This document shows, in pieces, positions 1 to 64,000 of a stretch of 64,000 nt of DNA. The stretch lies in NCBI RefSeq assembly GCF_000820845.2, contig NZ_CBXV010000006.1, positions 1-64,000 of the forward strand, in the 5' to 3' direction. The stretch's first letter is position 1. Every line of letters begins with the position of its first letter. The notes under the pieces are model-generated. The model saw nothing but the letters and a program-made list of their open reading frames with translations. It had not been told where the DNA came from and made no database searches. The position numbers and the translations under genes were made by a program. This DNA comes from Pyrinomonas methylaliphatogenes (GTDB lineage: Bacteria > Acidobacteriota > Blastocatellia > Pyrinomonadales > Pyrinomonadaceae).

Positions 1-790
1 GACGATCACGGTGCCGGGCTGGACGGAATCGACGATACGCCGACTGAGTACGTGGTCGCAGTCGCGCCGGAAGCGGTTGACCTTCCCGGCCAGCTTACGC
101 AGGTGCCTCTTGGCCGAGCGGGTGCCTTTGCGCTGGAGACTGCGACGGAGCCGGAAGTACCGGCGCTCGATCTCCTTCCAGCGGCGTTTCCCAAAGAAGC
201 GATTGTGGGAGCAGACGGCAGGGCGCGAAAGGCCCATGTCCACCCCAACGACATCTCCAGACGGCTGGAACTCCACGTCGGGGATGGTGACGACGATATG
301 CAGCCAGAACCGGCCTTTGCGATGGATCATGTCGGCGCTGTCGAAGCCGACGGCCTGATCCAGAATGCCCTGGGTGTGTGGATCGAGGGCGAACGGCACT
401 TTGAGCCGCCCCGCCACGGACGCGAGGCTCACACGCGCCCTTGGCGGCGCGAAGCGTGTAGGTGCGTGCGTCGTACCGAATAGGGCACAGACGGCTTCTA
501 GGCTGGGACGCCTTCTTGCCTCGCCTTGCGCGGCCAAGCGCACTCCTCAGCGCCTCGCGGGCGCGTTCCCTGGCGGCGACCACAAGCTGGGACGGGAGCG
601 CTGGGAATCGCTCGCGCAAGGCGCGATAGGTGGCATGGTGGAGCCGGACGCCGTTCCTCTCCTGGTGCTGCCAACCATACGCGCACACGGCGTTGAAGCA
701 TTCGGTGTGCTGGCGGAGGGTTTCCCGGAGCGCGTCCGCCTGCTCGGGGGTCGGTTTCAGCCCGACCCGAATCGTCCGCTGCATGCTCAT
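1..790 (-). pseudogene. tnpB: TnpB-like RNA-guided nuclease, frameshifted and cut by window edge
   Basis: This is the N-terminal two thirds of a TnpB/OrfB protein, nearly identical to the intact gene at 18991-20139. Reading is in frame for about 118 residues (start at 790, MSMQRTIRVG). Near 430-435 this copy has ACGCG where the intact copy has ATAG, a one-base insertion on the + strand. The frame is lost there, before the RuvC-like catalytic core. The rest of the coding sequence down to base 1 is still very similar in the shifted frame, so the inactivation looks recent. A sequencing error is the alternative, but the extra base comes with nearby substitutions, which argues for a real difference. 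The C-terminal region with the zinc finger lies outside the window. Confidence 0.8.
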
Positions 791-884
791 ATGCTACTGC
801 TACCACATTTCACGAGAGGAGGGAAGGCGGCGCTCCTCCCCAGCCCTGAAGGGCGGGGTCTGCGGCGCCGCTGCAGTCAGATGA
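1..884 (-). mobile_element. Partial IS200/IS605-type element (TnpB only), copy 1
   Basis: Bases 1-884 match 19351-20233 almost base for base, with one extra base in this copy, and the match stops abruptly at both 884 and 20233. This is therefore one end of the same mobile element. The right end lies outside the window. The shared left end carries a short hairpin (GCCCT/AGGGC) and the palindrome GCGGCGCCGC. The last shared bases read TCAT on the minus strand, a plausible target-adjacent motif of this family. No tnpA transposase lies beside it. The insertion sits immediately beyond the terminator of the ferritin-like gene. Confidence 0.85.
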
Positions 885-888
885 GGAA

Positions 889-933
889 TTTTTCAAAATC
901 TCGAACGGCGCGCTCAATCGAGCGCGCCGTTCG
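889..933 (-). terminator. Intrinsic terminator of the ferritin-like gene
   Basis: A perfect 14-bp stem (902-915 with 920-933, loop AATC) is followed on the minus strand by a T-rich tract (889-900). It begins about 20 bases after the ferritin-like stop codon. The TnpB element lies just past it. Confidence 0.85.
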
Positions 934-953
934 ATTTGAATCCGCGCCCCAAG

Positions 954-1415
954 CTAGCTCACTTGTCGCAACGTGATCCTTTCGCTCGAGACCTTAGCTT
1001 GCCGTTCGGAGGTCAATTTCTCGAGTTCATCGATGTGCATCTGCTCTTCGGCCATGCGTTCTTCGAGCTGAAATTGCGTGGCGCGCTCGGCATCCGTACA
1101 GGCCTCCCAAGCCGCGACATATGCGGCCATCGCCTCACGCTCTAGCTCGAGATCTTGCTTGAGCATCTCGGCCAAGTCGGTCGATTGCCTGATCACCGCC
1201 GGCTCGACGGTCGGCACGCCGCCCAATGAGACGATCTTGTCGCCGAGCGTCGTGGCGTGCTCATGCGCCTCCTCCGATTGCTTGCGGAAGAACTCGCGAT
1301 AGACCTCCCGTTCTGGTCCAGTGACGAGAAAGCTGTGCTGCAGATATTGGATCACACCGGCAAGCTCCAAACTCAAAGCCCGATTCAACGCCTCGATCAA
1401 TTTCGTATTAGCCAT
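954..1415 (-). CDS. Bacterioferritin-like ferroxidase (ferritin-like four-helix protein)
   Basis: A 153-residue protein of the ferritin-like superfamily, the usual length of bacterioferritins, expected to oxidise and store iron in the cytoplasm. Visible di-iron type residues are Glu17 (LSLELAG), a Glu/His cluster at 48-53 (EEAHEH), Glu around 90-94 and E124xxH127 (EEQMHIDELE). By alignment on the following LGG-VP turn, the first ExxH is shifted relative to E. coli Bfr, where Glu51 would be Ala50 here. Catalytic details may therefore differ. I chose the ATG at 1415 because it has a GGAGG site 8 bases upstream and because a good promoter overlaps the longer reading frame. The gene is monocistronic, with its own promoter and terminator. 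Confidence 0.82.
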   Translation of the reverse strand: MANTKLIEALNRALSLELAGVIQYLQHSFLVTGPEREVYREFFRKQSEEAHEHATTLGDKIVSLGGVPTVEPAVIRQSTDLAEMLKQDLELEREAMAAYVAAWEACTDAERATQFQLEERMAEEQMHIDELEKLTSERQAKVSSERITLRQVS

Positions 1416-1452
1416 CTTCACATCCTCCAGAATGAACTGCTGACAACATGGG

Positions 1453-1481
1453 ATGATATCGAAGGCCATCCCGCGTGTCAA
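1453..1481 (-). promoter_or_regulatory. Sigma-70-type promoter of the ferritin-like gene
   Basis: On the minus strand TTGACA (1481-1476), a 17-bp spacer and TATCAT (1458-1453) lie about 40 bases upstream of the ATG at 1415. This is one of the best housekeeping promoters in the window. Confidence 0.75.
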
Positions 1482-1536
1482 CGTAAATATTTGACTACCA
1501 ACAACTTAGCAATGAACTTCAATTTCGATTCCGCCG

Positions 1537-2286
1537 TCAGGTGACGGCCCCGCCATCGATGATGACGATCTCGCCGTTCATGAAAGAGTTACGGTCGCTG
1601 ACCATGAAGGCGGCGTATTCGGCGAGTTCTTCCGGGCGGCCCAGCCGTCCGCGCGAGACCCAGAAGTCATGCATCTCGAGCAGACGCGCGGGCAACGTGT
1701 GGGCCAGTTCCGTGTCGAAGATCCCGGCGGCGATGGCGTTGACCGTGATGCCGAAAGCGGCGGCTTCGCGCGACAGGCATTTCGTAAAACCGATCATCGC
1801 CGCTTTCGAGGTCGCATAATGGACCGAGGTCGGAAGCGCGCGGATGGCCGCAATCGAAGTGATGTTCAAGATGGTGCCGCGCCGTTGGCGGATCATCTGT
1901 TTGTAGATCGGCTTGGTCACGGCGAAGAGGCTATTGACGTTAGTGTTGATCACCTCATCCCACGCGCGGTCGGTAGTGGTCGCGAAATTGTCGCCGCGAT
2001 TGATGGCCGCGTTATTGACGAGGATGTCTATGCCGCCCCACGCTTCGACGAGTTCACGCGTGACGCGCTTCATGCCGACGCGATCGGTGACGGAGACTTT
2101 GAAGGCTAGCCCGCGCCGCCCGTGAGCTTTGATCTTGGCGAGCACCTGTTCGGCAAGGTCATCGCGCGACTGGTAGTTGAACGCGACGTCGGCACCTTCG
2201 CGGGCGAAGACTTCGCATATCGCCGCGCCAATGCCGCGCGTGCCGCCCGTGACGAAGGCGCGTTTCCCTTCGAGAAGCAGACTCAA
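1537..2286 (-). CDS. SDR-family oxidoreductase (FabG-like)
   Basis: A 249-residue short-chain dehydrogenase/reductase. It shows the cofactor motif TGGTRGIG at 13-20, NNAA at 91-94, and the catalytic Asn116, Ser144, Tyr157 and Lys161 (YATSK). Length and motifs fit 3-oxoacyl-ACP reductase-like enzymes. However, no fatty acid genes are adjacent, so the substrate is open and I give no symbol. The start is a TTG at 2286, seven bases after a clear GAGGAAGG ribosome-binding site. The longer TTG at 2319 would place coding sequence across a terminator hairpin. It has its own promoter, and its leader carries a hairpin plus T6 immediately before the ribosome-binding site. Confidence 0.85.
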   Translation of the reverse strand: MSLLLEGKRAFVTGGTRGIGAAICEVFAREGADVAFNYQSRDDLAEQVLAKIKAHGRRGLAFKVSVTDRVGMKRVTRELVEAWGGIDILVNNAAINRGDNFATTTDRAWDEVINTNVNSLFAVTKPIYKQMIRQRRGTILNITSIAAIRALPTSVHYATSKAAMIGFTKCLSREAAAFGITVNAIAAGIFDTELAHTLPARLLEMHDFWVSRGRLGRPEELAEYAAFMVSDRNSFMNGEIVIIDGGAVT

Positions 2287-2301
2287 CTTCGACCCTTCCT
2301 C

Positions 2302-2326
2302 AAAAAAGCCCGCGACCAAGGCGGGC
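2302..2326 (-). terminator. Terminator-like hairpin in the SDR leader (possible attenuator)
   Basis: On the minus strand GCCCGC, a 7-base loop, GCGGGC and then six T. The T tract runs straight into the GAGGAAGG ribosome-binding site of the SDR gene. It may end transcripts of the upstream glycosyltransferase operon, or attenuate the SDR gene itself, because a promoter lies just upstream at 2343-2372. Confidence 0.7.
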
Positions 2327-2342
2327 GTACTGAACGAAGACT

Positions 2343-2372
2343 TTTATAAACTCAAAGGCGCGATTCTTGCAA
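2343..2372 (-). promoter_or_regulatory. Candidate promoter of the SDR gene
   Basis: TTGCAA (2372-2367), an 18-bp spacer and TATAAA (2348-2343) on the minus strand. The predicted start would give a leader of about 50 bases that contains the terminator-like hairpin. Confidence 0.5.
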
Positions 2373-2477
2373 ACGTCGTTCGCTTCGAGTCGAGGTTTCG
2401 ATCGAGCGAGAGATGAGCCGAGTTGAATGGATTTCGCCCCCTTCGCGCGATGATGAATTGAGCGGCGGCGATGCCCG

Positions 2478-3797
2478 TCAGCCAGCTCTTTCGGCATCCA
2501 ACTCTGGCGTAGATGGCAGCAACGCGGCGATCTCTTCGACGATGCGCCGCGTCGCGTGCGGGATGACGAGGCTAGCGGCGGCGGCGCGCATCGAAGCGTA
2601 GTAGCGCGCGTCTTCCATCATGCGCCGGATGATGGGGATGACATCAGAGGCGCGCGTCAGCAGCACGCCCGCGCCGCGCCGCGCGAGCTCGCGCGCGGCA
2701 CCGGCCTCTTGCGGCATGGGCGGCGTGATCGCGTCGGCGATGATCGGCACGCGACAGGTCAAAGCCTCAAAGGTCGTCAATCCGCCCAGCTTCGAGATCA
2801 TGACGCTCGCAGCGCGCATGAGTTGTTCGATCTGTTCCGTGTAGCCGACGACCTTGACGGGAAAGCGCGCGCGGCGGGCGAGGCGTTCGGCCTTCAGGCG
2901 AAGCTTCTCGTTCCTTCCCGCGAGAAAGATCGCCTGAACGTCGAGGTCGCCGCGCACAAGTTCGCGAAAGATCTTCGGGATGTTGCCGCCGCCTATCCAA
3001 CCGGCGTTGATGAAGACGGTGAACTTTTCGGGATGAAGGCCGAGCGCGCGACGGGCTTCGCGCGCCTCGCGCTCGTCAGCCTCTGACCACTCGAATTTCG
3101 GATGGACCGGCATGCCGCAGACCTTTATACGCTCCGGCGAGATGCCATAATCGATCAACTGTTGCCGCGCCTCTTCGCTGGCGACCAAGTAGAGGCGCAC
3201 ATCATCGCAGGCCCAACCGCGCCAGAAACCATAGAAAGGGTCCGTGACGACCGTGACGAGCGGGATGCGATCGGCCAAACCGAGTTCTTTGAGAACGCGC
3301 GCGATGCCGTGTTGCGTTAAGGGATGAACGCTGATGATGATGTGTGGGCACCAACGCTCGAACAGCTCGCGCACGTAGCCGACCGTTCGCCGGTAGAAGA
3401 AGTCGCGCGTTTCGGGCCGGAACCGGTTGACGGCCCAATAAAGATATTTCATCCAGTGTTGCCTGTGGCGCAACATCCAGTTGTAGAACCGGACCAGCCG
3501 CGCCGTCAGCGCGTGAGCCTCTTCGATGGCGCGCACGACGCGCACGGCGTAGGAATCGCTGCGGAAGAAACGTTGCACGCCGGCGACGATGGCCGCCGCC
3601 GCCGAGCGGTGCCCACCGCCCGTGTCCGAGGAGATGATGAGGATCTTGGGCGCGAAAGGGCGCTGAGTCCCGGGCCGATACAGTGCGAGCGGGGGCCGTC
3701 TTGCCTCGCCCCGTTTGAGCTGAGCCTTCTCTTCGTTCATCCTCGACTGCAGATCATCGTTCGAATTCAAGCTCGGCGTCTCTTCAATCAAGCTCAT
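2478..3797 (-). CDS. MGDG synthase-like / processive glycosyltransferase (GT28 family)
   Basis: A 439-residue glycosyltransferase of the MGDG-synthase/UgtP/MurG fold. After about 50 polar residues comes the N-terminal domain with LIISSDTGGGHRSAA, the glycine-rich acceptor/phosphate loop. The C-terminal GT28 domain shows NAGWIGGGN and a donor-binding region with SKLGGLTTFEAL and PPMPQEAGAA. Relatives transfer a sugar from a UDP-sugar to diacylglycerol at the inner membrane. Here the exact sugar and lipid are unknown. It starts 20 bases after the radical SAM stop and is the last gene of a minus-strand run ntrY-ntrX-radical SAM-GT, so it may act with that radical SAM enzyme. The start has only a weak GCGAG ribosome-binding site. 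Confidence 0.82.
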   Translation of the reverse strand: MSLIEETPSLNSNDDLQSRMNEEKAQLKRGEARRPPLALYRPGTQRPFAPKILIISSDTGGGHRSAAAAIVAGVQRFFRSDSYAVRVVRAIEEAHALTARLVRFYNWMLRHRQHWMKYLYWAVNRFRPETRDFFYRRTVGYVRELFERWCPHIIISVHPLTQHGIARVLKELGLADRIPLVTVVTDPFYGFWRGWACDDVRLYLVASEEARQQLIDYGISPERIKVCGMPVHPKFEWSEADEREAREARRALGLHPEKFTVFINAGWIGGGNIPKIFRELVRGDLDVQAIFLAGRNEKLRLKAERLARRARFPVKVVGYTEQIEQLMRAASVMISKLGGLTTFEALTCRVPIIADAITPPMPQEAGAARELARRGAGVLLTRASDVIPIIRRMMEDARYYASMRAAAASLVIPHATRRIVEEIAALLPSTPELDAERAG

Positions 3798-3817
3798 CTC
3801 GCAAAGAGGTTGCCCCT

Positions 3818-4987
3818 TCAGATTTCGACCGCCACACCTTCGCCCTCCTCCGCTTCGGCGCGTTCGTACTCGCGGCGCGCCCGCTTCATCTCGCGCTCGA
3901 GCCGCTTGATCTGGATCAGGTGCTTCGGGTTGAATGGAAGCGACGGATAGTAACAGTTCGACTCGTGCGTGCAGAAGCAGCCATCAGCCACTTTGCGCCG
4001 TCGCGCTTTCATCGCCGGCGAGTTCCACAATCGCCAGAAGTTCCAATCGTAATCGCGCAAATTTCCGACGGGCGCGAGATTTTCGCATGAGGAGACCGTC
4101 CCTTCGTCATAGATGACCGCTCCCGCCGTTCCCGCATAACAACGAAGCTGCGCGCGATTCTCCTCTTTCGTCTTCGCGATCAGCCCGTGCATGTAGATGT
4201 CGATCGCCGCTTTGAAGAAACCGGCTTCGCCCGTGTAGTTGTTTTTGATCGCCGCTTGGCGCGAGTCCTCATCGATCATCTTCGAAAGGCGCGCGTAGAT
4301 CGCGTGATCGAATTCGAGCTCGCGCGGATCGGCTGAAGGCGGGCGGATGTAGTTGATGTTCACCTTGTCGGGTTTGAGTTCGTACTTCAGAAAGTCGTAC
4401 CACTCGAAGATGCGATCTTGATTCGAACGCATGACGCACGTACAGGTCTGTACGTCGAGACGATTGTTGTACTGGCGCTTCATCGCTTGAAGTTGACGCG
4501 CCGTGTCGATGGCGATGTCCCACGAGCCGGGCTTCTGGCGGATCTTCTCGTGCTCCTCTTTCAACCCATCGATGCCGAGCGCGACAGCGACGTTCAACTT
4601 CGGGCACTCTTCGAGGATGCGCGCCACGTCGGGCAGGATGCGCTTTTGGATCTGCCCGTTGCTCATCAGATAGACCGATTCGAGCCGGTTGTTTTCGTAG
4701 AAGGCGCGCACGATCTCCGGCAAATCCTTGCGCGTGAAGGGTTCGCCGCCAGCGATGATCAGCACGCCGAGGTTGCCGCCGAGCGTCTCCGCGATCCGTT
4801 GGATCTCGTGCGTCTTCATCTGCAGCTTCTTGCGCGGACGATCGTCCAGCTCTTCCGTGAAGAAGCAATGCGTGCAGCGCATATCGCACACGGACGTAAC
4901 CAGGATATTGAGCAACACCGGAGCAAATGGCTGGCCCACAGCCATGCGCGCGTAGCGTTTGAGCAGCTCTCGCGTCGTGTAATCCAT
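3818..4987 (-). CDS. Radical SAM protein with SPASM-like C-terminal cysteines
   Basis: A 389-residue radical SAM enzyme. Cys34, Cys38 and Cys41 (VCDMRCTHC) form the CxxxCxxC site that binds the 4Fe-4S cluster and SAM. GGEPF follows in the usual place. Further cysteines near the C-terminus (SSCENLAP, then GCFCTHESNC) suggest one or two auxiliary clusters as in SPASM/twitch proteins. The tail is a charged helix rich in Arg and Glu. The frame stays open far upstream, into ntrX, but that part is low-complexity Arg/Ala translation. The ATG at 4987 starts where radical SAM homology begins. The substrate is unknown. The immediate neighbour is a glycolipid-type glycosyltransferase, 20 bases downstream. 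Confidence 0.8.
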   Translation of the reverse strand: MDYTTRELLKRYARMAVGQPFAPVLLNILVTSVCDMRCTHCFFTEELDDRPRKKLQMKTHEIQRIAETLGGNLGVLIIAGGEPFTRKDLPEIVRAFYENNRLESVYLMSNGQIQKRILPDVARILEECPKLNVAVALGIDGLKEEHEKIRQKPGSWDIAIDTARQLQAMKRQYNNRLDVQTCTCVMRSNQDRIFEWYDFLKYELKPDKVNINYIRPPSADPRELEFDHAIYARLSKMIDEDSRQAAIKNNYTGEAGFFKAAIDIYMHGLIAKTKEENRAQLRCYAGTAGAVIYDEGTVSSCENLAPVGNLRDYDWNFWRLWNSPAMKARRRKVADGCFCTHESNCYYPSLPFNPKHLIQIKRLEREMKRARREYERAEAEEGEGVAVEI

Positions 4988-5133
4988 CTTCGCTTTGAGA
5001 TAACTCCCCTCGATCTTTTCTGGGCGCAAACGCCTCGCATGAATCCTAGCAGATGCGGCGCGATGGCGCACGTGCTGACGAGGCATCTTGGGGCAATTCG
5101 CGCGCCGCGACTTGTGGGCCGGTCCGGCAGGCG

Positions 5134-6504
5134 TTACGAGGAGGTTCCCGAACGCTCTTCGCGCACGTTGATGCCGAGCGCGCGCATGCGGCGGTAGAGG
5201 TGGCTGCGATCTATCCCCATCAACTCCGCCGCGCGTGAGACGTTGCCTTCGGCTTCGGCCAACTTTCGTTTGATGTATTCGCGCTGATAGGCTTCGCTGG
5301 CTTCCTTGAAGGAGGGGAATTTGGTCTGCGTGACGGGCGCGGCGTCGCCGCCGAGCGGCGGCAGATCTTTGGCGCGCACTCTGACAGGCGTGTGCATGAT
5401 GACGACGCGCTCGACCGTGTTCCGGAGTTCGCGCACGTTGCCGGGCCACGAATGCTGCTGCAATCTCTCCATCGCTTCCGGGGTGAACTCTTTCGGCTCT
5501 TTGCCGTACGCGGCGGAGAAGCGGCGGTTGAAATGTTCGACCAGAAGCGGCACGTCTTCCAATCGTTCGCGCAGCGGCGGGATCTCGAATGGGATGACGT
5601 TCAGCCGGTAGAAGAGATCGGCGCGAAACGTCCCGCGCTCGATCTCCGCCTCGAGCCGTTTATTGGTCGCGGCGATGATGCGCACATCCACTTTGACGGT
5701 CGAGGTGCTGCCGACGGGTTCAAACCTCTGCTCTTCGAGCACGCGCAGGACTTTGGCTTGCACGCGCGCGCTCATATCGCCCACCTCGTCGAGAAAGAGC
5801 GTTGCGCCATCGGCCAGTTCGAACTTCCCCTTCTTCGCCGCGGTCGCGCCCGTAAAGGCGCCCTTGATGTGGCCGAAGAGTTCCGATTCGATCAGTTCAT
5901 CGGGGATCGCTGCGCAGTTAAGCTCGACGAAAGGGGCCGCGGCGCGACGCGAGGCGGCGTGAATGGCGCGCGCGACCAACTCTTTGCCCGTTCCCGATTC
6001 GCCGTAAATAAGCACGCGACCGTCAGTCGGCGCGACGAGCGCGATCTGCTGTCGCACGGCGCGCATGGCGACCGATTCGCCGATGAGTTCGTACTCGCTG
6101 CGCAACTTCGCCTTGAACGCCGCGTTCATGCGTTCGAGTTCCAGTTGCCGCAGCGCGTTGCGCACCGTCAGCACGGTCTTTTCGACCGAGAGCGGTTTTT
6201 CGATGAAGTCGAAAGCGCCGAGCTTGGTCGCGCGCACGGCGGTCTCGATCGTCCCGTGCCCCGAGATCATGACGATGGCCGCATCGACGCCGCTTTCGCG
6301 CAAACGGCGCAGCGTCTCCAAACCGTCTATCCCGGGGAGCCACACGTCGAGCAGGATGCAATCGTAAGCGCGCTGCTCGATCGCTCTCAGACACTCTTCG
6401 CCGCTCGCGACCGCCTCCGCCACATATCCCTCGTCCTCTAGGACGGCGCGAAGCGCGTCGCGTATGCTCTGCTCATCATCGACGATCAACACCACGTTCG
6501 GCAT
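5134..6504 (-). CDS. ntrX: NtrX-like sigma-54-dependent response regulator
   Basis: A 456-residue NtrC-family regulator with all three domains. The receiver domain has phosphoacceptor Asp53 (LLDVWLPG). The AAA+ domain has Walker A GESGTGKE and the sigma-54 contact loop GAFTGA. The C-terminal Fis-type helix-turn-helix is AEGNVSRAAELMGIDRSHLY. It activates RNA polymerase-sigma54 when phosphorylated by its partner. It lies 30 bases downstream of the NtrY-like kinase on the same strand, the standard NtrYX order. NtrX is preferred over NtrC because of the partner's architecture. The gap of about 146 bases to the next gene may hold a weak internal promoter, but I see no good one. Confidence 0.88.
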   Translation of the reverse strand: MPNVVLIVDDEQSIRDALRAVLEDEGYVAEAVASGEECLRAIEQRAYDCILLDVWLPGIDGLETLRRLRESGVDAAIVMISGHGTIETAVRATKLGAFDFIEKPLSVEKTVLTVRNALRQLELERMNAAFKAKLRSEYELIGESVAMRAVRQQIALVAPTDGRVLIYGESGTGKELVARAIHAASRRAAAPFVELNCAAIPDELIESELFGHIKGAFTGATAAKKGKFELADGATLFLDEVGDMSARVQAKVLRVLEEQRFEPVGSTSTVKVDVRIIAATNKRLEAEIERGTFRADLFYRLNVIPFEIPPLRERLEDVPLLVEHFNRRFSAAYGKEPKEFTPEAMERLQQHSWPGNVRELRNTVERVVIMHTPVRVRAKDLPPLGGDAAPVTQTKFPSFKEASEAYQREYIKRKLAEAEGNVSRAAELMGIDRSHLYRRMRALGINVREERSGTSS

Positions 6505-6534
6505 CTCTCACTGCCGGCGCGCCGGACTCCTGAT

Positions 6535-8772
6535 CTAACTCTGTTGCGCTTCGTGCGTCTGGCGCTCTTCGGTAACAGGCAACTCGATGATGAAGCGCGC
6601 GCCACGCGGGCGGTTCGCATCGGCGCGGATCCGCCCACCATGCTCGATCACGATGCGTTGGACGATCGCCAAACCTAAACCGGTGCCGCGCCCGCGCGTC
6701 GAGAAGTATGGCTGAAAGATATGCGGGAAGTCGCGCGGCGCGATCCCATGTCCCGTGTCAACGACTTCAAGCAACAGTAACGCTCGCGATGGGTCATAAC
6801 CCGTGGCAACGGTGATGCGCCGTTCGCCCTCGACTTCGGCGAGCGCTTCGAGCGCGTTATCGATCAGATTGACGAGCGCACGCTTCATCTGTTCCGCATC
6901 GAGCAACGCGACCGGCAGATGCGGAGCTAGCTGCACGTCTAAGCGCACATCGCCCAAACGCTCTTCGTAAAGGGCGATGGCGCGCCGGACCACTTCATTC
7001 AGGTCATGCGTCTCAAGCCGCACGCGCGGCAGACGCGCGAAGCGCGCGAACTCATCGACCATCGCTTTGAGCCCGGCGACTTCGCGCACGATCGTCGTCG
7101 TTCCCTCTTCGACGATGCGCGCGATGCGCTCGCGCTCGCTCCCGTCGCCATCCGCGAGGCGATGGAAATGGCGCGCGATGCGCTCCGCAGAGAGCTGGAT
7201 CGGCGTCAACGGATTTTTGATCTCATGCGCCATGCGTCGCGCGACCTCGCTCCACGCGGCCACACGTTGCGCTTCGAGCAGATCCGACAGATCCTCCATG
7301 ACGACGACCACGCCGCGCCGTTCGTTCAAGCGCGGACGCAGCGCCGTCGCCGTCAAAGCCACGGGCACGGGATCGCTCTCACCTGAAGCGGAACGTATAA
7401 GTTGCGTCTGTTCGGTCGCGCGCCCGCTTCGTCGCGCGCGCCGGATGACGCGCGCCAGCGCCGCATGATCCTCAGCGCAGACGATCTCCGAAAGCCTTCG
7501 CCCGACGACGTCCGATCCTCTTCCGAGCAACAGGATGGCGAGCGCCGCCGCGTTGATCGTCGTCACGCGATCATCCTCATCGAGCGAGATGACGCCCGTC
7601 GAAAGAGATTCTAGAACCGTCTCGATGTAATTGCTCCGTTCTTCGAGCGCCAAATTCTTCTCGCGCAACTCGGCTGCGTTCGCCTCTAGGTGCCGCCTGT
7701 TCTCCTCGAGCTGCGCGGTCATCTGATTGAACGACTCGGCGAGAAGGGCGAGCTCATCTTCAGCGATTCCGGTAACACGATGCGCCAGATTGCCGCGTGC
7801 TACTTCGTTAGCCGCTTCAGCGAGAGCGCGGATAGGCGTGGCGATGCCGCGCGAAAGATAGAGCGCCGTCCAGCTCGAAGCGAACAATAGCAGAAGCGTC
7901 AGCAAACCGAGCGTCGAAAGGCCGAGAAGACGGACGCGCCGTTGCCTTTCGCGCAGGCGCTCATAGGTCTCAGCCCCAGCGACGATGCGGGCCAGGTGGT
8001 CGTCCCCCTGATTGCGGCGAATGGCGATCAAACGCGCGCCGTCAGCCAAAGGCGCGCTGGCCATGATGAACTCTTCGCTCAGATCCTCACCGGCGGCGGC
8101 TCGTCCCAAAGCATCATCGAGCCTAACGTCGGGCGAAATGAGATGCTTCGCCCTCAAGTTTCCATCAGCCGCGACGATCGCCAGTCCATCGAACGCGCCT
8201 GAAGAAGCTACCCGCGCCAAATCTTCGCTACTCCCTTCTGCTCCCTCCAAAGCCAGCGCGGCGAGCGCGGTCGCCTCACGCAGGTGGGCCGAGTCTTCTT
8301 GCACGTCGCCTTGCTGAGCCAATCGCGCTTCGTTGACGACATCTTCAGGCAAACGGCTGAACCACTTTTCGAGCGAACGATTGAGGAAGATGTAAGAGAA
8401 GACGGCCATCGCCGTGATCGGCAACAGGCTGACGACGATGAAGTAAACGACCAGTCGCGTTTTGATCTTCGATCCGAGCTGCCGTTCGCGCCTTTCTTGG
8501 CGCAGTTTCAGCAGATTGCGAACGAAGATGAAGCTGAAGATGATGAAGGCGATGAAATTGAGCGTCGAAAGCGCATAAAGGAGGAGCGTCTCCGAAGCCG
8601 TGTCAGGCGTCAGGATCTCCCATAATCCGAGCGCCTGCTGCGCGACGAGGAAGAAGAGCAAGATGAGGACGAGGCTGCCGAGCAACCAAAGGATGCTGCG
8701 CCGCCGGTGCGGTGAAGACCGCTCCTTCTCCTCGCTCAACTCGACCCGCCCCATGCCTTTTTGCGAAGGCAC
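6535..8772 (-). CDS. ntrY: NtrY-like membrane sensor histidine kinase
   Basis: A 745-residue kinase. Two hydrophobic helices lie at about 26-55 and 63-90, a third at about 106-130, then a sensor region of about 150 residues and a fourth helix at about 281-308. HAMP (about 310-360), PAS (about 380-490), HisKA with phospho-His517 (RRMAHEIKNPLTP) and HATPase with DTGHGIAPRD and GTGLGLAIVQR follow. This is the NtrY layout. It signals to the NtrX-like regulator just downstream, probably in nitrogen or redox control. The start is uncertain: GTG at 8772 or ATG at 8754, neither with a strong ribosome-binding site. It is divergent from the CPBP protease gene, so the region 8773-8837 must carry both promoters. 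Confidence 0.88.
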   Translation of the reverse strand: MPSQKGMGRVELSEEKERSSPHRRRSILWLLGSLVLILLFFLVAQQALGLWEILTPDTASETLLLYALSTLNFIAFIIFSFIFVRNLLKLRQERRERQLGSKIKTRLVVYFIVVSLLPITAMAVFSYIFLNRSLEKWFSRLPEDVVNEARLAQQGDVQEDSAHLREATALAALALEGAEGSSEDLARVASSGAFDGLAIVAADGNLRAKHLISPDVRLDDALGRAAAGEDLSEEFIMASAPLADGARLIAIRRNQGDDHLARIVAGAETYERLRERQRRVRLLGLSTLGLLTLLLLFASSWTALYLSRGIATPIRALAEAANEVARGNLAHRVTGIAEDELALLAESFNQMTAQLEENRRHLEANAAELREKNLALEERSNYIETVLESLSTGVISLDEDDRVTTINAAALAILLLGRGSDVVGRRLSEIVCAEDHAALARVIRRARRSGRATEQTQLIRSASGESDPVPVALTATALRPRLNERRGVVVVMEDLSDLLEAQRVAAWSEVARRMAHEIKNPLTPIQLSAERIARHFHRLADGDGSERERIARIVEEGTTTIVREVAGLKAMVDEFARFARLPRVRLETHDLNEVVRRAIALYEERLGDVRLDVQLAPHLPVALLDAEQMKRALVNLIDNALEALAEVEGERRITVATGYDPSRALLLLEVVDTGHGIAPRDFPHIFQPYFSTRGRGTGLGLAIVQRIVIEHGGRIRADANRPRGARFIIELPVTEERQTHEAQQS

Positions 8773-8837
8773 AGTTTATCATGGCAGGGCGCCAAAGCGC
8801 ATGTGCGCGGCAAACGACCGGATCCGTGAGTTTGAAG

Positions 8838-9767
8838 ATGAATGGGAACCGAATCCTCTTCGACGAGCATGGCCGACTGAGGAGCGGCCTTCGCTTCGCC
8901 TTCTTCGCCCTAACCTTCTTTTTCGCGCTCGCCTTGTCGGGAAGTTTGGCGTGGTTGGCCGCCTTTCTCCTCGCCGGGCGCTCAGCGGAGGCGACGAACC
9001 ATCTCCTAGCCGGTCCAGTCGGACTCATCGTCCAATCCGTCATCATGCTGACGTCAGCGACGCTTCTCGGTTGGTTCTGCGGGCGCATCTTCGAGAACCT
9101 GCCTTTTCGCGCGCTCGGATGGGACTTGAGACCGGGTTGGTGGCGAGATCTGTTGCGCGGCTCGGCGCTAGGCGCTGCCTCGCTCTTCTTAGCGGTGATC
9201 ATCGCTTGGCTCGCTGGAAGCGTGCGCTTCGCCGCCAACCATTCATCATCGAGCGCGAACGTCTTGCGGACGCTTCTTCTCACCCTCGTCACTTTCATCC
9301 TCGCCGCCGCCGCCGAAGAAGCGACCTTTCGCGGCTACCCGCTGCAGACGCTTCTGCGCTCCCTTCCCGTCTGGATAGCCATCGTCCCTTCCTCGCTCGC
9401 TTTCGCACTGGTCCATCTGGCGAACCCTCATGCCGCACCCGGTTTCACGCTCATCAACACGTTTCTAGCCGGAGTTTGGTTATCGGTCGCCTACCTCCGC
9501 GCGCGGAATCTGTGGTTCCCTCTGGGAGCGCACTGGGCGTGGAACTGGACGCAAGGCGCCGTGCTCGGCCTTCCCGTAAGCGGGATCACGCGCCTTACCG
9601 AATCATCGCTCCTACGCACGCAAGAGGTCGGCCCAGACTGGCTAACCGGCGGAGCTTATGGGATCGAAGGCGGTTTCGCTTGCACGTTGGCGCTCATCGC
9701 CTCGACGATCGTCCTCGCTCGCCCCTCAAGGCTCACGAGGTCTCAGGGTGAGATCTCCGCTCGCTAA
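8838..9767 (+). CDS. CPBP (CAAX/Abi) family intramembrane glutamic endopeptidase
   Basis: A 309-residue polytopic membrane protein with about eight hydrophobic segments. It has the CPBP signature: EEATFRGY (EExxxR) near residue 155-163, FALVHLANPH (FxxxH) and HWAWNW (HxxxN). Family members cleave prenylated or other membrane proteins, or act in bacteriocin self-immunity. No peptide or prenylation genes are nearby, so the role is open. The ATG at 8838 is chosen because the upstream extension overlaps ntrY and is not hydrophobic. A GTG at 8826 is possible. Its last codons and stop are echoed 63 bases downstream (see repeats). Confidence 0.82.
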   Translation: MNGNRILFDEHGRLRSGLRFAFFALTFFFALALSGSLAWLAAFLLAGRSAEATNHLLAGPVGLIVQSVIMLTSATLLGWFCGRIFENLPFRALGWDLRPGWWRDLLRGSALGAASLFLAVIIAWLAGSVRFAANHSSSSANVLRTLLLTLVTFILAAAAEEATFRGYPLQTLLRSLPVWIAIVPSSLAFALVHLANPHAAPGFTLINTFLAGVWLSVAYLRARNLWFPLGAHWAWNWTQGAVLGLPVSGITRLTESSLLRTQEVGPDWLTGGAYGIEGGFACTLALIASTIVLARPSRLTRSQGEISAR

Positions 9768-9784
9768 AAGGGCTAAAAGCCGGA
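9756..9784 (+). repeat. Gene-end echo, unit 1 (protease 3' end)
   Basis: This stretch carries Ser-Ala-Arg-stop of the CPBP protease and continues into a terminator-like hairpin read on the minus strand (CCGGA/TCCGG plus a T-rich tail). It is repeated with few changes 63 bases further on at 9819-9846. Confidence 0.8.
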
Positions 9785-9818
9785 ACTGAGCGGTCCGGCG
9801 GCAACGTGCTCGAAAGTA

Positions 9819-9846
9819 TCCGCTCGCTAAAAAGCTAAAAGGCGGA
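9819..9846 (+). repeat. Gene-end echo, unit 2
   Basis: Imperfect direct repeat of 9756-9784, again reading TCCGCTCGCTAAAA and followed by a similar hairpin. It forms part of the citrate synthase terminator. Confidence 0.8.
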
Positions 9847-9860
9847 CCTCAAAGGCCCGC
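9828..9860 (-). terminator. Intrinsic terminator of citrate synthase (second of two similar units)
   Basis: On the minus strand GCGGGCC, loop TTTGA, GGTCCGC, then CTTTTAGCTTTTT. A diverged sister unit follows at 9765-9800, so the gene has tandem terminators. Confidence 0.8.
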
Positions 9861-9896
9861 TTCCCTCCCAACGGGGAAGAAACCGATTGGCCGCCT

Positions 9897-11051
9897 TCAT
9901 CGTTCGTCGATCGGCACGTAAGGCACATCGCGCGGGCCGATATACTCAGCGCGCGGGCGAATCAAGCGGTTGTTGGCGTACTGTTCGAGTATGTGACCGG
10001 TCCAACCTGAAATGCGACTGATGGCGAAGATCGGCGTGAACAGATCGAGCGGGATGCCCATCATATAGTAGGTCGAGGCGGAATAGAAATCGACGTTCGG
10101 ATAGAGCCCCTTTTCGCGCATCATCACCTCTTCGATCTTGCGCGACATTTCGTACCAGCGGAGATCGCCCTTCGCCTCGCCCATCTCGCGCGAGAACTGC
10201 CGAAGCCACGTCGCGCGCGGATCCTCCGTGCGATAGACGCGATGGCCGAAGCCCATGACCTTCTTCTTCTGCGCGAGGGCGTTTTTGATGTACGGCTCGA
10301 CGTTCTCGATGCTGCCGATCTCGAGCAGCATCTTCATCACCGCCGTATTGGCGCCGCCATGGAGCGGTCCGGACAGAGCGCCGATGGCACCCGTCACGGC
10401 GGCGTACATATCGGCCAAAGTCGCCGCGATGACTCGCCCCGTGAAGGTCGAGGCGTTCAGCTCATGGTCGGCATGCAGGATCAGAGCGACATCGAAGATG
10501 CGCGCTTCGCGCTCGCCCGGCATCTCGCCGCGTAACATGTAGAGGAAGTTGGTGGCGATGTTCAATTCGGGCTTCGGCGCAACAGGTTCTTTGCCGTTGC
10601 GCAAGCGATCGAATGCGGCGACGATGACGGGAAGTCGCGCCGTCAAACGGGTGGCGATCCTCAAACTCGCTTCGCGCGAAGTTTGATGCGCATCCTCGTC
10701 GTAGAAAGAGAGCGATGAGACCGCCGTGCGCAAGACATCCATCGGATCGGCTTCGCGCGGGATGCGCCGCAACATCTCGATGACGCCTTCGGGCACCTGC
10801 TGCGCAGCGGCGAGCGCCTCCTTCAACTCATCCAATTCGGCGCGTTTCGGCAAACGCCCATGCCACAAAAGAAAAACGACCTCTTCGAAGGTCGAGTGGC
10901 GCGCCAGATCATGTATGTTTATGCCTTGGTAGATGAGTATGCCTTTGATGCCATCGATGTCGCCGATGGAGGATTGAGCGGCGACGACGCCTTCTAGGCC
11001 AGCCGGAGTAGCCCCCTTGCTAGTCGCAGAAGTATCTTTTGCCGTATCCAT
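9897..11051 (-). CDS. Citrate synthase (type II/CitZ-like)
   Basis: A 384-residue citrate synthase, the short form seen in Bacillus CitZ and in 2-methylcitrate synthases. It condenses acetyl-CoA (or propionyl-CoA) with oxaloacetate in the cytoplasm. The catalytic triad is visible: His231 (PLHGGAN), His270 (GFGHRVYR) and Asp321 (NVDFYS). The early GLEGVVAAQSSIGDIDG segment is typical of this subgroup. No prp genes lie nearby, which favours the TCA-cycle role, and aconitase occurs elsewhere in the window. AAGGA lies before the ATG at 11051. The gene is monocistronic, with a strong promoter and tandem terminators. Confidence 0.92.
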   Translation of the reverse strand: MDTAKDTSATSKGATPAGLEGVVAAQSSIGDIDGIKGILIYQGINIHDLARHSTFEEVVFLLWHGRLPKRAELDELKEALAAAQQVPEGVIEMLRRIPREADPMDVLRTAVSSLSFYDEDAHQTSREASLRIATRLTARLPVIVAAFDRLRNGKEPVAPKPELNIATNFLYMLRGEMPGEREARIFDVALILHADHELNASTFTGRVIAATLADMYAAVTGAIGALSGPLHGGANTAVMKMLLEIGSIENVEPYIKNALAQKKKVMGFGHRVYRTEDPRATWLRQFSREMGEAKGDLRWYEMSRKIEEVMMREKGLYPNVDFYSASTYYMMGIPLDLFTPIFAISRISGWTGHILEQYANNRLIRPRAEYIGPRDVPYVPIDER

Positions 11052-11086
11052 GCTGTCTTTCCTTGTTCAATGATTTAACAAAACTG

Positions 11087-11116
11087 AAGATAGCACTCCC
11101 GCGCAAATAGTGTCAA
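11087..11116 (-). promoter_or_regulatory. Sigma-70-type promoter of citrate synthase
   Basis: On the minus strand a perfect TTGACA (11116-11111), an 18-bp spacer and TATCTT (11092-11087). It gives a leader of about 30 bases. Confidence 0.78.
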
Positions 11117-11148
11117 ACGAAGGCTTTTTTCACGAGCCCCAAGGCGCA

Positions 11149-11940
11149 TCAATCTCCGGCCAAGCGAACGATGATCTCTTGTCCACGCACGAGGCCGAGC
11201 TTTTGCGCCGCCGAATCGAGCTTGATGACGATCTCCAGAAAACCGGCGCTACCCCACACGGCAAACGGCTCATCGGTTGTCCCCTCGTCGAAGAAGCGGC
11301 GAAAGGAGCTGATCTTTCGCCCGTTCGCCAAAAGATGGGCGCCGCGCGCGATCATCTCTTCGGTCAGATCAGCGCGCGTCAGGTTCGTGATGCAATTGCC
11401 GAAACGATCGATGTGGACTATTCTGGCACGCATCTCATTCTCGCCCACTCGTTGCGGCGCCAACGGTTCCAACTGGACCAGATCATCGATCGGCGGACCG
11501 AACTCCTCGGGCGGGACACCGAGCGTCAAAGAAGCGGCGACAGGTGCGAAGATATCGCGCCCGTGAAACGTCGCGCTGACCGGATGGCGGAAGAAGCGTT
11601 CGTTCGTCAGATGGAACGCGCGAACCTCTCCTTCGCGCTCGCAAACGTAGCTGAAGAGGCCGTTGTCCGGCCCGATGAAGAAATAACGCGGCGTGACGAT
11701 CAAGATGGGCCGCCGCGCGGAACCGACGCCCGGATCGACCACGGCCACATGGACGGTCCGCTCCGGATACTCACGATAAGCTGCAAGCAGGATGAAGGCC
11801 CCCGCGCGTATGTCATGAGCGGGGATCTCGTGAGTGATATCGAAGATGCGCGCCTGCGGGTTCCTGGCGAGGATCACCCCGCGCATCGCGCCGACGAAGT
11901 AATCGCTCGTCCCGAAATCGGTCGCTAGCGTGATGAACAT
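11149..11940 (-). CDS. SAM hydrolase / SAM hydroxide adenosyltransferase (DUF62 family)
   Basis: A 263-residue member of the DUF62 family, relatives of fluorinase and chlorinase. Most bacterial members hydrolyse S-adenosylmethionine to adenosine and methionine. Visible are LATDFGTSDYFVG at the N-terminus, VVDPGVGS, GPDNGLFS and a C-terminal beta domain with FGNCITNL. The usual length is 260-280 residues. The ATG at 11940 is preferred to the longer start at 11976 because AGGGGGTGG precedes it and because the family begins with this beta strand. Halogenation is unlikely without dedicated neighbours. Confidence 0.85.
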   Translation of the reverse strand: MFITLATDFGTSDYFVGAMRGVILARNPQARIFDITHEIPAHDIRAGAFILLAAYREYPERTVHVAVVDPGVGSARRPILIVTPRYFFIGPDNGLFSYVCEREGEVRAFHLTNERFFRHPVSATFHGRDIFAPVAASLTLGVPPEEFGPPIDDLVQLEPLAPQRVGENEMRARIVHIDRFGNCITNLTRADLTEEMIARGAHLLANGRKISSFRRFFDEGTTDEPFAVWGSAGFLEIVIKLDSAAQKLGLVRGQEIIVRLAGD

Positions 11941-12031
11941 CCCACCCCCTGCCGCGCGGAAGAGATCTCTCGGCATTCTCCGGACCAGCGATCCGAAGCC
12001 GATCGAAGCTCGTCAGCGTGGCGCGATCTCG

Positions 12032-13039
12032 TCACTGAACGCGCGTATCCGTATTGGTGCGGATGCGGAGCTTCTGTCCGCGCGTCAAGCGCACATCCTC
12101 ACCGCGCGAAGCGATCGCCCCGCCTGCACCGGCAGCCGCGCCGATCACCGCGCCGATGGCCGCCCCCTTGCCGCCGCCAGCGATCGCCCCGATCAACGCC
12201 CCGAGACCGGCGCCGGCACCGACCTTCACGGCGTCATCCTTAGTCGAATCTTTGCCCTTCACGCCGCCTTCCGGATCGACGCTGCCGGCGTTTGAAACGC
12301 CCTCGGGCACGACCTCGATCAACTGCGCTTTGATGTTCGCCCACCGACCATCGGGCAGACGTATCTGCTCGAAGTCGAGCTCGAGTTCAGCCGTCCCACG
12401 CACTCTGCCGGCCCTTTTGACGCGCTCGACTCGCCCGTCGAGTATCGCTCCAGCGTATTCGGCGGGCTCAACGATACGCGCTTGGAAGCGATCGCCACGC
12501 TGACTTGCGTCGGTCGAAAGATTGGTCAGCAACTCGGCAACCATCGTCGTTCCCGATGGGATGTAAATGGCCCCGCCGCTTGCCGCAGTTGAAGAGACGT
12601 TCGTCGAGGGCGCGTTCGAAGGGATGTTCGCCGTTTGTCCCTCTTGCGACGTTTCGGTTGCGGTTTCGGTCGCGTTCGATGCAGCATCGCGGCGCGCGAG
12701 ATTGGCCGGGATCGTCGAATCGAAGTCGCGCCCGTCATAGCCGGCTTCATAGCCGGCTTCGAACCCTTGACGATAGCCATCACGGTAATCCTCGAGCGAG
12801 CCGTAGTTCGGCGAGTAGGCTCGATCGGCCCGCCGGTAATCCTCTTCATCGCGGAAATCGCGCGGGGCGCCGCTGTTTCGATCACGCAGTCCGGCCTGAT
12901 AGCCATCTGAGTAACCCGTTCGATAACCGCGTTCGAGCGTCGCACGTTGCTGCGGCGCGGTCGATTGCGCCGCGATCGCCGGAGTCCAAACCAACGCCCA
13001 GATGAGCGCTCCAACGGCCATTTTCTCCATCAGCTTCAT
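12032..13039 (-). CDS. Secreted protein with GY-rich repeats and glycine-zipper C-terminal region
   Basis: A 335-residue exported protein of unknown function. A signal peptide (about 1-24, cleaved near AIAA) is followed by two Gly-Tyr-rich segments, YRTGYSDGYQAG and YRDGYRQGFEAGYEAGYDG, at about 39-100. A Ser/Thr/Ala-rich linker comes next, then a beta-rich domain at about 155-245. After that is a glycine-zipper hydrophobic stretch (GALIGAIAGGGKGAAIGAV), which often packs into or against membranes. The short C-terminal tail is polar. The combination resembles acidobacterial envelope proteins, but I know no assigned function. It is monocistronic and divergent from the cysteine desulfurase. Confidence 0.75.
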   Translation of the reverse strand: MKLMEKMAVGALIWALVWTPAIAAQSTAPQQRATLERGYRTGYSDGYQAGLRDRNSGAPRDFRDEEDYRRADRAYSPNYGSLEDYRDGYRQGFEAGYEAGYDGRDFDSTIPANLARRDAASNATETATETSQEGQTANIPSNAPSTNVSSTAASGGAIYIPSGTTMVAELLTNLSTDASQRGDRFQARIVEPAEYAGAILDGRVERVKRAGRVRGTAELELDFEQIRLPDGRWANIKAQLIEVVPEGVSNAGSVDPEGGVKGKDSTKDDAVKVGAGAGLGALIGAIAGGGKGAAIGAVIGAAAGAGGAIASRGEDVRLTRGQKLRIRTNTDTRVQ

Positions 13040-13175
13040 CGGTCCATCTCCTCTCGCTCATTCGAACCAACGCTCTTGACGAGGCGGCGCGAGCCTTCAC
13101 GCGATTTTACGCTAATCCATAAACGCGCATTGTGCAAGCGCCGACCATCAATAAAAATCGGCCCCGCAGTCCAGC

Positions 13176-13205
13176 TTGACGCTTCGACGATCATCTGGCT
13201 AGACT
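13176..13205 (+). promoter_or_regulatory. Promoter of the iron-sulfur cluster genes
   Basis: TTGACG (13176-13181), an 18-bp spacer and TAGACT (13200-13205). The leader is about 110 bases and contains the small palindrome CAGACCGTCTG, a possible regulator site, about 35 bases after the -10. Confidence 0.65.
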
Positions 13206-13317
13206 CGAAACCGAGCCACTCGACCAATCAGATGCCGACAGACCGTCTGAAGTTGTTGCCGAGCGGATCTTTTGGCGCTTCCTGACGCATCTAACTAACC
13301 GGCAAGGTCGCTTTTCG

Positions 13318-14535
13318 ATGAAACGCCGAGTCTATTTGGATCACAGCGCGACGACGCCCATCGACCCGCGCGTCGTTGAAGCGATGCTGCCCTATTTGAC
13401 CGAGAAGTTCGGCAATCCGTCGAGCGTGCATCTGTTCGGGCAAGAGGCGCGGGCGGCGGTCGATCGCGCGCGTCAGTTGGTGGCCGAGTTGATCGGCGCG
13501 CAGCCTCAGGAGCTGATCTTCGTTTCGAGCGGAACGGAGGCGAACAACCTAGCCATTCGCGGCATCGCCGAGCGCGCTGCCCCGTATGGACGCCACATCA
13601 TCACCTCGGCGATCGAACACCCTTCGGTACGCGGCGTCTGCCAAGCGCTAGAGCAACGCGGGTGGGAGGTGACGCGCTTGCCCGTCGGCGAAGATGGCCT
13701 CGTGCGCGTCGAAGACGTGCGCGCCGCCATCCGTCCTGACACGGTGCTCATCACCATCATGCTCGCCAACAACGAGATCGGCACGATTCAGCCCATCGCC
13801 GAGATCTCCCATCTCGTGCGCGAAGAGCGCCAGCGCGGCCACCGCCATCTCTGGTTTCACACCGACGCCGTGCAGGCTGCCGGACGCATGGCGATCAACG
13901 TCGCGGAACTGGGCTGCGATCTGCTCTCGCTATCGGGGCACAAACTTTACGCCCCTAAGGGCATCGGCGCACTCTACGTGCGGCGCGGCGTGCAACTTGC
14001 GCCGCAGATGCTCGGCGGCCATCAAGAGCGCGACCGCCGCGCTGGGACTGAAGCGGTGCCGCTCATCGTCGCTTTCGGCAAAGCGGCGGAACTCGCACGT
14101 CAGGAACTCGACGCGCGGATCGAACGCATGCGCGCGCTGCGCGATCGGTTCGAAAGAGGGGTCGCCGAGCGCATCACGGATGTCGTTTTCAACGGCCATC
14201 GCGAGCGCCGTTTGCCCCATCTGTCCAACATCTCTTTCCGGTACATCGAAGGCGAAGGGTTGCTCATCAATCTCGATCTTCAAGGCATCGCCGTCTCGAC
14301 CGGATCGGCCTGCTCATCAGGCACGCTCGAACCTTCGCCCGTCATCCGCGCCCTCGGTCGCGACGAAGAGCTTGCGCGCGGTGCCGTGCGCTTCAGCCTC
14401 GGCAAAGATACGAGCGAAGAGGATATCGATTACGTGCTCGAAGTCCTGCCGCAAGCGGTGGAGAGTTTGCGCCGCATCTCTCCGCTCTATCATAGAGCCT
14501 TGGGCGAGCGCGCTGAAAGATCGCCATCGAACTGA
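13318..14535 (+). CDS. Cysteine desulfurase (NifS/IscS family)
   Basis: A 405-residue PLP enzyme that removes sulfur from cysteine for iron-sulfur cluster or tRNA thiolation. Lys209 in SGHKLYAPKG is the PLP lysine, and Cys332 in STGSACSSGT carries the persulfide. The short cysteine loop and overall length match class I IscS/NifS proteins. It is followed 50 bases later by an IscU-like scaffold, so the pair is a minimal cluster-assembly unit. There are no iscR, hscA or fdx genes nearby. It has a promoter with a leader of about 110 bases. Confidence 0.92.
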   Translation: MKRRVYLDHSATTPIDPRVVEAMLPYLTEKFGNPSSVHLFGQEARAAVDRARQLVAELIGAQPQELIFVSSGTEANNLAIRGIAERAAPYGRHIITSAIEHPSVRGVCQALEQRGWEVTRLPVGEDGLVRVEDVRAAIRPDTVLITIMLANNEIGTIQPIAEISHLVREERQRGHRHLWFHTDAVQAAGRMAINVAELGCDLLSLSGHKLYAPKGIGALYVRRGVQLAPQMLGGHQERDRRAGTEAVPLIVAFGKAAELARQELDARIERMRALRDRFERGVAERITDVVFNGHRERRLPHLSNISFRYIEGEGLLINLDLQGIAVSTGSACSSGTLEPSPVIRALGRDEELARGAVRFSLGKDTSEEDIDYVLEVLPQAVESLRRISPLYHRALGERAERSPSN

Positions 14536-14585
14536 CTCGACGAAACAGATCGCGCTGGCTCGATCCGGCGCGAACGATCGCGAAG

Positions 14586-14948
14586 ATGTATTCCGAGATC
14601 TTCAAAGATCATCTGACTCATCCGCGCAATGCCGGCGAATTGGCCGATCCAAGCGTGGTCGTCGAAGAATCGAACCCGATCTGCGGCGACCGATTGCGAC
14701 TTGCGTTGCGCGTGTGCGAAGGGCGAATAGAAGAGGCTCGATTTCTCGCTTATGGATGCCCGCCGACGCTCGTCTGCGGATCGATCATCACGGAGATGAT
14801 CGCCGGGTTGAGCGTTCAAGATGCGGCGCGTTTGACGCGGCAAGACTTGCTCGACAAATTGGGCGGGCTCCCATCGCGTAAGATGCATGCTGCCGCGCTC
14901 GCCATCGAGACGTTACGCCTCGCACTTGAAAGACTTCGCGGCGACTGA
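14586..14948 (+). CDS. IscU/NifU-N-like iron-sulfur scaffold, variant lacking the third cysteine
   Basis: A 120-residue protein with the IscU fold. The start MYSEIFKDHLTHPRNAG is typical. Cluster-ligand positions are Cys33 (NPICGD) and Cys58 (YGCPP). At the place of the third canonical cysteine (normally HC in KIHCSxLA) this protein has His101-Ala102 (KMHAAALA). An additional Cys64 sits in VCGS where IscU proteins usually have serine, and Cys44 is also extra. It may hold a cluster with a different ligand set, or serve another sulfur-relay role. It is co-directional with the cysteine desulfurase and 50 bases downstream. Its last codons and stop are echoed 67 bases downstream. Confidence 0.8.
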   Translation: MYSEIFKDHLTHPRNAGELADPSVVVEESNPICGDRLRLALRVCEGRIEEARFLAYGCPPTLVCGSIITEMIAGLSVQDAARLTRQDLLDKLGGLPSRKMHAAALAIETLRLALERLRGD

Positions 14949-14964
14949 AGCGGTCGCTCAGATC
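14934..14964 (+). repeat. Gene-end echo, unit 1 (scaffold 3' end)
   Basis: This holds the codons Leu-Arg-Gly-Asp-stop of the scaffold gene and continues CGCTCAGATC. It is repeated with four mismatches at 15001-15031. Confidence 0.85.
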
Positions 14965-15000
14965 GAGCCGACGGTTGAGTGTTTCAAGAAAGATTTCGAG

Positions 15001-15031
15001 CTTCGTGGCGACTGAAGAGGGCGCTCAGATC
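15001..15031 (+). repeat. Gene-end echo, unit 2 (overlaps maf 3' end)
   Basis: A direct repeat of 14934-14964 at a distance of 67 bases. It again encodes Leu-Arg-Gly-Asp-stop on the + strand and at the same time contains the maf stop codon on the minus strand. Confidence 0.85.
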
Positions 15032-15612
15032 CTCTCCTCGCGAAGCAACCTGTAGACTGACCGGAGCGGCAGCCCGACGACGTTCCAATAATCGCCATCG
15101 AGTTTCGAGATGAAAAGCGCTGCCCGGCCCTGTACGGCATAGGCTCCGGCTTTATCCATCGGCTCGCCAGTCGCAACATACCAAGCGATCTCTTCTTCGC
15201 TCATCTCCGCAAACAGGACGCGCGTTCGCTCATGCGCGACGAGAGATCTTTTGTTTTCAGCTCGCACGAGCGCGATCCCAGTCAAAACATCGTGCCATCG
15301 CCCGCTGAGCTTGCGGAGCATACGGCGTGCGTCCTCTTCATCGCGCGGTTTACCCAGCATCTCGCCCTCGACGACGACGACCGTATCGGCACCGAGCACA
15401 AGCCCGCACAAGCGCCTTTCGGCGACGAACATCGCCTTCTCCCGCGCGAGGCGCTCGACATACTGCACGGGCGTCTCATCCCGTTTCACCGATTCATCGA
15501 CATCCGCGACGCAAGTTTCGAAGGGCCAGCCGACGGCGCGCAATATCTCGGCCCGCCGCGGACTGGCCGAAGCGAGGATGAGCGGTTCGAAAAATCCGAT
15601 CGCATCATTCAT
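15025..15612 (-). CDS. maf: Maf-family nucleotide pyrophosphatase
   Basis: A 195-residue Maf/YhdE-type protein that hydrolyses dTTP, UTP or modified nucleoside triphosphates to monophosphates. The signature [12 protein letters not shown] is at the N-terminus. [17 protein letters not shown] and the [13 protein letters not shown] region follow. The ATG at 15612 is nine bases after AAGGA. A TTG six bases earlier is too close to that site. It is convergent with the scaffold gene. Confidence 0.88.
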
Positions 15613-15709
15613 CGTCAACTGTCCTTGTGGCCTCTTATCTTTTCCGCTACACTTAAGCGCTTCGCAACTGACGAAGTTTTATCATCATCGGCAGCGCGGC
15701 AGTCAACCG

Positions 15710-16186
15710 ATGGACGAATTGATCAGAGCCTTGCCGTTGCTCCTTCGCGCAGCAGGCGACAACGAGGAAGTGGCCGAAGCGGCGGTGTTCGTCGCCTGGC
15801 GGCGCGTCGCGGGAGAAGGGTTACGTTATCACGCCATCCCTTTCCGCCTCTATCGGCGCACGTTGATCGTCGCCGTGCCCGATGCCACATGGCAAAGGCA
15901 GATCGAAAAGATCAGCGGGCAATTGATCTTTCGCCTCAACTCGCTGCTCGGGCAACCCATCGTCACCTACATCGAGTTCCGCGTCGATCCTCAAACGGTC
16001 CAGCGGGAACGCGCACGTCGGCAACGGATCAGCTATTTCGTTGACGAAGAACAGGCGCTCCGCCGCGCCGAAGGGTTGCGCGTCGCTGCCGGCAAGATTC
16101 GCGATGAGGCCCTACGCCGCCGCTTCCTGCTCGCTGCCGGAAGTTGCCTCGATCGCATTGAGCGGTCGGAGAAGATTGACGAATAG
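15710..16186 (+). CDS. dciA: DciA-like DUF721 protein (predicted helicase loader)
   Basis: A 158-residue protein with the DUF721/DciA N-terminal domain: VAWRRVAGEGLRYHAIPFRL at about 27-46, then LIVAVPDATWQRQIE. In many bacteria lacking DnaC, DciA loads the replicative helicase DnaB. The C-terminal 70 residues are Arg-rich and helical. The frame is open further upstream but that part is antisense to maf and not protein-like, so I use the ATG at 15710. Its ribosome-binding site is weak. It lies 23 bases before gatC and is probably co-transcribed with it. Confidence 0.75.
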   Translation: MDELIRALPLLLRAAGDNEEVAEAAVFVAWRRVAGEGLRYHAIPFRLYRRTLIVAVPDATWQRQIEKISGQLIFRLNSLLGQPIVTYIEFRVDPQTVQRERARRQRISYFVDEEQALRRAEGLRVAAGKIRDEALRRRFLLAAGSCLDRIERSEKIDE

Positions 16187-16209
16187 ATCGTCACAGAGGA
16201 TCAAGAGCC

Positions 16210-16506
16210 ATGTTGATCACGGAAGCTGATATCGAGAAACTGGCTACGCTTGCGCGATTGGAGATCACAGAAGAAGAGCGGCGCGCGCTTACGCCGCAGA
16301 TCGCTTCAATCATCGCCTACGTCGAACAGTTGAACGAGCTCGATACGAGCGAAGTCGAGCCGGCTATCGGCGGGCTGACGCCGGAAGGCGAGCGCACGCC
16401 GACGATGCGCGATGATGAGGTTCGACCTTCGCTCGGCCAGAAGGTCGCGCTGGAAGAGGCGCCGGATCCGGCGCTGGGCTATTTCCGCGTGCCCAAAGTG
16501 CTCTAG
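16210..16506 (+). CDS. gatC: Asp-tRNA(Asn)/Glu-tRNA(Gln) amidotransferase subunit C
   Basis: A 98-residue GatC, the small clamp subunit of the GatCAB transamidosome. The helical start ITEADIEKLATLARLEITEE and the end DPALGYFRVPKVL are diagnostic. It is followed 80 bases later by gatA. gatB is not in the window. Confidence 0.93.
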   Translation: MLITEADIEKLATLARLEITEEERRALTPQIASIIAYVEQLNELDTSEVEPAIGGLTPEGERTPTMRDDEVRPSLGQKVALEEAPDPALGYFRVPKVL

Positions 16507-16585
16507 CGCTCCCCAAAGTCAGGAAGATCGGAACTCGATCTTCACCGATTCTCTATCAACCATCGCCACTCATTAGGATTCGAAG

Positions 16586-18055
16586 ATGAGCTATTTGGAT
16601 TGCGATCTCGAAGAACTTCGGCAAAAGATCGTCTCTCGTGAAGTCAGCGCGCGTGAGATCGTCGCGCGCGCGCTCGATGCGGCAGAAAAGCTTAACGAAA
16701 CGCTCAACGCCTTCCTCGCGATAGACCGCCGCGGCGCCGAAGCGCGCGCCGCAGAACTGGACCAGTCGCTCGGCAAACTCCCTGCGACCGGCCCGCTCTT
16801 CGGCATCCCCATCGCCATCAAAGACAACATCTGCGTGCGCGGTCTGCAGACTTCCTGTGGATCGCGCATCTTGGGCGATTACCATCCGCCTTACGATGCG
16901 ACCGCAATCGAACGGCTGCGCGCCGCCGGAGCGGTGATCATCGGCAAGACCAATTGCGATGAGTTCGCGATGGGGTCATCGAACGAGAACTCGGCCTATG
17001 GTCCAGTGCGAAACCCGTGGGATATCGAGCGCGTGCCGGGCGGATCGTCGGGCGGATCAGCGGCGGCGGTGGCGGCGCGCATCGTGCCGATCGCGCTCGG
17101 TTCGGACACGGGTGGTTCCGTACGCCAACCGGCAGCCCTGTGCGGGATCATCGGCCTCAAACCGACCTACGGGCGCATCTCCCGCTACGGGCTCGTCGCC
17201 TTCGGCTCTTCGCTCGATCAGATCGGGATCTTCGGTCTGCGCGCGCGCGATGTCGCCAAAGTCCTCAGCGTCATCGCCGGGCGCGATCCACATGATGCGA
17301 CGACGGCAGATGTCGCCGTGCCGGATTACGCCGCACAACTAGTGCCCGATGCGAAGGGCGTGCGCCTTGGCGTGCCACGCGCCCTGTTCGGCGAAGGTCT
17401 CGACCCGGAAGTGCGTCGCGCCGTCGAAGGGGCGATCGAAGCCTATCGCGATCTCGGCGCTGAGATCGTTGAGGTCGAACTCCCGCACGCGAAATATTCG
17501 ATCGCCTGCTACTACATCATCGCGACGGCGGAAGCGTCGTCCAATCTCGCGCGTTACGATGGAGTCCGTTACGGCTTTCGCGCTGAAGAAGCCGATGAAT
17601 TGATCGAGATGTACCGCCGCACGCGCGATCAAGGGTTCGGCGCGGAAGTCAAACGGCGCATCATGCTCGGCACGTTCGTCCTCTCTTCAGGCTACTATGA
17701 GGCCTATTACCGCAAAGCCCAACAAGTGCGCACGCTCATCCGTGAAGATTTTCATCGCGCCTTCGCGCGTTGCGATGCGATCATCACGCCTACGTCTCCA
17801 ACCCCGGCCTTCTTGCTGGGCGAGAAGACGGACGATCCGCTCAAAATGTACCTCAGCGACGTTTACACCTGTATCGTCAATCTCGCCGGCATCCCCGGCA
17901 TCTCCGTCCCTTGCGGACTATCTTCTAGCGGGCTTCCCATCGGCATGCAACTCGTCAGTCGCCACTGGGACGAAAGCACGCTCCTTAGATTGGCGCACGC
18001 TTATGAGCTGGCGCATCCTTTGACCGCGCGCCCACCGGTCGCGGCGAATTGGTGA
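16586..18055 (+). CDS. gatA: Asp-tRNA(Asn)/Glu-tRNA(Gln) amidotransferase subunit A
   Basis: A 489-residue amidase-signature enzyme that releases ammonia from glutamine for transamidation of Glu-tRNA(Gln) or Asp-tRNA(Asn). The Ser-cisSer-Lys triad is visible: Lys79 (IAIKDN), the Ser of [10 protein letters not shown] at about 154, and nucleophile Ser178 ([11 protein letters not shown]). Length is typical of GatA. With gatC it forms a gatCA operon. gatB must be elsewhere. The convergent end with cdsA holds a hairpin. Confidence 0.94.
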
Positions 18056-18059
18056 CAGG

Positions 18060-18088
18060 CTTCCCGCCTCTCGCTCCGAGCCGGGAAG
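18060..18088. terminator. Hairpin between convergent gatA and cdsA
   Basis: CTTCCCG and CGGGAAG form a 7-bp stem, extended imperfectly on both sides. There is no clear T tract, so bidirectional termination is only likely. Confidence 0.4.
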
Positions 18089-18098
18089 AAGCCGCGCT

Positions 18099-18902
18099 TC
18101 AGGCGAAGTATAGTTTTCCGAAGTAGTAGATCAGCGGAGCGTTGAAGAGCAGGCTATCTAAGCGATCGAGGAATCCGCCGTGACCAGGCAAGATATTGGC
18201 CGCATCCTTCGCGCCGGCTCCGCGTTTTAAAGCGCTTTCGGTCAAATCGCCTAGCACGCCTAGAACGTTCATCGCCGCCGCGAGCGGAAGCGCCATGCGC
18301 AATGGCAGCTCCACGAAGAACCAGTAGTGGGCCACTACAGCGGCACACAGACTGGCCAGCATCCCGCCAATAGCGCCCTCCCAACTCTTCCCGGGGCTGA
18401 CCGTCGGAGCGAGCTTGCGACGCCCCCAAGCGCGCCCGACGTAGTAGGCCGCAGTATCCGATCCCATGATGACGAGCAGAAAGAAGGAGAGCAGCTTGGC
18501 AGCTAAAGCGGCTTCGAATCCCATCCGCACTGCGACGAGATGTCCGCCCAAACCGACGACGTAGAAGAGGCCAAGTAGAGTCGCCCCGGACGAAGCGATC
18601 ATGCTATCGAAAGGCGCCCCGCGTAACAGCCTCGCGATGAGGACCGCGATGATCGAAGAGGAGATCGCGGCGGGCAATAGATCCAATCGACCAATGAGAA
18701 AGATCGCGAAGAGGAGAAGGGCGAAGAGCCCGCCGACGATCAGATCGGGATCGAATCTTCGCGCAAGCCGCCAGAACTCCCACAGCCCAAAGCACATCGC
18801 GACGAGGGCGAAGATGATGAAGATCGCGGCTAGTCTTTCGATCCAAATCGAAGCGACGAGGATCGGCAAAAGGACGACGGCCGTAACGATCCGTTGCGAC
18901 AT
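18099..18902 (-). CDS. cdsA: Phosphatidate cytidylyltransferase
   Basis: A 267-residue integral membrane enzyme that makes CDP-diacylglycerol from CTP and phosphatidic acid. There are about eight hydrophobic segments. The family signature is complete: SPGKSWEGAIGG, then LGDLTESALKRGAGAKD and PGHGGFLDRLDS. It normally sits directly after uppS. Here a TnpB element of about 1.3 kb lies between the two, so cdsA must rely on read-through or a promoter near 18905-18960. Confidence 0.93.
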   Translation of the reverse strand: MSQRIVTAVVLLPILVASIWIERLAAIFIIFALVAMCFGLWEFWRLARRFDPDLIVGGLFALLLFAIFLIGRLDLLPAAISSSIIAVLIARLLRGAPFDSMIASSGATLLGLFYVVGLGGHLVAVRMGFEAALAAKLLSFFLLVIMGSDTAAYYVGRAWGRRKLAPTVSPGKSWEGAIGGMLASLCAAVVAHYWFFVELPLRMALPLAAAMNVLGVLGDLTESALKRGAGAKDAANILPGHGGFLDRLDSLLFNAPLIYYFGKLYFA

Positions 18903-18956
18903 CGAGCCTCCCCTGGCCCACCTAATTTATGAAAGAACGCGCCTGTCAACTACCCT

Positions 18957-19140
18957 AATAGCTAAAGCTAGGGGCTTGCGCCTAGCCCGCTTACGCGGGC
19001 TGGCACGCGAGGCCGGTTGACAACGGCCCGCCAGCGGCACATGTAGCACCGCTGGCAAGGTACTTCCGGGCTATATTGCGGGCAGCGTTGAGATCGGCGT
19101 TTAGCTCGAACCCGCAAGCCCGGCATAGGAACCGTGATTG
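18957..19140 (-). ncRNA. Candidate omega RNA (TnpB guide RNA) at the element's right end
   Basis: In studied IS200/IS605 elements the guide RNA overlaps the 3' end of tnpB and ends at the right boundary. Here the last part of tnpB and the two stem-loops after its stop (AGCCCGCGTAAGCGGGCT; CTAGGCGCAAGCCCCTAG) are in that position. This is position and structure only; no transcript evidence. The 5' limit is arbitrary. Confidence 0.35.
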
Positions 19141-20139
19141 GGAGCGTCGATTTCGACGATGGACATGTCCGCAACGGGAACACATCTGCGACGTGTGACG
19201 GGGATCGACACCCACAACCTTGCACCCCTTAGCTGCTGCCTTGTATGCCAGGAAGCTTCTGAGTCGCGCGAAGCTCCAGGAGTGCAGGCGACGGCGCGAT
19301 TCCCTGCCGCGCTGTTTGGTGCGGCTTCGGATGTCCACCAAGTTCTCCACGACGATCACGGTGCCGGGCTGGACGGAATCGACGATACGCCGACTGAGCA
19401 CATGGTCGCAATCGCGCCGGAAGCGGTTGACCTTCCCGGCCAGCTTGCGCAGGTGCCGCTTGGCCGAGCGGGTGCCTTTGCGCTGGAGACTGCGACGGAG
19501 CCGGAAGTACCGGCGCTCGATCTCCTTCCAGCGGCGTTTCCCAAAGAAGCGATTGTGGGAGCAGACGGCAGGGCGCGAAAGGCCCATGTCCACCCCAACG
19601 ACATCTCCAGACGGCTGGAACTCCACGTCGGAGATGGTGACGACGATATGCAGCCAGAACCGGCCTTTGCGATGGATCATGTCGGCGCTGTCGAAGCCGA
19701 CGGCCTGATCCAGAATGCCCTGGGTGTGTGGATCGAGGGCGAACGGCACTTTGAGCCGCCCCGCCACGGACGCGAGGCTCACATAGCCCTTGGCGGCGCG
19801 AAGCGCGTAGGTGCGTGCGTCGTACCGAATAGGGCACAGACGGCTTCTCGGCTGGGATGCCTTCTTGCCGCGCCTTGCGCGGCCAAACGCACTCCTCAGC
19901 GCCTCGCGGGCGCGTTCCCTGGCGGCGACCACAAGCTGGGACGGGAGCGCTGGGAATCGCTCGCGCAAGGCGCGATAGGTGGCATGGTGGAGCCGGACGC
20001 CGTTCCTCTCCTGGTGCTGCCAACCATACGCGCACACGGCGTTGAAGCATTCGGTGTGCTGGCGGAGGGTTTCCCGGAGCGCGTCCGCCTGCTCGGGGGT
20101 CGGTTTCAGCCCGACCCGAATCGTCCGCTGCATGCTCAT
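18991..20139 (-). CDS. tnpB: TnpB RNA-guided nuclease (IS200/IS605 OrfB family)
   Basis: A 382-residue, apparently intact TnpB. The N-terminal helix-turn-helix/WED part starts RTIRVGLKPTPEQADALR. The split RuvC nuclease residues are Asp184 (VVGVDMG), Glu265 (VIVVENL) and Asp349 (ELNADLNAARN). A zinc finger uses Cys320, Cys323, Cys339 and Cys342 (CSRCG and CRACG). TnpB cuts DNA at a site given by its guide RNA next to a short target-adjacent motif, which preserves the element at its donor site. All catalytic residues are present. It shares about 97% of its sequence with the frameshifted copy at the window start. Confidence 0.93.
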   Translation of the reverse strand: MSMQRTIRVGLKPTPEQADALRETLRQHTECFNAVCAYGWQHQERNGVRLHHATYRALRERFPALPSQLVVAARERAREALRSAFGRARRGKKASQPRSRLCPIRYDARTYALRAAKGYVSLASVAGRLKVPFALDPHTQGILDQAVGFDSADMIHRKGRFWLHIVVTISDVEFQPSGDVVGVDMGLSRPAVCSHNRFFGKRRWKEIERRYFRLRRSLQRKGTRSAKRHLRKLAGKVNRFRRDCDHVLSRRIVDSVQPGTVIVVENLVDIRSRTKQRGRESRRRLHSWSFARLRSFLAYKAAAKGCKVVGVDPRHTSQMCSRCGHVHRRNRRSQSRFLCRACGFELNADLNAARNIARKYLASGATCAAGGPLSTGLACQPA

Positions 20140-20304
20140 ATGCTACTGCTACCACATTTCACGAGAGGAGGGAAGGCGGCGCTCCTCCCCAGCCCTGAAG
20201 GGCGGGGTCTGCGGCGCCGCTGCAGTCAGATGAAAGCTCAGGCGAGCGCCCTGAATCAAGTTCCGGCTATTGGGTGATGAAAGAGCTGATGAGCAAGAGG
20301 CCCT

Positions 20305-20336
20305 TCACGCTGTCCGAAGCTGCGACTTGACCCGAG
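20305..20336 (+). repeat. Gene-end echo, outer unit (uppS 3' end)
   Basis: TTCACGCTGTCCGAAGCTGC and the following bases repeat 20368-20399 with a few changes, at a distance of 63 bases. In the minus direction it lies downstream of uppS, between uppS and the TnpB element. Confidence 0.8.
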
Positions 20337-20367
20337 ACGCTGCCGCCGGACGCCCCGTTTATCCGGC

Positions 20368-20399
20368 TTCACGCTAGTCCGAAGCTACGACTTGACGCC
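20368..20399 (+). repeat. Gene-end echo, inner unit (contains uppS stop)
   Basis: Contains the last codons (Val-Lys-Ser) and the TAG stop of uppS on the minus strand, and matches 20305-20336. Confidence 0.8.
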
Positions 20400-21206
20400 A
20401 GCTTCAGCGTAAGCGTTTTCGGCGCAAGGCTGCTCTTTTACTCCGCCGAAACGCCTATCGCGCCGTTGATAGTCGAGGATCGCCTCGAGCAGATGCACGC
20501 GCCGGAAATCCGGCCATAAGGTCTCCGTCACATAGATCTCGCTATAAGCCACCTGCCAGAGCAAGAAGTTTGAGATCCGCATCTCGCCGCTCGTGCGAAT
20601 CAGGAGATCGAGTTCGGGCAAGCCGCGCGTGTACAATTCGCGTTCGATATCCGCTTCCGTTATCTCGTCGGGCGCGCGCCCTTCGAGCTGCAAGCGATGC
20701 ACCGCCGCGCGACAGGCGTCGGTGATCTCGGCTCGTCCGCCGTAATTGAGCGCGACGCTCAAGACCATTCCCGCATTCCCTTCCGTCCGCTTCATGGCCC
20801 GTTCGAGTTCGCGCCTGACGCTCTGCTCGAGTTCATCTATGCGCCCGATCGCTTGAAAGCGTATGTGCTGTCGATCTATCTCGTCCAGTTCGAGGCGCAA
20901 ATAGCGCTTCAACATCCGCATCAAAGCTTCGATCTCAGCGCGCGGGCGCTTCCAATTCTCCGTCGAAAAGGCGTAGAGCGTCAGCGCTTTGATCCCCAAT
21001 CGCGCGCTCGTATCGACAGCCGCCCGCACGGCCTCGACGCCCGCGCGATGGCCCGCCACACGCGGCAGCCCGCGCCGCGCAGCCCACCGCCCGTTGCCAT
21101 CCATGATGATGGCGATATGGCGCGGCAACCTGTCCCACGCGATCGCACGCAACAGGTCCTCATCGCGTGAACCGGGCTCGATGACGTTGGTGAAATTGGT
21201 CAACAT
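20385..21206 (-). CDS. uppS: Undecaprenyl diphosphate synthase (isoprenyl transferase)
   Basis: A 273-residue cis-prenyltransferase that builds undecaprenyl diphosphate for cell-wall lipid carrier. Catalytic Asp36 lies in IAIIMDGNGRWA. FSTENWKRP, ALNYGGR and the RTSGEMRISNFLLWQ region with the C-terminal ELYVTE-like motif (SEIYVTE) are all present. The ATG at 21206 fits the family. The longer frame adds an Arg-rich segment of about 37 residues without homology. In the minus direction it follows truA by 138 bases and is separated from cdsA by a TnpB element. Confidence 0.93.
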   Translation of the reverse strand: MLTNFTNVIEPGSRDEDLLRAIAWDRLPRHIAIIMDGNGRWAARRGLPRVAGHRAGVEAVRAAVDTSARLGIKALTLYAFSTENWKRPRAEIEALMRMLKRYLRLELDEIDRQHIRFQAIGRIDELEQSVRRELERAMKRTEGNAGMVLSVALNYGGRAEITDACRAAVHRLQLEGRAPDEITEADIERELYTRGLPELDLLIRTSGEMRISNFLLWQVAYSEIYVTETLWPDFRRVHLLEAILDYQRRDRRFGGVKEQPCAENAYAEAGVKS

Positions 21207-21344
21207 CGATAACCGATAAGGATGAAAGATGCGTTTCAGGCGAAGATTGCATCTTAATGGGCGCGGGAGCGCGAGCGCAACCCGAAAGACGATGGGCGCT
21301 TGTGTAAAGCTTCTCATACTCCCGCGGAAGATCTCGACCGAAGG

Positions 21345-22151
21345 TCAATCGTCGTCATCGCCCGCCGCTGCGCCCGCGCTCGCCCAACCCGCCATCGTCT
21401 CCGCGTAATCGACATGCACGAGCGTCAAACCGTGGGCGGGAGCGGTCGCCCCGACCAACTCGCGTTTGCCGGTGAGGAGAGCGCGTCGTGGGGTTTCGAG
21501 TTCCATCTCGCCGCGCCCGATCTCGAGCAAGGTGCCGACGATGGAACGAACCATGTAACGCAAGAACCCATTCGCCGTGATCTTGATCTCGATCAGACGC
21601 CCGCGACCGCGCATGGACCAGCGCTCTTCGATCTCCAGCTCCGTCACGGTGCGCACCCGCGAGCGCGCCTCCGTCTGCGCCGCGGAGAAAGCGGTCCAGT
21701 CATGTGTGCCGAGGAAGAAGCGTGCCGCTTGTCGCATCCTTTCAAGATCGACCGGGCGCGCTTCGTGGAGCGCGTAACGTCTCCAGAAAGGCGAGATGAA
21801 AGGCGCGTTGAAGATGCGATAGACGTAGGTTTTGCTGCGCGCCGAGAAGCGCGCATGGAACTCTTCGGGGGCGACCTCCACCTCGATCGCGCGCACATCC
21901 CAATCCAGATTGCCGTTGAGCGCGCCGCGCAAGCGCTCGGGCGTGATCTGGCGTCGCAGACGGAAGCTGGCCACTTGCGCCTCGGCATGGACCCCAGCAT
22001 CCGTCCGCCCGGCGCCATGAACGATGACCGGCTCGCCTTCGAGCAAAGAGAGCACGCGCGTCAACTCGCCCTGCACCGTTCGCCGCCCCTCTTGCATCTG
22101 CCAACCGTGGAAATCCGTGCCGTCGTATTGCAGCGTTAAGCGATAATTCAT
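21345..22151 (-). CDS. truA: tRNA pseudouridine(38-40) synthase
   Basis: A 268-residue TruA that isomerises uridines 38-40 in the anticodon arm. Catalytic Asp51 is in HGAGRTDAGVHA. The start MNYRLTLQYDGTDFHGW and the FLRYMVRSIVG motif near 180 are typical. The C-terminal tail is acidic (GDDDD). It lies between pyrE and uppS on the minus strand. A copy of its first nine codons, with substitutions, lies 61 bases upstream and could act as a decoy start (short frame MSYRLALQV..., ending after 14 codons). Confidence 0.93.
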   Translation of the reverse strand: MNYRLTLQYDGTDFHGWQMQEGRRTVQGELTRVLSLLEGEPVIVHGAGRTDAGVHAEAQVASFRLRRQITPERLRGALNGNLDWDVRAIEVEVAPEEFHARFSARSKTYVYRIFNAPFISPFWRRYALHEARPVDLERMRQAARFFLGTHDWTAFSAAQTEARSRVRTVTELEIEERWSMRGRGRLIEIKITANGFLRYMVRSIVGTLLEIGRGEMELETPRRALLTGKRELVGATAPAHGLTLVHVDYAETMAGWASAGAAAGDDDD

Positions 22152-22153
22152 GT
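22129..22153 (-). repeat. truA start-codon region, true copy of a 5' echo
   Basis: Minus-strand ATG and codons for NYRLTLQ. It is repeated at 22190-22214 with four changes at a distance of 61 bases. Confidence 0.8.
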
Positions 22154-22189
22154 CGAGTGCGAAGACTTCAACGCGTGCAAATGGCCACC

Positions 22190-22214
22190 TGCAACGCTAA
22201 GCGATAACTCATGA
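22190..22214 (-). repeat. Echo of the truA start, 61 bases upstream
   Basis: Minus-strand ATG and codons for SYRLALQ, then divergence and a stop after 14 codons. It looks like a small duplication of the gene's 5' end, not a separate gene. Confidence 0.8.
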
Positions 22215-22258
22215 TCGGAATCCGTTCTTCAGGCGACCCGTTTCCGTGAACCGAGCGC

Positions 22259-22846
22259 TCATCGAGTTTGCAAACCCGCTCGACTTCCGGGTTTGATGAG
22301 CGGCTCTTGGCGTAAGCAAGCTGGACACTCGTCCGCTCTGAACGTTGGGATCTTCAGCGTGAGCAGAGCTTGATGCGGCACTCCGAGATCAATCGCGCCT
22401 CCGGAACGGTCAACGATCGCGGCTGCCGCGGCGACTTCAGCTCCCGCTCGACGCAAGACATCCATCGTCTCGCGCGTCGATCCGCCCGTCGTCATGACAT
22501 CTTCAACGACGAGGACCCTTTCACCCGGTTGCACCGCAAATCCACGCCGCAAAGTCATCATCCCGTTTTCCCGTTCGGTCCAAATGAAGCGCGCGCCGAG
22601 GGCGCGGGCCACTTCATGTCCGATGATGATGCCGCCGAGAGCTGGCGCGGCGACGGTGGCGATCCGCTCGCGACCGTAACGCTCGGCCAGCGCTTGACCG
22701 AGCGCCTCGGCTTCATGCGGATATTGAAGGACGAGCGCACACTGCAGATAGCATGTGCTATGCAAACCGCTCGATAGAAGGAAATGGCCTTCGAGCAGAG
22801 CGCCCGTCCGCCGAAAAAGGTCCAGGATCTCTTCCGCTGTCAACAT
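22259..22846 (-). CDS. pyrE: Orotate phosphoribosyltransferase
   Basis: A 195-residue enzyme of pyrimidine synthesis (orotate + PRPP to OMP). The PRPP loop VLVVEDVMTTGGSTRE is at 111-126. The N-terminal FLLSSGLHSTCYLQC segment is the form seen in the shorter bacterial subgroup. The C-terminus has an odd extra Cys pair (ADECPACL). It is the first gene of the minus-strand run pyrE-truA-uppS-cdsA. The 3' end can fold into an imperfect stem (GCTCATC/GATGAGC) spanning the last codons. Confidence 0.9.
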   Translation of the reverse strand: MLTAEEILDLFRRTGALLEGHFLLSSGLHSTCYLQCALVLQYPHEAEALGQALAERYGRERIATVAAPALGGIIIGHEVARALGARFIWTERENGMMTLRRGFAVQPGERVLVVEDVMTTGGSTRETMDVLRRAGAEVAAAAAIVDRSGGAIDLGVPHQALLTLKIPTFRADECPACLRQEPLIKPGSRAGLQTR

Positions 22847-22968
22847 ACGACCTCACACCGAAGAAGTTCTCTGATGGTCCTTCGACTCCATTGATGCACG
22901 CTTTCGATCGCGCAGGTGGTCGATGCGCCTAGCGACTCGATAGCGCTATCACTTTTCGCGCCCCCTTA

Positions 22969-22977
22969 TGCTACAAT
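22969..22977 (+). promoter_or_regulatory. Extended -10 promoter of the DnaQ-like gene
   Basis: TGCTACAAT (extended -10, TG-N-TACAAT) ends nine bases before the ATG at 22987. The -35 is poor. The transcript should start at or within a few bases of the ATG. Confidence 0.55.
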
Positions 22978-22986
22978 GCGCGCGCT

Positions 22987-23781
22987 ATGCCACCTTATCG
23001 CAATCTCATCCCCTCCTCCGAGCTCGCGCAGGAGATGGTCGAGCTTGCGCACCGCTTCGGAGGGCGCGTCCCGGCAACGATCGCCGCCGATCAAATCCTG
23101 CAGATACGCCACCTCGACGCTCGCACGGCGACGCTGCTGATCGCCGATCTGCTGCACGGTGATCCGCGCGTGCGAATGACGGCGAACGGTGAGATAGAGA
23201 TCATCGCAAACAACGCGACGCATTCGATCCTCGAGGCGACGGAGTTCGTCGTCGTCGATGTCGAAACGACCGGGACTCGCACGCCGCCATGCCGCATCAT
23301 GGAGATCGGCGCCTATCGCATCAAAGATGGCGATATCGTCGATGAGTTTCATCGCTTGGTGAACCCTGAGGCTCCCATCCCACCCTTCATCGCCGCGCTC
23401 ACCGGAATAACCGATGCGCTAGTCGCGCGCGCGCCGCGTTTCGCCGAGATCGTTCACGATTGGCTAGAGTTCGCCGGTTTGTCAATCCTCGTCGCCCACA
23501 ACGCGGCTTTCGATCTGCGCTTCCTTAATCATGAGATCGAACGGCTCTTTCCCGGATACAGGCTGGCGAATGAGAGCCTGTGTACGATCAAACTCGCCAA
23601 GCGGCTGGTCCCAGGACTGCCTAGCTACCGTTTGCGTTCGCTGGCGGAACATTTTCAAATCAGCATCACCAATCATCACCGGGCGACGAGCGATGCGTAT
23701 GCGACGGCCCAAATCTTCCTTCGCCTGCTCGAACGCGCCCGAGCCTCCGCGCTCAATCCCCCGATCGCCCTTTCAACTTAG
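22987..23781 (+). CDS. DnaQ-like DEDDh 3'-5' exonuclease
   Basis: A 264-residue protein. An N-terminal winged-helix-like segment of about 80 residues precedes an exonuclease domain. Exo I is VVVDVETTG with Asp91 and Glu93. Exo II is LVAHNAAFDLRFL, and Exo III is HRATSDAYAT with the DEDDh histidine. Relatives are the proofreading epsilon subunit and stand-alone exonucleases such as the N-terminal part of DinG or YprB. Its last nine bases overlap the convergent VTT gene. The mRNA is likely leaderless or nearly so. Confidence 0.87.
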   Translation: MPPYRNLIPSSELAQEMVELAHRFGGRVPATIAADQILQIRHLDARTATLLIADLLHGDPRVRMTANGEIEIIANNATHSILEATEFVVVDVETTGTRTPPCRIMEIGAYRIKDGDIVDEFHRLVNPEAPIPPFIAALTGITDALVARAPRFAEIVHDWLEFAGLSILVAHNAAFDLRFLNHEIERLFPGYRLANESLCTIKLAKRLVPGLPSYRLRSLAEHFQISITNHHRATSDAYATAQIFLRLLERARASALNPPIALST

Positions 23782-24378
23782 CGACGGGCGGGCGCGCCAA
23801 AAGAGATGGCGAAAGATGAGCAGGAGGATGATCAGACCAGCCAGCCCCATGCCGATCGTTGGATAATACCGCGCGAACAATTCCCCCGCCCGCGCTCCAT
23901 AATGGATCGCCAAATACCCTTCGAGAAGATAGCGGAGCGCACGCCCCACACCGATCGCCACGGCCAAACGGAAGGCGTTGAGATGAAAGACGCCAGCCGT
24001 TATGATGAACAGTTTGAAAGGGAATGGCGGCGGCAGGATTGAAGCGACGAAGACCGAAAACGCGTCGTAACGATCGATCAACTGGCGCACCCGCTCTCTC
24101 CGCTCCGAGGAGAACCGCTCGAGCGCGCGGCGGCCCGCGCGCCGCGAGATCGCCTGAAGGATGAGACAACCTAAGACCGATCCCGAAGTCGCCGCCAAAA
24201 CGTAGAGCAAGAACCAACGCGGATAAGCCGTCGTCAGCAGGATCAACGCCGCGTCTGGACCGCCGGGCAAAGGGATCGCCGCCGAGTCGAGCAGCGCGAG
24301 GAGGAAGACTCCGAACAAACCGAAGGTCGTCAGATAACTCGCCACTTGCGCGAAGCGGTTGGCCCAACCTAAGATCAT
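23773..24378 (-). CDS. VTT/SNARE-associated (DedA/YqaA-like) membrane protein 1
   Basis: A 201-residue membrane protein of the VTT superfamily, a half-size scramblase-like fold with two re-entrant loops. SAAIPLPGGPDAALILL and SVLGCLILQAISRRAGR fit the first conserved region. LPPPFPFKLFIITAGVF matches the proline-rich second region. YqaA/DedA proteins support lipid-carrier recycling and membrane homeostasis. The gene is followed in the same direction by none of its kin, but a second VTT gene lies just upstream, so the two may be an old duplication. Confidence 0.8.
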   Translation of the reverse strand: MILGWANRFAQVASYLTTFGLFGVFLLALLDSAAIPLPGGPDAALILLTTAYPRWFLLYVLAATSGSVLGCLILQAISRRAGRRALERFSSERRERVRQLIDRYDAFSVFVASILPPPFPFKLFIITAGVFHLNAFRLAVAIGVGRALRYLLEGYLAIHYGARAGELFARYYPTIGMGLAGLIILLLIFRHLFWRARPSLS

Positions 24379-24455
24379 CGTAACGCTAGCCTCTCCATAA
24401 GCTCGATCTCCTCGCTTTCCGTTCGAGCGAACTCTCTCATTCTGTCAAATGGACT

Positions 24456-25142
24456 TCAAGGCTCCGCCGCGCGCGCCGCCTTTGCGTCTTCGGCGTTCGC
24501 CCCAATTGTCGCGCGCGCGGCCCGTCTCTTATACCACCAGTAAACGAGCAAGGCGATGAAACCAGCCGAAGCGACGCCGCTGACGATCATCAATCCATTA
24601 TCCCGAATGAAGAGCAGGACGCGCGTGCCATAGAAGATCGCCAGCGTCCCTTCGACATAATAACGGATGCCGCGCGCGATGAGGATCGTCATCATGAAAC
24701 GCCAACGCGGATATTCGAGCGCACCGGCAGTGGCGACGAAGATCTTAAACGGCATCGGCGGCGGCAGAAGCGCCGGGATCGCCAACGCTAGGGGTCCAAA
24801 TCGCGCGTAAGCGCGTTCGACGCGCTCGATGTGCTCGGCGCGAAATCGCGCCCTTAACACCGCTTGCCCGCCACGCCTTGAAAGCGTGTAGAGCACCGTG
24901 CAGCCGATGACCGAGCCTAATGCCGCGAAGAGCGGGAAATAGAAGATCTCTCGCGGTTCGCTGTAACAGCGCATCACGACCAGATAATCGTTGATCTCGG
25001 GCAGCGAGAGCAAAGAGGAATCGAGCGCCCCAATGATGATCATCGCCGGTCCGGCGATATGCAATGGCACGCTGATGATGAACTGTTGAAGCCATCGTGC
25101 TGTCGCGCGTAACCAGTCGAACATCGCCATCGAGCTTGACAC
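24456..25142 (-). CDS. VTT/SNARE-associated (DedA/YqaA-like) membrane protein 2
   Basis: A 228-residue paralogue of the preceding protein: LDSSLLSLPEINDYLVV and SVIGCTVLYTLSRRGGQ aligned with region 1, and LPPPMPFKIFVATAGALEYP with region 2. It has a longer, charged C-terminal tail. The GTG start at 25142 has GAGGG seven bases upstream. ATG codons follow at residues 5 and 7 as alternatives. It is 77 bases upstream of paralogue 1 and probably in one operon with it. Confidence 0.8.
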   Translation of the reverse strand: MSSSMAMFDWLRATARWLQQFIISVPLHIAGPAMIIIGALDSSLLSLPEINDYLVVMRCYSEPREIFYFPLFAALGSVIGCTVLYTLSRRGGQAVLRARFRAEHIERVERAYARFGPLALAIPALLPPPMPFKIFVATAGALEYPRWRFMMTILIARGIRYYVEGTLAIFYGTRVLLFIRDNGLMIVSGVASAGFIALLVYWWYKRRAARATIGANAEDAKAARAAEP

Positions 25143-25189
25143 GAGAAGACCCTCAACGACGGTTTTGAAGATTGCGATCCCCGGATGAG

Positions 25190-26044
25190 CTATCGTGCTG
25201 GCGTGAAGATCGCGGGCGTGTCGTAGGTGACGCCGAAAGTAAATCCCGATCGTGGGCTCGTCCCCGCTACCCCTTTGATCCCAGCGAAATCGAACTGCAA
25301 GCCCGAAGCGCGTACCTGCACGCCCAACCGCGCTTCCCCTTGCGATTCCGTGCCGAGAGGCGCAGCGCCACGGCGCGTGTTGGCGCGTCCGTTGATCTCA
25401 CCCGCGACGTTGATGCGATCGGTCAAACGATAGATCCCAGCAACACCATAAAGCAGCATGTCGTTCTGCGTAAACGGTTGCAATGGCGCGCTCAAGATCC
25501 CGAGGCCGATATTGCCGAAGGCGTTCAAGCGCGCGTCGCGCCCGAACTTTTTACCGACAAGAAGCATCCCAAAAGCGTTCGTCTGGTTGGTCCCGATCCC
25601 GCGCCCTTGATTCGAATTGGGCAACTGCACGCCGAATCTGAACCCGAGCGCCGGGCCGAGCCTCGTTTCGTTGCGCAACTTGATCTTGGCCCATAAGGTG
25701 AAGTCACCCACATCGTTCGTCGAGCTCGTCCCCGGCGGGAAACTGAGCGGGATCGCCGAGCGCCCTTGAGAGTTGATGCTCAGGAAATTCTGCGCGACGC
25801 CGGTGACCTGAAATTCAACGTTGGGGGCCAACCCGACATGCACGCCGATGACTCCGACGCGCGTCAGCTCGCCGCTTAACCCGGAGAGCGGGAATTGGGC
25901 ATCCTGCATGAAATCGATGCCCGCTTGGATCCGCACGCTACCCGGCGGAATAACATCGACATCTTCCGTGATGAGCGGGCGCTGCTGCGCATGAACTCCG
26001 ATTGCCGCCATCAGGAAGATCGAAGCGAAAGGCCACTTCAACAT
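25190..26044 (-). CDS. Predicted outer-membrane beta-barrel protein (transporter-like)
   Basis: A 284-residue exported protein. A signal peptide ends at GVHAQ, and alternating beta segments run to the C-terminus. PLITEDVDVIPPGSVRIQAG and LWAKIKLRNETRLGPALGFR resemble the MetA-pathway/phenol degradation type of outer-membrane proteins. The function is unknown. The position as last gene of the TetR-RND-TolC run suggests an efflux or envelope role. The ATG at 26044 is preferred over 26092 because the signal peptide starts there. Confidence 0.72.
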   Translation of the reverse strand: MLKWPFASIFLMAAIGVHAQQRPLITEDVDVIPPGSVRIQAGIDFMQDAQFPLSGLSGELTRVGVIGVHVGLAPNVEFQVTGVAQNFLSINSQGRSAIPLSFPPGTSSTNDVGDFTLWAKIKLRNETRLGPALGFRFGVQLPNSNQGRGIGTNQTNAFGMLLVGKKFGRDARLNAFGNIGLGILSAPLQPFTQNDMLLYGVAGIYRLTDRINVAGEINGRANTRRGAAPLGTESQGEARLGVQVRASGLQFDFAGIKGVAGTSPRSGFTFGVTYDTPAIFTPAR

Positions 26045-26141
26045 CTTCTCGCCCACGCGCGGATTGTAACTTCTACGAAGCCGAATATTCAAACTTAACG
26101 ATCCGCTCCTGGCTGCCCGCGCCGCATTCGCAGGCGGTCGC

Positions 26142-28235
26142 TCATTTCCCGCTCAGATCCGTCGCCACCTGTTCTTCGTCGAGCGAGAGTCTGGCTCCGG
26201 TCTTCGTCTCTTTGATGCGAATGCGATTCGCTTCGAGCGCGCTGCCCATAGCGCGCTGTAGATCAGCGATGGCTTTGTTGAGTTCGATCTGCGCGCGCAG
26301 CTCATTGCCACGCGCCGTCGTCAGGGCCGTCTGTCGCTCGAGGACGAAGAAGAAGGTCGATTGTCCCGCCTCGAATTTGCGCCGTTCGCTCTCGTACTGC
26401 TGTTCGGATGCGGCGCGAGCGGCGGCAGCCGCGCGGAGCCGCGATTCAGCCGTGCGGATCGCTTGCAGCGCATTGCGCACATCGACGGCGATCGTCTCTT
26501 CAAGCTGTGCGCGCTGCGTGCGCAACCGCTCGCCCTCGACGAGCGCGCGCCCGAGTTGAGCTTCCGCCGTGCGATTGCGCAGCGGAAGGCTGATCTGCAC
26601 GCCGACGCGGAAATTGTTGAAACGATTCGCCAGAAGATTCGTTAACGCCTGTCCGTAACCGCCGAGCAGCAGATCCGGAAAGGTCTGCGTCGGCGGCGCG
26701 GGCAGCGGCGGAAGGCCGTTCAACTGAGAGAGCAGATTGACGCGATCGCGCAGTTGCGCCGTCGTCGCCGTAAACGGATTGGAAGCGGCGCCCTCTGAGA
26801 GCGTGCCGGCTAATCCGGTGACGCCGTAGCTAGCGACCAGATCGACCTGCGGCTTCGTCTGATCGCGATAGAATCGCTGGTCCACTTCGTTGATCTCGCG
26901 CGCTATATCTGCTTGCTTTATCTCGGGCCTGCTCTCCAACGCGACGCGCATCGCTTCATCCAAACCGATCGCCGGCGGTTCGAGATCGACCGTATCGGTC
27001 GGGATGAGCGCGACGTTCCAGATGGGCGAGAGGCGATCTTCCGCGATCAGAAGTTTGAGCGCGTTCTCCGCTCGATTGACGTCGTCAAGCGCCGTGTAGA
27101 CGCTCTGCTCGAACCCGGAAAGCTGCGCTTCCGCGGCGACGACATCGATCGGGGCCAACAGCCCTTCGGCCACCAAACGCTTGTTGTGTTCGAGCTGCTG
27201 TCGCGCATCGCGCACCGCATCGCGTTGGATCTGCAGATTGCGTAACGCGAAGACCAGATCCCAATAGGCCCGTTGGACGGCGGTGATCGTCTCGATGGCG
27301 CGTTGGCGAAACTGCGCATCCGATAGCGACAGATTCCGCTTGGCGATCTCGATCTGCCGACGATACTGATCGAAACCGAAACCGCGCCACAGCGGCTGCG
27401 TGTAACTGAAGGTGAGCGCCGTTTGATACTGCGGATTAAGCGCGACGAACTGGTTGTTGGTCGTCAATCTGATGTTCGACAGATCGACGCGATAGCCGCC
27501 GCCGAATTTCGGCGACAAACCTTCGAACCGGAACGTGCCGGTAAGATCCGATTGCGTCACGGAACCGTTGGCGCCGCCGCTCAGAAAGCTGGCGACTGGA
27601 GTCTCAACCCGCTCATAGTAGGAACTCGAACTGAGCCGCGGATCATATGCGCCGCGCGCCGCCTGAAGATCGAATTCGGCAAGGCGCACGTTCTGTCGCG
27701 CCACCTCGATATCCTTGTTGTTCGCCAGCGCAAGCGCGATGGCATCCCGTAGAGAGAGCGGTCGTTGATTGGTCAATTCGACGCCGACGCGCCCGAATTC
27801 AGGCAACGGACGATTAGGCGCGCGATAATCGGGCGCGATCGAGGGGACCTGAGGCAATTGCTCCGGCGCCGGAGTCGGCGCGCTCTCGCGTCCGGGCTGA
27901 CGCACGTCGGGGAATTGCGCGCCCTGAACCGGACCGGTCTGAACGGTCTGTTCCGGCGAGATGCCGGAAGACGTCGCTGCCGGTTGAGCGCTCGGCTGAA
28001 TCGAGATCCCGGATAACGCCGATCCGCTCTGCGCCGCCGGAACGTTCGCCGATGGCACGGGCGGGTTCGCAGCCTGGCCCAGTGGAGTGTTCGCCGACGG
28101 CGCTGGGCCAGCATTCACGGCCTGCGGCGAAGAAGCGCTTCCTGGCGCGCCCGGTTGTTGAGCGAAGACGCAAGAGAAGAACAGCGATAGCTCGACGAAG
28201 AACGTCAGCGAAGACCTGAAAGCTCGAAGACGCAT
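26142..28235 (-). CDS. TolC-like outer-membrane efflux channel with Pro/Ala-rich N-terminal extension
   Basis: A 697-residue outer-membrane efflux protein with two OEP repeats, seen as paired long helices around LALANNKDIEVARQNVRLAE and ALESRPEIKQADIAREIN. A signal peptide (ending near VFAQQ) is followed by about 115 residues of Pro/Ala/Ser/Gln-rich low complexity before the first channel domain. This is much longer than in TolC (about 470 residues). It works with the RND pump 46 bases upstream and the adaptor to export toxic compounds or lipids. The ATG at 28235 is preferred to the TTG at 28247. Confidence 0.88.
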   Translation of the reverse strand: MRLRAFRSSLTFFVELSLFFSCVFAQQPGAPGSASSPQAVNAGPAPSANTPLGQAANPPVPSANVPAAQSGSALSGISIQPSAQPAATSSGISPEQTVQTGPVQGAQFPDVRQPGRESAPTPAPEQLPQVPSIAPDYRAPNRPLPEFGRVGVELTNQRPLSLRDAIALALANNKDIEVARQNVRLAEFDLQAARGAYDPRLSSSSYYERVETPVASFLSGGANGSVTQSDLTGTFRFEGLSPKFGGGYRVDLSNIRLTTNNQFVALNPQYQTALTFSYTQPLWRGFGFDQYRRQIEIAKRNLSLSDAQFRQRAIETITAVQRAYWDLVFALRNLQIQRDAVRDARQQLEHNKRLVAEGLLAPIDVVAAEAQLSGFEQSVYTALDDVNRAENALKLLIAEDRLSPIWNVALIPTDTVDLEPPAIGLDEAMRVALESRPEIKQADIAREINEVDQRFYRDQTKPQVDLVASYGVTGLAGTLSEGAASNPFTATTAQLRDRVNLLSQLNGLPPLPAPPTQTFPDLLLGGYGQALTNLLANRFNNFRVGVQISLPLRNRTAEAQLGRALVEGERLRTQRAQLEETIAVDVRNALQAIRTAESRLRAAAAARAASEQQYESERRKFEAGQSTFFFVLERQTALTTARGNELRAQIELNKAIADLQRAMGSALEANRIRIKETKTGARLSLDEEQVATDLSGK

Positions 28236-28281
28236 AGCCACACCCAAAGCGAACGCTAGACGAATAAGCTGCCGGCGATGA

Positions 28282-31200
28282 TCACCTTCGCCACAACGCG
28301 ACGATCAGCGCCAAGAACATGCCCGCCGTCGTCGCCGCTCGCCGTCGTACCCATCCGAGCGCCGCGCTGAACCGCGCGCTCAGACGGCTCAAGACGCGAC
28401 TGTGACCGAGATCATCGAAGAGCGAGTAGAAGACCGGCACGGCCAGCAACGTCAACAGCAGACACAAGCTCTGACCGCCGACCACAAGCACGCCGATCGA
28501 ACGATTGGTCCCCGCCCCCGGTCCGCTTGAGATCGTCAATGGGATCATGCCAGCGACGAGCGAGATCGTCGTCATCAAGATGGGGCGCAACCGATCGCGA
28601 TTGGCTTGAATGATCGCTTCGTACCGGTCCATGCCCTGCGCCCGCAGCCCGTTCGTGTGATCGATCTGGAGGATCGCGTTCTTCTTGACGACGCCGAAGA
28701 GCAGCAACAGTCCGAGTCCCGAGAAGATGTTAACCGTCTGCCCCGTGATGAAGAGCGAGATGATGCCGAACGGGACGGCGAGCGGCAACGTCAGCAGGAT
28801 CGTCACCGGATGGATGAACGACTCGAACTGCGCGGCCAAGACCATGTACATGAAGATGAACGAAAGCAAGAAGGCGAGCGCGAAATAGTAGCCGGCGCGT
28901 CCCAACTCTCTGGATCGCCCAGCCAATCCGGTCGTATAGCCCGGCTCGAGCCCCATCTGTTGCACGTAGCGATTCAATTGATCGATCACCGCGGCCTGCG
29001 AGCCGCCGGGCCGAACGTTGGCCGTCACCGTCACCTGTCGCTGACGATTCAACCGCTCGATCGAAGATGGACCGGTGCTCTCTTTCAATCGCACGACCTG
29101 ATCGAGCGTCACATAACCGAGCTTGGTCGAAGGGACGATCATCTTCTGCAAAGCTTCGGGCGTGGTCCGCGCTTGACCGATGGCCCTCACCTCGATGTCG
29201 TACTGGTCCGTGCCTTCGTTGAAGGTCGAGACCTTTTGCCCGGCGACCAAGGTGTTCAAAGCCTGCGCGATGTCGCCGACGCGCACGCCTAAATCCGCCG
29301 CGCGGGCGCGATCTATCTCGACACGCAATTCGGGTTTGCCGGCATTGAAGGTTGTATCGGCATCGACGACATCGGGGATCGTCTTCAACTTAGCCAAAAT
29401 CGTTTCCGAATATTGACGCAACTTCTCCAGATCCGGACCGCTGATGACGTACTGAATATCGGCGTTGCGGAATCCGCCGCCCGAAAAGGCGGCGACCTGC
29501 TGCACGCTCGTTCGCAGATCCGGCGGGTACTTCTTCAACATCTCACGCGCGCGCTCCATCAACTGGATCTGCGACAGCTCCCGTTCCTCGATCGGCTTCA
29601 GCTTCACGTAGATCGAGGCGCTGTTGGCGATCTCTTGCTGCCCGCCGCCGACGGTCGTCAACGTGTCGGTGACGCCCGGAAGGGTGCGCACTTCGCGCGC
29701 GATCCGCTCGGCGATCTCCGCCGTCGCCGCCGGCGTCGTCCCCTCCGGCGCGCGCAACGTGATCTCGAACTGGGACTGATCATCGACGGGCAGGAAGTTT
29801 TTGCCGATGAACATGAAGAGAGGGACGATGCTGAGGATGACCAGCAGGCTCAAGATGACAACCGCCCACCGATGGGCCAGCGCCAGCTTGAGCATCCGCG
29901 TATAGGTGCGATCGATCGCTTTGAAGACGCGCGATTCTTTCGACGTCTTCACCTGCGGCAACCCAGCTTCCTCTCGGAGCGGACCGTTCGAATAGGTCTC
30001 GATCAACTCCGCTCGTTCCTCTTCCGCCTCCGCTTCTTCGCTTCCGGTCTCTCCCCCTTCCTCCTCGCGGCGCAGGAAACGCGCGCACAGCATCGGCGTC
30101 AAGGTGAACGAAACGAGCAAGCTTACGGCGATGGCGAATGAAGCGGTAAAGCCGAACGACGACATGAAGCGTCCGACGATGCCGCGCATGAATCCGACGG
30201 GCACGAAGACCGCCAACAAGCTGAGCGTCGTCGCCATCACCGCCAACCCGATCTCCCGCGTCGCCTCGATCGCCGCTTGAAACGGCGGCATCCCCTTCTC
30301 CTCGATGAACCGATAGATGTTCTCCAAAACGACGATCGCATCATCGATGACGATGCCGACCATCAAGGTCAAAGCGAGCATCGTGATCTGATTGAGCGTG
30401 TAGCCCATCGCCGCCATCAGGCCGAAGGTCGCGATGATCGAGGTCGGGATGGCGATCGCGGCGATCAAAGTCGAACGGATGTTCCACAAAAACAGGAAGA
30501 CGACGATCGCCGCAAAAAAGCCGCCTTCGATCAAGTGCGTTTCGATCGACTCAACCGCCGCCTTGATGAAGACCGATTGATCGCCGACGATCTCCGTGCG
30601 CACATCCGATGGAAGCGTGGGAGCGATCTCGTTCAAACGTTCTTTGACGGCATCGGCGACGGCGACCGTGTTCTGGCCCGATTGCTTGTAGACGACGAGC
30701 GTGACGGCAGGATCACCATTGAGCAGCGCGAGCGAACGCTGCTCTTCCGTCCCATCTTCGGCGTAGCCGATGTCGCTCAACTTGACCGGATAGGAATCGC
30801 GCGTGACGATCGCGATCTTATTGAAATCTTCCGGCTTGGGAACGCGCCCGACGGTGCGCACGACCAACTCGCGCGTCCCTTGATCGATCCGCCCGCCCGG
30901 AAGCTCCAGATTCTGCAATCTGACGGCATTGGCGACATCGGTCGGAGTCACGCCGAAGGCGCGCATCTTCTCCGGATCGACCCAGATATTAATCTGGCGC
31001 TTGCTGCCGCCAACGATCTGCACTTGACCGACGCCGCTGACCGATTCGATCCGTTTCTTGATCTGCTTGTCGGCGATCTCCGTCACCTCGCGCAAAGAGC
31101 GCGGGGCCGAAACGGCGATGCGCAAGACGGGCGTCGCGTCTGTGTCGAGCTTCTGCACGACCGGCGTCTCCGCCGTCTCCGGCAGATCCGGAATGACCAA

Positions 31201-31542
31201 ATTTACCTTGTCGCGCACCTCCTGCGCCGCAACGTCGGCATCCTTCTCCAACAAGAAGGTGATGTAGACCTGCGAGACGCCTTCGACCGACGATGACCGC
31301 AACTCGTCGATGCCGCTGATGGTGTTGACCGCCTCTTCGATCTTGTCGGTGATCTCGGTCTCGATCTCTTCGGGCGAAGCGCCGCGATTGACGACCGTCA
31401 CGGTGATCGTCGGGAAGTCAACTTTCGGGAAAAGATCGACGCCCAGAGAGAAGAACGAAAAGATCCCGACGACCGTCAGCGACAAGATCAACATCGTCGC
31501 GAAGACGGGACGACGAACGCAAATCTCAGCTAGTTTCTGCAT
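28282..31542 (-). CDS. RND efflux pump, HAE1/AcrB-type inner-membrane transporter
   Basis: A 1086-residue proton-driven RND transporter with the usual two repeats of six helices and large periplasmic loops. Proton-relay residues are Asp-Asp in GIVIDDAIVVLENIYR and Lys in VVKKNAILQID. The sequence between TM6 and TM7 holds an acidic insertion (EEEGGETGSEEAEAEEER) facing the cytoplasm. That is unusual for AcrB. It lies between the adaptor and the TolC-like channel in one operon under a TetR-type regulator. Substrates cannot be read from sequence. Confidence 0.93.
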   Translation of the reverse strand: MQKLAEICVRRPVFATMLILSLTVVGIFSFFSLGVDLFPKVDFPTITVTVVNRGASPEEIETEITDKIEEAVNTISGIDELRSSSVEGVSQVYITFLLEKDADVAAQEVRDKVNLVIPDLPETAETPVVQKLDTDATPVLRIAVSAPRSLREVTEIADKQIKKRIESVSGVGQVQIVGGSKRQINIWVDPEKMRAFGVTPTDVANAVRLQNLELPGGRIDQGTRELVVRTVGRVPKPEDFNKIAIVTRDSYPVKLSDIGYAEDGTEEQRSLALLNGDPAVTLVVYKQSGQNTVAVADAVKERLNEIAPTLPSDVRTEIVGDQSVFIKAAVESIETHLIEGGFFAAIVVFLFLWNIRSTLIAAIAIPTSIIATFGLMAAMGYTLNQITMLALTLMVGIVIDDAIVVLENIYRFIEEKGMPPFQAAIEATREIGLAVMATTLSLLAVFVPVGFMRGIVGRFMSSFGFTASFAIAVSLLVSFTLTPMLCARFLRREEEGGETGSEEAEAEEERAELIETYSNGPLREEAGLPQVKTSKESRVFKAIDRTYTRMLKLALAHRWAVVILSLLVILSIVPLFMFIGKNFLPVDDQSQFEITLRAPEGTTPAATAEIAERIAREVRTLPGVTDTLTTVGGGQQEIANSASIYVKLKPIEERELSQIQLMERAREMLKKYPPDLRTSVQQVAAFSGGGFRNADIQYVISGPDLEKLRQYSETILAKLKTIPDVVDADTTFNAGKPELRVEIDRARAADLGVRVGDIAQALNTLVAGQKVSTFNEGTDQYDIEVRAIGQARTTPEALQKMIVPSTKLGYVTLDQVVRLKESTGPSSIERLNRQRQVTVTANVRPGGSQAAVIDQLNRYVQQMGLEPGYTTGLAGRSRELGRAGYYFALAFLLSFIFMYMVLAAQFESFIHPVTILLTLPLAVPFGIISLFITGQTVNIFSGLGLLLLFGVVKKNAILQIDHTNGLRAQGMDRYEAIIQANRDRLRPILMTTISLVAGMIPLTISSGPGAGTNRSIGVLVVGGQSLCLLLTLLAVPVFYSLFDDLGHSRVLSRLSARFSAALGWVRRRAATTAGMFLALIVALWRR

Positions 31543-31647
31543 AAAGCCTCAGCGATCGCAATATCTCTCGGATCATTGTGCCGAGCGTTCCGATAAACAG
31601 CGCTCGGATTCGCCCTGCTATCGCCGCTCCTTCGCCCCGGACCCGTT

Positions 31648-32907
31648 TCACTGCCGCACCGGCACCCCATCGCGCAATTTATCGAGATTGCTCGTGGCAA
31701 CCAATTCCCCCGCCGCAACGCCGTTCTTGATCTCGACGAGATCGCCATCGATCTGGCCCAACTGCACGACGCGCTCTTCAGCGTGGCCGTTCTTGATGAC
31801 GAAGACGCGGTTGATCCCGGCCTCAGCTCGCACGGCCCGTTGCGGGATGAGCACCGCCGGCTGGGATTCGGGCAAAAGGATGCGCACCGTCGCGAACTGG
31901 CCCGGTTTCAATAATCCCTCGTTGTTTTCGATCTCGGCCTCGACGATCAAAGTACGGGAAGCGGCGTTCAGATTAGGCGATAAGCGCACGATGCGACCGC
32001 TGAAATTTCTGCCAGGATAGGACGAAACGCTCACCGAAACGCTCTGCCCCGTACGCACCGCGCCGAGCGATTGCTCGGGGATCTCGATGCGCACGCGCAT
32101 CGGATTGGTCCGCACGATGGTCGCGATCTTCGACGATGGCGTGACATATTCGCCGATATCCGCTGGCCGGTCGGCGACGTAACCACTGATCGGCGCATAA
32201 ACGACCGCATCGCGAATCGCTTTGCGCGCCTGCTCGACCTGCGCGGCGGCAGCCTCGGCAGCGGCGCGCGCCGTCTGAACCGCAGCGTAAGATTGGCGCG
32301 CTTGGGCGAGCGCCGCTTCATACTGATCGCGCAACTGATCGCGCTGCGCGCGTTGCTGATCGTATGCCGCGCGCGAGACGTCTCCCGATTCGACCAGTCG
32401 CTCATAACGGCGCAACTGTTTTTCGGCAAGGTCGAGCGCCGCGCGCGCCGCTTGTACTTCGGGCACACGCGCCGGATCAAACTGCTGGCCGGGCCGAAGC
32501 CCGATGCGCTCTTCCGCCTGCCGCACGGAAGCGCGCGCCTGTTGCAATTGCGCTTCCGCTTGCTCTAAACGCAAACGCGCATCCTGATCGTCCAAGCGCA
32601 CCAGAACGGCGCCGCGTGACACGTAACTGCCGAGATCGACGGCAACCGCGACGACCCGGCCAGCGACGTTCGGCGCGACATCGGTCTGCTCGTCCGCGGC
32701 GAGCGTCGCCGTCGCTTCGATGTAACGCGGCAAGGCGCGCTCGATCGCCGCCGCCGTCGTCACGTCGATCGGAGTCGGCGTCGCCTGTGCCGACGAAGAG
32801 TTCTTGTTCTCCGATTCGGCCTGCGACCCACGACATCCGTTGGCGGCGAGCGCAAACGCGATGCTGATCAGCGCATACGCGGCCACAAGAGATCTTTTCC
32901 GCGTCAT
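31648..32907 (-). CDS. RND periplasmic adaptor (HlyD/AcrA family)
   Basis: A 419-residue membrane fusion protein. A possible lipobox (LAANGC) at about 20-26 suggests anchoring in the inner membrane; it is not a perfect match. The lipoyl half-motifs, a long hairpin of Ala/Gln/Glu-rich helices at about 110-225 and a beta-barrel domain follow in normal order. It links the pump to the TolC-like channel. The ATG at 32907 is chosen because the signal sequence starts there. Upstream codons overlap the tetR end. Confidence 0.9.
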   Translation of the reverse strand: MTRKRSLVAAYALISIAFALAANGCRGSQAESENKNSSSAQATPTPIDVTTAAAIERALPRYIEATATLAADEQTDVAPNVAGRVVAVAVDLGSYVSRGAVLVRLDDQDARLRLEQAEAQLQQARASVRQAEERIGLRPGQQFDPARVPEVQAARAALDLAEKQLRRYERLVESGDVSRAAYDQQRAQRDQLRDQYEAALAQARQSYAAVQTARAAAEAAAAQVEQARKAIRDAVVYAPISGYVADRPADIGEYVTPSSKIATIVRTNPMRVRIEIPEQSLGAVRTGQSVSVSVSSYPGRNFSGRIVRLSPNLNAASRTLIVEAEIENNEGLLKPGQFATVRILLPESQPAVLIPQRAVRAEAGINRVFVIKNGHAEERVVQLGQIDGDLVEIKNGVAAGELVATSNLDKLRDGVPVRQ

Positions 32908-32977
32908 AACTCTCCCACAATGCCAGAATCGTCCATCAGTTCTCACGCGAGAAGACTTTAAACGATCGGCGCATCGC

Positions 32978-33685
32978 TCAAGTTCCCCTCTTTCTCGACC
33001 CACCGCGCCTTCGCGCCGCACGGCGCCGCTTCGCGCTGACCCCATAGAGCAAGATCTCGGTGAAAGCGCGCGCCGCTTCTTCGTTTGAGATATCGAGTAA
33101 CGTGTGCTCTTTGTCGAGAAGATTATTGGTGAAAGAGTGGTGCACGACCATACAAATGAAGGCGCGCGTGATGATGCGCGGATCCATCTTTCTAATGGTT
33201 CCGGCGCGCTGCCGCGCGGCGATGTGCGCGATCAAAAGATCATTCACTTTATGCACGTAACGCTCGATGAACATGTGATGGAACTGATGCCCTTCGAGGA
33301 CCGAATAGAAGAGCAGGCGCGTGAACTCCATATCGGTCTTATGATGATCGAGGATCAGCCGCGCCAGATTCTCAAAGAAGGCGCGATCATCGCCGCGCTC
33401 CATCGCCTTAAGGAGCGGTTTAAACTCAGCGCAGGCGTTGAACATCTCGATAGCGCAAGTCTTCGCATCGAGTATCGCGCGATAGAGGTCCTCCTTGGTG
33501 GCGAAATGGCGGAAGATCATCGCCTCCGACACGCCGGCAGCGTGCGCGATCTCGCGCGTCGTCGTCCCGCGGAACCCGCGTTCGGCGAAAAGGCGCATGG
33601 CGACGCGCACGATCTGTTCGCGCCGCTCTTCGCCCGACATGCGCGCCGTCTTGTGCGCCGCGATCACCTCCGAAGTTCCATCCAT
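32978..33685 (-). CDS. TetR-family repressor of the efflux operon
   Basis: A 235-residue TetR protein. The N-terminal helix-turn-helix is visible: MRLFAERGFRGTTTREIAHA then GVSEAMIFRHFATKEDLY. The C-terminal ligand domain is helical and ends in a basic tail (KRRRAARRRGG). It likely represses itself and the downstream adaptor-pump-channel genes. I use the ATG at 33685 (GAGGG seven bases upstream). An earlier ATG at 33721 would put a 16-base operator-like palindrome inside the coding region. Confidence 0.85.
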   Translation of the reverse strand: MDGTSEVIAAHKTARMSGEERREQIVRVAMRLFAERGFRGTTTREIAHAAGVSEAMIFRHFATKEDLYRAILDAKTCAIEMFNACAEFKPLLKAMERGDDRAFFENLARLILDHHKTDMEFTRLLFYSVLEGHQFHHMFIERYVHKVNDLLIAHIAARQRAGTIRKMDPRIITRAFICMVVHHSFTNNLLDKEHTLLDISNEEAARAFTEILLYGVSAKRRRAARRRGGSRKRGT

Positions 33686-33700
33686 CCGAGCGCCCTCAAA

Positions 33701-33716
33701 AAGTAAGTGCTTACTT
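33701..33716. promoter_or_regulatory. Candidate TetR operator
   Basis: AAGTAAG-TG-CTTACTT, perfect 7-base arms with a 2-base spacer, 16 bases upstream of the tetR ATG. Its position fits autoregulation of a TetR-type repressor. Confidence 0.6.
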
Positions 33717-33789
33717 ACCATGCCGCCCGCGCTTTGTCAAGCGGCCCCTCCACTCGCGCCAGATCGAAGCGCCTGCTCCTCGGCCGCTC

Positions 33790-35181
33790 CTATTCTGTCC
33801 GCGTCAGTTCGGCGGCCTCAGTTCTGATCCACACCGTCTTGATGTTGACGAACTCGCGGATGCCGAACGCGCCCAACTCGCGTCCGTAACCGGAGCGTTT
33901 GACGCCGCCGAAAGGCAGGCGCGGGTCGGACGCGACCATCCCGTTGATGAAGACCAAACCGGCCTCCAGCTCTTCGATGAATCTCTCTTGCTCGCGCTCG
34001 TCGCGCGTCCACGCGCTGCTCCCTAAGCCGAAATCCGTCTCGTTGGCGAGGCGGATGGCCTCGTCCGCGTCGCGCGCGCGGAAGAGCATCGCGACGGGAC
34101 CGAAGACCTCTTCGCGACGCGCGGGCGCATCTTCCGGAATATCCGCAAGGACGGTCGGCGCATAGAAGAAGCCCGGTCCAGCGAGCCGATGTCCGCCTGT
34201 TAGAAGCCGCGCTCCGGCGCTGATCGCTCTTTCCACCTGCGCCGCCACAGTCTCCAACTGGTCGCGCGTCGCGAGCGGCCCCACATCGGTCGCCGGATCG
34301 AGCGGATCGCCAACCTTCAGCCTCTCCATCGCCGCGACGAATCTTCGCTCGAACTCGTCGTAGATCCTCTCGTGAACGATGAAGCGTTTCGCCGCGATGC
34401 ATGATTGTCCGTTGTTGATCGTGCGGGCGCGCACCGCGACGCTTACGGCCTCATCCAGATCGGCGCTCGGCATGACGATGAACGGATCGCTGCCGCCCAA
34501 TTCGAGCACCGTCTTTTTGATCTCGCGTCCCGCGATCGAAGCGACGCTTGCCCCTGCCGCATCGCTTCCGGTCAAAGTCGCCGCCACGACGCGCCGGTCG
34601 CGCAAAACTCGCTCAACCTGACTCGATTCGATGAGCAATGTTTGAAAGACTCCTTCGGGAAAACCAGCGCGACGGAAAAGATCTTCGATGGCGAGCGCGC
34701 ATTGCGGGACACAAGAGGCGTGCTTGAGCAGCGCGACGTTTCCGGCCATGAGCGCGGGCGCGGCGAAACGGAAGACCTGCCAGAACGGGAAGTTCCAAGG
34801 CATGATGGCGAGGATCGGTCCCAACGGTCGATAACGGATAAAGCTGCGCGTGGCGTTGGTCTTGACCTCCTCATCGGCGAGGAACCTCTCGCCGTTCTCC
34901 GCGTAGAAGCGGCACGCCCAGGCGCACTTTTGCGCCTCCTCGACCGCCGCCTTGAAAAGTTTCCCCATCTCCGTAGTCATCAAACGCCCGAAACGCTCGC
35001 GTTCGGCTTCAAGGATCTCCGCCGCGCGCAACAGCTTCATCGCGCGCTCAGCCAAACTGGTCCGACGGTAGTCAATGAAAGTTTCCGCCGCCAGGTTTAA
35101 TCGGCTCTCGATCTCGTTCTCGGCGAGCGGCTCGAACGTTTCGATCACTTCGCCGGTCGCTGGGTTGATGCTTCTGATCAT
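33790..35181 (-). CDS. Aldehyde dehydrogenase (succinate-semialdehyde type)
   Basis: A 463-residue NAD(P)-dependent aldehyde dehydrogenase. The general base glutamate is in [10 protein letters not shown], the nucleophile cysteine in [12 protein letters not shown] and the C-terminal [15 protein letters not shown] is typical. The opening [18 protein letters not shown] and the [14 protein letters not shown] segment resemble succinate-semialdehyde dehydrogenases. The ATG at 35181 has GGAGGG nine bases upstream. It is monocistronic and divergent from the stress-type operon. Confidence 0.88.
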
Positions 35182-35331
35182 GACGGTTTGCCCTCCCGAA
35201 TGCCTCTTTCTCGCTGTATCGTTACTATCCTCGATCATGCCCCCAAGCGTACAATTTCGCAACAAGCCCCAGCGGTGAAGAGGCGCGGCCTCGCCTGAAA
35301 CCACACTGGCATAAGATTTGCCCGAAGAATC

Positions 35332-35356
35332 GGAACGCGAAGGAAGAGTTTTCGTA
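35332..35356 (+). promoter_or_regulatory. ECF sigma-type promoter of the membrane-stress operon
   Basis: GGAAC (35332-35336), a 16-bp spacer and CGTA (35353-35356). This is close to the GGAAC-N16-CGTT type used by ECF stress sigma factors. It lies 56 bases before the first gene. No ECF sigma gene is in the window. Confidence 0.45.
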
Positions 35357-35411
35357 TAGCCTTTTAGCAGGGCGGGAATACCGCCGAAAAACTTTGTAAG
35401 GAGATGAGCAA

Positions 35412-35726
35412 ATGGAAGAGATGCGAGCGAACGTCGAATACGGGTCAACTGGCAGCGAGGAGCCGCAGGCGCAAGACCTAGCGAGACAAGCGCGCGAACA
35501 GGTGCAGCAGATCGGACAAAAGGTGGCGACAGCGGCCACGCAAGCCAAAGATTATGTCTCCGAGAAGGCCGCGGTCGTCGGCAGCAAGATCAAGGATCTT
35601 CAAAGCAAGGATATACGCGAAGTCGCCGACGAGGCGAAATCCTACGCGCGACAGAATCCCGGGCAAGCTCTTCTGATCTCGGCAGCGGCAGGTTTTCTTC
35701 TCGGTTTGCTGTTCCGCCGACGATAA
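35412..35726 (+). CDS. DUF883/ElaB-YqjD-like tail-anchored membrane protein
   Basis: A 104-residue protein. An amphipathic helical part of about 75 residues (AREQVQQIGQKVATAATQAK) is followed by a C-terminal membrane segment LLISAAAGFLLGLLF and a short basic end. E. coli YqjD, ElaB and YgaM have this form and bind stationary-phase ribosomes at the inner membrane. AAGGAGATG precedes the start. It is first of three genes (DUF883, holin-like, DUF3618-like), an order like yqjDE plus partner. Confidence 0.8.
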   Translation: MEEMRANVEYGSTGSEEPQAQDLARQAREQVQQIGQKVATAATQAKDYVSEKAAVVGSKIKDLQSKDIREVADEAKSYARQNPGQALLISAAAGFLLGLLFRRR

Positions 35727-35737
35727 AGGAGGGGGAG

Positions 35738-36178
35738 ATGGCCGAAACCGAAAGGAGCGTGACGACCAAATCGCCGACGGAGCTGGAGAGTCTTCCGGCG
35801 CTGTTTGGACGTTTGGGCGATGACGTGCTTAAATTGATGGACACGAAGATAAGCTTGCTCCGTATAGAGCTGCGCGAGGAGATCACGAACTACGTTCGGG
35901 GTCTCATCCTTACCATCTTCGGGGCAAGCTTAGCGCTGATCGGCCTTGCGCTCCTTGGCGTGGCGGCTGCTCTTTACATCTCCGGTTTTATGAGCGCGCC
36001 GCCGCCGAACCACTATGCACTGGGTTTTCTGGCCATCGGCCTCTTCTTCGGTCTGGCTGGCGCGTTGCTCTCTTTGATGATGAAAGGTCGTCTGGCGGTG
36101 CGCGAACTGATGCCCGATAGAAGCCTCGAAGAGTTGAGGAAAGATAAGCGATGGTTGAAGCACGAGATCAATCGTTGA
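35738..36178 (+). CDS. YqjE/phage-holin-superfamily-III-like membrane protein
   Basis: A 146-residue protein with a soluble N-terminal helix region, two membrane segments (LILTIFGASLALIGLALLGV and ALGFLAIGLFFGLAGALLSL) and a charged C-terminal tail. It resembles the Actinobacterial Holin-X/YqjE family, which despite the name is not phage-derived. It starts 12 bases after the DUF883 gene and overlaps the next gene by 28 bases. It is probably co-translated with it. Confidence 0.78.
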   Translation: MAETERSVTTKSPTELESLPALFGRLGDDVLKLMDTKISLLRIELREEITNYVRGLILTIFGASLALIGLALLGVAAALYISGFMSAPPPNHYALGFLAIGLFFGLAGALLSLMMKGRLAVRELMPDRSLEELRKDKRWLKHEINR

Positions 36179-36750
36179 CCGAGCAGGAAGCGACCAAAGA
36201 GGAGCTACAGCGGCGCATGGAGGAGGCGCGCGAATCGATCGCCCAAACCGTCGAGGAGATCAGGGATACCGTGAGCACTCAATACCAGCAGGTGAAGGAG
36301 GCTCTCGATTGGCGAGAGCAATACCGGCGCCATCCGCTCGTCTTCACAGCGGGAGCCTTCAGCGCTGGTTTCCTTCTGGGTTACGGCATCGCTGGAACGC
36401 TCAAGGGCGAAGGCGAAAGATGGGATACGGAAGGCATCTATCCAACCGCTTCGCACTACGACCGAGCGGCGCCGGAGCAGATGCACGCCGCTCGTCCGGG
36501 CCTCTTCGAACGTTTTCAGCAAACGCGCGCTTATGAGCGCTTGCAAGAGGAGCTATCGAACATCGGCGATCGCCTCATCGAACAGCTTTCGACGACGGCG
36601 CAAACCGTCGTCCTGCCGCTCCTGCTGGCGAAACTGAAGGAGGCGATCGGGCTGGAGACCGGCAAGCGCGCTGAAGCTGAGCCTGAGGCTCGCCCTCAGG
36701 CTCAGAAAGCCGCCGCTTCGACCGGCGAGGCAACGAGGGGCGTCGGCTGA
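36151..36750 (+). CDS. DUF3618-like membrane protein, third gene of the stress operon
   Basis: A 199-residue protein. A charged coiled-coil-like start (RRMEEARESIAQTVEEIRD) resembles DUF3618. It is followed by a single membrane helix (VFTAGAFSAGFLLGYGIA) at about 63-82, a middle domain with aromatic residues, and a hydrophobic helix near 142-165. The C-terminal tail is Ala/Glu/Gln-rich. The start at 36151 overlaps the previous gene. GAAG precedes it. The function is unknown; operon context suggests envelope stress. Confidence 0.7.
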   Translation: MVEARDQSLTEQEATKEELQRRMEEARESIAQTVEEIRDTVSTQYQQVKEALDWREQYRRHPLVFTAGAFSAGFLLGYGIAGTLKGEGERWDTEGIYPTASHYDRAAPEQMHAARPGLFERFQQTRAYERLQEELSNIGDRLIEQLSTTAQTVVLPLLLAKLKEAIGLETGKRAEAEPEARPQAQKAAASTGEATRGVG

Positions 36751-36830
36751 TCGGGATGGCACACTCACCTTTTAATCAGATGAACGGGTTTGGCAGTCAT
36801 CCGACTGCGAACGAGCCAGGGTAAGGGGTC

Positions 36831-36868
36831 GCACGATGGCGGGCGCTGGTGCCCGCCATCGTGCTTTC
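36831..36868 (+). terminator. Intrinsic terminator after the stress operon
   Basis: A perfect 14-bp stem (36831-36844 with 36851-36864), loop GCTGGT, followed by TTTC. The T tract is short. Confidence 0.75.
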
Positions 36869-36960
36869 GAGTTGAATCCAGCGAAGCGGTGCCCGACGTC
36901 GCTCAAAGATCCCCGCCTGTGTTATCCTCACTCGGCGAGCTCCCTTCAAAAGAGGTCTAT

Positions 36961-37515
36961 ATGAGGCACGAGAAGCTTCTCGACCAGAAGCAAACGGCGC
37001 TGCTCATCATCGACATGCAGGAAGCTTTCCGCCAAGCGATCTCGGATTTTACGGAGACCGCCGCTCGCATCGCACTCGTCGCGCACGCTGCGCATCTTTT
37101 GCGCCTACCGCTCATCATTACGGAACAATATCCACAGGGATTGGGACGGACGGTGAACGAGATTCGCGCCGTGCTTCCCGATCTCGCGCCGATCGAGAAG
37201 ACCTGTTTCAGCGCCTGTGACGCGCCCCTTTTTCGCGCTCGACTGGAAGAGACGGGCGCGCGCCAAGTGGTCGTTTGCGGGATCGAGGCGCACATCTGCA
37301 TCAATCAAACCGTTCACGATCTGTTGGCGCGCGGCTATCAGGTTCATATCCTGACCGATTGCATAACATCGCGTGCGGCGCACAACAAACACGCTGCCGT
37401 GGCGAAGATGCAGATGAACGGCGCTATGCCGTCGACGACTGAGATGATGCTTTTCGAGCTTCTGCGCGATTCGCGCCACGAGCAGTTCAAAGCGATCCAG
37501 AGATTGATCAAATGA
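36961..37515 (+). CDS. Isochorismatase-family cysteine hydrolase
   Basis: A 184-residue protein of the isochorismatase/nicotinamidase superfamily. The triad is visible: Asp18 in LLIIDMQEAF, Lys77 in IEKTCFSA and Cys in CGIEAHICINQT. The length and cis-peptide region (CGIEAHIC) resemble the YcaC/ISOC2 group, whose substrates are mostly unknown. It is the first gene of an apparent unit with pcrA, but pcrA has its own promoter in this gene's 3' end. The ATG at 36961 is at the start of homology. Confidence 0.84.
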   Translation: MRHEKLLDQKQTALLIIDMQEAFRQAISDFTETAARIALVAHAAHLLRLPLIITEQYPQGLGRTVNEIRAVLPDLAPIEKTCFSACDAPLFRARLEETGARQVVVCGIEAHICINQTVHDLLARGYQVHILTDCITSRAAHNKHAAVAKMQMNGAMPSTTEMMLFELLRDSRHEQFKAIQRLIK

Positions 37516-37531
37516 TCGATTCTTCTACAAT
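37504..37531 (+). promoter_or_regulatory. Promoter of the pcrA gene
   Basis: TTGATC (37504-37509), a 16-bp spacer and TACAAT (37526-37531), 17 bases before the ATG at 37548 and overlapping the stop of the isochorismatase gene. Confidence 0.6.
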
Positions 37532-37547
37532 CATCTCCCATTGAACG

Positions 37548-39830
37548 ATGATGGTTGATTCGATGGACCTACTCGCATCATTGAACGAGCAACAGCGTGA
37601 AGCGGTGACGACGACGGAAGGCCCGGTCCTCGTCCTCGCCGGAGCCGGATCGGGCAAAACGCGCGTCATCGCGCATCGGATCGCCTATCTGATCGCCGAG
37701 CGCGGCATCCCGCCGGCGAACATATTAGCCGTCACCTTCACCAACAAGGCGGCGGAAGAGATGCGCGAGCGCGTCGAAAGCCTTCTGCGCGGCTCGAAGC
37801 TGGCGAGCGCGCCGCTCATTTCGACTTTTCACAGTCTATGCGTGCGCATCTTGCGTCGTGACATCGAAGCGCTCGGCGAAGGCTATACGCGGGATTTTAC
37901 GATCTACGATCAGGACGATTCCATCCGGCTGGTGAAGAACTGTTTGAAGGAACTCGGGTATGATGAACAGCGCCTGAGCGCGCGTTCCATTCAATCGGCC
38001 ATCAGTCATGCCAAGAACAGCGGGCTCGATGCCGAGATGTTCGCCGCGCGCGTCGAATACAATGACGAACGGCGCGCCGCCATCGCGCGCGTTTTCCGCC
38101 TCTACGACGAACGGCTGCGCGCCAACAACGCGCTCGATTTCGATGATCTGCTGATCAAGACGGTCCAACTCCTGCGCCGATGCGCTGATATCCGCCAACA
38201 CTACAACGCCAAGTTCCGCTACATCCTCGTCGATGAATACCAGGACACCAATGCGCTTCAATTCGCGCTGGTCCAACTTCTTACCGAACAGCAGCAGAAC
38301 CTATGCGTCGTCGGCGATGAGGACCAGTCGATTTACAAATGGCGGGGCGCGGATATCACGAACATCTTGAACTTCGAGAAGCACTACAAGGATGCGCGCA
38401 TCATTCGCCTCGAGCAGAACTACCGCTCGACGCAGAACATCCTCGACGCGGCCAGCCACGTCGTCAGCCATAACACGGAGCGAAAGGGGAAGCGGCTGTG
38501 GACCGCCAATCCGACGGGCGAGAAGATCCGCTACTATCAAGCGCCCGATGCGGAGATGGAAGCGCGCTTCGTGGCGGCGACGATTCAGGAGCATCTGGTG
38601 AACGACCCGCGCGCGCGCATCGCGGTGCTTTATCGCACTAACGCGCAATCGCGCCTTTTCGAAGAGGCCCTCAGAAGGCTGGGCATCCCTTATCAGATCG
38701 TCGGCGGGTTCTCCTTCTACGAGCGCGCGGAGGTGCGCGATATCATCGCCTATTTGAAGCTCGCCCTCAATCCACACGACTCGCTCGCCCTGCAGCGGAT
38801 CATCAATACGCCGCCGCGCGGCATCGGTCGTCAAACCGTTGATGAGATCGAACGGCGCGCGCGCGACTGCGGCGGCTCATATTGGGAGGCGATCTCGATC
38901 ATGACGGAGCAGGGAGATGGGCGCGCGCGCGCCATCGCCGCCTTGAAAGGTTTTCAGCAAACTATCACGCGGCTCGTCACGCTGGCCCAGCGCGCGCCCG
39001 CATCCGAGGTCGTCAAAGCGGCGATTATCGATACGGGCTATGAGCTCGCGCTCAAGGCGGAGGGTACCGAAGAGGCGGACGCGCGGCTAGCTAACCTGCA
39101 GGAACTGGTCAACGCCGCCGTCGAATACGACGCGCGCGAGGGTGGCGGATTGCGCGAGTTCCTCGATGCGGCGGCGCTCATCTCCGACGCCGATCAGTAC
39201 CGGCACGACGCGCGCGTCACGCTCATGACCATGCACGCGGCGAAGGGGTTGGAATTTCCCATCGTCTTCATCGTCGGACTCGAAGACGGGATCTTTCCGC
39301 ATGCGCGCGCCGCAGCCGATCGCGCCGAACTCGAAGAGGAGAGGCGATTGTGTTATGTCGCCATCACGCGCGCACAACGCATCCTCTATCTCACACACGC
39401 GATGAAACGGCGTGTCTACGGCGAAGAGCTATCAGCCGAGCCTTCTCAATTCCTGAGCGAACTGCCTCTCGAGTTGATCGAAGACCTCTCGCGCGGTCGC
39501 TCATGGCTCAGCCTCAAACGCGCCTCGATCGCCCTCGAAGATCGTTACGCGCCGCGCCGCTATCAAGGTAAGACTTACGATTCCGTGGATTCGATCGCCG
39601 AGTTCTTTCGCCGCCGCAATGCCCGCACGGACCAGACGGATCGCGCCGCAGCAGTCGCTTCCCAGCCGGGCGAATTCAAGCCGGGCACGCATGTGCGCCA
39701 TCCGAAGTACGGGCGCGGATTGGTCATCAAGCGCGAGGGAACGGGCGATTCGGCCAAAATCATCGTCAACTTTCCCGGCTACGGGCAGAAGAAGCTGATC
39801 GAGAAGTATGCCAATCTGGAACCAGCTTAA
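37548..39830 (+). CDS. pcrA: UvrD/PcrA-type superfamily 1 DNA helicase
   Basis: A 760-residue 3'-5' helicase for replication restart, plasmid replication and repair. Walker A is AGAGSGKT at about 31-38. Motif Ia has FTNKAAEEM, motif II DEYQDTN, motif III GDEDQSIYKWRGAD, motif IV RLEQNYRST, motif VI CYVAITRAQ. The C-terminal HPKYGRGLVIKREGTGD segment is the tudor-like RNA polymerase-binding domain of PcrA. The N-terminus has ATG codons at 37548, 37551 and 37563. Downstream lies a PolX-like fragment, possibly a repair pair. Confidence 0.93.
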   Translation: MMVDSMDLLASLNEQQREAVTTTEGPVLVLAGAGSGKTRVIAHRIAYLIAERGIPPANILAVTFTNKAAEEMRERVESLLRGSKLASAPLISTFHSLCVRILRRDIEALGEGYTRDFTIYDQDDSIRLVKNCLKELGYDEQRLSARSIQSAISHAKNSGLDAEMFAARVEYNDERRAAIARVFRLYDERLRANNALDFDDLLIKTVQLLRRCADIRQHYNAKFRYILVDEYQDTNALQFALVQLLTEQQQNLCVVGDEDQSIYKWRGADITNILNFEKHYKDARIIRLEQNYRSTQNILDAASHVVSHNTERKGKRLWTANPTGEKIRYYQAPDAEMEARFVAATIQEHLVNDPRARIAVLYRTNAQSRLFEEALRRLGIPYQIVGGFSFYERAEVRDIIAYLKLALNPHDSLALQRIINTPPRGIGRQTVDEIERRARDCGGSYWEAISIMTEQGDGRARAIAALKGFQQTITRLVTLAQRAPASEVVKAAIIDTGYELALKAEGTEEADARLANLQELVNAAVEYDAREGGGLREFLDAAALISDADQYRHDARVTLMTMHAAKGLEFPIVFIVGLEDGIFPHARAAADRAELEEERRLCYVAITRAQRILYLTHAMKRRVYGEELSAEPSQFLSELPLELIEDLSRGRSWLSLKRASIALEDRYAPRRYQGKTYDSVDSIAEFFRRRNARTDQTDRAAAVASQPGEFKPGTHVRHPKYGRGLVIKREGTGDSAKIIVNFPGYGQKKLIEKYANLEPA

Positions 39831-39920
39831 GGGCGGAAACGGGTGAAGATCGCAGGCCGGCCCGTGCGATGGACGACATCGAGCCGACACGAGAACGATG
39901 AGCTGGAGCGCGAAACGACC

Positions 39921-40400
39921 ATGACCAATGAAGAGATCGCCGAAAGACTTGCACGTCTCGCCCTGCTCATGGAGATCCGCGGCGATGATCCGTTCCGCAT
40001 CCGCGCCTACAGGGACGCCGCGGAGGTGATACGCCATTGGCCTACGCCGCTCGCCGAGATCGCGCGCGAGAAAGGGGAAGAGGGATTGCGCCAACTCCCC
40101 AAGGTCGGGCGTGCCATCAGCGCCAAGATCATGGAGCTTTTGGAGCGCGGGACCTTCGCCACTTGGGAGAAGTTGACTGAAGAGACCCCGGCCTCGGTGC
40201 TCGATCTCCTTCTCGTAGAGGGCATCGGCCCCAAAACGGCCGCGACGCTCTATCGAAAATTCAAGATCGCCTCGCTCGAAGATCTGGCCAAATTCGTCGA
40301 AGGGGGCGGACTCGAACTCATCGACAGGATCACGCCGCAGAACGCGCGAAAGATCGAAACCAGCCTGCGCGAACTGATGAAGCTCAAAGAAGAACGCTGA
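39921..40400 (+). CDS. Stand-alone PolX N-terminal (8-kDa/HhH) domain protein
   Basis: A 159-residue protein that matches the N-terminal DNA-binding part of family X polymerases: MTNEEIAERLARLA, PFRIRAYRDAAEVI, then two helix-hairpin-helix elements (LRQLPKVGRAISAKI and LLLVEGIGPKTAATLY). It ends at the point where the palm domain would begin. No polymerase or PHP domain follows in any frame. It is the right size for a folded product, so it may bind gaps or recessed 5' ends without a catalytic part. It lies about 90 bases downstream of pcrA on the same strand. A longer frame from 39843 lacks homology. Confidence 0.75.
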   Translation: MTNEEIAERLARLALLMEIRGDDPFRIRAYRDAAEVIRHWPTPLAEIAREKGEEGLRQLPKVGRAISAKIMELLERGTFATWEKLTEETPASVLDLLLVEGIGPKTAATLYRKFKIASLEDLAKFVEGGGLELIDRITPQNARKIETSLRELMKLKEER

Positions 40401-40431
40401 CCACTTCGGCGCGCGATCGCCGTTCGTGCGA

Positions 40432-41526
40432 TCAGTTTCGCGTCGCGAGCTCATCGAGCGCCGCCCCCAAACGCTCCAGTCCAGCGGCGAGCGTCTGCGT
40501 GTCACACCCGATGCCGATGCGGAAACGATCTTCCACGCCGAAGAACTCTCCCGGGACGACAGCGGTCTCATATTTATCGCGCAACAATCGACACAGATCA
40601 TCGACACGCCCGCTCCTCAAACGCGGAAAGATGGTCGTTCCATAAGGGACTCTGAAAGGCTCGAGATCGCCTCTCGAATCGAAGAAGCTTTCAAGCAGGG
40701 CGCGGTTTCTGGCGAGCAGATCTTTCGCTCGGCGGCTGATGCTTTCGATATTCTTCAACGCGACGACGCTCAGGCGCTCCGCTGGATGGGCCATGATGAC
40801 GCCGTACAGATCATGCAACAACCACATCTTCCGCACCAGATCAGCATCGGCTAACGCCCATCCGCAGCGCAATCCACTTAAACCGTAAGTCTTCGTCAGA
40901 CTGTTCGTCGAGATGAATTCTGGCCCGAGATGGAAAGCCGGCTTGGGCGCGTCTTCAAACGCCGTTTCAAGATAGACCTCGTCGATGAGCACGCGGGCTC
41001 CGACACGACGCGCGAGACGACCGATCTCCTTCAGCGTTTGCACATCTGTCAGCGCGCTCGTCGGATTGTGAAGATTGGTCATGACGATGAGGCGCGTTCG
41101 CGCGCTCATCGAACGTTCGATCTCTTCGGGTTCAATGGCGAATCCCTTCTCCGCGCGCCGTTCGAAACGCTTTACCCGAGCGCCTAAATAAAGCGCCGTG
41201 GCGATCAGTGGTTCATAGGTCGGACGCTCGATCAAAACCTCATCGCCGGGCTCTATCGAAACGGCCATCGCCAGATGGTTGGCCATAGAGGCGCCAGCCG
41301 CCGTGATGACGTTCTCCGGCGCCACCTCGTATCTTGCCGCTAGCAGGCGAATGAGCGGTTCGTATCCATAGAAGCTCGGCCCGCTGATCTCCAGATCATC
41401 CAGCTCGATCGGAAGCTCGCGCAAAGAGAGATTGGCGACACCGCTCGTCGCCAGATTGAACCGAGCATGAGTTTCAGTTTTGGCCCAGATCAGGTAACCC
41501 GAATTCATCACGCGGCGCTGATCCAT
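40432..41526 (-). CDS. Class I/II PLP-dependent aminotransferase
   Basis: A 364-residue fold-type I aminotransferase. PLP Lys is in SLTKTYGLSGLRCGW, the phosphate loop near AAGASMANHLAM and the Asp for pyridine N in LIDEVYLE. The C-terminal part is rather short. It resembles aspartate/aromatic aminotransferases; the substrate is undetermined. The ATG at 41526 has AAAGGAG six bases upstream. It overlaps the 3' end of the permease by 19 bases, indicating translational coupling and a link to amino acid uptake. Confidence 0.85.
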   Translation of the reverse strand: MDQRRVMNSGYLIWAKTETHARFNLATSGVANLSLRELPIELDDLEISGPSFYGYEPLIRLLAARYEVAPENVITAAGASMANHLAMAVSIEPGDEVLIERPTYEPLIATALYLGARVKRFERRAEKGFAIEPEEIERSMSARTRLIVMTNLHNPTSALTDVQTLKEIGRLARRVGARVLIDEVYLETAFEDAPKPAFHLGPEFISTNSLTKTYGLSGLRCGWALADADLVRKMWLLHDLYGVIMAHPAERLSVVALKNIESISRRAKDLLARNRALLESFFDSRGDLEPFRVPYGTTIFPRLRSGRVDDLCRLLRDKYETAVVPGEFFGVEDRFRIGIGCDTQTLAAGLERLGAALDELATRN

Positions 41527-42923
41527 GATGGTCTCCTTTGCCAAAGGAAGTAGATCGGAACGCCCGCGAGCAAGATGAAGAATCCGATGAGGCTGTTGTG
41601 CGGATACTTGTAGATCGCGCTGGCGACGACGTAGCAACTTGCGCCGATGAAGAAGAGCGTCGTCAACGGATGGCCAGGAACGGAATAATCGACGCGCTGC
41701 CCGCCCGCGCGGCGGCGGAAGATGAAGAGCGAAGCGGCCGTCAACCCGAACCAGATGAAATCGACCGGGACCACGTAGTTTAAAATCTGCTCATAACGAC
41801 CCGAAATGACGATCACCGTCGCCAACAAGCCTTGCAGCACGATCGCCGTCACGGGCACGCGCGTTTTCGGGTGGACCAGCCCGACGCGACGGAAGAAGAG
41901 ACCGTCTTCAGCCATCGCAAAATAGACGCGCGGCGCAGTCAGCATGCCTTGACTTAAGAAACCGAGCGTCGAGATGGCGATCCCGATGGCGATCAAACGC
42001 GCGCCCGCCGGCCCAAGCGCCGCACGCATCACCTCGGAAGCGGGCGTCTGCGTTTTCGCCAACCCATCCGCCCCGAGAGCGCGCAAGCAGACGAAGTTGA
42101 CTGCGAGATAGAGCAAGATCACGCCGACGACTCCGATGAGCAGGCCTCGTGGGAGATCGCGCCGCGGCTCGCGCAATTCGCCCGCGACGAAACTCGCCGT
42201 CTGCCAACCGCCGTAGGCGAAGAGCACGGGGACGAGCGCCGCGCCGAATGCCGTAACGAGAGCGAAAGGTTTGCGGTCCAGCGTCGCAATGATACCTACC
42301 TTCGAAGGGGACGCAACGAACAACCCGCAACCGACGAGCGCCGCGATAGCCGCGACCTTCAAAACCATGAGGATGCTTTGCGTTGCGCTTCCGGCTCGCA
42401 CCCCGAGGCAATTGATCGCCGTCAAAGCGATGAGCGTCACTGACGCGATGGCCCAGTCGGGAATCGAAAGGTTCGACAACTCGCGTAAATAACGGGCGAA
42501 AGTCGCCGCCACTGCTGCCATGCCGCCCGATTGCGTAACGAGCAGGAGCGTCCACCCGTAAAGGAACGCGACCAGCGGATGAAAAGCCTCGCGCAAGTAG
42601 GCATATTGCCCGCCGACATCGGGACGACGCGCCGCCAACTCCGCGTAGATGAACGCGCCAGCGAGCGCGATCGATCCGCCGACGAGCCAAGCGGCGATGA
42701 TCAACGCGGGCGCTTCGATGACGCGCGCGACGACCGATGGGTTCATGAAGATGCCCGAGCCGATGATGCCGCCCATGACGAGCATGGTGGCATCGAACAA
42801 TCCGAGCCGCCGCGCGAGCGTAACCGGTTGACAGTCGCCTCTCACTGGTCCAGTCCGATGAACTCGTTCGATCGCTTCTATGGCCTTTCGATCCTCGAAA
42901 ACGGCGCCTCCTTTGTCCCCCAT
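41508..42923 (-). CDS. APC-family amino acid permease
   Basis: A 471-residue protein with about twelve membrane segments. The first, LGLFDATMLVMGGIIGSGIF, contains the substrate-binding GSG motif of the APC/LAT-type transporters. A conserved second region is AELAARRPDVGGQYAYLREA. Relatives exchange or import amino acids or polyamines. The start is uncertain: the ATG at 42923 lies 46 bases inside the GH92 gene and has no clear ribosome-binding site, and a GTG near residue 28 is possible. It overlaps both neighbours, so the GH92-permease-aminotransferase run is one operon. Confidence 0.88.
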   Translation of the reverse strand: MGDKGGAVFEDRKAIEAIERVHRTGPVRGDCQPVTLARRLGLFDATMLVMGGIIGSGIFMNPSVVARVIEAPALIIAAWLVGGSIALAGAFIYAELAARRPDVGGQYAYLREAFHPLVAFLYGWTLLLVTQSGGMAAVAATFARYLRELSNLSIPDWAIASVTLIALTAINCLGVRAGSATQSILMVLKVAAIAALVGCGLFVASPSKVGIIATLDRKPFALVTAFGAALVPVLFAYGGWQTASFVAGELREPRRDLPRGLLIGVVGVILLYLAVNFVCLRALGADGLAKTQTPASEVMRAALGPAGARLIAIGIAISTLGFLSQGMLTAPRVYFAMAEDGLFFRRVGLVHPKTRVPVTAIVLQGLLATVIVISGRYEQILNYVVPVDFIWFGLTAASLFIFRRRAGGQRVDYSVPGHPLTTLFFIGASCYVVASAIYKYPHNSLIGFFILLAGVPIYFLWQRRPSWISAA

Positions 42924-45142
42924 CGTGAAGGTCTATCGCTCATCGTGAGAACGAGCGTTCCGCCGCGCATCAGATCATCATGCGTGATGAAGGGGCGCGA
43001 ATAGGGCCGCCCGTTGAGCGTCGCCGATCGGATGTAGATCCTTCTGGCAGAGACGTTACGCGCTCGTATGGTGAAACGCCTCCCGTTCTCGAGATTGAAT
43101 GTCACCTCTTCGAAGAGCGGCGAACCGATGGCATAGGTTTTCGAGCCGGGCGTAACCGGATAAAAGCCAGCCGCGCTGAAGATATACCAAGCAGACATCT
43201 GCCCACAATCTTCGTTGCCGCTCAGACCATCGGGCGTCGGTTTGTAGAGTTCCGTCATGATCTGATGCACGCGCGCCTGCGCCTTCCACGGTCGCCCGAC
43301 ATAGTCGTAAAGATAGGCGATGTGGTGGCTCGGCTCGTTGCCGTGCGCATACTGCCCGATGAGCCCTGTAATGTCAGGCAGTTCCCTGCCGGTCAACTTG
43401 CTCTCTGTTGTAAACAGTTCATCGAGCTTTAGCTCGAATCTCTCCGGACCACCCATCAACTCGATAAGACCGCCGATGTCTTGCGGGACGAAGAAGGTGT
43501 ATTGCCAAGCGTTGGCTTCCGTGTAGTGCGCGGAGACTTCGCGCGGATCGAAAGGGGTGAGCCAGCTTCCGTCACGCTTCCGCGGGCGCATGAAGCCGGT
43601 TTCGCGGTCAAATAGATTCCTGTAGTACCGCGCGCGTTCGAGATAACGACGATGGTCGTCGTCTCTTCCGAGCAGGCGCGCCATTTGCGCAATGCACCAA
43701 TCATCGTAAGCGTATTCGAGCGTCTTCGAAACCGATTCGCGATCATCTTCGATCGCGACATAACCGCGTTGTCGGTAAGCCGCTAATCCGCGCGCGTCAC
43801 GCTCGGCGCTCTGCTTCATCGCTTCGAAGGCCTCTTCCCAATCGAACCCGGCGATGCCTTTGACCGCCGCATCGGCGATCACGGATACCGCGTGATAGCC
43901 GATCATCGTATCGGTCTCATTGGCCGCAAGCTCCCAAACGGGCAAACGCCCAACCTGCTCGTATTGCGCGAGGAAAGTGCGGATGAAATCGCGCGTGCGC
44001 CTCTGATCGATGATCGTAAACAGCGGATGAGCGGCGCGGAACGTGTCCCACAACGAGAAGACCGTGTAGTGGGTGTAGTCGCGGGCCGTGTGGATCTTGA
44101 AATCGCGCCCACGGTAGCGCCCATCGACATCCATGAAGACGTTAGGCGCGAGCATCAGGTGATACATCGCCGTGTAGAAATCGATCAACTGCTCGCGCGT
44201 TCCGCCGCGGACGATGATCCGACTCAATTCGCGCTCCCACGCTCGCTCGGCATCGCGCCGGACGCGCTCGAAATCCCAGTGATTCAATTCCGCGGCGAGA
44301 TTGCGGCGCGCGCCATCCAGATCTACGGCTGAAATGGCAACGCGCACAAGTATCGGTTCATCATGCCGCGCGTCAAAGCGAAAGAAGGCCCTAACGTCAG
44401 CGCCACGCGCTTCACGCGCCCCGGCGAGGATGCGCCCATCGAGCGCAATCCCAAATTCTTTGAAGGGCTTAGAAAACTCCGCGACGAAATAGACGATTTG
44501 ATCGCGCGCCCAAGACTGCGAACGACGATAACCCTCGATGCGCGCCGGGCCGACAACGCGCAGCATCGAATCGAGCACTTTGTCGCGATGACGTAGATCG
44601 ACGATGATGTTCGCGCGATCCGTGTCCGGGAAAGTGTAACGATGAAGCCCAACGCGCATCGTCGCCGTGAGCTCGACCTTGATCTTTTCATCATCGAGCA
44701 ACACGGCATAATAGCCTGGCCTTGCGACCTCGTTGCGATGACTGAAATGCGAAGCATAGCCGCGCATCGCATCCTCACCGGTCTTGGGTTCAAGGTAGGC
44801 TTCGCCAACCGTCGGCGCAAACAGTATGTCGTTGTAGTCAGGCACTCCGGTGCCGCTCAGATGCGTGTGACTGAAACCATAGATCACGTCGTCCGAATAG
44901 TGATAGCCCGAACAGCTATCCCAACCGGTCACGCGCGTATCGGGCGAAAGCTGAACCATCCCGAAAGGGAGAACGGCGCCCGGATAAGTGTGACCGTGCC
45001 CGCCCGTTCCGATGAACGGATTAACGTAATCGACCAGTTTCGCAGTCCGACGCTGCGCCAAAGCGGATTGTGTCAAAAGAGATGCGAACGCGAACAACAA
45101 GAACGAACCGATCAATCGCCTATGTCCGCCCGTGCGAACCAT
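42878..45142 (-). CDS. GH92-family exo-alpha-mannosidase
   Basis: A 754-residue secreted glycoside hydrolase of family 92, a calcium-dependent alpha-mannosidase that trims N-glycan or yeast mannan ends. Signal peptide 1-29 ends in SALAQ. Signature segments are YVNPFIGTGGHGHTYPGAVLP at about 39-60, NEPSHHIAYLYDY and GNEDCGQMSAWYIFSAAGFY near 630. The C-terminal domain has the usual beta sandwich. The length is typical. A permease and an aminotransferase follow with overlaps. The combination of mannan cleavage with amino-acid uptake suits a scavenger of glycoproteins, but the link is inference. Confidence 0.92.
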   Translation of the reverse strand: MVRTGGHRRLIGSFLLFAFASLLTQSALAQRRTAKLVDYVNPFIGTGGHGHTYPGAVLPFGMVQLSPDTRVTGWDSCSGYHYSDDVIYGFSHTHLSGTGVPDYNDILFAPTVGEAYLEPKTGEDAMRGYASHFSHRNEVARPGYYAVLLDDEKIKVELTATMRVGLHRYTFPDTDRANIIVDLRHRDKVLDSMLRVVGPARIEGYRRSQSWARDQIVYFVAEFSKPFKEFGIALDGRILAGAREARGADVRAFFRFDARHDEPILVRVAISAVDLDGARRNLAAELNHWDFERVRRDAERAWERELSRIIVRGGTREQLIDFYTAMYHLMLAPNVFMDVDGRYRGRDFKIHTARDYTHYTVFSLWDTFRAAHPLFTIIDQRRTRDFIRTFLAQYEQVGRLPVWELAANETDTMIGYHAVSVIADAAVKGIAGFDWEEAFEAMKQSAERDARGLAAYRQRGYVAIEDDRESVSKTLEYAYDDWCIAQMARLLGRDDDHRRYLERARYYRNLFDRETGFMRPRKRDGSWLTPFDPREVSAHYTEANAWQYTFFVPQDIGGLIELMGGPERFELKLDELFTTESKLTGRELPDITGLIGQYAHGNEPSHHIAYLYDYVGRPWKAQARVHQIMTELYKPTPDGLSGNEDCGQMSAWYIFSAAGFYPVTPGSKTYAIGSPLFEEVTFNLENGRRFTIRARNVSARRIYIRSATLNGRPYSRPFITHDDLMRGGTLVLTMSDRPSRWGTKEAPFSRIERP

Positions 45143-45395
45143 CCGCTCTCTCTATCTCCTCGATGGTGTCGATCGCTTGGAGCTTACGCGATTATCACTC
45201 ACATTCAACCCAAAAGGCGAGAGATGGAAACAGATGAGAAGCCATCTCACATTCAATGTTGACTCGACTATCGACTCCGACGGGCGGGGCGCGCCATATG
45301 CCAAATCATTGATAAGCTTCTTTCTCTTCAACGACATCGACACGGGCAAGAGTTTTAGCGCCACGGGCTACATTGATAAGGGGAGGAAGGAGGGT

Positions 45396-45472
<77 letters not shown>

Positions 45473-45965
45473 ACAAAACAAGAGCTTTCGGCGCTGATTG
45501 GCCGCGCCTTCGCCCCAGAGACGCGAGCCGCGCTGTTTAAACCTTAGTGACAGAATTCTCTTCCCTCACCCGCGCCCGAGGATCTCATCGCCACTTCAGC
45601 GACACGAAGGCACATCCGAAGTCGGAGAGCTGAAAATTATAAGACCAAAATGCAGGAGCGGCAAGCCATTGAATCAGGGCGTGCGCTTCGCCTTACACGG
45701 CAAGCAGTTTACATGGCGAGCAGGACTGTGGACTCATTCGATCGAAGCCTATCCAAGGGCGCGACAAGAGCGGTTCGCACCCGCCCGCGTCGCATGAATC
45801 CGTCGGACACGAATGCGACCGATGCGCGCTAGCACCTCTAGCAGAGCGGATGCCCCCGCTCGCCTCAAATAGGCAAAAGCCAGCTGTCGAAACGCACACC
45901 GGCATCCAGTTCGACGAACGCCGTCTGAGCAACCCGATGAGCGTTTGACTTCTCACTCAGGCTCG

Positions 45966-46106
45966 GTCGGCTCGACGATTTCATCAGTCGATCCCGATGC
46001 CTGAAGGCACGGCGTTCGCAAGTCCCCTCAGTCAGCTCGACGATCTGCTCGAACGCGACGTTCCTTTTTCGTATCGGTTCGCGAGCCCCTCGGTCAGCTC
46101 GACGAT
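45966..46106 (+). repeat. Three spaced copies of GTCRGCTCGACGAT
   Basis: Core copies at 45966-45979, 46031-46044 and 46093-46106. The last two share the longer CCTCRGTCAGCTCGACGAT. The spacing (65 and 62) matches that of the gene-end echoes elsewhere, but no gene end is involved here. Confidence 0.8.
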
Positions 46107-46284
46107 CCCAGCTTATACCCACACAAGGGCTCGATCGGAGCGCGGCATCCTTTCGATCGGGAACCTCATCGAATCCCCACCAATTCGGCGTTCGGTTATT
46201 GAACCAAAATGGTGTAGCATCTCGAATCTTTATCATCAGCGCTCGATTCGAGGTTCAGCAAAATTGTGAGTACATCGTCTACAC

Positions 46285-46299
46285 CATCTTTCAAAGATG
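46285..46299. promoter_or_regulatory. 15-base palindrome before the ribbon-helix-helix gene
   Basis: CATCTTT-C-AAAGATG. It sits just upstream of a possible promoter (TTGATT at 46302, 17-bp spacer, TACACA at 46325) and could be an operator for the adjacent small DNA-binding protein. Confidence 0.4.
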
Positions 46300-46337
46300 T
46301 GTTGATTTGTTTGTCATCATCTGGTACACACAAAGTG

Positions 46338-46550
46338 ATGACGAAGAACGTTAGGTTCAACGTCAGAGTCAGTCCGCAAGTCAGAGAAGAGTTCCAAGCC
46401 GCCGCTCGACTTCGTGGAGCAACCGCATCTAGTTTGGTTCACCAGTTCATGGTGAAAGTGATCCGAGAGGAGAAGGAACGGAATCCGAAAGAGTTCGCGC
46501 GGGCGCTGGCCGAGGTGCAGGCCAAAGGGGCGCAGAACCTCAAAGTATAA
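46338..46550 (+). CDS. Small ribbon-helix-helix-like DNA-binding protein
   Basis: A 70-residue protein. A beta-strand start (NVRFNVRVSPQ) followed by two helices (REEFQAAARLRGATASSLVHQF and beyond) fits the ribbon-helix-helix fold of CopG/Arc repressors and antitoxins. No toxin partner is recognisable; the next gene is unlike known toxins. An upstream GTG at 46266 in the same frame is possible but would run through the palindrome. The gene is likely autoregulated. Confidence 0.6.
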   Translation: MTKNVRFNVRVSPQVREEFQAAARLRGATASSLVHQFMVKVIREEKERNPKEFARALAEVQAKGAQNLKV

Positions 46551-46657
46551 TTGCGCGGCTCTTAAGCTCCCGCGGGCGGCCCGAATGACGAATCTCACGC
46601 CAAACCGTTCAACGCTTTCAGCGCAATTTCGCGCGAGGGGGATCTATTCTGACGGGG

Positions 46658-46918
46658 ATGCTTTACAAAATCGGGAATATCATCTTCAACGCTGAACGGC
46701 TGATCGATGCCTCCTTCCGCAACGACGACAAAGAGAGCTACCTTTCCATCAGACTAGCTGGAGCGAGTCCGGGCGGTCACTCATACACCGTGCTCAGTTT
46801 CAAAGGGGAGACGGCGCGCGTCGTTTGGCAAGCGTTGACCGAACAAGCGAAAGAGTTGATCGCTTCCGTTCCCAAAGAAGAGCGCGGGCCGTCGAATTCG
46901 ACGCCCGCGCTGTGGTGA
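46658..46918 (+). CDS. Hypothetical protein (86 aa)
   Basis: An 86-residue protein that I do not recognise. It reads as one small mixed alpha/beta domain: beta-rich start (MLYKIGNIIFNAERLIDASF), a loop with GASPGGHSY, and a helix with VVWQALTEQAKELIAS. It has no membrane segment or signal peptide. GACGGGG lies before the ATG. It follows the ribbon-helix-helix gene by 108 bases and may be co-expressed. Confidence 0.6.
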   Translation: MLYKIGNIIFNAERLIDASFRNDDKESYLSIRLAGASPGGHSYTVLSFKGETARVVWQALTEQAKELIASVPKEERGPSNSTPALW

Positions 46919-46957
46919 TGCGAGTCCGCTTTAACTGGACGAGCTTCAACGGAACGC

Positions 46958-46992
46958 CCTTGCAAACGACCTTGCAACCACAAGGATTTTTA
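46958..46992 (+). repeat. Terminator-like direct repeat, unit 1
   Basis: Contains CCTTGCAACCACAAGGATTT, a short stem (CCTTG/CAAGG) followed by T-rich sequence. It is repeated at 47032-47066 with five changes, at a distance of 74 bases. Confidence 0.75.
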
Positions 46993-47031
46993 TCGATTCC
47001 GGCGTTGTTGTCGCACGGCGAGGCGGTAGTT

Positions 47032-47066
47032 CCTTGCAAGCGACCTTACAACCACAAGGATCTTTA
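47032..47066 (+). repeat. Terminator-like direct repeat, unit 2
   Basis: Imperfect direct repeat of 46958-46992. Both lie downstream of the 86-residue hypothetical gene. Confidence 0.75.
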
Positions 47067-47135
47067 TCTCGCTGATGAAGGATCAGACGCGCCTAAACCT
47101 TCTGTCGAAAGAGGCGAATTTCTGCTCCGAGTTTG

Positions 47136-47176
47136 AGGCTCAGGAGAGACAAGCTGCTCCCCTGAGCCTGCGTTTT
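47136..47176 (+). terminator. Intrinsic terminator facing aconitase
   Basis: AGGCTCAGG pairs with CCTGAGCCT (47161-47169), followed by GCGTTTTGC. It closes the small-gene unit just before the convergent aconitase stop. Confidence 0.7.
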
Positions 47177-47181
47177 GCGGG

Positions 47182-50052
47182 TCAGCTTCGCAGCAATTGA
47201 CGCAGAACGTATGGCAGGATCCCGCCGTGTCTGTAGTATTCGACTTCAATCGGCGTATCGATGCGCAGGATCACCGGCACGCTTTCGGTCCGCCCATCGG
47301 CGCGATGGATGACGAGCGTCACCTCTTCGCGCGGCGAGATGCCATCCTCGATGCCGATGATATCGAAGACCTCTGTGCCGTTGAGTCCAAGCGTTTGCGC
47401 GCTCATCCCCTCCTTGAACTGGCAGGGGAGCACGCCCATGCCGACGAGATTCGAGCGGTGGATGCGCTCGAAGCTTTGCGCGATGACGGCGCGCACGCCC
47501 AGAAGGCGCGTCCCCTTAGCCGCCCAATCGCGCGAGCTGCCCGTGCCGTACTCCTGACCGGCGATGACGACGAGCGGGACGCCCGCCGCCTGGTAGTGCA
47601 TGGCAGCATCATAGATGCTCATCCGCTCGCCGACCGGTTGGAGCACCGTAACGCCGCCCTCCGTGCCGGGCACCATCAGGTTTTTGATGCGCACGTTGGC
47701 GAAGGTGCCGCGCACCATGACCTGATGATTGCCGCGCCGCGCGCCATAGGAGTTGAAATCCTCTGGCTTGACGCCACACAGCTGCAAGTAGACGCCCGCG
47801 GGCGAGGCTGGTTTGATCGCCCCCGCTGGGCTAATGTGATCGGTCGTCACCGAATCGCCGAAGATCGCCAAGGGGCGCGCTCCTTTGATATCGGACAACG
47901 CCCCCGGTTCCATGCTGAATCTTTCGAAGTAGGGCGGCTCTTGGATGTAGGTCGATTGTGGATCCCAGTTGTATACCTCGCCCGTGCTCGTCGGAATTTC
48001 GTTCCACAAAGGATTCTCTTCGACGAAGTCGCTGTAAAGCCGACGATAGGTGTCGGGATCAAACGCCAAACGCATCATCTCGTTGACCTCATCGAGCGAA
48101 GGCCAAATATCACGCAAGTAGACGTTGCGCCCTTCGCGATCTTTACCAATCGGATCGGTCTCAAGATTGATGCGCACCGTTCCGGCGAGCGCGAAGGCGA
48201 CGACGAGCGGCGGGCTCGCTAAGAAGTTTGCTCGCACGCTCTGATGAACGCGCGCCTCGAAGTTGCGGTTGCCCGATAGCACGCTTGCGACAACCAGATC
48301 GCGAGCGTTGATCGCCTCTTCGATGTGCGCGTCGAGCGGCCCGCTGTTGCCAATGCAGGTCGTACATCCATAACCGACGAGATTGAAGCCCAACCGGTCC
48401 AGATAATCTTGCAGGCCAGATCTCTTCAAGTATTCCGTGACGACGCGCGATCCAGGGGCGAGGCTCGTTTTGACATATGGCGGCACGCGCAGGCCGCGTT
48501 CGACCGCTTTCTTCGCCAAAAGTCCGGCGGCGAGCATGACGCTCGGATTTGACGTGTTGGTACAGGAGGTGATCGCCGCGATCACCACATCACCGTGACC
48601 GAGATCGAATCCATCGAGCGGAAGCTCGCCCGGCGGAAGCTCTTCGATGCGATCCGGCGTTGGGCGATTGTTGATCATTTCGACTTCGGTCAAAACGTTC
48701 GTGTTCTTCACGCTGACCGTATCGCGCACGGCAACAGGGATCGTCTCAGGCCCCTGCTCTCCACCGCCAGCAAGCGGCACCTGTTCGGCAAAGGGCGTCG
48801 GTTGATGGACGGGCACGCGCACGTCCGTTTCCGTCTTGCCGTAGCCGCCCTCGGTCATCGGTTTGCGCAACAGTTCGAGGAAGCGATCCTTCAATTGCGC
48901 GAGTTCGATCCTATCCTGTGGCCGACGTGGACCGGCGACGCTCGGGCTGACGGTCGCTAGATCCAATTCGAGAACGGTCGTGTAATCGATCTCGCCCGCG
49001 CGCGGGATGCCGAACATGCCTTGGGCTTTGAAGTAGTTGCGGAACGCTTCGACGTGTTCTTCGCTTCTTCCCGTCGCCAACAGATACTCGCAAGATTTTT
49101 CGTCGACCGGGAAGAAGCCCATCGTCGCTCCGTATTCGGGCGCCATATTGGCGATCGTCGCGCGATCGGGAACGTGGAGACTCGCCGCCCCCTCGCCGAA
49201 GAACTCGACGAACTTGCCGACAACTTTCGCTTGCCTGAGCATCTCAGTGATACGCAAGACAAGATCAGTCGCGGTCACGCCCGCTTGCAATTTGCCGGTC
49301 AAGTGAACGCCGACGACATCTGGCGTCAAGAAGTAAACGGGCTGGCCCAGCATCGCCGCTTCCGCTTCGATGCCGCCCACGCCCCAACCGACGACGCCGA
49401 GCCCGTTGATCATCGTCGTGTGCGAATCGGTCCCGACGAGCGTGTCGGGGAAGTAGACGCCGTCGCGCTCGATCACGCCTTTAGCCAAATATTCGAGGTT
49501 GACCTGATGGCAGATGCCGATGCCGGGCGGAATCACGCGAAAACCGTTGAAGGCCTGCTGCCCCCATTTCAAAAACTGATAGCGCGAGCGGTTGCGGCGA
49601 AACTCCATCTCCATGTTGCGCCGCAAGGCATCGGGCACGCGCGCGAAATCGACCTGCACCGAGTGGTCCACGACGAGATCGACGGGCACTAACGGTTCGA
49701 TGATCTTCGGGTCGCGCCCCATGCGCGCGACCGCCGAACGCATCGCCGCTAAATCGACGAGCAACGGGACGCCCGTGAAATCCTGCAATAGGACGCGCGC
49801 CACGACGAAAGGGATCTCATCTTGCCTTTCAGCATTCGGTTGCCAACCGGCCAGCTTGCGCACGTCATCCTCGCGCACCCTGTGACCATCATAATTGCGC
49901 AGCACAGATTCGAGTACGATGCGAATCGAAATCGGCAAACGCGAGATCTGGCCCAGCCCTTTGCGCTCGAGCTGCGGCAGCGAATAGAAGCGGCCCGTCC
50001 GCCCACGCCCGAGATCGAATTCCTGCAGAGAGTTGTAGAGGTTATGTGTCAT
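47182..50052 (-). CDS. acnA: Aconitate hydratase A
   Basis: A 956-residue monomeric AcnA/IRP-type aconitase (citrate to isocitrate, TCA cycle). The 4Fe-4S cysteines lie in [13 protein letters not shown] and [13 protein letters not shown]. The first domain has [15 protein letters not shown]. The swivel domain has [15 protein letters not shown]. The order and length are typical. The ATG at 50052 follows AGGA by five bases. The extra seven residues of the longer frame have no support. It is a single gene, convergent with the small genes on its 3' side. Confidence 0.95.
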
Positions 50053-50205
50053 GGCGATCCTGCGAATTTTCAAGGAGTTGATTCCAGAGAGTCGCGCGAT
50101 CGATACGAACGATCGTGAAAGATCACCCCTTCAGTTTAAGAGCCGCCTGGCGAGAGGTCAAGCAACCGCTCCCGCTGACTGCGGCGCGCAAAACCGTTCG
50201 CGCGA

Positions 50206-50235
50206 TTGTTCGCCACCCAATACTTCTGTTATATT
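50206..50235 (+). promoter_or_regulatory. Promoter of the small acidic protein gene
   Basis: TTGTTC (50206-50211), an 18-bp spacer and TATATT (50230-50235), 41 bases before the ATG at 50277. Confidence 0.6.
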
Positions 50236-50276
50236 GCTGCCACCACGAAACCGTAAGGCAAGGGGGATCGCCGATC

Positions 50277-50675
50277 ATGCCGCGAAAAAAAGCTGAAGAC
50301 TTCGAGTATCTGAGCAATGATCCGGATTTCGTCCCCGATCCGGAGATCGAGGAGTTCATGGAAGAGGAGATCGCGCGCGCGCCACGCGACCCGGAACTGC
50401 TGGCCAGACGTTTGCGCCAACACCCGGAAGCCTCGCCCGAAGATGCGGCGGGCGACATCGACGCCGAATGGGAGAGCGTTAACAGTTCCGGTGAAGAGAC
50501 CGTCGGCGGCGATAACCCGACCCCAGATCAAGACATCGTCGAGGAGATCGGACGCGCCGTCGGCCTCAGCTTTGAGGACAACGAAGAGCTCGACGTGCTC
50601 GACAAGATAGAGCGGCGCGATCGCGATCGCTTCGAACTCGATCCACGCTCGAAAACCCCGGATGATTCGATCTGA
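50277..50675 (+). CDS. Small acidic protein, DUF6335-like
   Basis: A 132-residue, strongly acidic protein. The N-terminal part has DPDFVPDPEIEEFMEEEIA. The C-terminal part EEIGRAVGLSFEDNEELDVL, DKIERRDRDRFELDP resembles a conserved domain found in cyanobacteria (DUF6335). No function is known to me. GGGGGA lies ahead of the ATG. The longer frame from 50115 has no homology. It is monocistronic: own promoter and strong terminator. Confidence 0.65.
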   Translation: MPRKKAEDFEYLSNDPDFVPDPEIEEFMEEEIARAPRDPELLARRLRQHPEASPEDAAGDIDAEWESVNSSGEETVGGDNPTPDQDIVEEIGRAVGLSFEDNEELDVLDKIERRDRDRFELDPRSKTPDDSI

Positions 50676-50690
50676 AGCTCATGAAGAAAA

Positions 50691-50723
50691 GGAGCCGTGA
50701 TCGGTCCACGGCTCCGCATTTTT
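50691..50723 (+). terminator. Intrinsic terminator of the small acidic protein gene
   Basis: GGAGCCGTG / CACGGCTCC, 9-bp stem with 7-base loop, then GCATTTTT. Confidence 0.9.
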
Positions 50724-51119
50724 CAACGGGAGGAATGCGCCTTTCGAATGCTGGCTTTGACGGCAGCAAAACTGAAGGGGAAGCGACTCCCCCGGCAGAT
50801 CGCCCCTCGCCTATCATGCGAAAGTTAAGCGGCGCTCCTACCTTTAGGCAGGATCTTGAAGCGCCGCGCAATCCTTGCCGACGAAGCGCGCAAAGGCATC
50901 CGAATTATAACCTCATGACCGTTTTAAAGTCACTGGCGATCAACTTCACGCCACCGCCACCTGCCGCTGCGCGCTGAACCGCCTTTTGTTCCCTTCACTA
51001 AAGGTAAACTATCAATCGCCCTGAATTTTCAGGATCGCCTTCGCCAAATCGCAAAGAAGATCCTCATTCGGTCAAATTGACCTGATAGAGCGCCCGAGCT
51101 TCAACCGCCGACCAGCCTA
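50724..51119. other. Intergenic stretch (about 0.4 kb) with hairpin and palindromes
   Basis: No gene seen. Contents: a large hairpin at 50829-50867 (GCGGCGCT/AGCGCCGC with inner CCT/AGG pairs), CCTGAATTTTCAGG at 51020-51033 and GGTCAAATTGACC at 51070-51082. The last two lie downstream of the PEP-CTERM gene (minus) and may end or stabilise its transcript. Confidence 0.5.
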
Positions 51120-51824
51120 TCAACGCCGACGGCGCAAACCGGCACCGATCCCGGCTAATCCGGAACCGAGCAGCAGAAGCGTCGCAGGCTCAGGCACGGC
51201 CGTGCGCGAATCGGGGACGGCGATGAATTTGTTGACATCATCTGAGCTGTGATTGCTCAAACCGGCGTTATAAGCGAAGGAGTTGCTACCGCCTTTGACG
51301 TAGAAATCACCCCACATCGGGGCGCGGAGCGAATTGAAGGTGACAGAGAATCCGCTACCGGCATCATCCAAATTATCGAACTTGACTCCAGTAATGGAGC
51401 TACCCGATGGGAACCCGGGATTGCTCGGACCTGGGCCGAAGGTGCCCCAGTCTAAGTCTCCCACACCGTCGGAGACATTGTAGACACATCTCGCATCCTT
51501 CGTCTGCTTATCACCGTCAACGCAATTATCCGTCAGATCCAGGATGAAATGGCTGAGATCGGGGGAACCGAATCCCGTGAAAGTGTACGTGTAAGTGTAC
51601 ACGCCGGAGTTCAAGGTGATGTTCCACGTGATGGTGAAGTTCTTGTTGTCGCTGCTGTAGTTCCCCCCGGTGACGATATTTCCAGCGCTCTCCGTGCGGG
51701 AGCCGGAGAAGTTGGCTGTTGGCACTGGGGTGCCATAGACCGGATCGGCCTTGACATTCGAGTTGATTAACAACAACAGCATCGGGGCAAGAGCTGAAAC
51801 GAAGATTCGACGTAAACTAACCAT
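51120..51824 (-). CDS. PEP-CTERM sorting domain protein
   Basis: A 234-residue secreted protein. A signal peptide (residues 1-26) is followed by a Ser/Thr/Gly-rich beta domain. The C-terminal sorting signal is classical: VPEPATLLLLGSGLAGIGAG and a final Arg run (RRRR). The exosortase system, which must be encoded elsewhere, recognises it. Two Cys (NCVDGDK and RCVYN) could form a disulfide. The function of the passenger is unknown; relatives are in extracellular matrix. The GAGGAGG site lies six bases upstream of the ATG. Confidence 0.88.
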   Translation of the reverse strand: MVSLRRIFVSALAPMLLLLINSNVKADPVYGTPVPTANFSGSRTESAGNIVTGGNYSSDNKNFTITWNITLNSGVYTYTYTFTGFGSPDLSHFILDLTDNCVDGDKQTKDARCVYNVSDGVGDLDWGTFGPGPSNPGFPSGSSITGVKFDNLDDAGSGFSVTFNSLRAPMWGDFYVKGGSNSFAYNAGLSNHSSDDVNKFIAVPDSRTAVPEPATLLLLGSGLAGIGAGLRRRR

Positions 51825-52287
51825 GTTGATCCTCCTCGACTTTAGGGTTGTTGAGGGAAAACCCGCGGCTCAAGTTTTCAACAAGTCAAAACGAAGCGAT
51901 ACTGAAGGCAAAGCCGCTAAGCTTCATTCAAAGCGGCGAGAGCGCACCTTTAAAAGCCTCCGGGCGAGGATCCGCTTTTTCACCTAGAGGTAAATACACA
52001 ATGGTCTCAGGCTTCCAGAAAATTTTTCGGCGGGTCGGAACGGGCGCCTGGAAATCGAGTTCAGCGGTTAACAGCTTGAATTCAAGGGAGTTTGATTGCC
52101 GCTCGGCTCCGGCTGGCGGCGAGCGAATCAAGGGCCGCGCGGTCGCTATCGGACCGGAGCGACTACAATTTTTCCACCCAGAGCGCTTCAGGCTCCCCCC
52201 TTAATTCCGCTCGATTAACCTTGATTAACGCTCGAGACGCAATCCACAGCGATCCTTAGCGCTAGCAGACATCCCGATTAACCTTGA
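51825..52287. other. Intergenic stretch (about 0.46 kb), PEP-CTERM leader and ndh 3' echo
   Basis: No gene seen. The PEP-CTERM side contains GAAGC/GCTTC (51893-51897, 51921-51925) with inner GGC-AAA-GCC. The other side holds the 27-base direct repeat at the ndh end. I see no clear promoter. Confidence 0.5.
52212..52238 (+). repeat. Gene-end echo of ndh, outer unit
   Basis: A 27-base exact match to 52275-52301, at a distance of 63 bases. On the minus strand it again reads Leu-Glu-Arg-stop. Confidence 0.9.
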
Positions 52288-52301
52288 TTAACGCTCGAGA
52301 C
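52275..52301 (+). repeat. Gene-end echo of ndh, inner unit (contains stop)
   Basis: Contains the terminal codons Leu-Glu-Arg and TAA of the NDH-2 gene on the minus strand; an exact copy is at 52212-52238. Confidence 0.9.
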
Positions 52302-53514
52302 TCAGCGGGCGCGGAGCGGTCCCTTCGAAGAACCAACTAGCGCCGACGCGCAGCCGATGTTGCCAAGTGGGGAGGCGTGAAGTGTACAGCGCAAAGCGCG
52401 CTTGACGCCCGAGCGCGCCGTCGAAAACGACGCCGCCCGCGAGCACAGCAGCGCGTTCCGTGCCCAGACTCACGGCCTCGCCGAGTTCGTGGAACTGTCG
52501 CGTTTCAAGCGAGCGCCCTTCGATCAAAGCGCGGATGTTATTCGCCACCAGCCCGGCCTGTTGATAAGCGAGCTGTGCCGTGCCGGCAAGGCGCGGGCTA
52601 TCGAGCGTTGTACAGAGGGCGATGTCGCCGAGGGCGAAAACGCGCTCGTGCCGCCGCACCTGCAGCGTCGGTTCGACGATGATCAAACCGTGTCGATCCT
52701 TTTCGACTTCGAGCGTGTCAACCAACGGATTGACGCGCACGCCGCCGGTCCAGATGGTGGCCGAGGTTTCGAGTTCAGTCAGTCGCCCGCCGTGTTCGAC
52801 GACGATGCTTTGTGGCATCACGCGTTTGACCGTCGTCTGCGTGTGGACCTCGACGCGCGAAGAGCGCAGCGCGTTTTCGACGTGCTGACGTATCTCTTCG
52901 TCCATGCCCGGCACCACTTGCGCGCTCATTTCGACGATGATGACGCGCGGCTCGCCCGGCAACCCGCGGCGTTGAAAGGCATCGCGAAGCAGATCGGCCA
53001 TCTTAGTTGAAAGCTCGACGCCGCTAGCACCCGCGCCGACGACGACGAATGTCGCCGTCCGACGCGCATCCTGCGGCGCAGCATCGGGCGGGATCCGATC
53101 GAGCACGTCGATCATGTGCCAACGCAACCTATCGGCATGCGCGATCTTTCTGAAGGGGAGAGCGTATTCGGAAGCGCCTGCGACGCCTGCGTAGTTCGTC
53201 ACACCGCCCACGGCCAAAACGAGGAAGTCATAGGCGAGTCGTTTGCCCCGGGCGGTCGCCACCTCGCGAGCCGAAAGATCGATCTCCGTTACGGTATCCT
53301 GTATAAAGCGCACGCCCTCATCGAGCAGTTCGCGATAGCGCGGCGCGATATGCCAAGCTTCGACCTCGCCGCTCAGATACTCGTAAAGGAGCGGCGTAAA
53401 GAGAAAATGATCCTCTTGGCTGATGAGCACCACTTCGCCGACGCCACTTAGGCCGAGCGCCGTAAAAAGACCGCCGAAACCGCCACCGACGATGATGATC
53501 CGCTTGCCGCTCAT
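52288..53514 (-). CDS. ndh: Type II NADH:quinone oxidoreductase-like FAD enzyme
   Basis: A 408-residue NDH-2 family flavoprotein that passes electrons from NADH to quinone without pumping protons. The FAD Rossmann motif is IIIVGGGFGGLFTA at the N-terminus. The NADH-binding GAGASGVELSTKMAD is near 160-175. The C-terminal hydrophobic/amphipathic helix is shorter than in E. coli Ndh. ATG at 53514 has GGAG just upstream. The longer frame is Cys/Ser-rich without homology. It is divergent from rpsO. Confidence 0.85.
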   Translation of the reverse strand: MSGKRIIIVGGGFGGLFTALGLSGVGEVVLISQEDHFLFTPLLYEYLSGEVEAWHIAPRYRELLDEGVRFIQDTVTEIDLSAREVATARGKRLAYDFLVLAVGGVTNYAGVAGASEYALPFRKIAHADRLRWHMIDVLDRIPPDAAPQDARRTATFVVVGAGASGVELSTKMADLLRDAFQRRGLPGEPRVIIVEMSAQVVPGMDEEIRQHVENALRSSRVEVHTQTTVKRVMPQSIVVEHGGRLTELETSATIWTGGVRVNPLVDTLEVEKDRHGLIIVEPTLQVRRHERVFALGDIALCTTLDSPRLAGTAQLAYQQAGLVANNIRALIEGRSLETRQFHELGEAVSLGTERAAVLAGGVVFDGALGRQARFALYTSRLPTWQHRLRVGASWFFEGTAPRPLSLER

Positions 53515-53664
53515 AGCTCCGCTTCGCCTCGCTTTCGTTCCCACAGATCCTAACAGAAGTCGCGCCTGACAGCCACAATCGGCGCTCTGGGAACGGAGCT
53601 CGATTAAGCGGTGCGAGAAGCCATCGAAGCTCTCCGGCTCATCAGGTTGAGTCCCGCAGCTTGC

Positions 53665-53694
53665 TGGACAGCGCAGCAAAGCGCGTGCTAAATT
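53665..53694 (+). promoter_or_regulatory. Promoter of rpsO-pnp
   Basis: TGGACA (53665-53670), an 18-bp spacer and TAAATT (53689-53694), about 80 bases before the rpsO start. Confidence 0.5.
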
Positions 53695-53776
53695 GTAATT
53701 GCTTTGTAAGTAAAACTTTGCGGTTTCCTGGCAAGCGCGTCAGGACGACTGCGGATTGGGAGGGCCATTTCGAGCA

Positions 53777-54046
53777 GTGGCGTTGTCGAAGGAAGTGAAA
53801 GAGAAGATCATCGAGGAGTTTCGCACGCACGAAAAGGACACCGGTTCGCCACAAGTACAGATCGCGCTGCTGACACAGCGCATCAACGACTTGACGGAAC
53901 ATTTCAAAACTCACAAGAAGGATAACCATTCGCGGCGCGGCTTGCTCAAAATGGTCTCGCAGCGTCGCAGTCTGCTGGAATATCTCAGGCGCACGGATAT
54001 TGAAAGCTACCACGATCTCATCAATCGGCTCGGCCTGCGCCGCTAA
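53777..54046 (+). CDS. rpsO: 30S ribosomal protein S15
   Basis: An 89-residue S15 starting with GTG ([11 protein letters not shown]), the family's normal length. Conserved [21 protein letters not shown] and [17 protein letters not shown] segments are complete. S15 binds 16S rRNA helix 22 early in 30S assembly. GGGAGG lies 13 bases upstream, somewhat far. It is followed 320 bases later by pnp, the classical rpsO-pnp order. Confidence 0.95.
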
Positions 54047-54366
54047 AGGTACGGGTGCGAGCGCGGAGCGGATGGACAAGCGAGAAGCACCTTCTCCTGC
54101 TGATAGCTTTGCGCCCTTTCGTCGCGCGCGATCAGCAGCGCAGTGGTGTGCGAGCCTGAAGGGGGCGGCGCGAGCTTGAATTTTAGGCTCTCGCCGCAAA
54201 TTTACTTTATGCTGAAACGGCGGGCGAATCGCTCCTTCGCCGTCGAGATCTTGCAAGCTCGCGCCCGTGTGAACTTCTGCGCCGTGCGACGCTCGCCACT
54301 TCATGAATCATCTTAATCCGGAGAGGTCGTCCCTCATGAACAGCCTCTCTGAAGGAGACATGGGTT
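54047..54366 (+). other. rpsO-pnp spacer / pnp leader
   Basis: No gene. Small hairpins GAGAAG-CAC-CTTCTC (near 54079-54093) and 54167-54195 (GGCGCGAGC/GCTCTCGCC). In E. coli the pnp leader is a target of RNase III autoregulation. The second hairpin is a candidate for such processing here, unproven. Confidence 0.4.
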
Positions 54367-56505
54367 ATGACGACTAAAAAGTATTTAAAGGAAACCATTC
54401 GCGTTGGTGACCGCGATCTGACCGTCGAAACAGGGCGTGTCGCCAAACAGGCCGATGGCGCGGTGATCATCCGCTATGGCGACACGATGGTGCTCGTCAC
54501 CGCCGTGGGCGCTCGGCAACCACGCGAAGGGATAGATTTCTTCCCGCTCACGGTCGAGTACCGAGAACATAACTACGCCGCCGGGCGCATCCCCGGGAAC
54601 TACTTCCGGCGTGAGGGGCGTCCGACAGAGAAAGAGATACTGACCTCGCGTTTGATCGATCGTCCGTGCCGTCCGCTCTTTGCCGAAGGTTATCGGAACG
54701 AGACTCAGATCGCCGCTTCGGTGATCTCCGCCGATCCGGAGAACGACCCGGACGTCATCTCGATCACGGGGGCTTCATGCGCGCTCTACTTTTCGGACAT
54801 CCCCTTTCACAACCCGATCGCGGGCGTGCGCGTCGGGTTGGTCGAAGGGCGCTACATCATCAACCCGACCTATGAGGAGCTTCGCCATTCGCGGCTCAAC
54901 CTCGTCGTCGCCGGAACGGAAGAGGCCATCGTCATGGTCGAAGCGAGCGCCAAAGAGGTCTCCGAAGAGATCATGATCGAAGCCCTCATGCTCGCGCACA
55001 AAGAGATCAACCGCCTGTGTCGCTGGCAGAAGGAGCTCTACAAATATCTGGAGATCGAGAAACGTCCCGTCGAGCCCGAAGTCCTCGACGAAGAGATGCT
55101 GCGCCGTATCGAAGGCGAGTACACGGAACGCCTGCGCGCAGCGCTCGATACTTCGCAACAAGGTAAGCTCGCTTCCTATGCCGCCGTCGAACAGCTCAAA
55201 CAAGAGATCGTCGAATCCTACCCGGAAGATCAACTCGAGCAGCGCGCAATGGCCAAGCGCGTCTTCGATTATCTGAAAGAGAAGATCTTCCGCGACGACA
55301 TCCTGAATCACCGCCGCCGTCCCGACGGGCGTCGTTTCTCCGAAATTCGCCCGATCACGTGTGAAGTCGGTTGGCTTCCGCGCGTACACGGCAGCGCGCT
55401 GTTTACGCGCGGCGAAACGCAAGCGATCGTCACCACCACGCTCGGGACGAAAGAGGACGAACAATTCCTCGATGATCTAGAGCTTGGCGAAGTGCGCCGC
55501 CGCTTCATGCTCAATTACAACTTCCCACCCTACGCGGTCGGCGAAGTCGGTCGGTTCGGTAGCCCCGGCAGGCGCGAGATCGGGCATGGAGCGCTGGCCC
55601 GGCGCGCGCTCGAAGCCGTGCTGCCAGAAGAGGCAGATTTCCCCTACACGATCCGCGTCGTCTCAGATATCACCGAATCGAACGGCTCGAGTTCGATGGC
55701 TTCGGTCTGCGGCGGTAGCCTTTCGCTCATGGATGCCGGAGTGCCGATAAAGACGGCGGTCGCCGGCATCGCGATGGGCCTCGTCATGGAAGGGAACAAA
55801 TACGCGATCCTCTCGGATATCGCGGGCGCCGAAGACCATTACGGCGATATGGACTTCAAAGTCGCCGGGACGAAAGACGGCATCACCGCTCTCCAGATGG
55901 ACATCAAGATCTCCGGCGTCAACGCCCAGATCATGGCCGAAGCGCTCGAACAGGCTAAACGCGGACGCCTCCACATCCTCTCCATCATGGAGAAGACGAT
56001 CGCCGAACCGCGCCCCGGCATCTCGCCCTACGCGCCCCGGATCATCCAGATCAAGATCAATCCCGAACGCATCCGCGATGTGATCGGACCGGGCGGCAAG
56101 ATCATCCGCGCGCTCGTCGAAGAGACCGGCGCGAAGATCGACATCGAAGACGATGGCACCGTCTCGATTGCGACCTCAAACAGCGCCGCCGCACAGGCGG
56201 CAGTGGAACGGATTCGCGGGCTGACGGCGGAGGCCGAAGTGGGCGAAACCTACCTCGGCACGGTGACGCGCATCGCCGATTTCGGCGCGTTCGTCGAAAT
56301 CTTTCCCGGCGTCGAAGGCCTGCTCCACATCTCGGAGATCGCCGCGCATCGCGTCCGCAACGTGCGCGACGAACTGAAGGAAGGCCAGCAGATCATGGTC
56401 AAATGCATCGCCAAAGAAGGGAATAAGATCAAACTCTCGCGCAAAGCGGTCCTGCGCGAAGAGAAGCAACGCACAGAAGCCGGAGGGAAAAGCAACTTCA
56501 AATAA
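54367..56505 (+). CDS. pnp: Polynucleotide phosphorylase
   Basis: A 712-residue PNPase that degrades RNA 3'-5' using phosphate and is part of the degradosome. Two RNase PH cores lie at about 10-230 and 315-550; the active half contains ETNGSSSMAS-type (ESNGSSSMASVCG) and the metal-binding DAEDHYGDMDFK-type (GAEDHYGDMDFKVAG). KH domain (IGPGGKIIRALVEETGAKI) and S1 domain (YLGTVTRIADFGAFVEI) follow. The C-terminus is short. GGAG is 11 bases upstream of ATG. Its last bases are echoed 60 bases downstream. Confidence 0.96.
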   Translation: MTTKKYLKETIRVGDRDLTVETGRVAKQADGAVIIRYGDTMVLVTAVGARQPREGIDFFPLTVEYREHNYAAGRIPGNYFRREGRPTEKEILTSRLIDRPCRPLFAEGYRNETQIAASVISADPENDPDVISITGASCALYFSDIPFHNPIAGVRVGLVEGRYIINPTYEELRHSRLNLVVAGTEEAIVMVEASAKEVSEEIMIEALMLAHKEINRLCRWQKELYKYLEIEKRPVEPEVLDEEMLRRIEGEYTERLRAALDTSQQGKLASYAAVEQLKQEIVESYPEDQLEQRAMAKRVFDYLKEKIFRDDILNHRRRPDGRRFSEIRPITCEVGWLPRVHGSALFTRGETQAIVTTTLGTKEDEQFLDDLELGEVRRRFMLNYNFPPYAVGEVGRFGSPGRREIGHGALARRALEAVLPEEADFPYTIRVVSDITESNGSSSMASVCGGSLSLMDAGVPIKTAVAGIAMGLVMEGNKYAILSDIAGAEDHYGDMDFKVAGTKDGITALQMDIKISGVNAQIMAEALEQAKRGRLHILSIMEKTIAEPRPGISPYAPRIIQIKINPERIRDVIGPGGKIIRALVEETGAKIDIEDDGTVSIATSNSAAAQAAVERIRGLTAEAEVGETYLGTVTRIADFGAFVEIFPGVEGLLHISEIAAHRVRNVRDELKEGQQIMVKCIAKEGNKIKLSRKAVLREEKQRTEAGGKSNFK

Positions 56506-56516
56506 TCCGAAGCTTC
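56499..56516 (+). repeat. Gene-end echo of pnp, unit 1
   Basis: An 18-base stretch holding the last Lys codon and the TAA stop of pnp, exactly repeated at 56559-56576. Confidence 0.85.
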
Positions 56517-56558
56517 ACTCGGTCGGCAAGGCGCGCCCGCCGATGTGACAACCGAGAG

Positions 56559-56576
56559 CAAATAATCCGAAGCTTC
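56559..56576 (+). repeat. Gene-end echo of pnp, unit 2
   Basis: Exact 18-base copy of 56499-56516 at a distance of 60 bases, just ahead of the terminator. Confidence 0.85.
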
Positions 56577-56597
56577 TCCCGTCCAATCGTAGTCAAG

Positions 56598-56624
56598 AGG
56601 TTCGCTCATCGGCGAACCTTTTTT
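56598..56624 (+). terminator. Intrinsic terminator of rpsO-pnp
   Basis: AGGTTCGC / GCGAACCT, 8-bp stem, loop TCATCG, followed by six T. Confidence 0.9.
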
Positions 56625-57149
56625 GATGGGCCAATTCAATGCGGCGCTAATTCAGATCCCCTAAAACATCTCTCGCTGAGCCCTCCGGGGACCTCGCCCC
56701 GTGACAGCATCTCCCTCAAGAGAGCCCCGCAAGTCACCACCCGACCCATCCCCTCCCTGAGTGACTTTGAACTTCTGGAATTTCGAGCCCATTCTCAATC
56801 TACTACGTTATGCATAGCCGAAAAGCGGAGAAGGAGATTGGTTCTGATCGATGACGATTATCTCTGGTGAGCGACCCTTTCAAGAGGCGAGGAGAAAGGA
56901 GCGGCACTCCGAAGAAAGCATCTCTTCAGTGCGCTAACCAGAAGGCATCTTGAGAGGCTTAGGGCTGAGATAGGCCGTCCCGGAAGCTCCCAGATCACTT
57001 GGAGTGCGGCGCGATCGAGTTAAGATTGTGGGAGTCGCAAAAGGAGCTCTTTCGATCAGTTTTACGTCGTGCAAATGATTTTAATTTTGCTAACTAGTTT
57101 TTAACCGTTTTTTATCCGAAGCGATTGCGGAAATAAGGAGGGTCTCGCG
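56625..57149. other. Intergenic stretch (about 0.5 kb) before the second PEP-CTERM gene
   Basis: No gene and no repeats beyond the pnp echo. The last 60 bases are AT-rich (runs such as TTTTAATTTTG and GTTTTTAACCGTTTTTTATCC) and probably hold the promoter of the following gene, though no clean -35/-10 pair stands out. Confidence 0.4.
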
Positions 57150-57713
57150 GTGAAAGCTCTTTGCCCTATGCTTGCCTTGCTCATTCTCCTTGCCCCTGCG
57201 CAAGCCGCTCCTATTCTGTACCGAGACGTGACCGTCGTTTTCGCTTCGGAGGACGGTGTAGATCTGCGGACTACGAACCGGTCGGATTCGGATCAACAAG
57301 GTTCAAAACAGAATCAAACTATCCAATCCTCTTCTGGTCCAAACGATAGCGGTTCAAGAGCGGTTCTGAACGTTCAGGCGCAGAACGTCGAGACCATTGA
57401 ACTTGGCGATGTGACGGGATTGATCTGCGATTGCGGCGAGATCGCCGTCCCCGGTGGCGGCAGCTTCCCCAAGTGGCCTTTTCTTGCGCTAGCGGCGATC
57501 CCGCTGGCGTTCATCGGGGGTAGCGATCATGCGCTCAGCTTCCCGCCCCAACTTAATCCGACGCCTACGGCGACGCCGACTTCCACGCCGCAGACGCCCA
57601 TTCCGGAACCATTCTCTCTGCTGCTATTAGGCACGGGGCTCTCGCTTCTCGGCGCGAGGCGCAAATTCAAGCGCGAGCTCAGACATCCGAGGGGAGGAAT
57701 GAACGATGCGTAA
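57150..57713 (+). CDS. PEP-CTERM protein with Thr/Pro linker and C-terminal extension
   Basis: A 187-residue exported protein. Signal peptide 1-19 (PAQAA). A Ser/Gln/Asn-rich part follows, then a hydrophobic segment WPFLALAAIPLAFIGG (about 109-124), a Thr/Pro linker and the sorting signal PIPEPFSLLLLGTGLSLLG with a basic end (ARRKFKR). Unusually about 14 residues follow the basic cluster. GTG start with AAGGAGGG eight bases upstream. The stop overlaps the next start by eight bases, so the two are translationally coupled. Confidence 0.8.
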   Translation: MKALCPMLALLILLAPAQAAPILYRDVTVVFASEDGVDLRTTNRSDSDQQGSKQNQTIQSSSGPNDSGSRAVLNVQAQNVETIELGDVTGLICDCGEIAVPGGGSFPKWPFLALAAIPLAFIGGSDHALSFPPQLNPTPTATPTSTPQTPIPEPFSLLLLGTGLSLLGARRKFKRELRHPRGGMNDA

Positions 57714-58674
57714 CAGGTCGGTGTTTTTCGCCTTCGTCCTCGCCCTGTTCGCAGCCTTCTGCTCGACTGGCATTGCGCAGGTTAAGAAGAGCGGACGGCT
57801 CGATTTCGGGCGCATCGAACTTTCGACCGCTCCCGGTGGATATCCGCTTCTGGTAGACGATCGCCCAGTCGGCGAGACGACGAGCGCCGTGCGTTATATC
57901 GATCTCCCTCCGGGCAAACACAAGCTTGAGATCCAATTTCCGAACGGCGTGCGTTGGGTGCGCGAATTCGATGTGATCGCCGGTCGGCGCCAATGCATCA
58001 AGCTCAACTACAATCCGCGCGTCGTCCGCATCCCGCGTTCGCCATGCCCTTATGCGGTGAGCGTTTCGGCGCCGAACATCGTAAACGATGGCGATCTGAT
58101 CACCTTCACGGCCAACACCACATACGCGGGCGACAAGAGTTTGAACTACACTTGGACCATCAGTCCGGCCTCGGCGCGCATCATCAGCGGGATGGGATCA
58201 TCAACCGTCACCGTCGATTCGACCGGACTGGGCCAGCAGAGGGTTATCGCCATGCTTATGGTCGATGATGGATCAGGCGATCCGCGTTGTCGCCAACAGG
58301 CGAGCGTGGCGACCAAGGTCTTCAAGCAAACTCCGCCGTCGGTCGTGGCCCAACGTTTCGACGAATTCCCTTCGATCTCTTACGACGACGACAAAGCGCG
58401 TCTGGACAATTTCGCCATCGAGTTACAGAACGCTCCCGGAGCGCGCGGTTTCATCATCGTCTATGCCGGCCGGACCAGTCGCCCGGGCGAAGCTGATCGA
58501 TTGGCGGCGCGCGCGCGTAATTATCTGATCGGCGTTCGCGGCCTCGAGGCGCATCGCATCGTGACGGTGAACGGGGGCTATCGCGAACGCAACGGGTACG
58601 AGCTGTGGATCGTCCCGACGGGCGCGACTCCGCCGCAGCCGACCCCGGACAAACCTTTGCAGGCCAACCGCTGA
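57706..58674 (+). CDS. Secreted PEGA-like / beta-sandwich protein with OmpA-like C-terminal region
   Basis: A 322-residue exported protein. Signal peptide to about residue 24 (TGIAQ). The N-terminal module RIELSTAPGGYPLLVDDRPV with DLPPGKHKLEIQF is PEGA-like. A central Ig-like module has NIVNDGDLITFTANTTYAGD. The C-terminal part (ARGFIIVYAGRTSRPGEADR, then RNYLIGVRGLEAHRIVTVNG) resembles OmpA-type peptidoglycan-binding domains, often periplasmic. It overlaps the PEP-CTERM gene by eight bases. Function unknown; envelope role likely. Confidence 0.75.
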   Translation: MRNRSVFFAFVLALFAAFCSTGIAQVKKSGRLDFGRIELSTAPGGYPLLVDDRPVGETTSAVRYIDLPPGKHKLEIQFPNGVRWVREFDVIAGRRQCIKLNYNPRVVRIPRSPCPYAVSVSAPNIVNDGDLITFTANTTYAGDKSLNYTWTISPASARIISGMGSSTVTVDSTGLGQQRVIAMLMVDDGSGDPRCRQQASVATKVFKQTPPSVVAQRFDEFPSISYDDDKARLDNFAIELQNAPGARGFIIVYAGRTSRPGEADRLAARARNYLIGVRGLEAHRIVTVNGGYRERNGYELWIVPTGATPPQPTPDKPLQANR

Positions 58675-58720
58675 GACGCTCCTTTGCAAAACTAAGGCGC
58701 TCTCTACGCCTGTGCGGCGC

Positions 58721-58745
58721 GATGCCGGTTTGGCATCGATTTTTG
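58721..58745 (+). terminator. Intrinsic terminator after the PEGA-like gene
   Basis: CGATGCC / GGCATCG, loop GGTTT, then ATTTTT. Confidence 0.88.
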
Positions 58746-58809
58746 CCGCCGTTTCGGCAAACCGACAATTGAACAGAGGGCTATTACATCGAGGCTAGAG
58801 CGAACGCTT

Positions 58810-58839
58810 TTGATTCATCCCGCTTGACCACCCTATGCT
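58810..58839 (+). promoter_or_regulatory. Promoter of the 55-residue membrane protein gene
   Basis: TTGATT (58810-58815), an 18-bp spacer and TATGCT (58834-58839). Confidence 0.6.
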
Positions 58840-58896
58840 TTATGTAGTAACAAGGGCTAGTTTTTTTGAACATCCGGATTAAGGAGGGAGATTCAG

Positions 58897-59064
58897 ATGG
58901 CCGAAGGTGAAAGTTCAGGCGGCGTGGGAGCGGTAGCGATCATCGCGATCCTCGTGATCCTTCTGCTCGCCGTCTTCGTCGTCTTCAAGAGCGGTTTGCT
59001 CGGCGGACGTAGCGTACCTTCCAAGGTTGACGTCAACATTCAAACGCCGGGAAGCGGCAAGTGA
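58897..59064 (+). CDS. Single-pass membrane protein (55 aa)
   Basis: A 55-residue protein: short polar N-terminus (AEGESSGG), one hydrophobic helix (AIIAILVILLLAVFVVFKSG) and a polar tail with VDVNIQTPGSGK. AAGGAGGG is seven bases upstream of the ATG, and a good promoter precedes it, so it is surely expressed. I do not recognise a family. It may stabilise a membrane complex. A second unit, glyS, follows after 285 bases. Confidence 0.75.
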   Translation: MAEGESSGGVGAVAIIAILVILLLAVFVVFKSGLLGGRSVPSKVDVNIQTPGSGK

Positions 59065-59349
59065 TCTGACCCTGCTCCTTACGACTCTCCCCCTTCGAAT
59101 CCCATCAGCATCCGAAACGACGCCTGTGCGATGGACGCAAACGATCGCTCTGCTCTTCGGTTGAGCGAGACCGGGCGTCACGCAAGATACTCACGCCATC
59201 ATAATCGCAAATCGGAAAGGCCGGCGAGAGTTTCGGCGACGGCTCTTCCCCGTCATTCTAAAAGGTTGACTTTTGAGGGGGGAACGTCTCAAATTTGGTT
59301 TTCGACTCTTGAGGATGAGAGACCGCTATCTTTAAGGAGAGGAGGCAAC

Positions 59350-60774
59350 GTGCCGGCACCGAACATCGAAACCATCGCTCAACTGGCGAAACGTCGCGGC
59401 TTCGTCTTCCCGTCGGCTGAGATCTACGGCGGATTGGCGAGTTCATGGGACTATGGACCGCTTGGCGTCGAGATCTGCAACAACGTCAAGCGCGCTTGGT
59501 GGCGCTGGATGGTCTATGAGCGCGACGACATCGAAGGGATCGATACGGCGATCATCATGAATCGTTTGGTCTGGAAATATTCCGGCCACGAGGACACTTT
59601 CAGCGATCCGCTCGTCGATTGTCGCGCCTGCAAAAGCCGCTTGCGCGCCGATAAACTCGAGAACCATTCCGGGCTACCGATTGAGCAAGCCATCGCCGCG
59701 GGCGCGGTGAAGTGTCCGAACTGCGGTTCGACCGACTTGACCGAGCCGCGCCCTTTCAATCTGATGTTTCGCACGCAGGTTGGTCCGGTCGCTGCCGAAG
59801 ATGATCCATCGGCGCTCGCCTATCTACGCCCGGAAACGGCGCAAGGGATCTTCGTCAACTTCCTCAACGTTCAACGGACGGCGCGGCGCAAACTCCCCTT
59901 CGGCATCGCGCAGATCGGCAAATCTTTTCGCAACGAGGTGACGCCGGGCAACTTCATCTTCCGCACGCGCGAGTTCGAGCAGATGGAGATGGAATACTTC
60001 GTCCGTCCGGGCGAAGACGAGCGTTGGCACGATTACTGGATCGAGCAATGCTTCAACTGGTACACCGGGCTTGGCCTCGATCCGAAGAACCTGCGCCTTT
60101 ACGAGCAGCCGCCCGAAGAACTGGCCCACTACTCGAAACGCACGGTCGATATCCAATACCGCTTCTTCCCCGAACGCGAGCAGGAAGAGAAGCAATGGGA
60201 TGAGCTGATGGGCATCGCCAACCGGACAGATTTCGATTTGCGCGCGCATTCGAAAGGGCCTGTTGACGCTGAAGGCAAGCGCCTCAATCCCGACTCGACC
60301 GAGGATCTCTCCTATTTCGATGAAGCGACGCGCGAACGATTCTATCCTTACGTGATCGAACCGGCAGCAGGCGTCAACCGTTCGGTGCTCGCCTTCCTGA
60401 TGGACGCTTACACGGAGAAGGAGAGCGAGCGAGGCGAAAAGCGCATCGTGCTCAGGCTTCATCCGGAACTTGCGCCGATCAAAGTGGCCGTGCTGCCGCT
60501 TGCCAAGAACAAGCCGGAGATCGTGCGCATGGCCAAAGAGATCAAGCGGATGCTTCAACCCGCGATGCGCACCGTCTATGACGACACCGCGGGGATCGGC
60601 AAACTCTACGCGCGACAGGATGAGATCGGGACGCCTTATTGTGTCACGGTCGATCATCAATCGCTCGAAGACGAAGCCGTCACCGTGCGCGATCGCGACA
60701 CTTGGCAACAGGTGCGCGTCAAAGTCGCGGAATTGACCGAGCATCTGAAGAAGCGTTTGAACTTGAAGTGCTGA
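59350..60774 (+). CDS. glyS: Glycyl-tRNA synthetase (alpha2, eukaryote-like type)
   Basis: A 474-residue class II synthetase of the alpha2 type (not the GlyQ/GlyS heterotetramer). Motifs: IYGGLASSWDYGPLG at the N-terminus, motif 2 FRNEVTPGNFIFRTREFEQ, motif 3 with the ...GVNRSVLAF... region, and the C-terminal anticodon-binding domain from about 375. Cysteines in DCRACKS and CPNCGS can bind zinc. The GTG at 59350 follows GGAGG by six bases. An upstream frame from 59131 has no homology. Two small genes follow directly. Confidence 0.93.
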   Translation: MPAPNIETIAQLAKRRGFVFPSAEIYGGLASSWDYGPLGVEICNNVKRAWWRWMVYERDDIEGIDTAIIMNRLVWKYSGHEDTFSDPLVDCRACKSRLRADKLENHSGLPIEQAIAAGAVKCPNCGSTDLTEPRPFNLMFRTQVGPVAAEDDPSALAYLRPETAQGIFVNFLNVQRTARRKLPFGIAQIGKSFRNEVTPGNFIFRTREFEQMEMEYFVRPGEDERWHDYWIEQCFNWYTGLGLDPKNLRLYEQPPEELAHYSKRTVDIQYRFFPEREQEEKQWDELMGIANRTDFDLRAHSKGPVDAEGKRLNPDSTEDLSYFDEATRERFYPYVIEPAAGVNRSVLAFLMDAYTEKESERGEKRIVLRLHPELAPIKVAVLPLAKNKPEIVRMAKEIKRMLQPAMRTVYDDTAGIGKLYARQDEIGTPYCVTVDHQSLEDEAVTVRDRDTWQQVRVKVAELTEHLKKRLNLKC

Positions 60775-60777
60775 GCG

Positions 60778-61167
60778 ATGGCCATCTTCAAAAAGCAAGA
60801 TCAGCGGACCGAGGCGCGCCTGCTTCTAGAATCGAGCGGAGAGGTTGAGCTTCCGCCGGCGGAAGTCGATGCGGCGGCGATCGTCATGCAGTTCGAGCAG
60901 TGGCGCCCGTTTTTGCCCGAACTGTTCGAAACGCTGCGCGCCGGAACGATCGCCGAACCGGTTCCGGTGATGAACGACGCCGCGACTTTCGCCGTGCACG
61001 GGCGCACGCGAACCTTTTGGGTGAAGATCTGGCACGCTTCGGTTGAGCGGACGCGCATCGAGCGCGTGCAGGTCCTCAGTTGCCTGCCGCTCGCTCGCGG
61101 CACGCGCGTCATCGCCCGAACGCTTTTCGACGAAGAGACGGATGGTGAATCGGAAGATGACGAGTGA
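60778..61167 (+). CDS. Hypothetical protein (129 aa) downstream of glyS
   Basis: A 129-residue soluble protein that I do not recognise. It starts three bases after the glyS stop and is likely translated with it. The N-terminal part is acidic and helical (LLLESSGEVELPPAEVDAAA, FEQWRPFLPELFETL). The middle is beta-rich (TFAVHGRTRTFWVKIWHASV), and the tail is acidic. It overlaps the next gene by 11 bases. Confidence 0.65.
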   Translation: MAIFKKQDQRTEARLLLESSGEVELPPAEVDAAAIVMQFEQWRPFLPELFETLRAGTIAEPVPVMNDAATFAVHGRTRTFWVKIWHASVERTRIERVQVLSCLPLARGTRVIARTLFDEETDGESEDDE

Positions 61168-61840
61168 GGAGCGGGCGGAGAGCAACGCCGAATTGGTGCG
61201 CGCCTTTCTGCTTCCGACGATCTTTTTGACGGTCGCATTGCTCGGTGGGGTGCGCGTCACGCAAGCTGGCGAGCTTCTTTTCCTCCCGCCGCCGCTCATC
61301 ACGTTGCTGCTCGCTTCGCTCCTTCTGCTGCTTTTCGCGCGCGGGCGGTTGATCGAACTCGAACAGTGGTTTTCCTATCGCCTCTCTCCGCTCACGAACC
61401 TTTCGAACGCGCTCACGTTGCTGGCGATCTTCTTCGCCTCAGCCCAAGCCCTCAACGCCGCGCTGCCGGAGAGCGGACTTCTCCACTGGATGCTCTCTTT
61501 CTTCTTCCTCTGGACGCTCTGGAACGACCTCTTTGCCCCTTTCGATGCGCGCAGGCTCACGCGCAGTCTCGGCGTCCTCCTCGGGACAGCCTTCATCTTC
61601 AAACACATCTTGGTATCCAGCCTTTACGCGCCCGAGGGGAGTTGGCCCCGGAAGCTGGCGAGCGCCCTTTTCGAGGGCGTAACGCTGGGGATGGCCCATC
61701 GCTTTGCGGCAAGCAGCGGCTACATCGCCTTTTTCGCGCTCGCGCTATACGTCGTCGGGTTGATCCTGACCGCACGGTTACGCCCACCGCGTATTGAGAT
61801 CGTCGCCTCGCGAGGGGATGATCATCTCATGCGCGATTGA
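61157..61840 (+). CDS. Polytopic membrane protein of unknown function
   Basis: A 227-residue protein with about six hydrophobic segments (for example LLASLLLLLFARGRLIELEQ and LLHWMLSFFFLWTLWNDLFA). No family recognised. The ATG at 61157 overlaps the previous stop, typical of translational coupling. ATG at 61142 is an alternative. The C-terminal 20 residues are polar and likely cytoplasmic. Confidence 0.65.
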   Translation: MTSEERAESNAELVRAFLLPTIFLTVALLGGVRVTQAGELLFLPPPLITLLLASLLLLLFARGRLIELEQWFSYRLSPLTNLSNALTLLAIFFASAQALNAALPESGLLHWMLSFFFLWTLWNDLFAPFDARRLTRSLGVLLGTAFIFKHILVSSLYAPEGSWPRKLASALFEGVTLGMAHRFAASSGYIAFFALALYVVGLILTARLRPPRIEIVASRGDDHLMRD

Positions 61841-62012
61841 CTTAAAGGCTTGTCTCGATGAGCGCCTGTATGGTAAATCTCTCCCGCATTTTTTAACTTC
61901 GAGGGCTTTCGCGTCGAGGATCGCGCCCGACATGCGCCATCCTCTATCGAAATGAAGAGAGAGGATGGATCTCCCCCGCCATTCTCCGCCCGACGCAACT
62001 TGAGGAGCAGGT

Positions 62013-62477
62013 ATGAGCGCATCATCGGCATTGAAGATCATGTGCGAGGGGCTTCGCAGCAACGTCGATGCGATCACGCTTTCTTGGGTCCAGCGGGTCA
62101 AACACAGCAAGCGGATCGAATCCGATGAGAGATTAACCCTTTCGCAGTTGATCGATAACATCCCGGAGATGATCGAAGAGATATGCGAACTATTGACGCA
62201 AGATGAGGGCTTCGATTTCGAGAAGTTGCGCGCGGCGAGCAAGCACGGATTCATGCGCTCGGTCGAAGGTTATGCGCTGAACGAACTGCTGCTCGAGCTC
62301 GAGATCTTGCGCGATTGCGTCTTCAGTTTCATCGCCGACTACATCGCCGATAAGCGCATCGCCGGGCACGAAGCCGTGCGCGCGTTGCGACAGATCAACC
62401 GCTATTTCAGTGACGATGTCCTCTTCGTCGTCGAGTATTATTTACGACACGGCGGCTTGCGACCGAGATCGGAATGA
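62013..62477 (+). CDS. RsbRD-N-terminal-like helical sensor protein
   Basis: A 154-residue helical protein. SWVQRVKHSKRIES, LSQLIDNIPEMIEEICELL and KHGFMRSVEGYALNELLLEL resemble the RsbRD N-terminal sensor domain (globin-like), which usually regulates stressosome or GGDEF/kinase partners. Here it stands alone. GAGGAG precedes the ATG. The following FGGY kinase starts 49 bases downstream. Confidence 0.72.
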   Translation: MSASSALKIMCEGLRSNVDAITLSWVQRVKHSKRIESDERLTLSQLIDNIPEMIEEICELLTQDEGFDFEKLRAASKHGFMRSVEGYALNELLLELEILRDCVFSFIADYIADKRIAGHEAVRALRQINRYFSDDVLFVVEYYLRHGGLRPRSE

Positions 62478-62526
62478 AGGACCCTATTCATCCGAAAGAG
62501 ATGACTTAAGATGGCGCACAGGCTCG

Positions 62527-64000
62527 ATGGCTCAACTGCAAAATGAGATTTGCGAGGTGACGCTGGCGCGGGCAACGAGCCCCATCCTGCTCGCCATAGA
62601 CATCGGATCATCGAGCGTGCGGGCCGCGCTCTTCGATGGTCGCGGGCGCGAAGTGGTGGCCACGCAAGCGAGGCGGGCTTGGAGTTTTCGAACCGCTGAC
62701 GATGGCTCATCGGAAGCCGATGCCGAAGAGCTACTGGCGATCGTCGTCGCGGTGATCGATGAAGCCCTCTCACGCTCCCCGCAAGATTTGACCATCGAAG
62801 CCGTTGCGATCTCATGTTTCTGGCACAGTCTCGTCGCGCTCGACCGCAACGGCCGCCCGCTCACGCCGATCTTCGGTTGGGCGGATACGCGAGCGAGGCA
62901 CGCTGCGCGCGCGCTACGTTCGAGATTGGATGAGAGCGAATTTCACCGTCGCACCGGCTGCCGCTTTCACGCTAGCTACTGGCCCGCCAAAATCGTTTGG
63001 TTGCGCGAACATCATCCAACGCTCTTCGCCGAAGTCGGCAGATTTGTCTCTTTCAGCGAGTTCTTCACCGATCATCTGCTGGACCGATCGGCGATGAGCG
63101 TTTCGATGGCTTCCGGGACCGGTCTTTTCGACCAGCGCGGATGCGCGTGGGAGGAGCGGTTGCTCGCCGAACTGCGCTTGCGCCCAGAGCAACTTCCCGA
63201 TCTAGCCGATGCGCAAGATTTGAACGCGAACCTCCGAACTGAATTCTCGAAAAGATGGCCGCAATTGCGCCGCGCGCGGTGGTTCGCTCCCTTCGCCGAT
63301 GGCGCGGTCAGCAACGTCGGTGAAGGGAGCCTGGAGCGCGAGCGCGCCGTCATCATGATCGGCACCTCGGGTGCGATGAGAGTGATCTTCGCTGGCGAAC
63401 CGCCCGAAGATTTACCTTCGAGTTTGTGGTCATACCGAGTGGATAGACGGCGCGTCGTCATCGGAGGCGCGCTCTCAGATGGCGGCAACCTGCGAGAGTG
63501 GCTGTGCCGCTCGTTGATGCTCGATGAGGCGACGCTCGACGCGGAGCTGGCGCGTCTTGCGCCAGGCGGACACGGGTTGACGGTGCTTCCCTTCTGGTCC
63601 GGTGAAAGGAGCACCGGATGGCACGATGAGGCGCGCGGCGCGATTTTAGGCTTATCGCTGCACACGCGCCCGATCGAGATCGCTCGCGCGGCGATGGAAG
63701 CCATCTGTTACCGCTTCGCCGCCATCGCCGACGCTTTGCGCGCCGTTGCGCCCATTGAAGAATGGATCGCTTCGGGCGGCGCGCTTCAAAGATCCGTTTT
63801 CTGGACGCAGATGCTCGCTGATATCCTCGAACAGCCGGTCGGACTTTCCGGCGTCCGCGAAGCTTCGAGCCGCGGCGCAGCGTTGCTGGCGCTGGAAGCG
63901 ATGGGTCGGCTTCGCTTGTGCGACGTGCGCCCCACCATCGTCCGACGTTTCGAACCGGAGGCGGAACGCGCATCGCGTTACCGCGCCGCGCGCGCGCGCC
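62527..64000 (+). CDS. FGGY-family carbohydrate kinase (partial at window end)
   Basis: Open reading to the window end, 491 residues so far. The FGGY fold shows the N-terminal ATP-phosphate motif LLAIDIGSSSVRAALFD, TGCRFHASYWPAKIVWL, then IMIGTSGAMRVIF, GALSDGGNLREWL, SGERSTGW and ASGGALQRSVFWTQML with adjacent DILEQPV. It best resembles gluconokinase/xylulokinase-like kinases that phosphorylate sugars for pentose metabolism. The sugar is unresolved. No transporter or dehydrogenase of the pathway is visible in the window. It starts 49 bases after the RsbRD-like gene. Confidence 0.86.
   Translation, partial: MAQLQNEICEVTLARATSPILLAIDIGSSSVRAALFDGRGREVVATQARRAWSFRTADDGSSEADAEELLAIVVAVIDEALSRSPQDLTIEAVAISCFWHSLVALDRNGRPLTPIFGWADTRARHAARALRSRLDESEFHRRTGCRFHASYWPAKIVWLREHHPTLFAEVGRFVSFSEFFTDHLLDRSAMSVSMASGTGLFDQRGCAWEERLLAELRLRPEQLPDLADAQDLNANLRTEFSKRWPQLRRARWFAPFADGAVSNVGEGSLERERAVIMIGTSGAMRVIFAGEPPEDLPSSLWSYRVDRRRVVIGGALSDGGNLREWLCRSLMLDEATLDAELARLAPGGHGLTVLPFWSGERSTGWHDEARGAILGLSLHTRPIEIARAAMEAICYRFAAIADALRAVAPIEEWIASGGALQRSVFWTQMLADILEQPVGLSGVREASSRGAALLALEAMGRLRLCDVRPTIVRRFEPEAERASRYRAARAR

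Follow-up and report, generated by a model that had tools for sequence, protein, structure and literature searches.

The locus described here lies near the start of contig NZ_CBXV010000006.1 of Pyrinomonas methylaliphatogenes (GCF_000820845.2), within a window, that is, the whole analysed stretch of DNA, of 64,000 nucleotides. Two consecutive genes encode a cysteine desulfurase and a short NifU_N/IscU-type protein, hereafter the window protein, in which alanine occupies the position of the third IscU cysteine; their coordinates, and those of the residues discussed below, are collected in Table 1. Terminator-like sites are absent from positions 13000-15100, the gap between nifS and nifU included. 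On the 5' side of the pair, the opposite strand encodes a protein without a Pfam match, a SAM hydroxide adenosyltransferase, and a citrate synthase, and on the 3' side the nifU gene is followed by Maf (minus strand) and then by DciA, GatC, and GatA (plus strand). None of iscR, iscA, hscA, hscB, and fdx was found among the neighbour genes inspected beside nifU, and the arrangement is thus not that of an ISC operon. The minus strand at 12032-13039 encodes a 335-aa protein without a Pfam match that is conserved 5' of nifS in many Pyrinomonadaceae loci.

Table 1. Features of the nifS-nifU locus (coordinates in the window) and of the related Thermoleophilia fusion genes (coordinates given by locus handle).
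Feature	Position	Strand	Basis
NifS/IscS-type cysteine desulfurase, 405 aa, upstream partner	13318..14535	+	Aminotran_5, TIGR03402, catalytic residues
Intergenic gap from nifS to nifU, 50 bp, both genes on the plus strand	14536..14585	+	ORF coordinates
Cys102-less NifU_N/IscU-type protein, 120 aa	14586..14948	+	ORF with ATG start, Pfam NifU_N
Cys33 codon, first canonical IscU cysteine	14682..14684	+	Alignment; 39/39 distinct close homologues
Asp35 codon, IscU metal-site Asp	14688..14690	+	39/39 distinct close homologues
Cys44 codon, private to the P. methylaliphatogenes genome	14715..14717	+	1/39; usually Arg or Lys
Cys58 codon, second canonical IscU cysteine	14757..14759	+	39/39 distinct close homologues
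Cys64 codon, conserved extra cysteine, helix 59-72	14775..14777	+	39/39; helix from AlphaFold2 model
His101 codon, IscU metal-site His	14886..14888	+	39/39 distinct close homologues
Ala102 codon, replaces the third IscU cysteine	14889..14891	+	Alignment; Ala 38, Ser 1 of 39
NifU_N-MnmA fusions (Thermoleophilia)	L066:3962-5227, L067:3962-5452, L071:3983-5482		Single open frames

NifU_N (PF01592) is the sole Pfam domain of the window protein (E 1.4e-29, 103.3 bits against a gathering cut-off of 22). Its upstream partner is a class-V aminotransferase (Aminotran_5, E 4.2e-82 in Pfam) that scores 529.8 bits against the NCBIfam NifS model TIGR03402 (cut-off 530.75) and has both catalytic residues, Lys209 and Cys332, intact, which substantiates the adjoining cysteine desulfurase reported in the initial annotation. 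In alignments with the solved IscU proteins of A. fulgidus (4eb5) and M. thermoacetophila (7c8m), the motif KMHAAALA of the window protein falls opposite KMHCSNLA, so that Ala102 does stand where IscU has cysteine, as had been claimed; the same alignments equate Cys33 and Cys58 with IscU cysteines 1 and 2, and Asp35 and His101 with the conserved Asp and His. An AlphaFold2 model of high confidence (pLDDT 95.8) assigns Cys64 to helix 59-72 and Ala102 to helix 97-119, and superposes on A. fulgidus IscU (4eb5_C) with Z 22.2 and an rmsd of 1.0 A over 119 residues. More generally, the IscU/NifU N-terminal domain (4eb5, 7c8m, and E. coli 3lvl) has the same fold (Z 19-22, rmsd 1.0-1.6) at 34-37% identity.

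None of the relevant NCBIfam models claims the protein: it scores 68 bits against TIGR01999 for IscU (equivalog cut-off 192.4), 83.3 bits against TIGR02000 for NifU proper (cut-off 273.3), which, with its ferredoxin and Nfu domains, reaches about 290 aa against the 120 aa found here, 62.8 bits against TIGR01994 for SufU (cut-off 92.5), and 98.9 bits against TIGR03419 for clostridial-type NifU (cut-off 187.9), which is still its best match. In fold, in the Cys/Asp/Cys/His residues of the metal site, and in the NifS/IscS-type desulfurase encoded alongside, the window protein agrees with IscU. The latter is described as having "three invariant cysteine residues" (PMC13423590), C37, C63, and C106 in E. 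coli, whereas the window protein has alanine at the third position, a conserved Cys64, sub-threshold NCBIfam scores, and no ISC accessory genes beside it. Because the fold and the partner are those of IscU and the three-cysteine definition and the NCBIfam cut-offs fail, the window protein is an IscU-type variant and not an IscU.

Three other systems invite comparison. SufU of B. subtilis and M. tuberculosis shares the NifU_N fold (Z 15-17) and is a Zn-dependent sulfur acceptor in which the first cysteine receives sulfur, a mode that may also apply to the window protein. SufU has nevertheless been defined by an insert of 21-23 aa between the second and third Cys and by Lys in place of His (PMC10216065), whereas the window protein aligns with IscU without gaps, has His101, is paired with a NifS-type rather than a SufS-type desulfurase, and shares its genome with a separate SUF-associated NifU_N gene. 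The minimal IscS-IscU-like system (MIS) is likewise a bare desulfurase-scaffold pair, but is described as serving Fe-S biogenesis (PMC12192291). Finally, NifU_N domains fused to MnmA in Thermoleophilia (L066, L067, and L071) share Cys33, Asp35, Cys58, His101, and the absence of Cys102 with the window protein, but differ from it in having Gly102, Cys69 instead of Cys64, and the fused MnmA, and are 34-39% identical.

Conservation was assessed by a profile search of 119 Pyrinomonadaceae genomes, an unbiased test for orthologues, which returned one in 40 genomes (39 at E <=2e-48 and one cut by a contig end); all 40 sequences were inspected, 30 from loci found by searches and 10 fetched. Cys64 is present in 40/40, and position 102 is Ala in 39, Ser in one, and Cys in none, so that the alignment of acidobacterial homologues suggested in the initial annotation reveals Cys64 without Cys102 as common to all 40 family orthologues. 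Cys64 and Ala102 also coincide in 33/33 acidobacterial loci from a pattern scan of named genomes, in which the informative names are mostly Pyrinomonadaceae; this count is biased because HAAALA formed part of one of the two search patterns. Among 39 distinct sequences more than 52% identical to the window protein, Cys33, Asp35, Cys58, Cys64, and His101 are each found in 39/39. Cys44 occurs in one of the same 39 and was rejected as a ligand on that count; of the two extra cysteines noted earlier, both are indeed present, but Cys44 is not a shared feature and only Cys64 matters. Nine codon-level pairs gave dN/dS values of 0.04-0.30, with some dS values near saturation, and the frames are intact in many independent assemblies; a pseudogene or sequencing artefact was therefore rejected, which disposes of the inactive pseudogenes that had been named as a possible refutation. 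In-frame stops in the matches of two genomes (G116 and G120) were taken, from their coordinates relative to the ORFs, as natural stop codons at the ends of the matches. By coordinate comparison, NifU follows directly on NifS, with both genes in the same orientation, in 38/40 genomes; in one exception (G067) the two lie on different contigs, and in the other (G113) NifU lies at a contig end. No viral copies were found. Other Pyrinomonadaceae loci (L125, L128, and L137-L142) encode a second NifU_N paralogue of about 200 residues that keeps the third Cys and has Ala (or Ser or Cys) at the Asp35 position.

Beyond the family, 149 distinct core sequences from the Acidobacteriota searches and fetched stretches were compared, a non-random set made up of the best matches plus others picked for diversity and including part of the listed places. 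Cys102 is absent from 69 of the 149, replaced by Ala, Gly, Ser, Val, or, once, a gap, and 68/69 of these retain Cys33-Asp35-Cys58-His101. The 69 sequences are spread over Thermoleophilia and at least 12 acidobacterial family codes (f1, f2, f8, f10, f16, f18, f27, f55, f58, f65, f68, and f70). Across the same 149 homologues, Cys64 is never found where the canonical set of three cysteines is complete (0/69), but is found in 47/80 sequences lacking at least one of them. Of those 47, 46 are without Cys102, and the remaining one (L265) keeps Cys102 and has Asp at position 33. Position 64 is otherwise variable (A, S, T, V, L, or Y), and one f16 sequence (L194) has Cys67 in place of Cys64. As far as sequence comparison can tell, this distribution fits the replacement of a lost cysteine, with few origins. 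Members of f10, f27, f55, f70, and most of f8 have neither Cys102 nor an obvious replacement thiol, so that a third thiol can be no strict requirement.

The Pyrinomonadaceae clade is supported at 98 and 96 in two trees, and the f16 clade is placed apart in the best trees, on which Cys64 changes 3 to 4 times and Cys102 6 to 8 times. Cys102 has been lost repeatedly. A single clade of the Pyrinomonadaceae and f16 Cys64 sequences is not rejected (p-AU 0.235), so that the coupling of Cys64 with the loss of Cys102, striking though its counts are, may rest on very few events, perhaps two or three. Two wholly independent origins of Cys64 with Ala102 were considered, and convergence is not claimed as proven because the single clade stands and the independent-pairs test yielded too few pairs. 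Elsewhere in the Acidobacteriota, a few sequences (L254-L257, L203, and L265) keep the third Cys while the first is replaced by Thr, His, or Asp; in L265 this is combined with Cys64.

Studies of characterized proteins give these residues a meaning. In mouse ISCU, a Zn or Fe ion is reported to be held by Cys35, Asp37, Cys61, and His103, with Cys104 unnecessary for metal binding (PMC6687725; PMC8924461), and these four ligands correspond to Cys33, Asp35, Cys58, and His101 of the window protein. The C104S/C138S variants of ISCU are reported to undergo no persulfidation by NFS1, and two papers name Cys104/Cys138 as the persulfide receptor (PMC6687725, PMC11021402). By homology, the window protein keeps all the predicted metal-binding residues and has lost the residue that receives sulfur in mitochondria; since the metal-site residues are invariant, it is the sulfur acceptor alone that is missing, either moved or dropped as far as can be predicted, with the metal site intact. 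The acceptor in bacterial IscU is less settled, being called unknown in one account (PMC9769115), and A. vinelandii IscU with any single cysteine mutated is cited as still taking sulfur (PMC2854127), so that the mechanism could stay the same without Cys102. For Zn-SufU, the reported acceptor is the metal-site thiol Cys40/41, the first cysteine and the equivalent of Cys33 (PMC10216065). Of the two explanations offered by the initial annotation, a different set of cluster ligands holds only in part: a first metal ion needs none, the four ligands being invariant in 39/39, but a full [2Fe-2S] cluster would need Cys64 as a stand-in, Cys106 being described as a usual IscU ligand (PMC13423590). The alternative of a variant sulfur acceptor fits better, the missing residue being the counterpart of the reported ISCU persulfide receptor.

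The genomic setting suggests what such an acceptor might serve. The genome also contains a SUF locus of its own, with two SUFBD_core genes close to genes for a SufS-like protein and another NifU_N protein, and the window protein is absent from 79/119 family genomes. In contrast, a NifS-type match (E <=1e-40) is present in 116/119, a count that includes weaker paralogues; the NifS proteins of NifU-less genera are 58-71% identical to that of the window, and one genome (G008, locus L237) retains the order of citrate synthase and NifS with NifU missing. Given the separate SUF locus, the absence from 79/119 genomes, and the retention of NifS without NifU, the window protein is probably a dispensable accessory of NifS rather than the main scaffold. 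In 3/3 Thermoleophilia loci, NifU_N with Gly102 is fused in a single open frame to MnmA, the tRNA 2-thiouridylase; the MnmA portion lacks a separate start ahead of its SGGVDS motif and belongs to the CC-CxxC-C type defined in PMC11784392, as does the separate MnmA of the P. methylaliphatogenes genome. No mnmA gene lies beside the window nifU; it is found on another contig (C8) of the same genome. In f16 (L188-L195), the Cys64/Ala102 NifU lies near genes for a MocA-like NTP transferase, a HAD hydrolase, a periplasmic binding protein, and a radical SAM protein, with an XdhC gene nearby in L195, a molybdopterin-binding subunit beside it in L191, and no adjoining NifS. In R. capsulatus, the desulfurase NifS4 is reported to sulfurate the Mo cofactor on XdhC (PMC2997495). 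These associations of the Cys102-less relatives point to sulfur delivery over housekeeping Fe-S assembly.

Within Pyrinomonadaceae the same connection is looser. No Mo-cofactor gene occurs among the neighbour genes of the window nifU, and MoCoBD is found in 109/119 family genomes. XdhC is found in 95/119, namely in 38/40 genomes with NifU and 57/79 without it (four of the 24 XdhC-less genomes were named by elimination). Co-occurrence with XdhC or Mo-hydroxylases was rejected as support for delivery within the family, since the difference follows genera, most XdhC-less genomes belonging to one NifU-less genus (g9). TusA matches were obtained in 2/119 family genomes, one of them a weak match in P. 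methylaliphatogenes itself; as B. subtilis is reported to need no carrier between desulfurase and MnmA (PMC11784392), the absence of TusA alone proves nothing. A radical-SAM neighbour common to the f16 NifU and to the NifS of NifU-less Pyrinomonadaceae was dropped, no named NCBIfam cut-off having been reached.

Taken together, we favour a functional, clade-specific carrier of sulfur, or possibly of Fe-S, that is fed by NifS, depends on a metal, and has its third thiol relocated to Cys64; this reading is tentative, falling somewhat short of an even chance, and that of a re-liganded Fe-S scaffold stands close behind it. The window protein would dock on NifS like IscU, as its modelled fold suggests, and a bound Zn or Fe ion might, by analogy with ISCU and SufU, draw in the persulfide of NifS Cys332; sulfur would then be taken by Cys58, Cys33, or Cys64 and passed to a sulfur-using enzyme, such as the tRNA thiolase MnmA or the Mo-cofactor sulfuration system XdhC. 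That the carrier may deliver sulfur instead of building clusters for the whole cell is suggested by the fusion and the neighbourhoods of its relatives. Such a carrier accords with Cys64 without Cys102 in 40/40, a metal site conserved in 39/39 and, more widely, 68/69, and the split of Cys64 between 0/69 and 47/80; with the NifS pairing in 38/40, the dN/dS of 0.04-0.30, the IscU fold, the separate SUF locus, and the 40/119 distribution; and with the MnmA fusions (3/3), the XdhC/MocA-like/HAD context in f16, TusA in 2/119, and the acceptor data for ISCU and Zn-SufU. Against it stand mnmA on another contig, the lack of an adjoining Mo-cofactor gene, XdhC and MoCoBD being common without NifU, the lineages without a third thiol, the MnmA-fused domains without Cys64 at 34-39% identity, the A. 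vinelandii single-cysteine mutants, the p-AU of 0.235, and the weak TusA match in its own genome. A broader extension, that Cys102-less NifU_N proteins form a sulfur-relay family in which sulfur from the desulfurase travels on a thiol site with a bound metal to the enzymes of tRNA 2-thiolation and Mo-cofactor sulfuration, in the role of TusA-TusE in E. coli and with the third thiol rebuilt at position 64 in Pyrinomonadaceae and f16, seems rather unlikely.

The competing possibility of an Fe-S scaffold in a minimal NifS-IscU pair, with Cys33, Cys58, and Cys64 (plus Asp35 or His101) holding the cluster and Cys64 replacing Cys102, is doubtful but to be taken seriously: it draws on the IscU fold and the NifS partner, on the finding that close relatives, almost without exception, have exactly three of the thiols 33/58/64/102, and on the outlying L265, in which Cys64 is paired with the loss of Cys33 instead. 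IscU is, moreover, reported to tolerate ligand changes, the M. thermoacetophila D40A/H106A variant still holding a cluster (PMC13423590), and minimal NifS-NifU systems are described, for example in H. pylori (PMC9769115); nevertheless, the genome has its separate SUF locus, roughly two thirds of the genomes in the family do without the protein, many Cys102-less relatives have two thiols only, and hscA, hscB, fdx, iscA, and iscR do not adjoin the gene. It is distinctly improbable that the protein is a SufU-like, Zn-dependent acceptor working through Cys33, with Cys64 irrelevant to catalysis, neutral or structural, and fixed in one ancestor. Zn-SufU does accept sulfur on the equivalent of Cys33 (PMC10216065), the metal residues are invariant, a single origin for the clades with Cys64 withstands the tree test (p-AU 0.235), and the change from Ala or Ser to Cys would be easy because small residues are usual at position 64; yet Cys64 is invariant in 39/39 at a position that elsewhere varies (A, S, T, V, L, Y), is found in 0/69 sequences with the full canonical set and in L265 with Cys33 lost, and the features that define SufU are missing, there being no insert between Cys58 and position 102 and His101 not being Lys. 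Least credible of all is a degenerate IscU remnant that has lost its catalytic cysteine and binds NifS or metal as a regulator, or does nothing: the orthologue is confined to 40/119 family genomes and is missing in G008 (L237) at a locus that is otherwise much alike, but intact frames in many genera, dN/dS of 0.04-0.30 in nine pairs, an invariant metal site, and the conserved NifS pairing all argue against decay.

The variant bears on a wider question. In reviews, the three IscU cysteines are described as invariant, and anaerobic experiments with human ISCU are reported to identify the third as the residue that accepts sulfur directly and specifically; the proteins compared above form a natural set, kept by selection, that has lost exactly that cysteine and retained the metal site and the desulfurase partner. 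In the parts of the literature covered by our search, neither a natural Cys102-less IscU nor a NifU-MnmA fusion was found. At least one clade, a group of soil Acidobacteria, has fixed a cysteine elsewhere, in a neighbouring helix, and thus offers a natural variant with which to test which residues sulfur transfer needs. Should the delivery role prove true, it would suggest a sulfur route to MnmA and Mo-cofactor enzymes in bacteria almost without TusA.

Two further arrangements of NifU_N were seen in the course of the searches. In Nevskia and relatives (L069, L070, and L072; e.g., L069:2747-4360), NifS carries a fused NifU_N domain in which the first Cys and the Asp are gone and the third Cys is kept, and a second NifS-like gene lies just 5'. 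Likewise, four f10 loci (L171, L180, L251, and L252) encode NifU_N without the third Cys, and in L180 and L252 the gene adjoins one for an SBP_bac_11 solute-binding protein.
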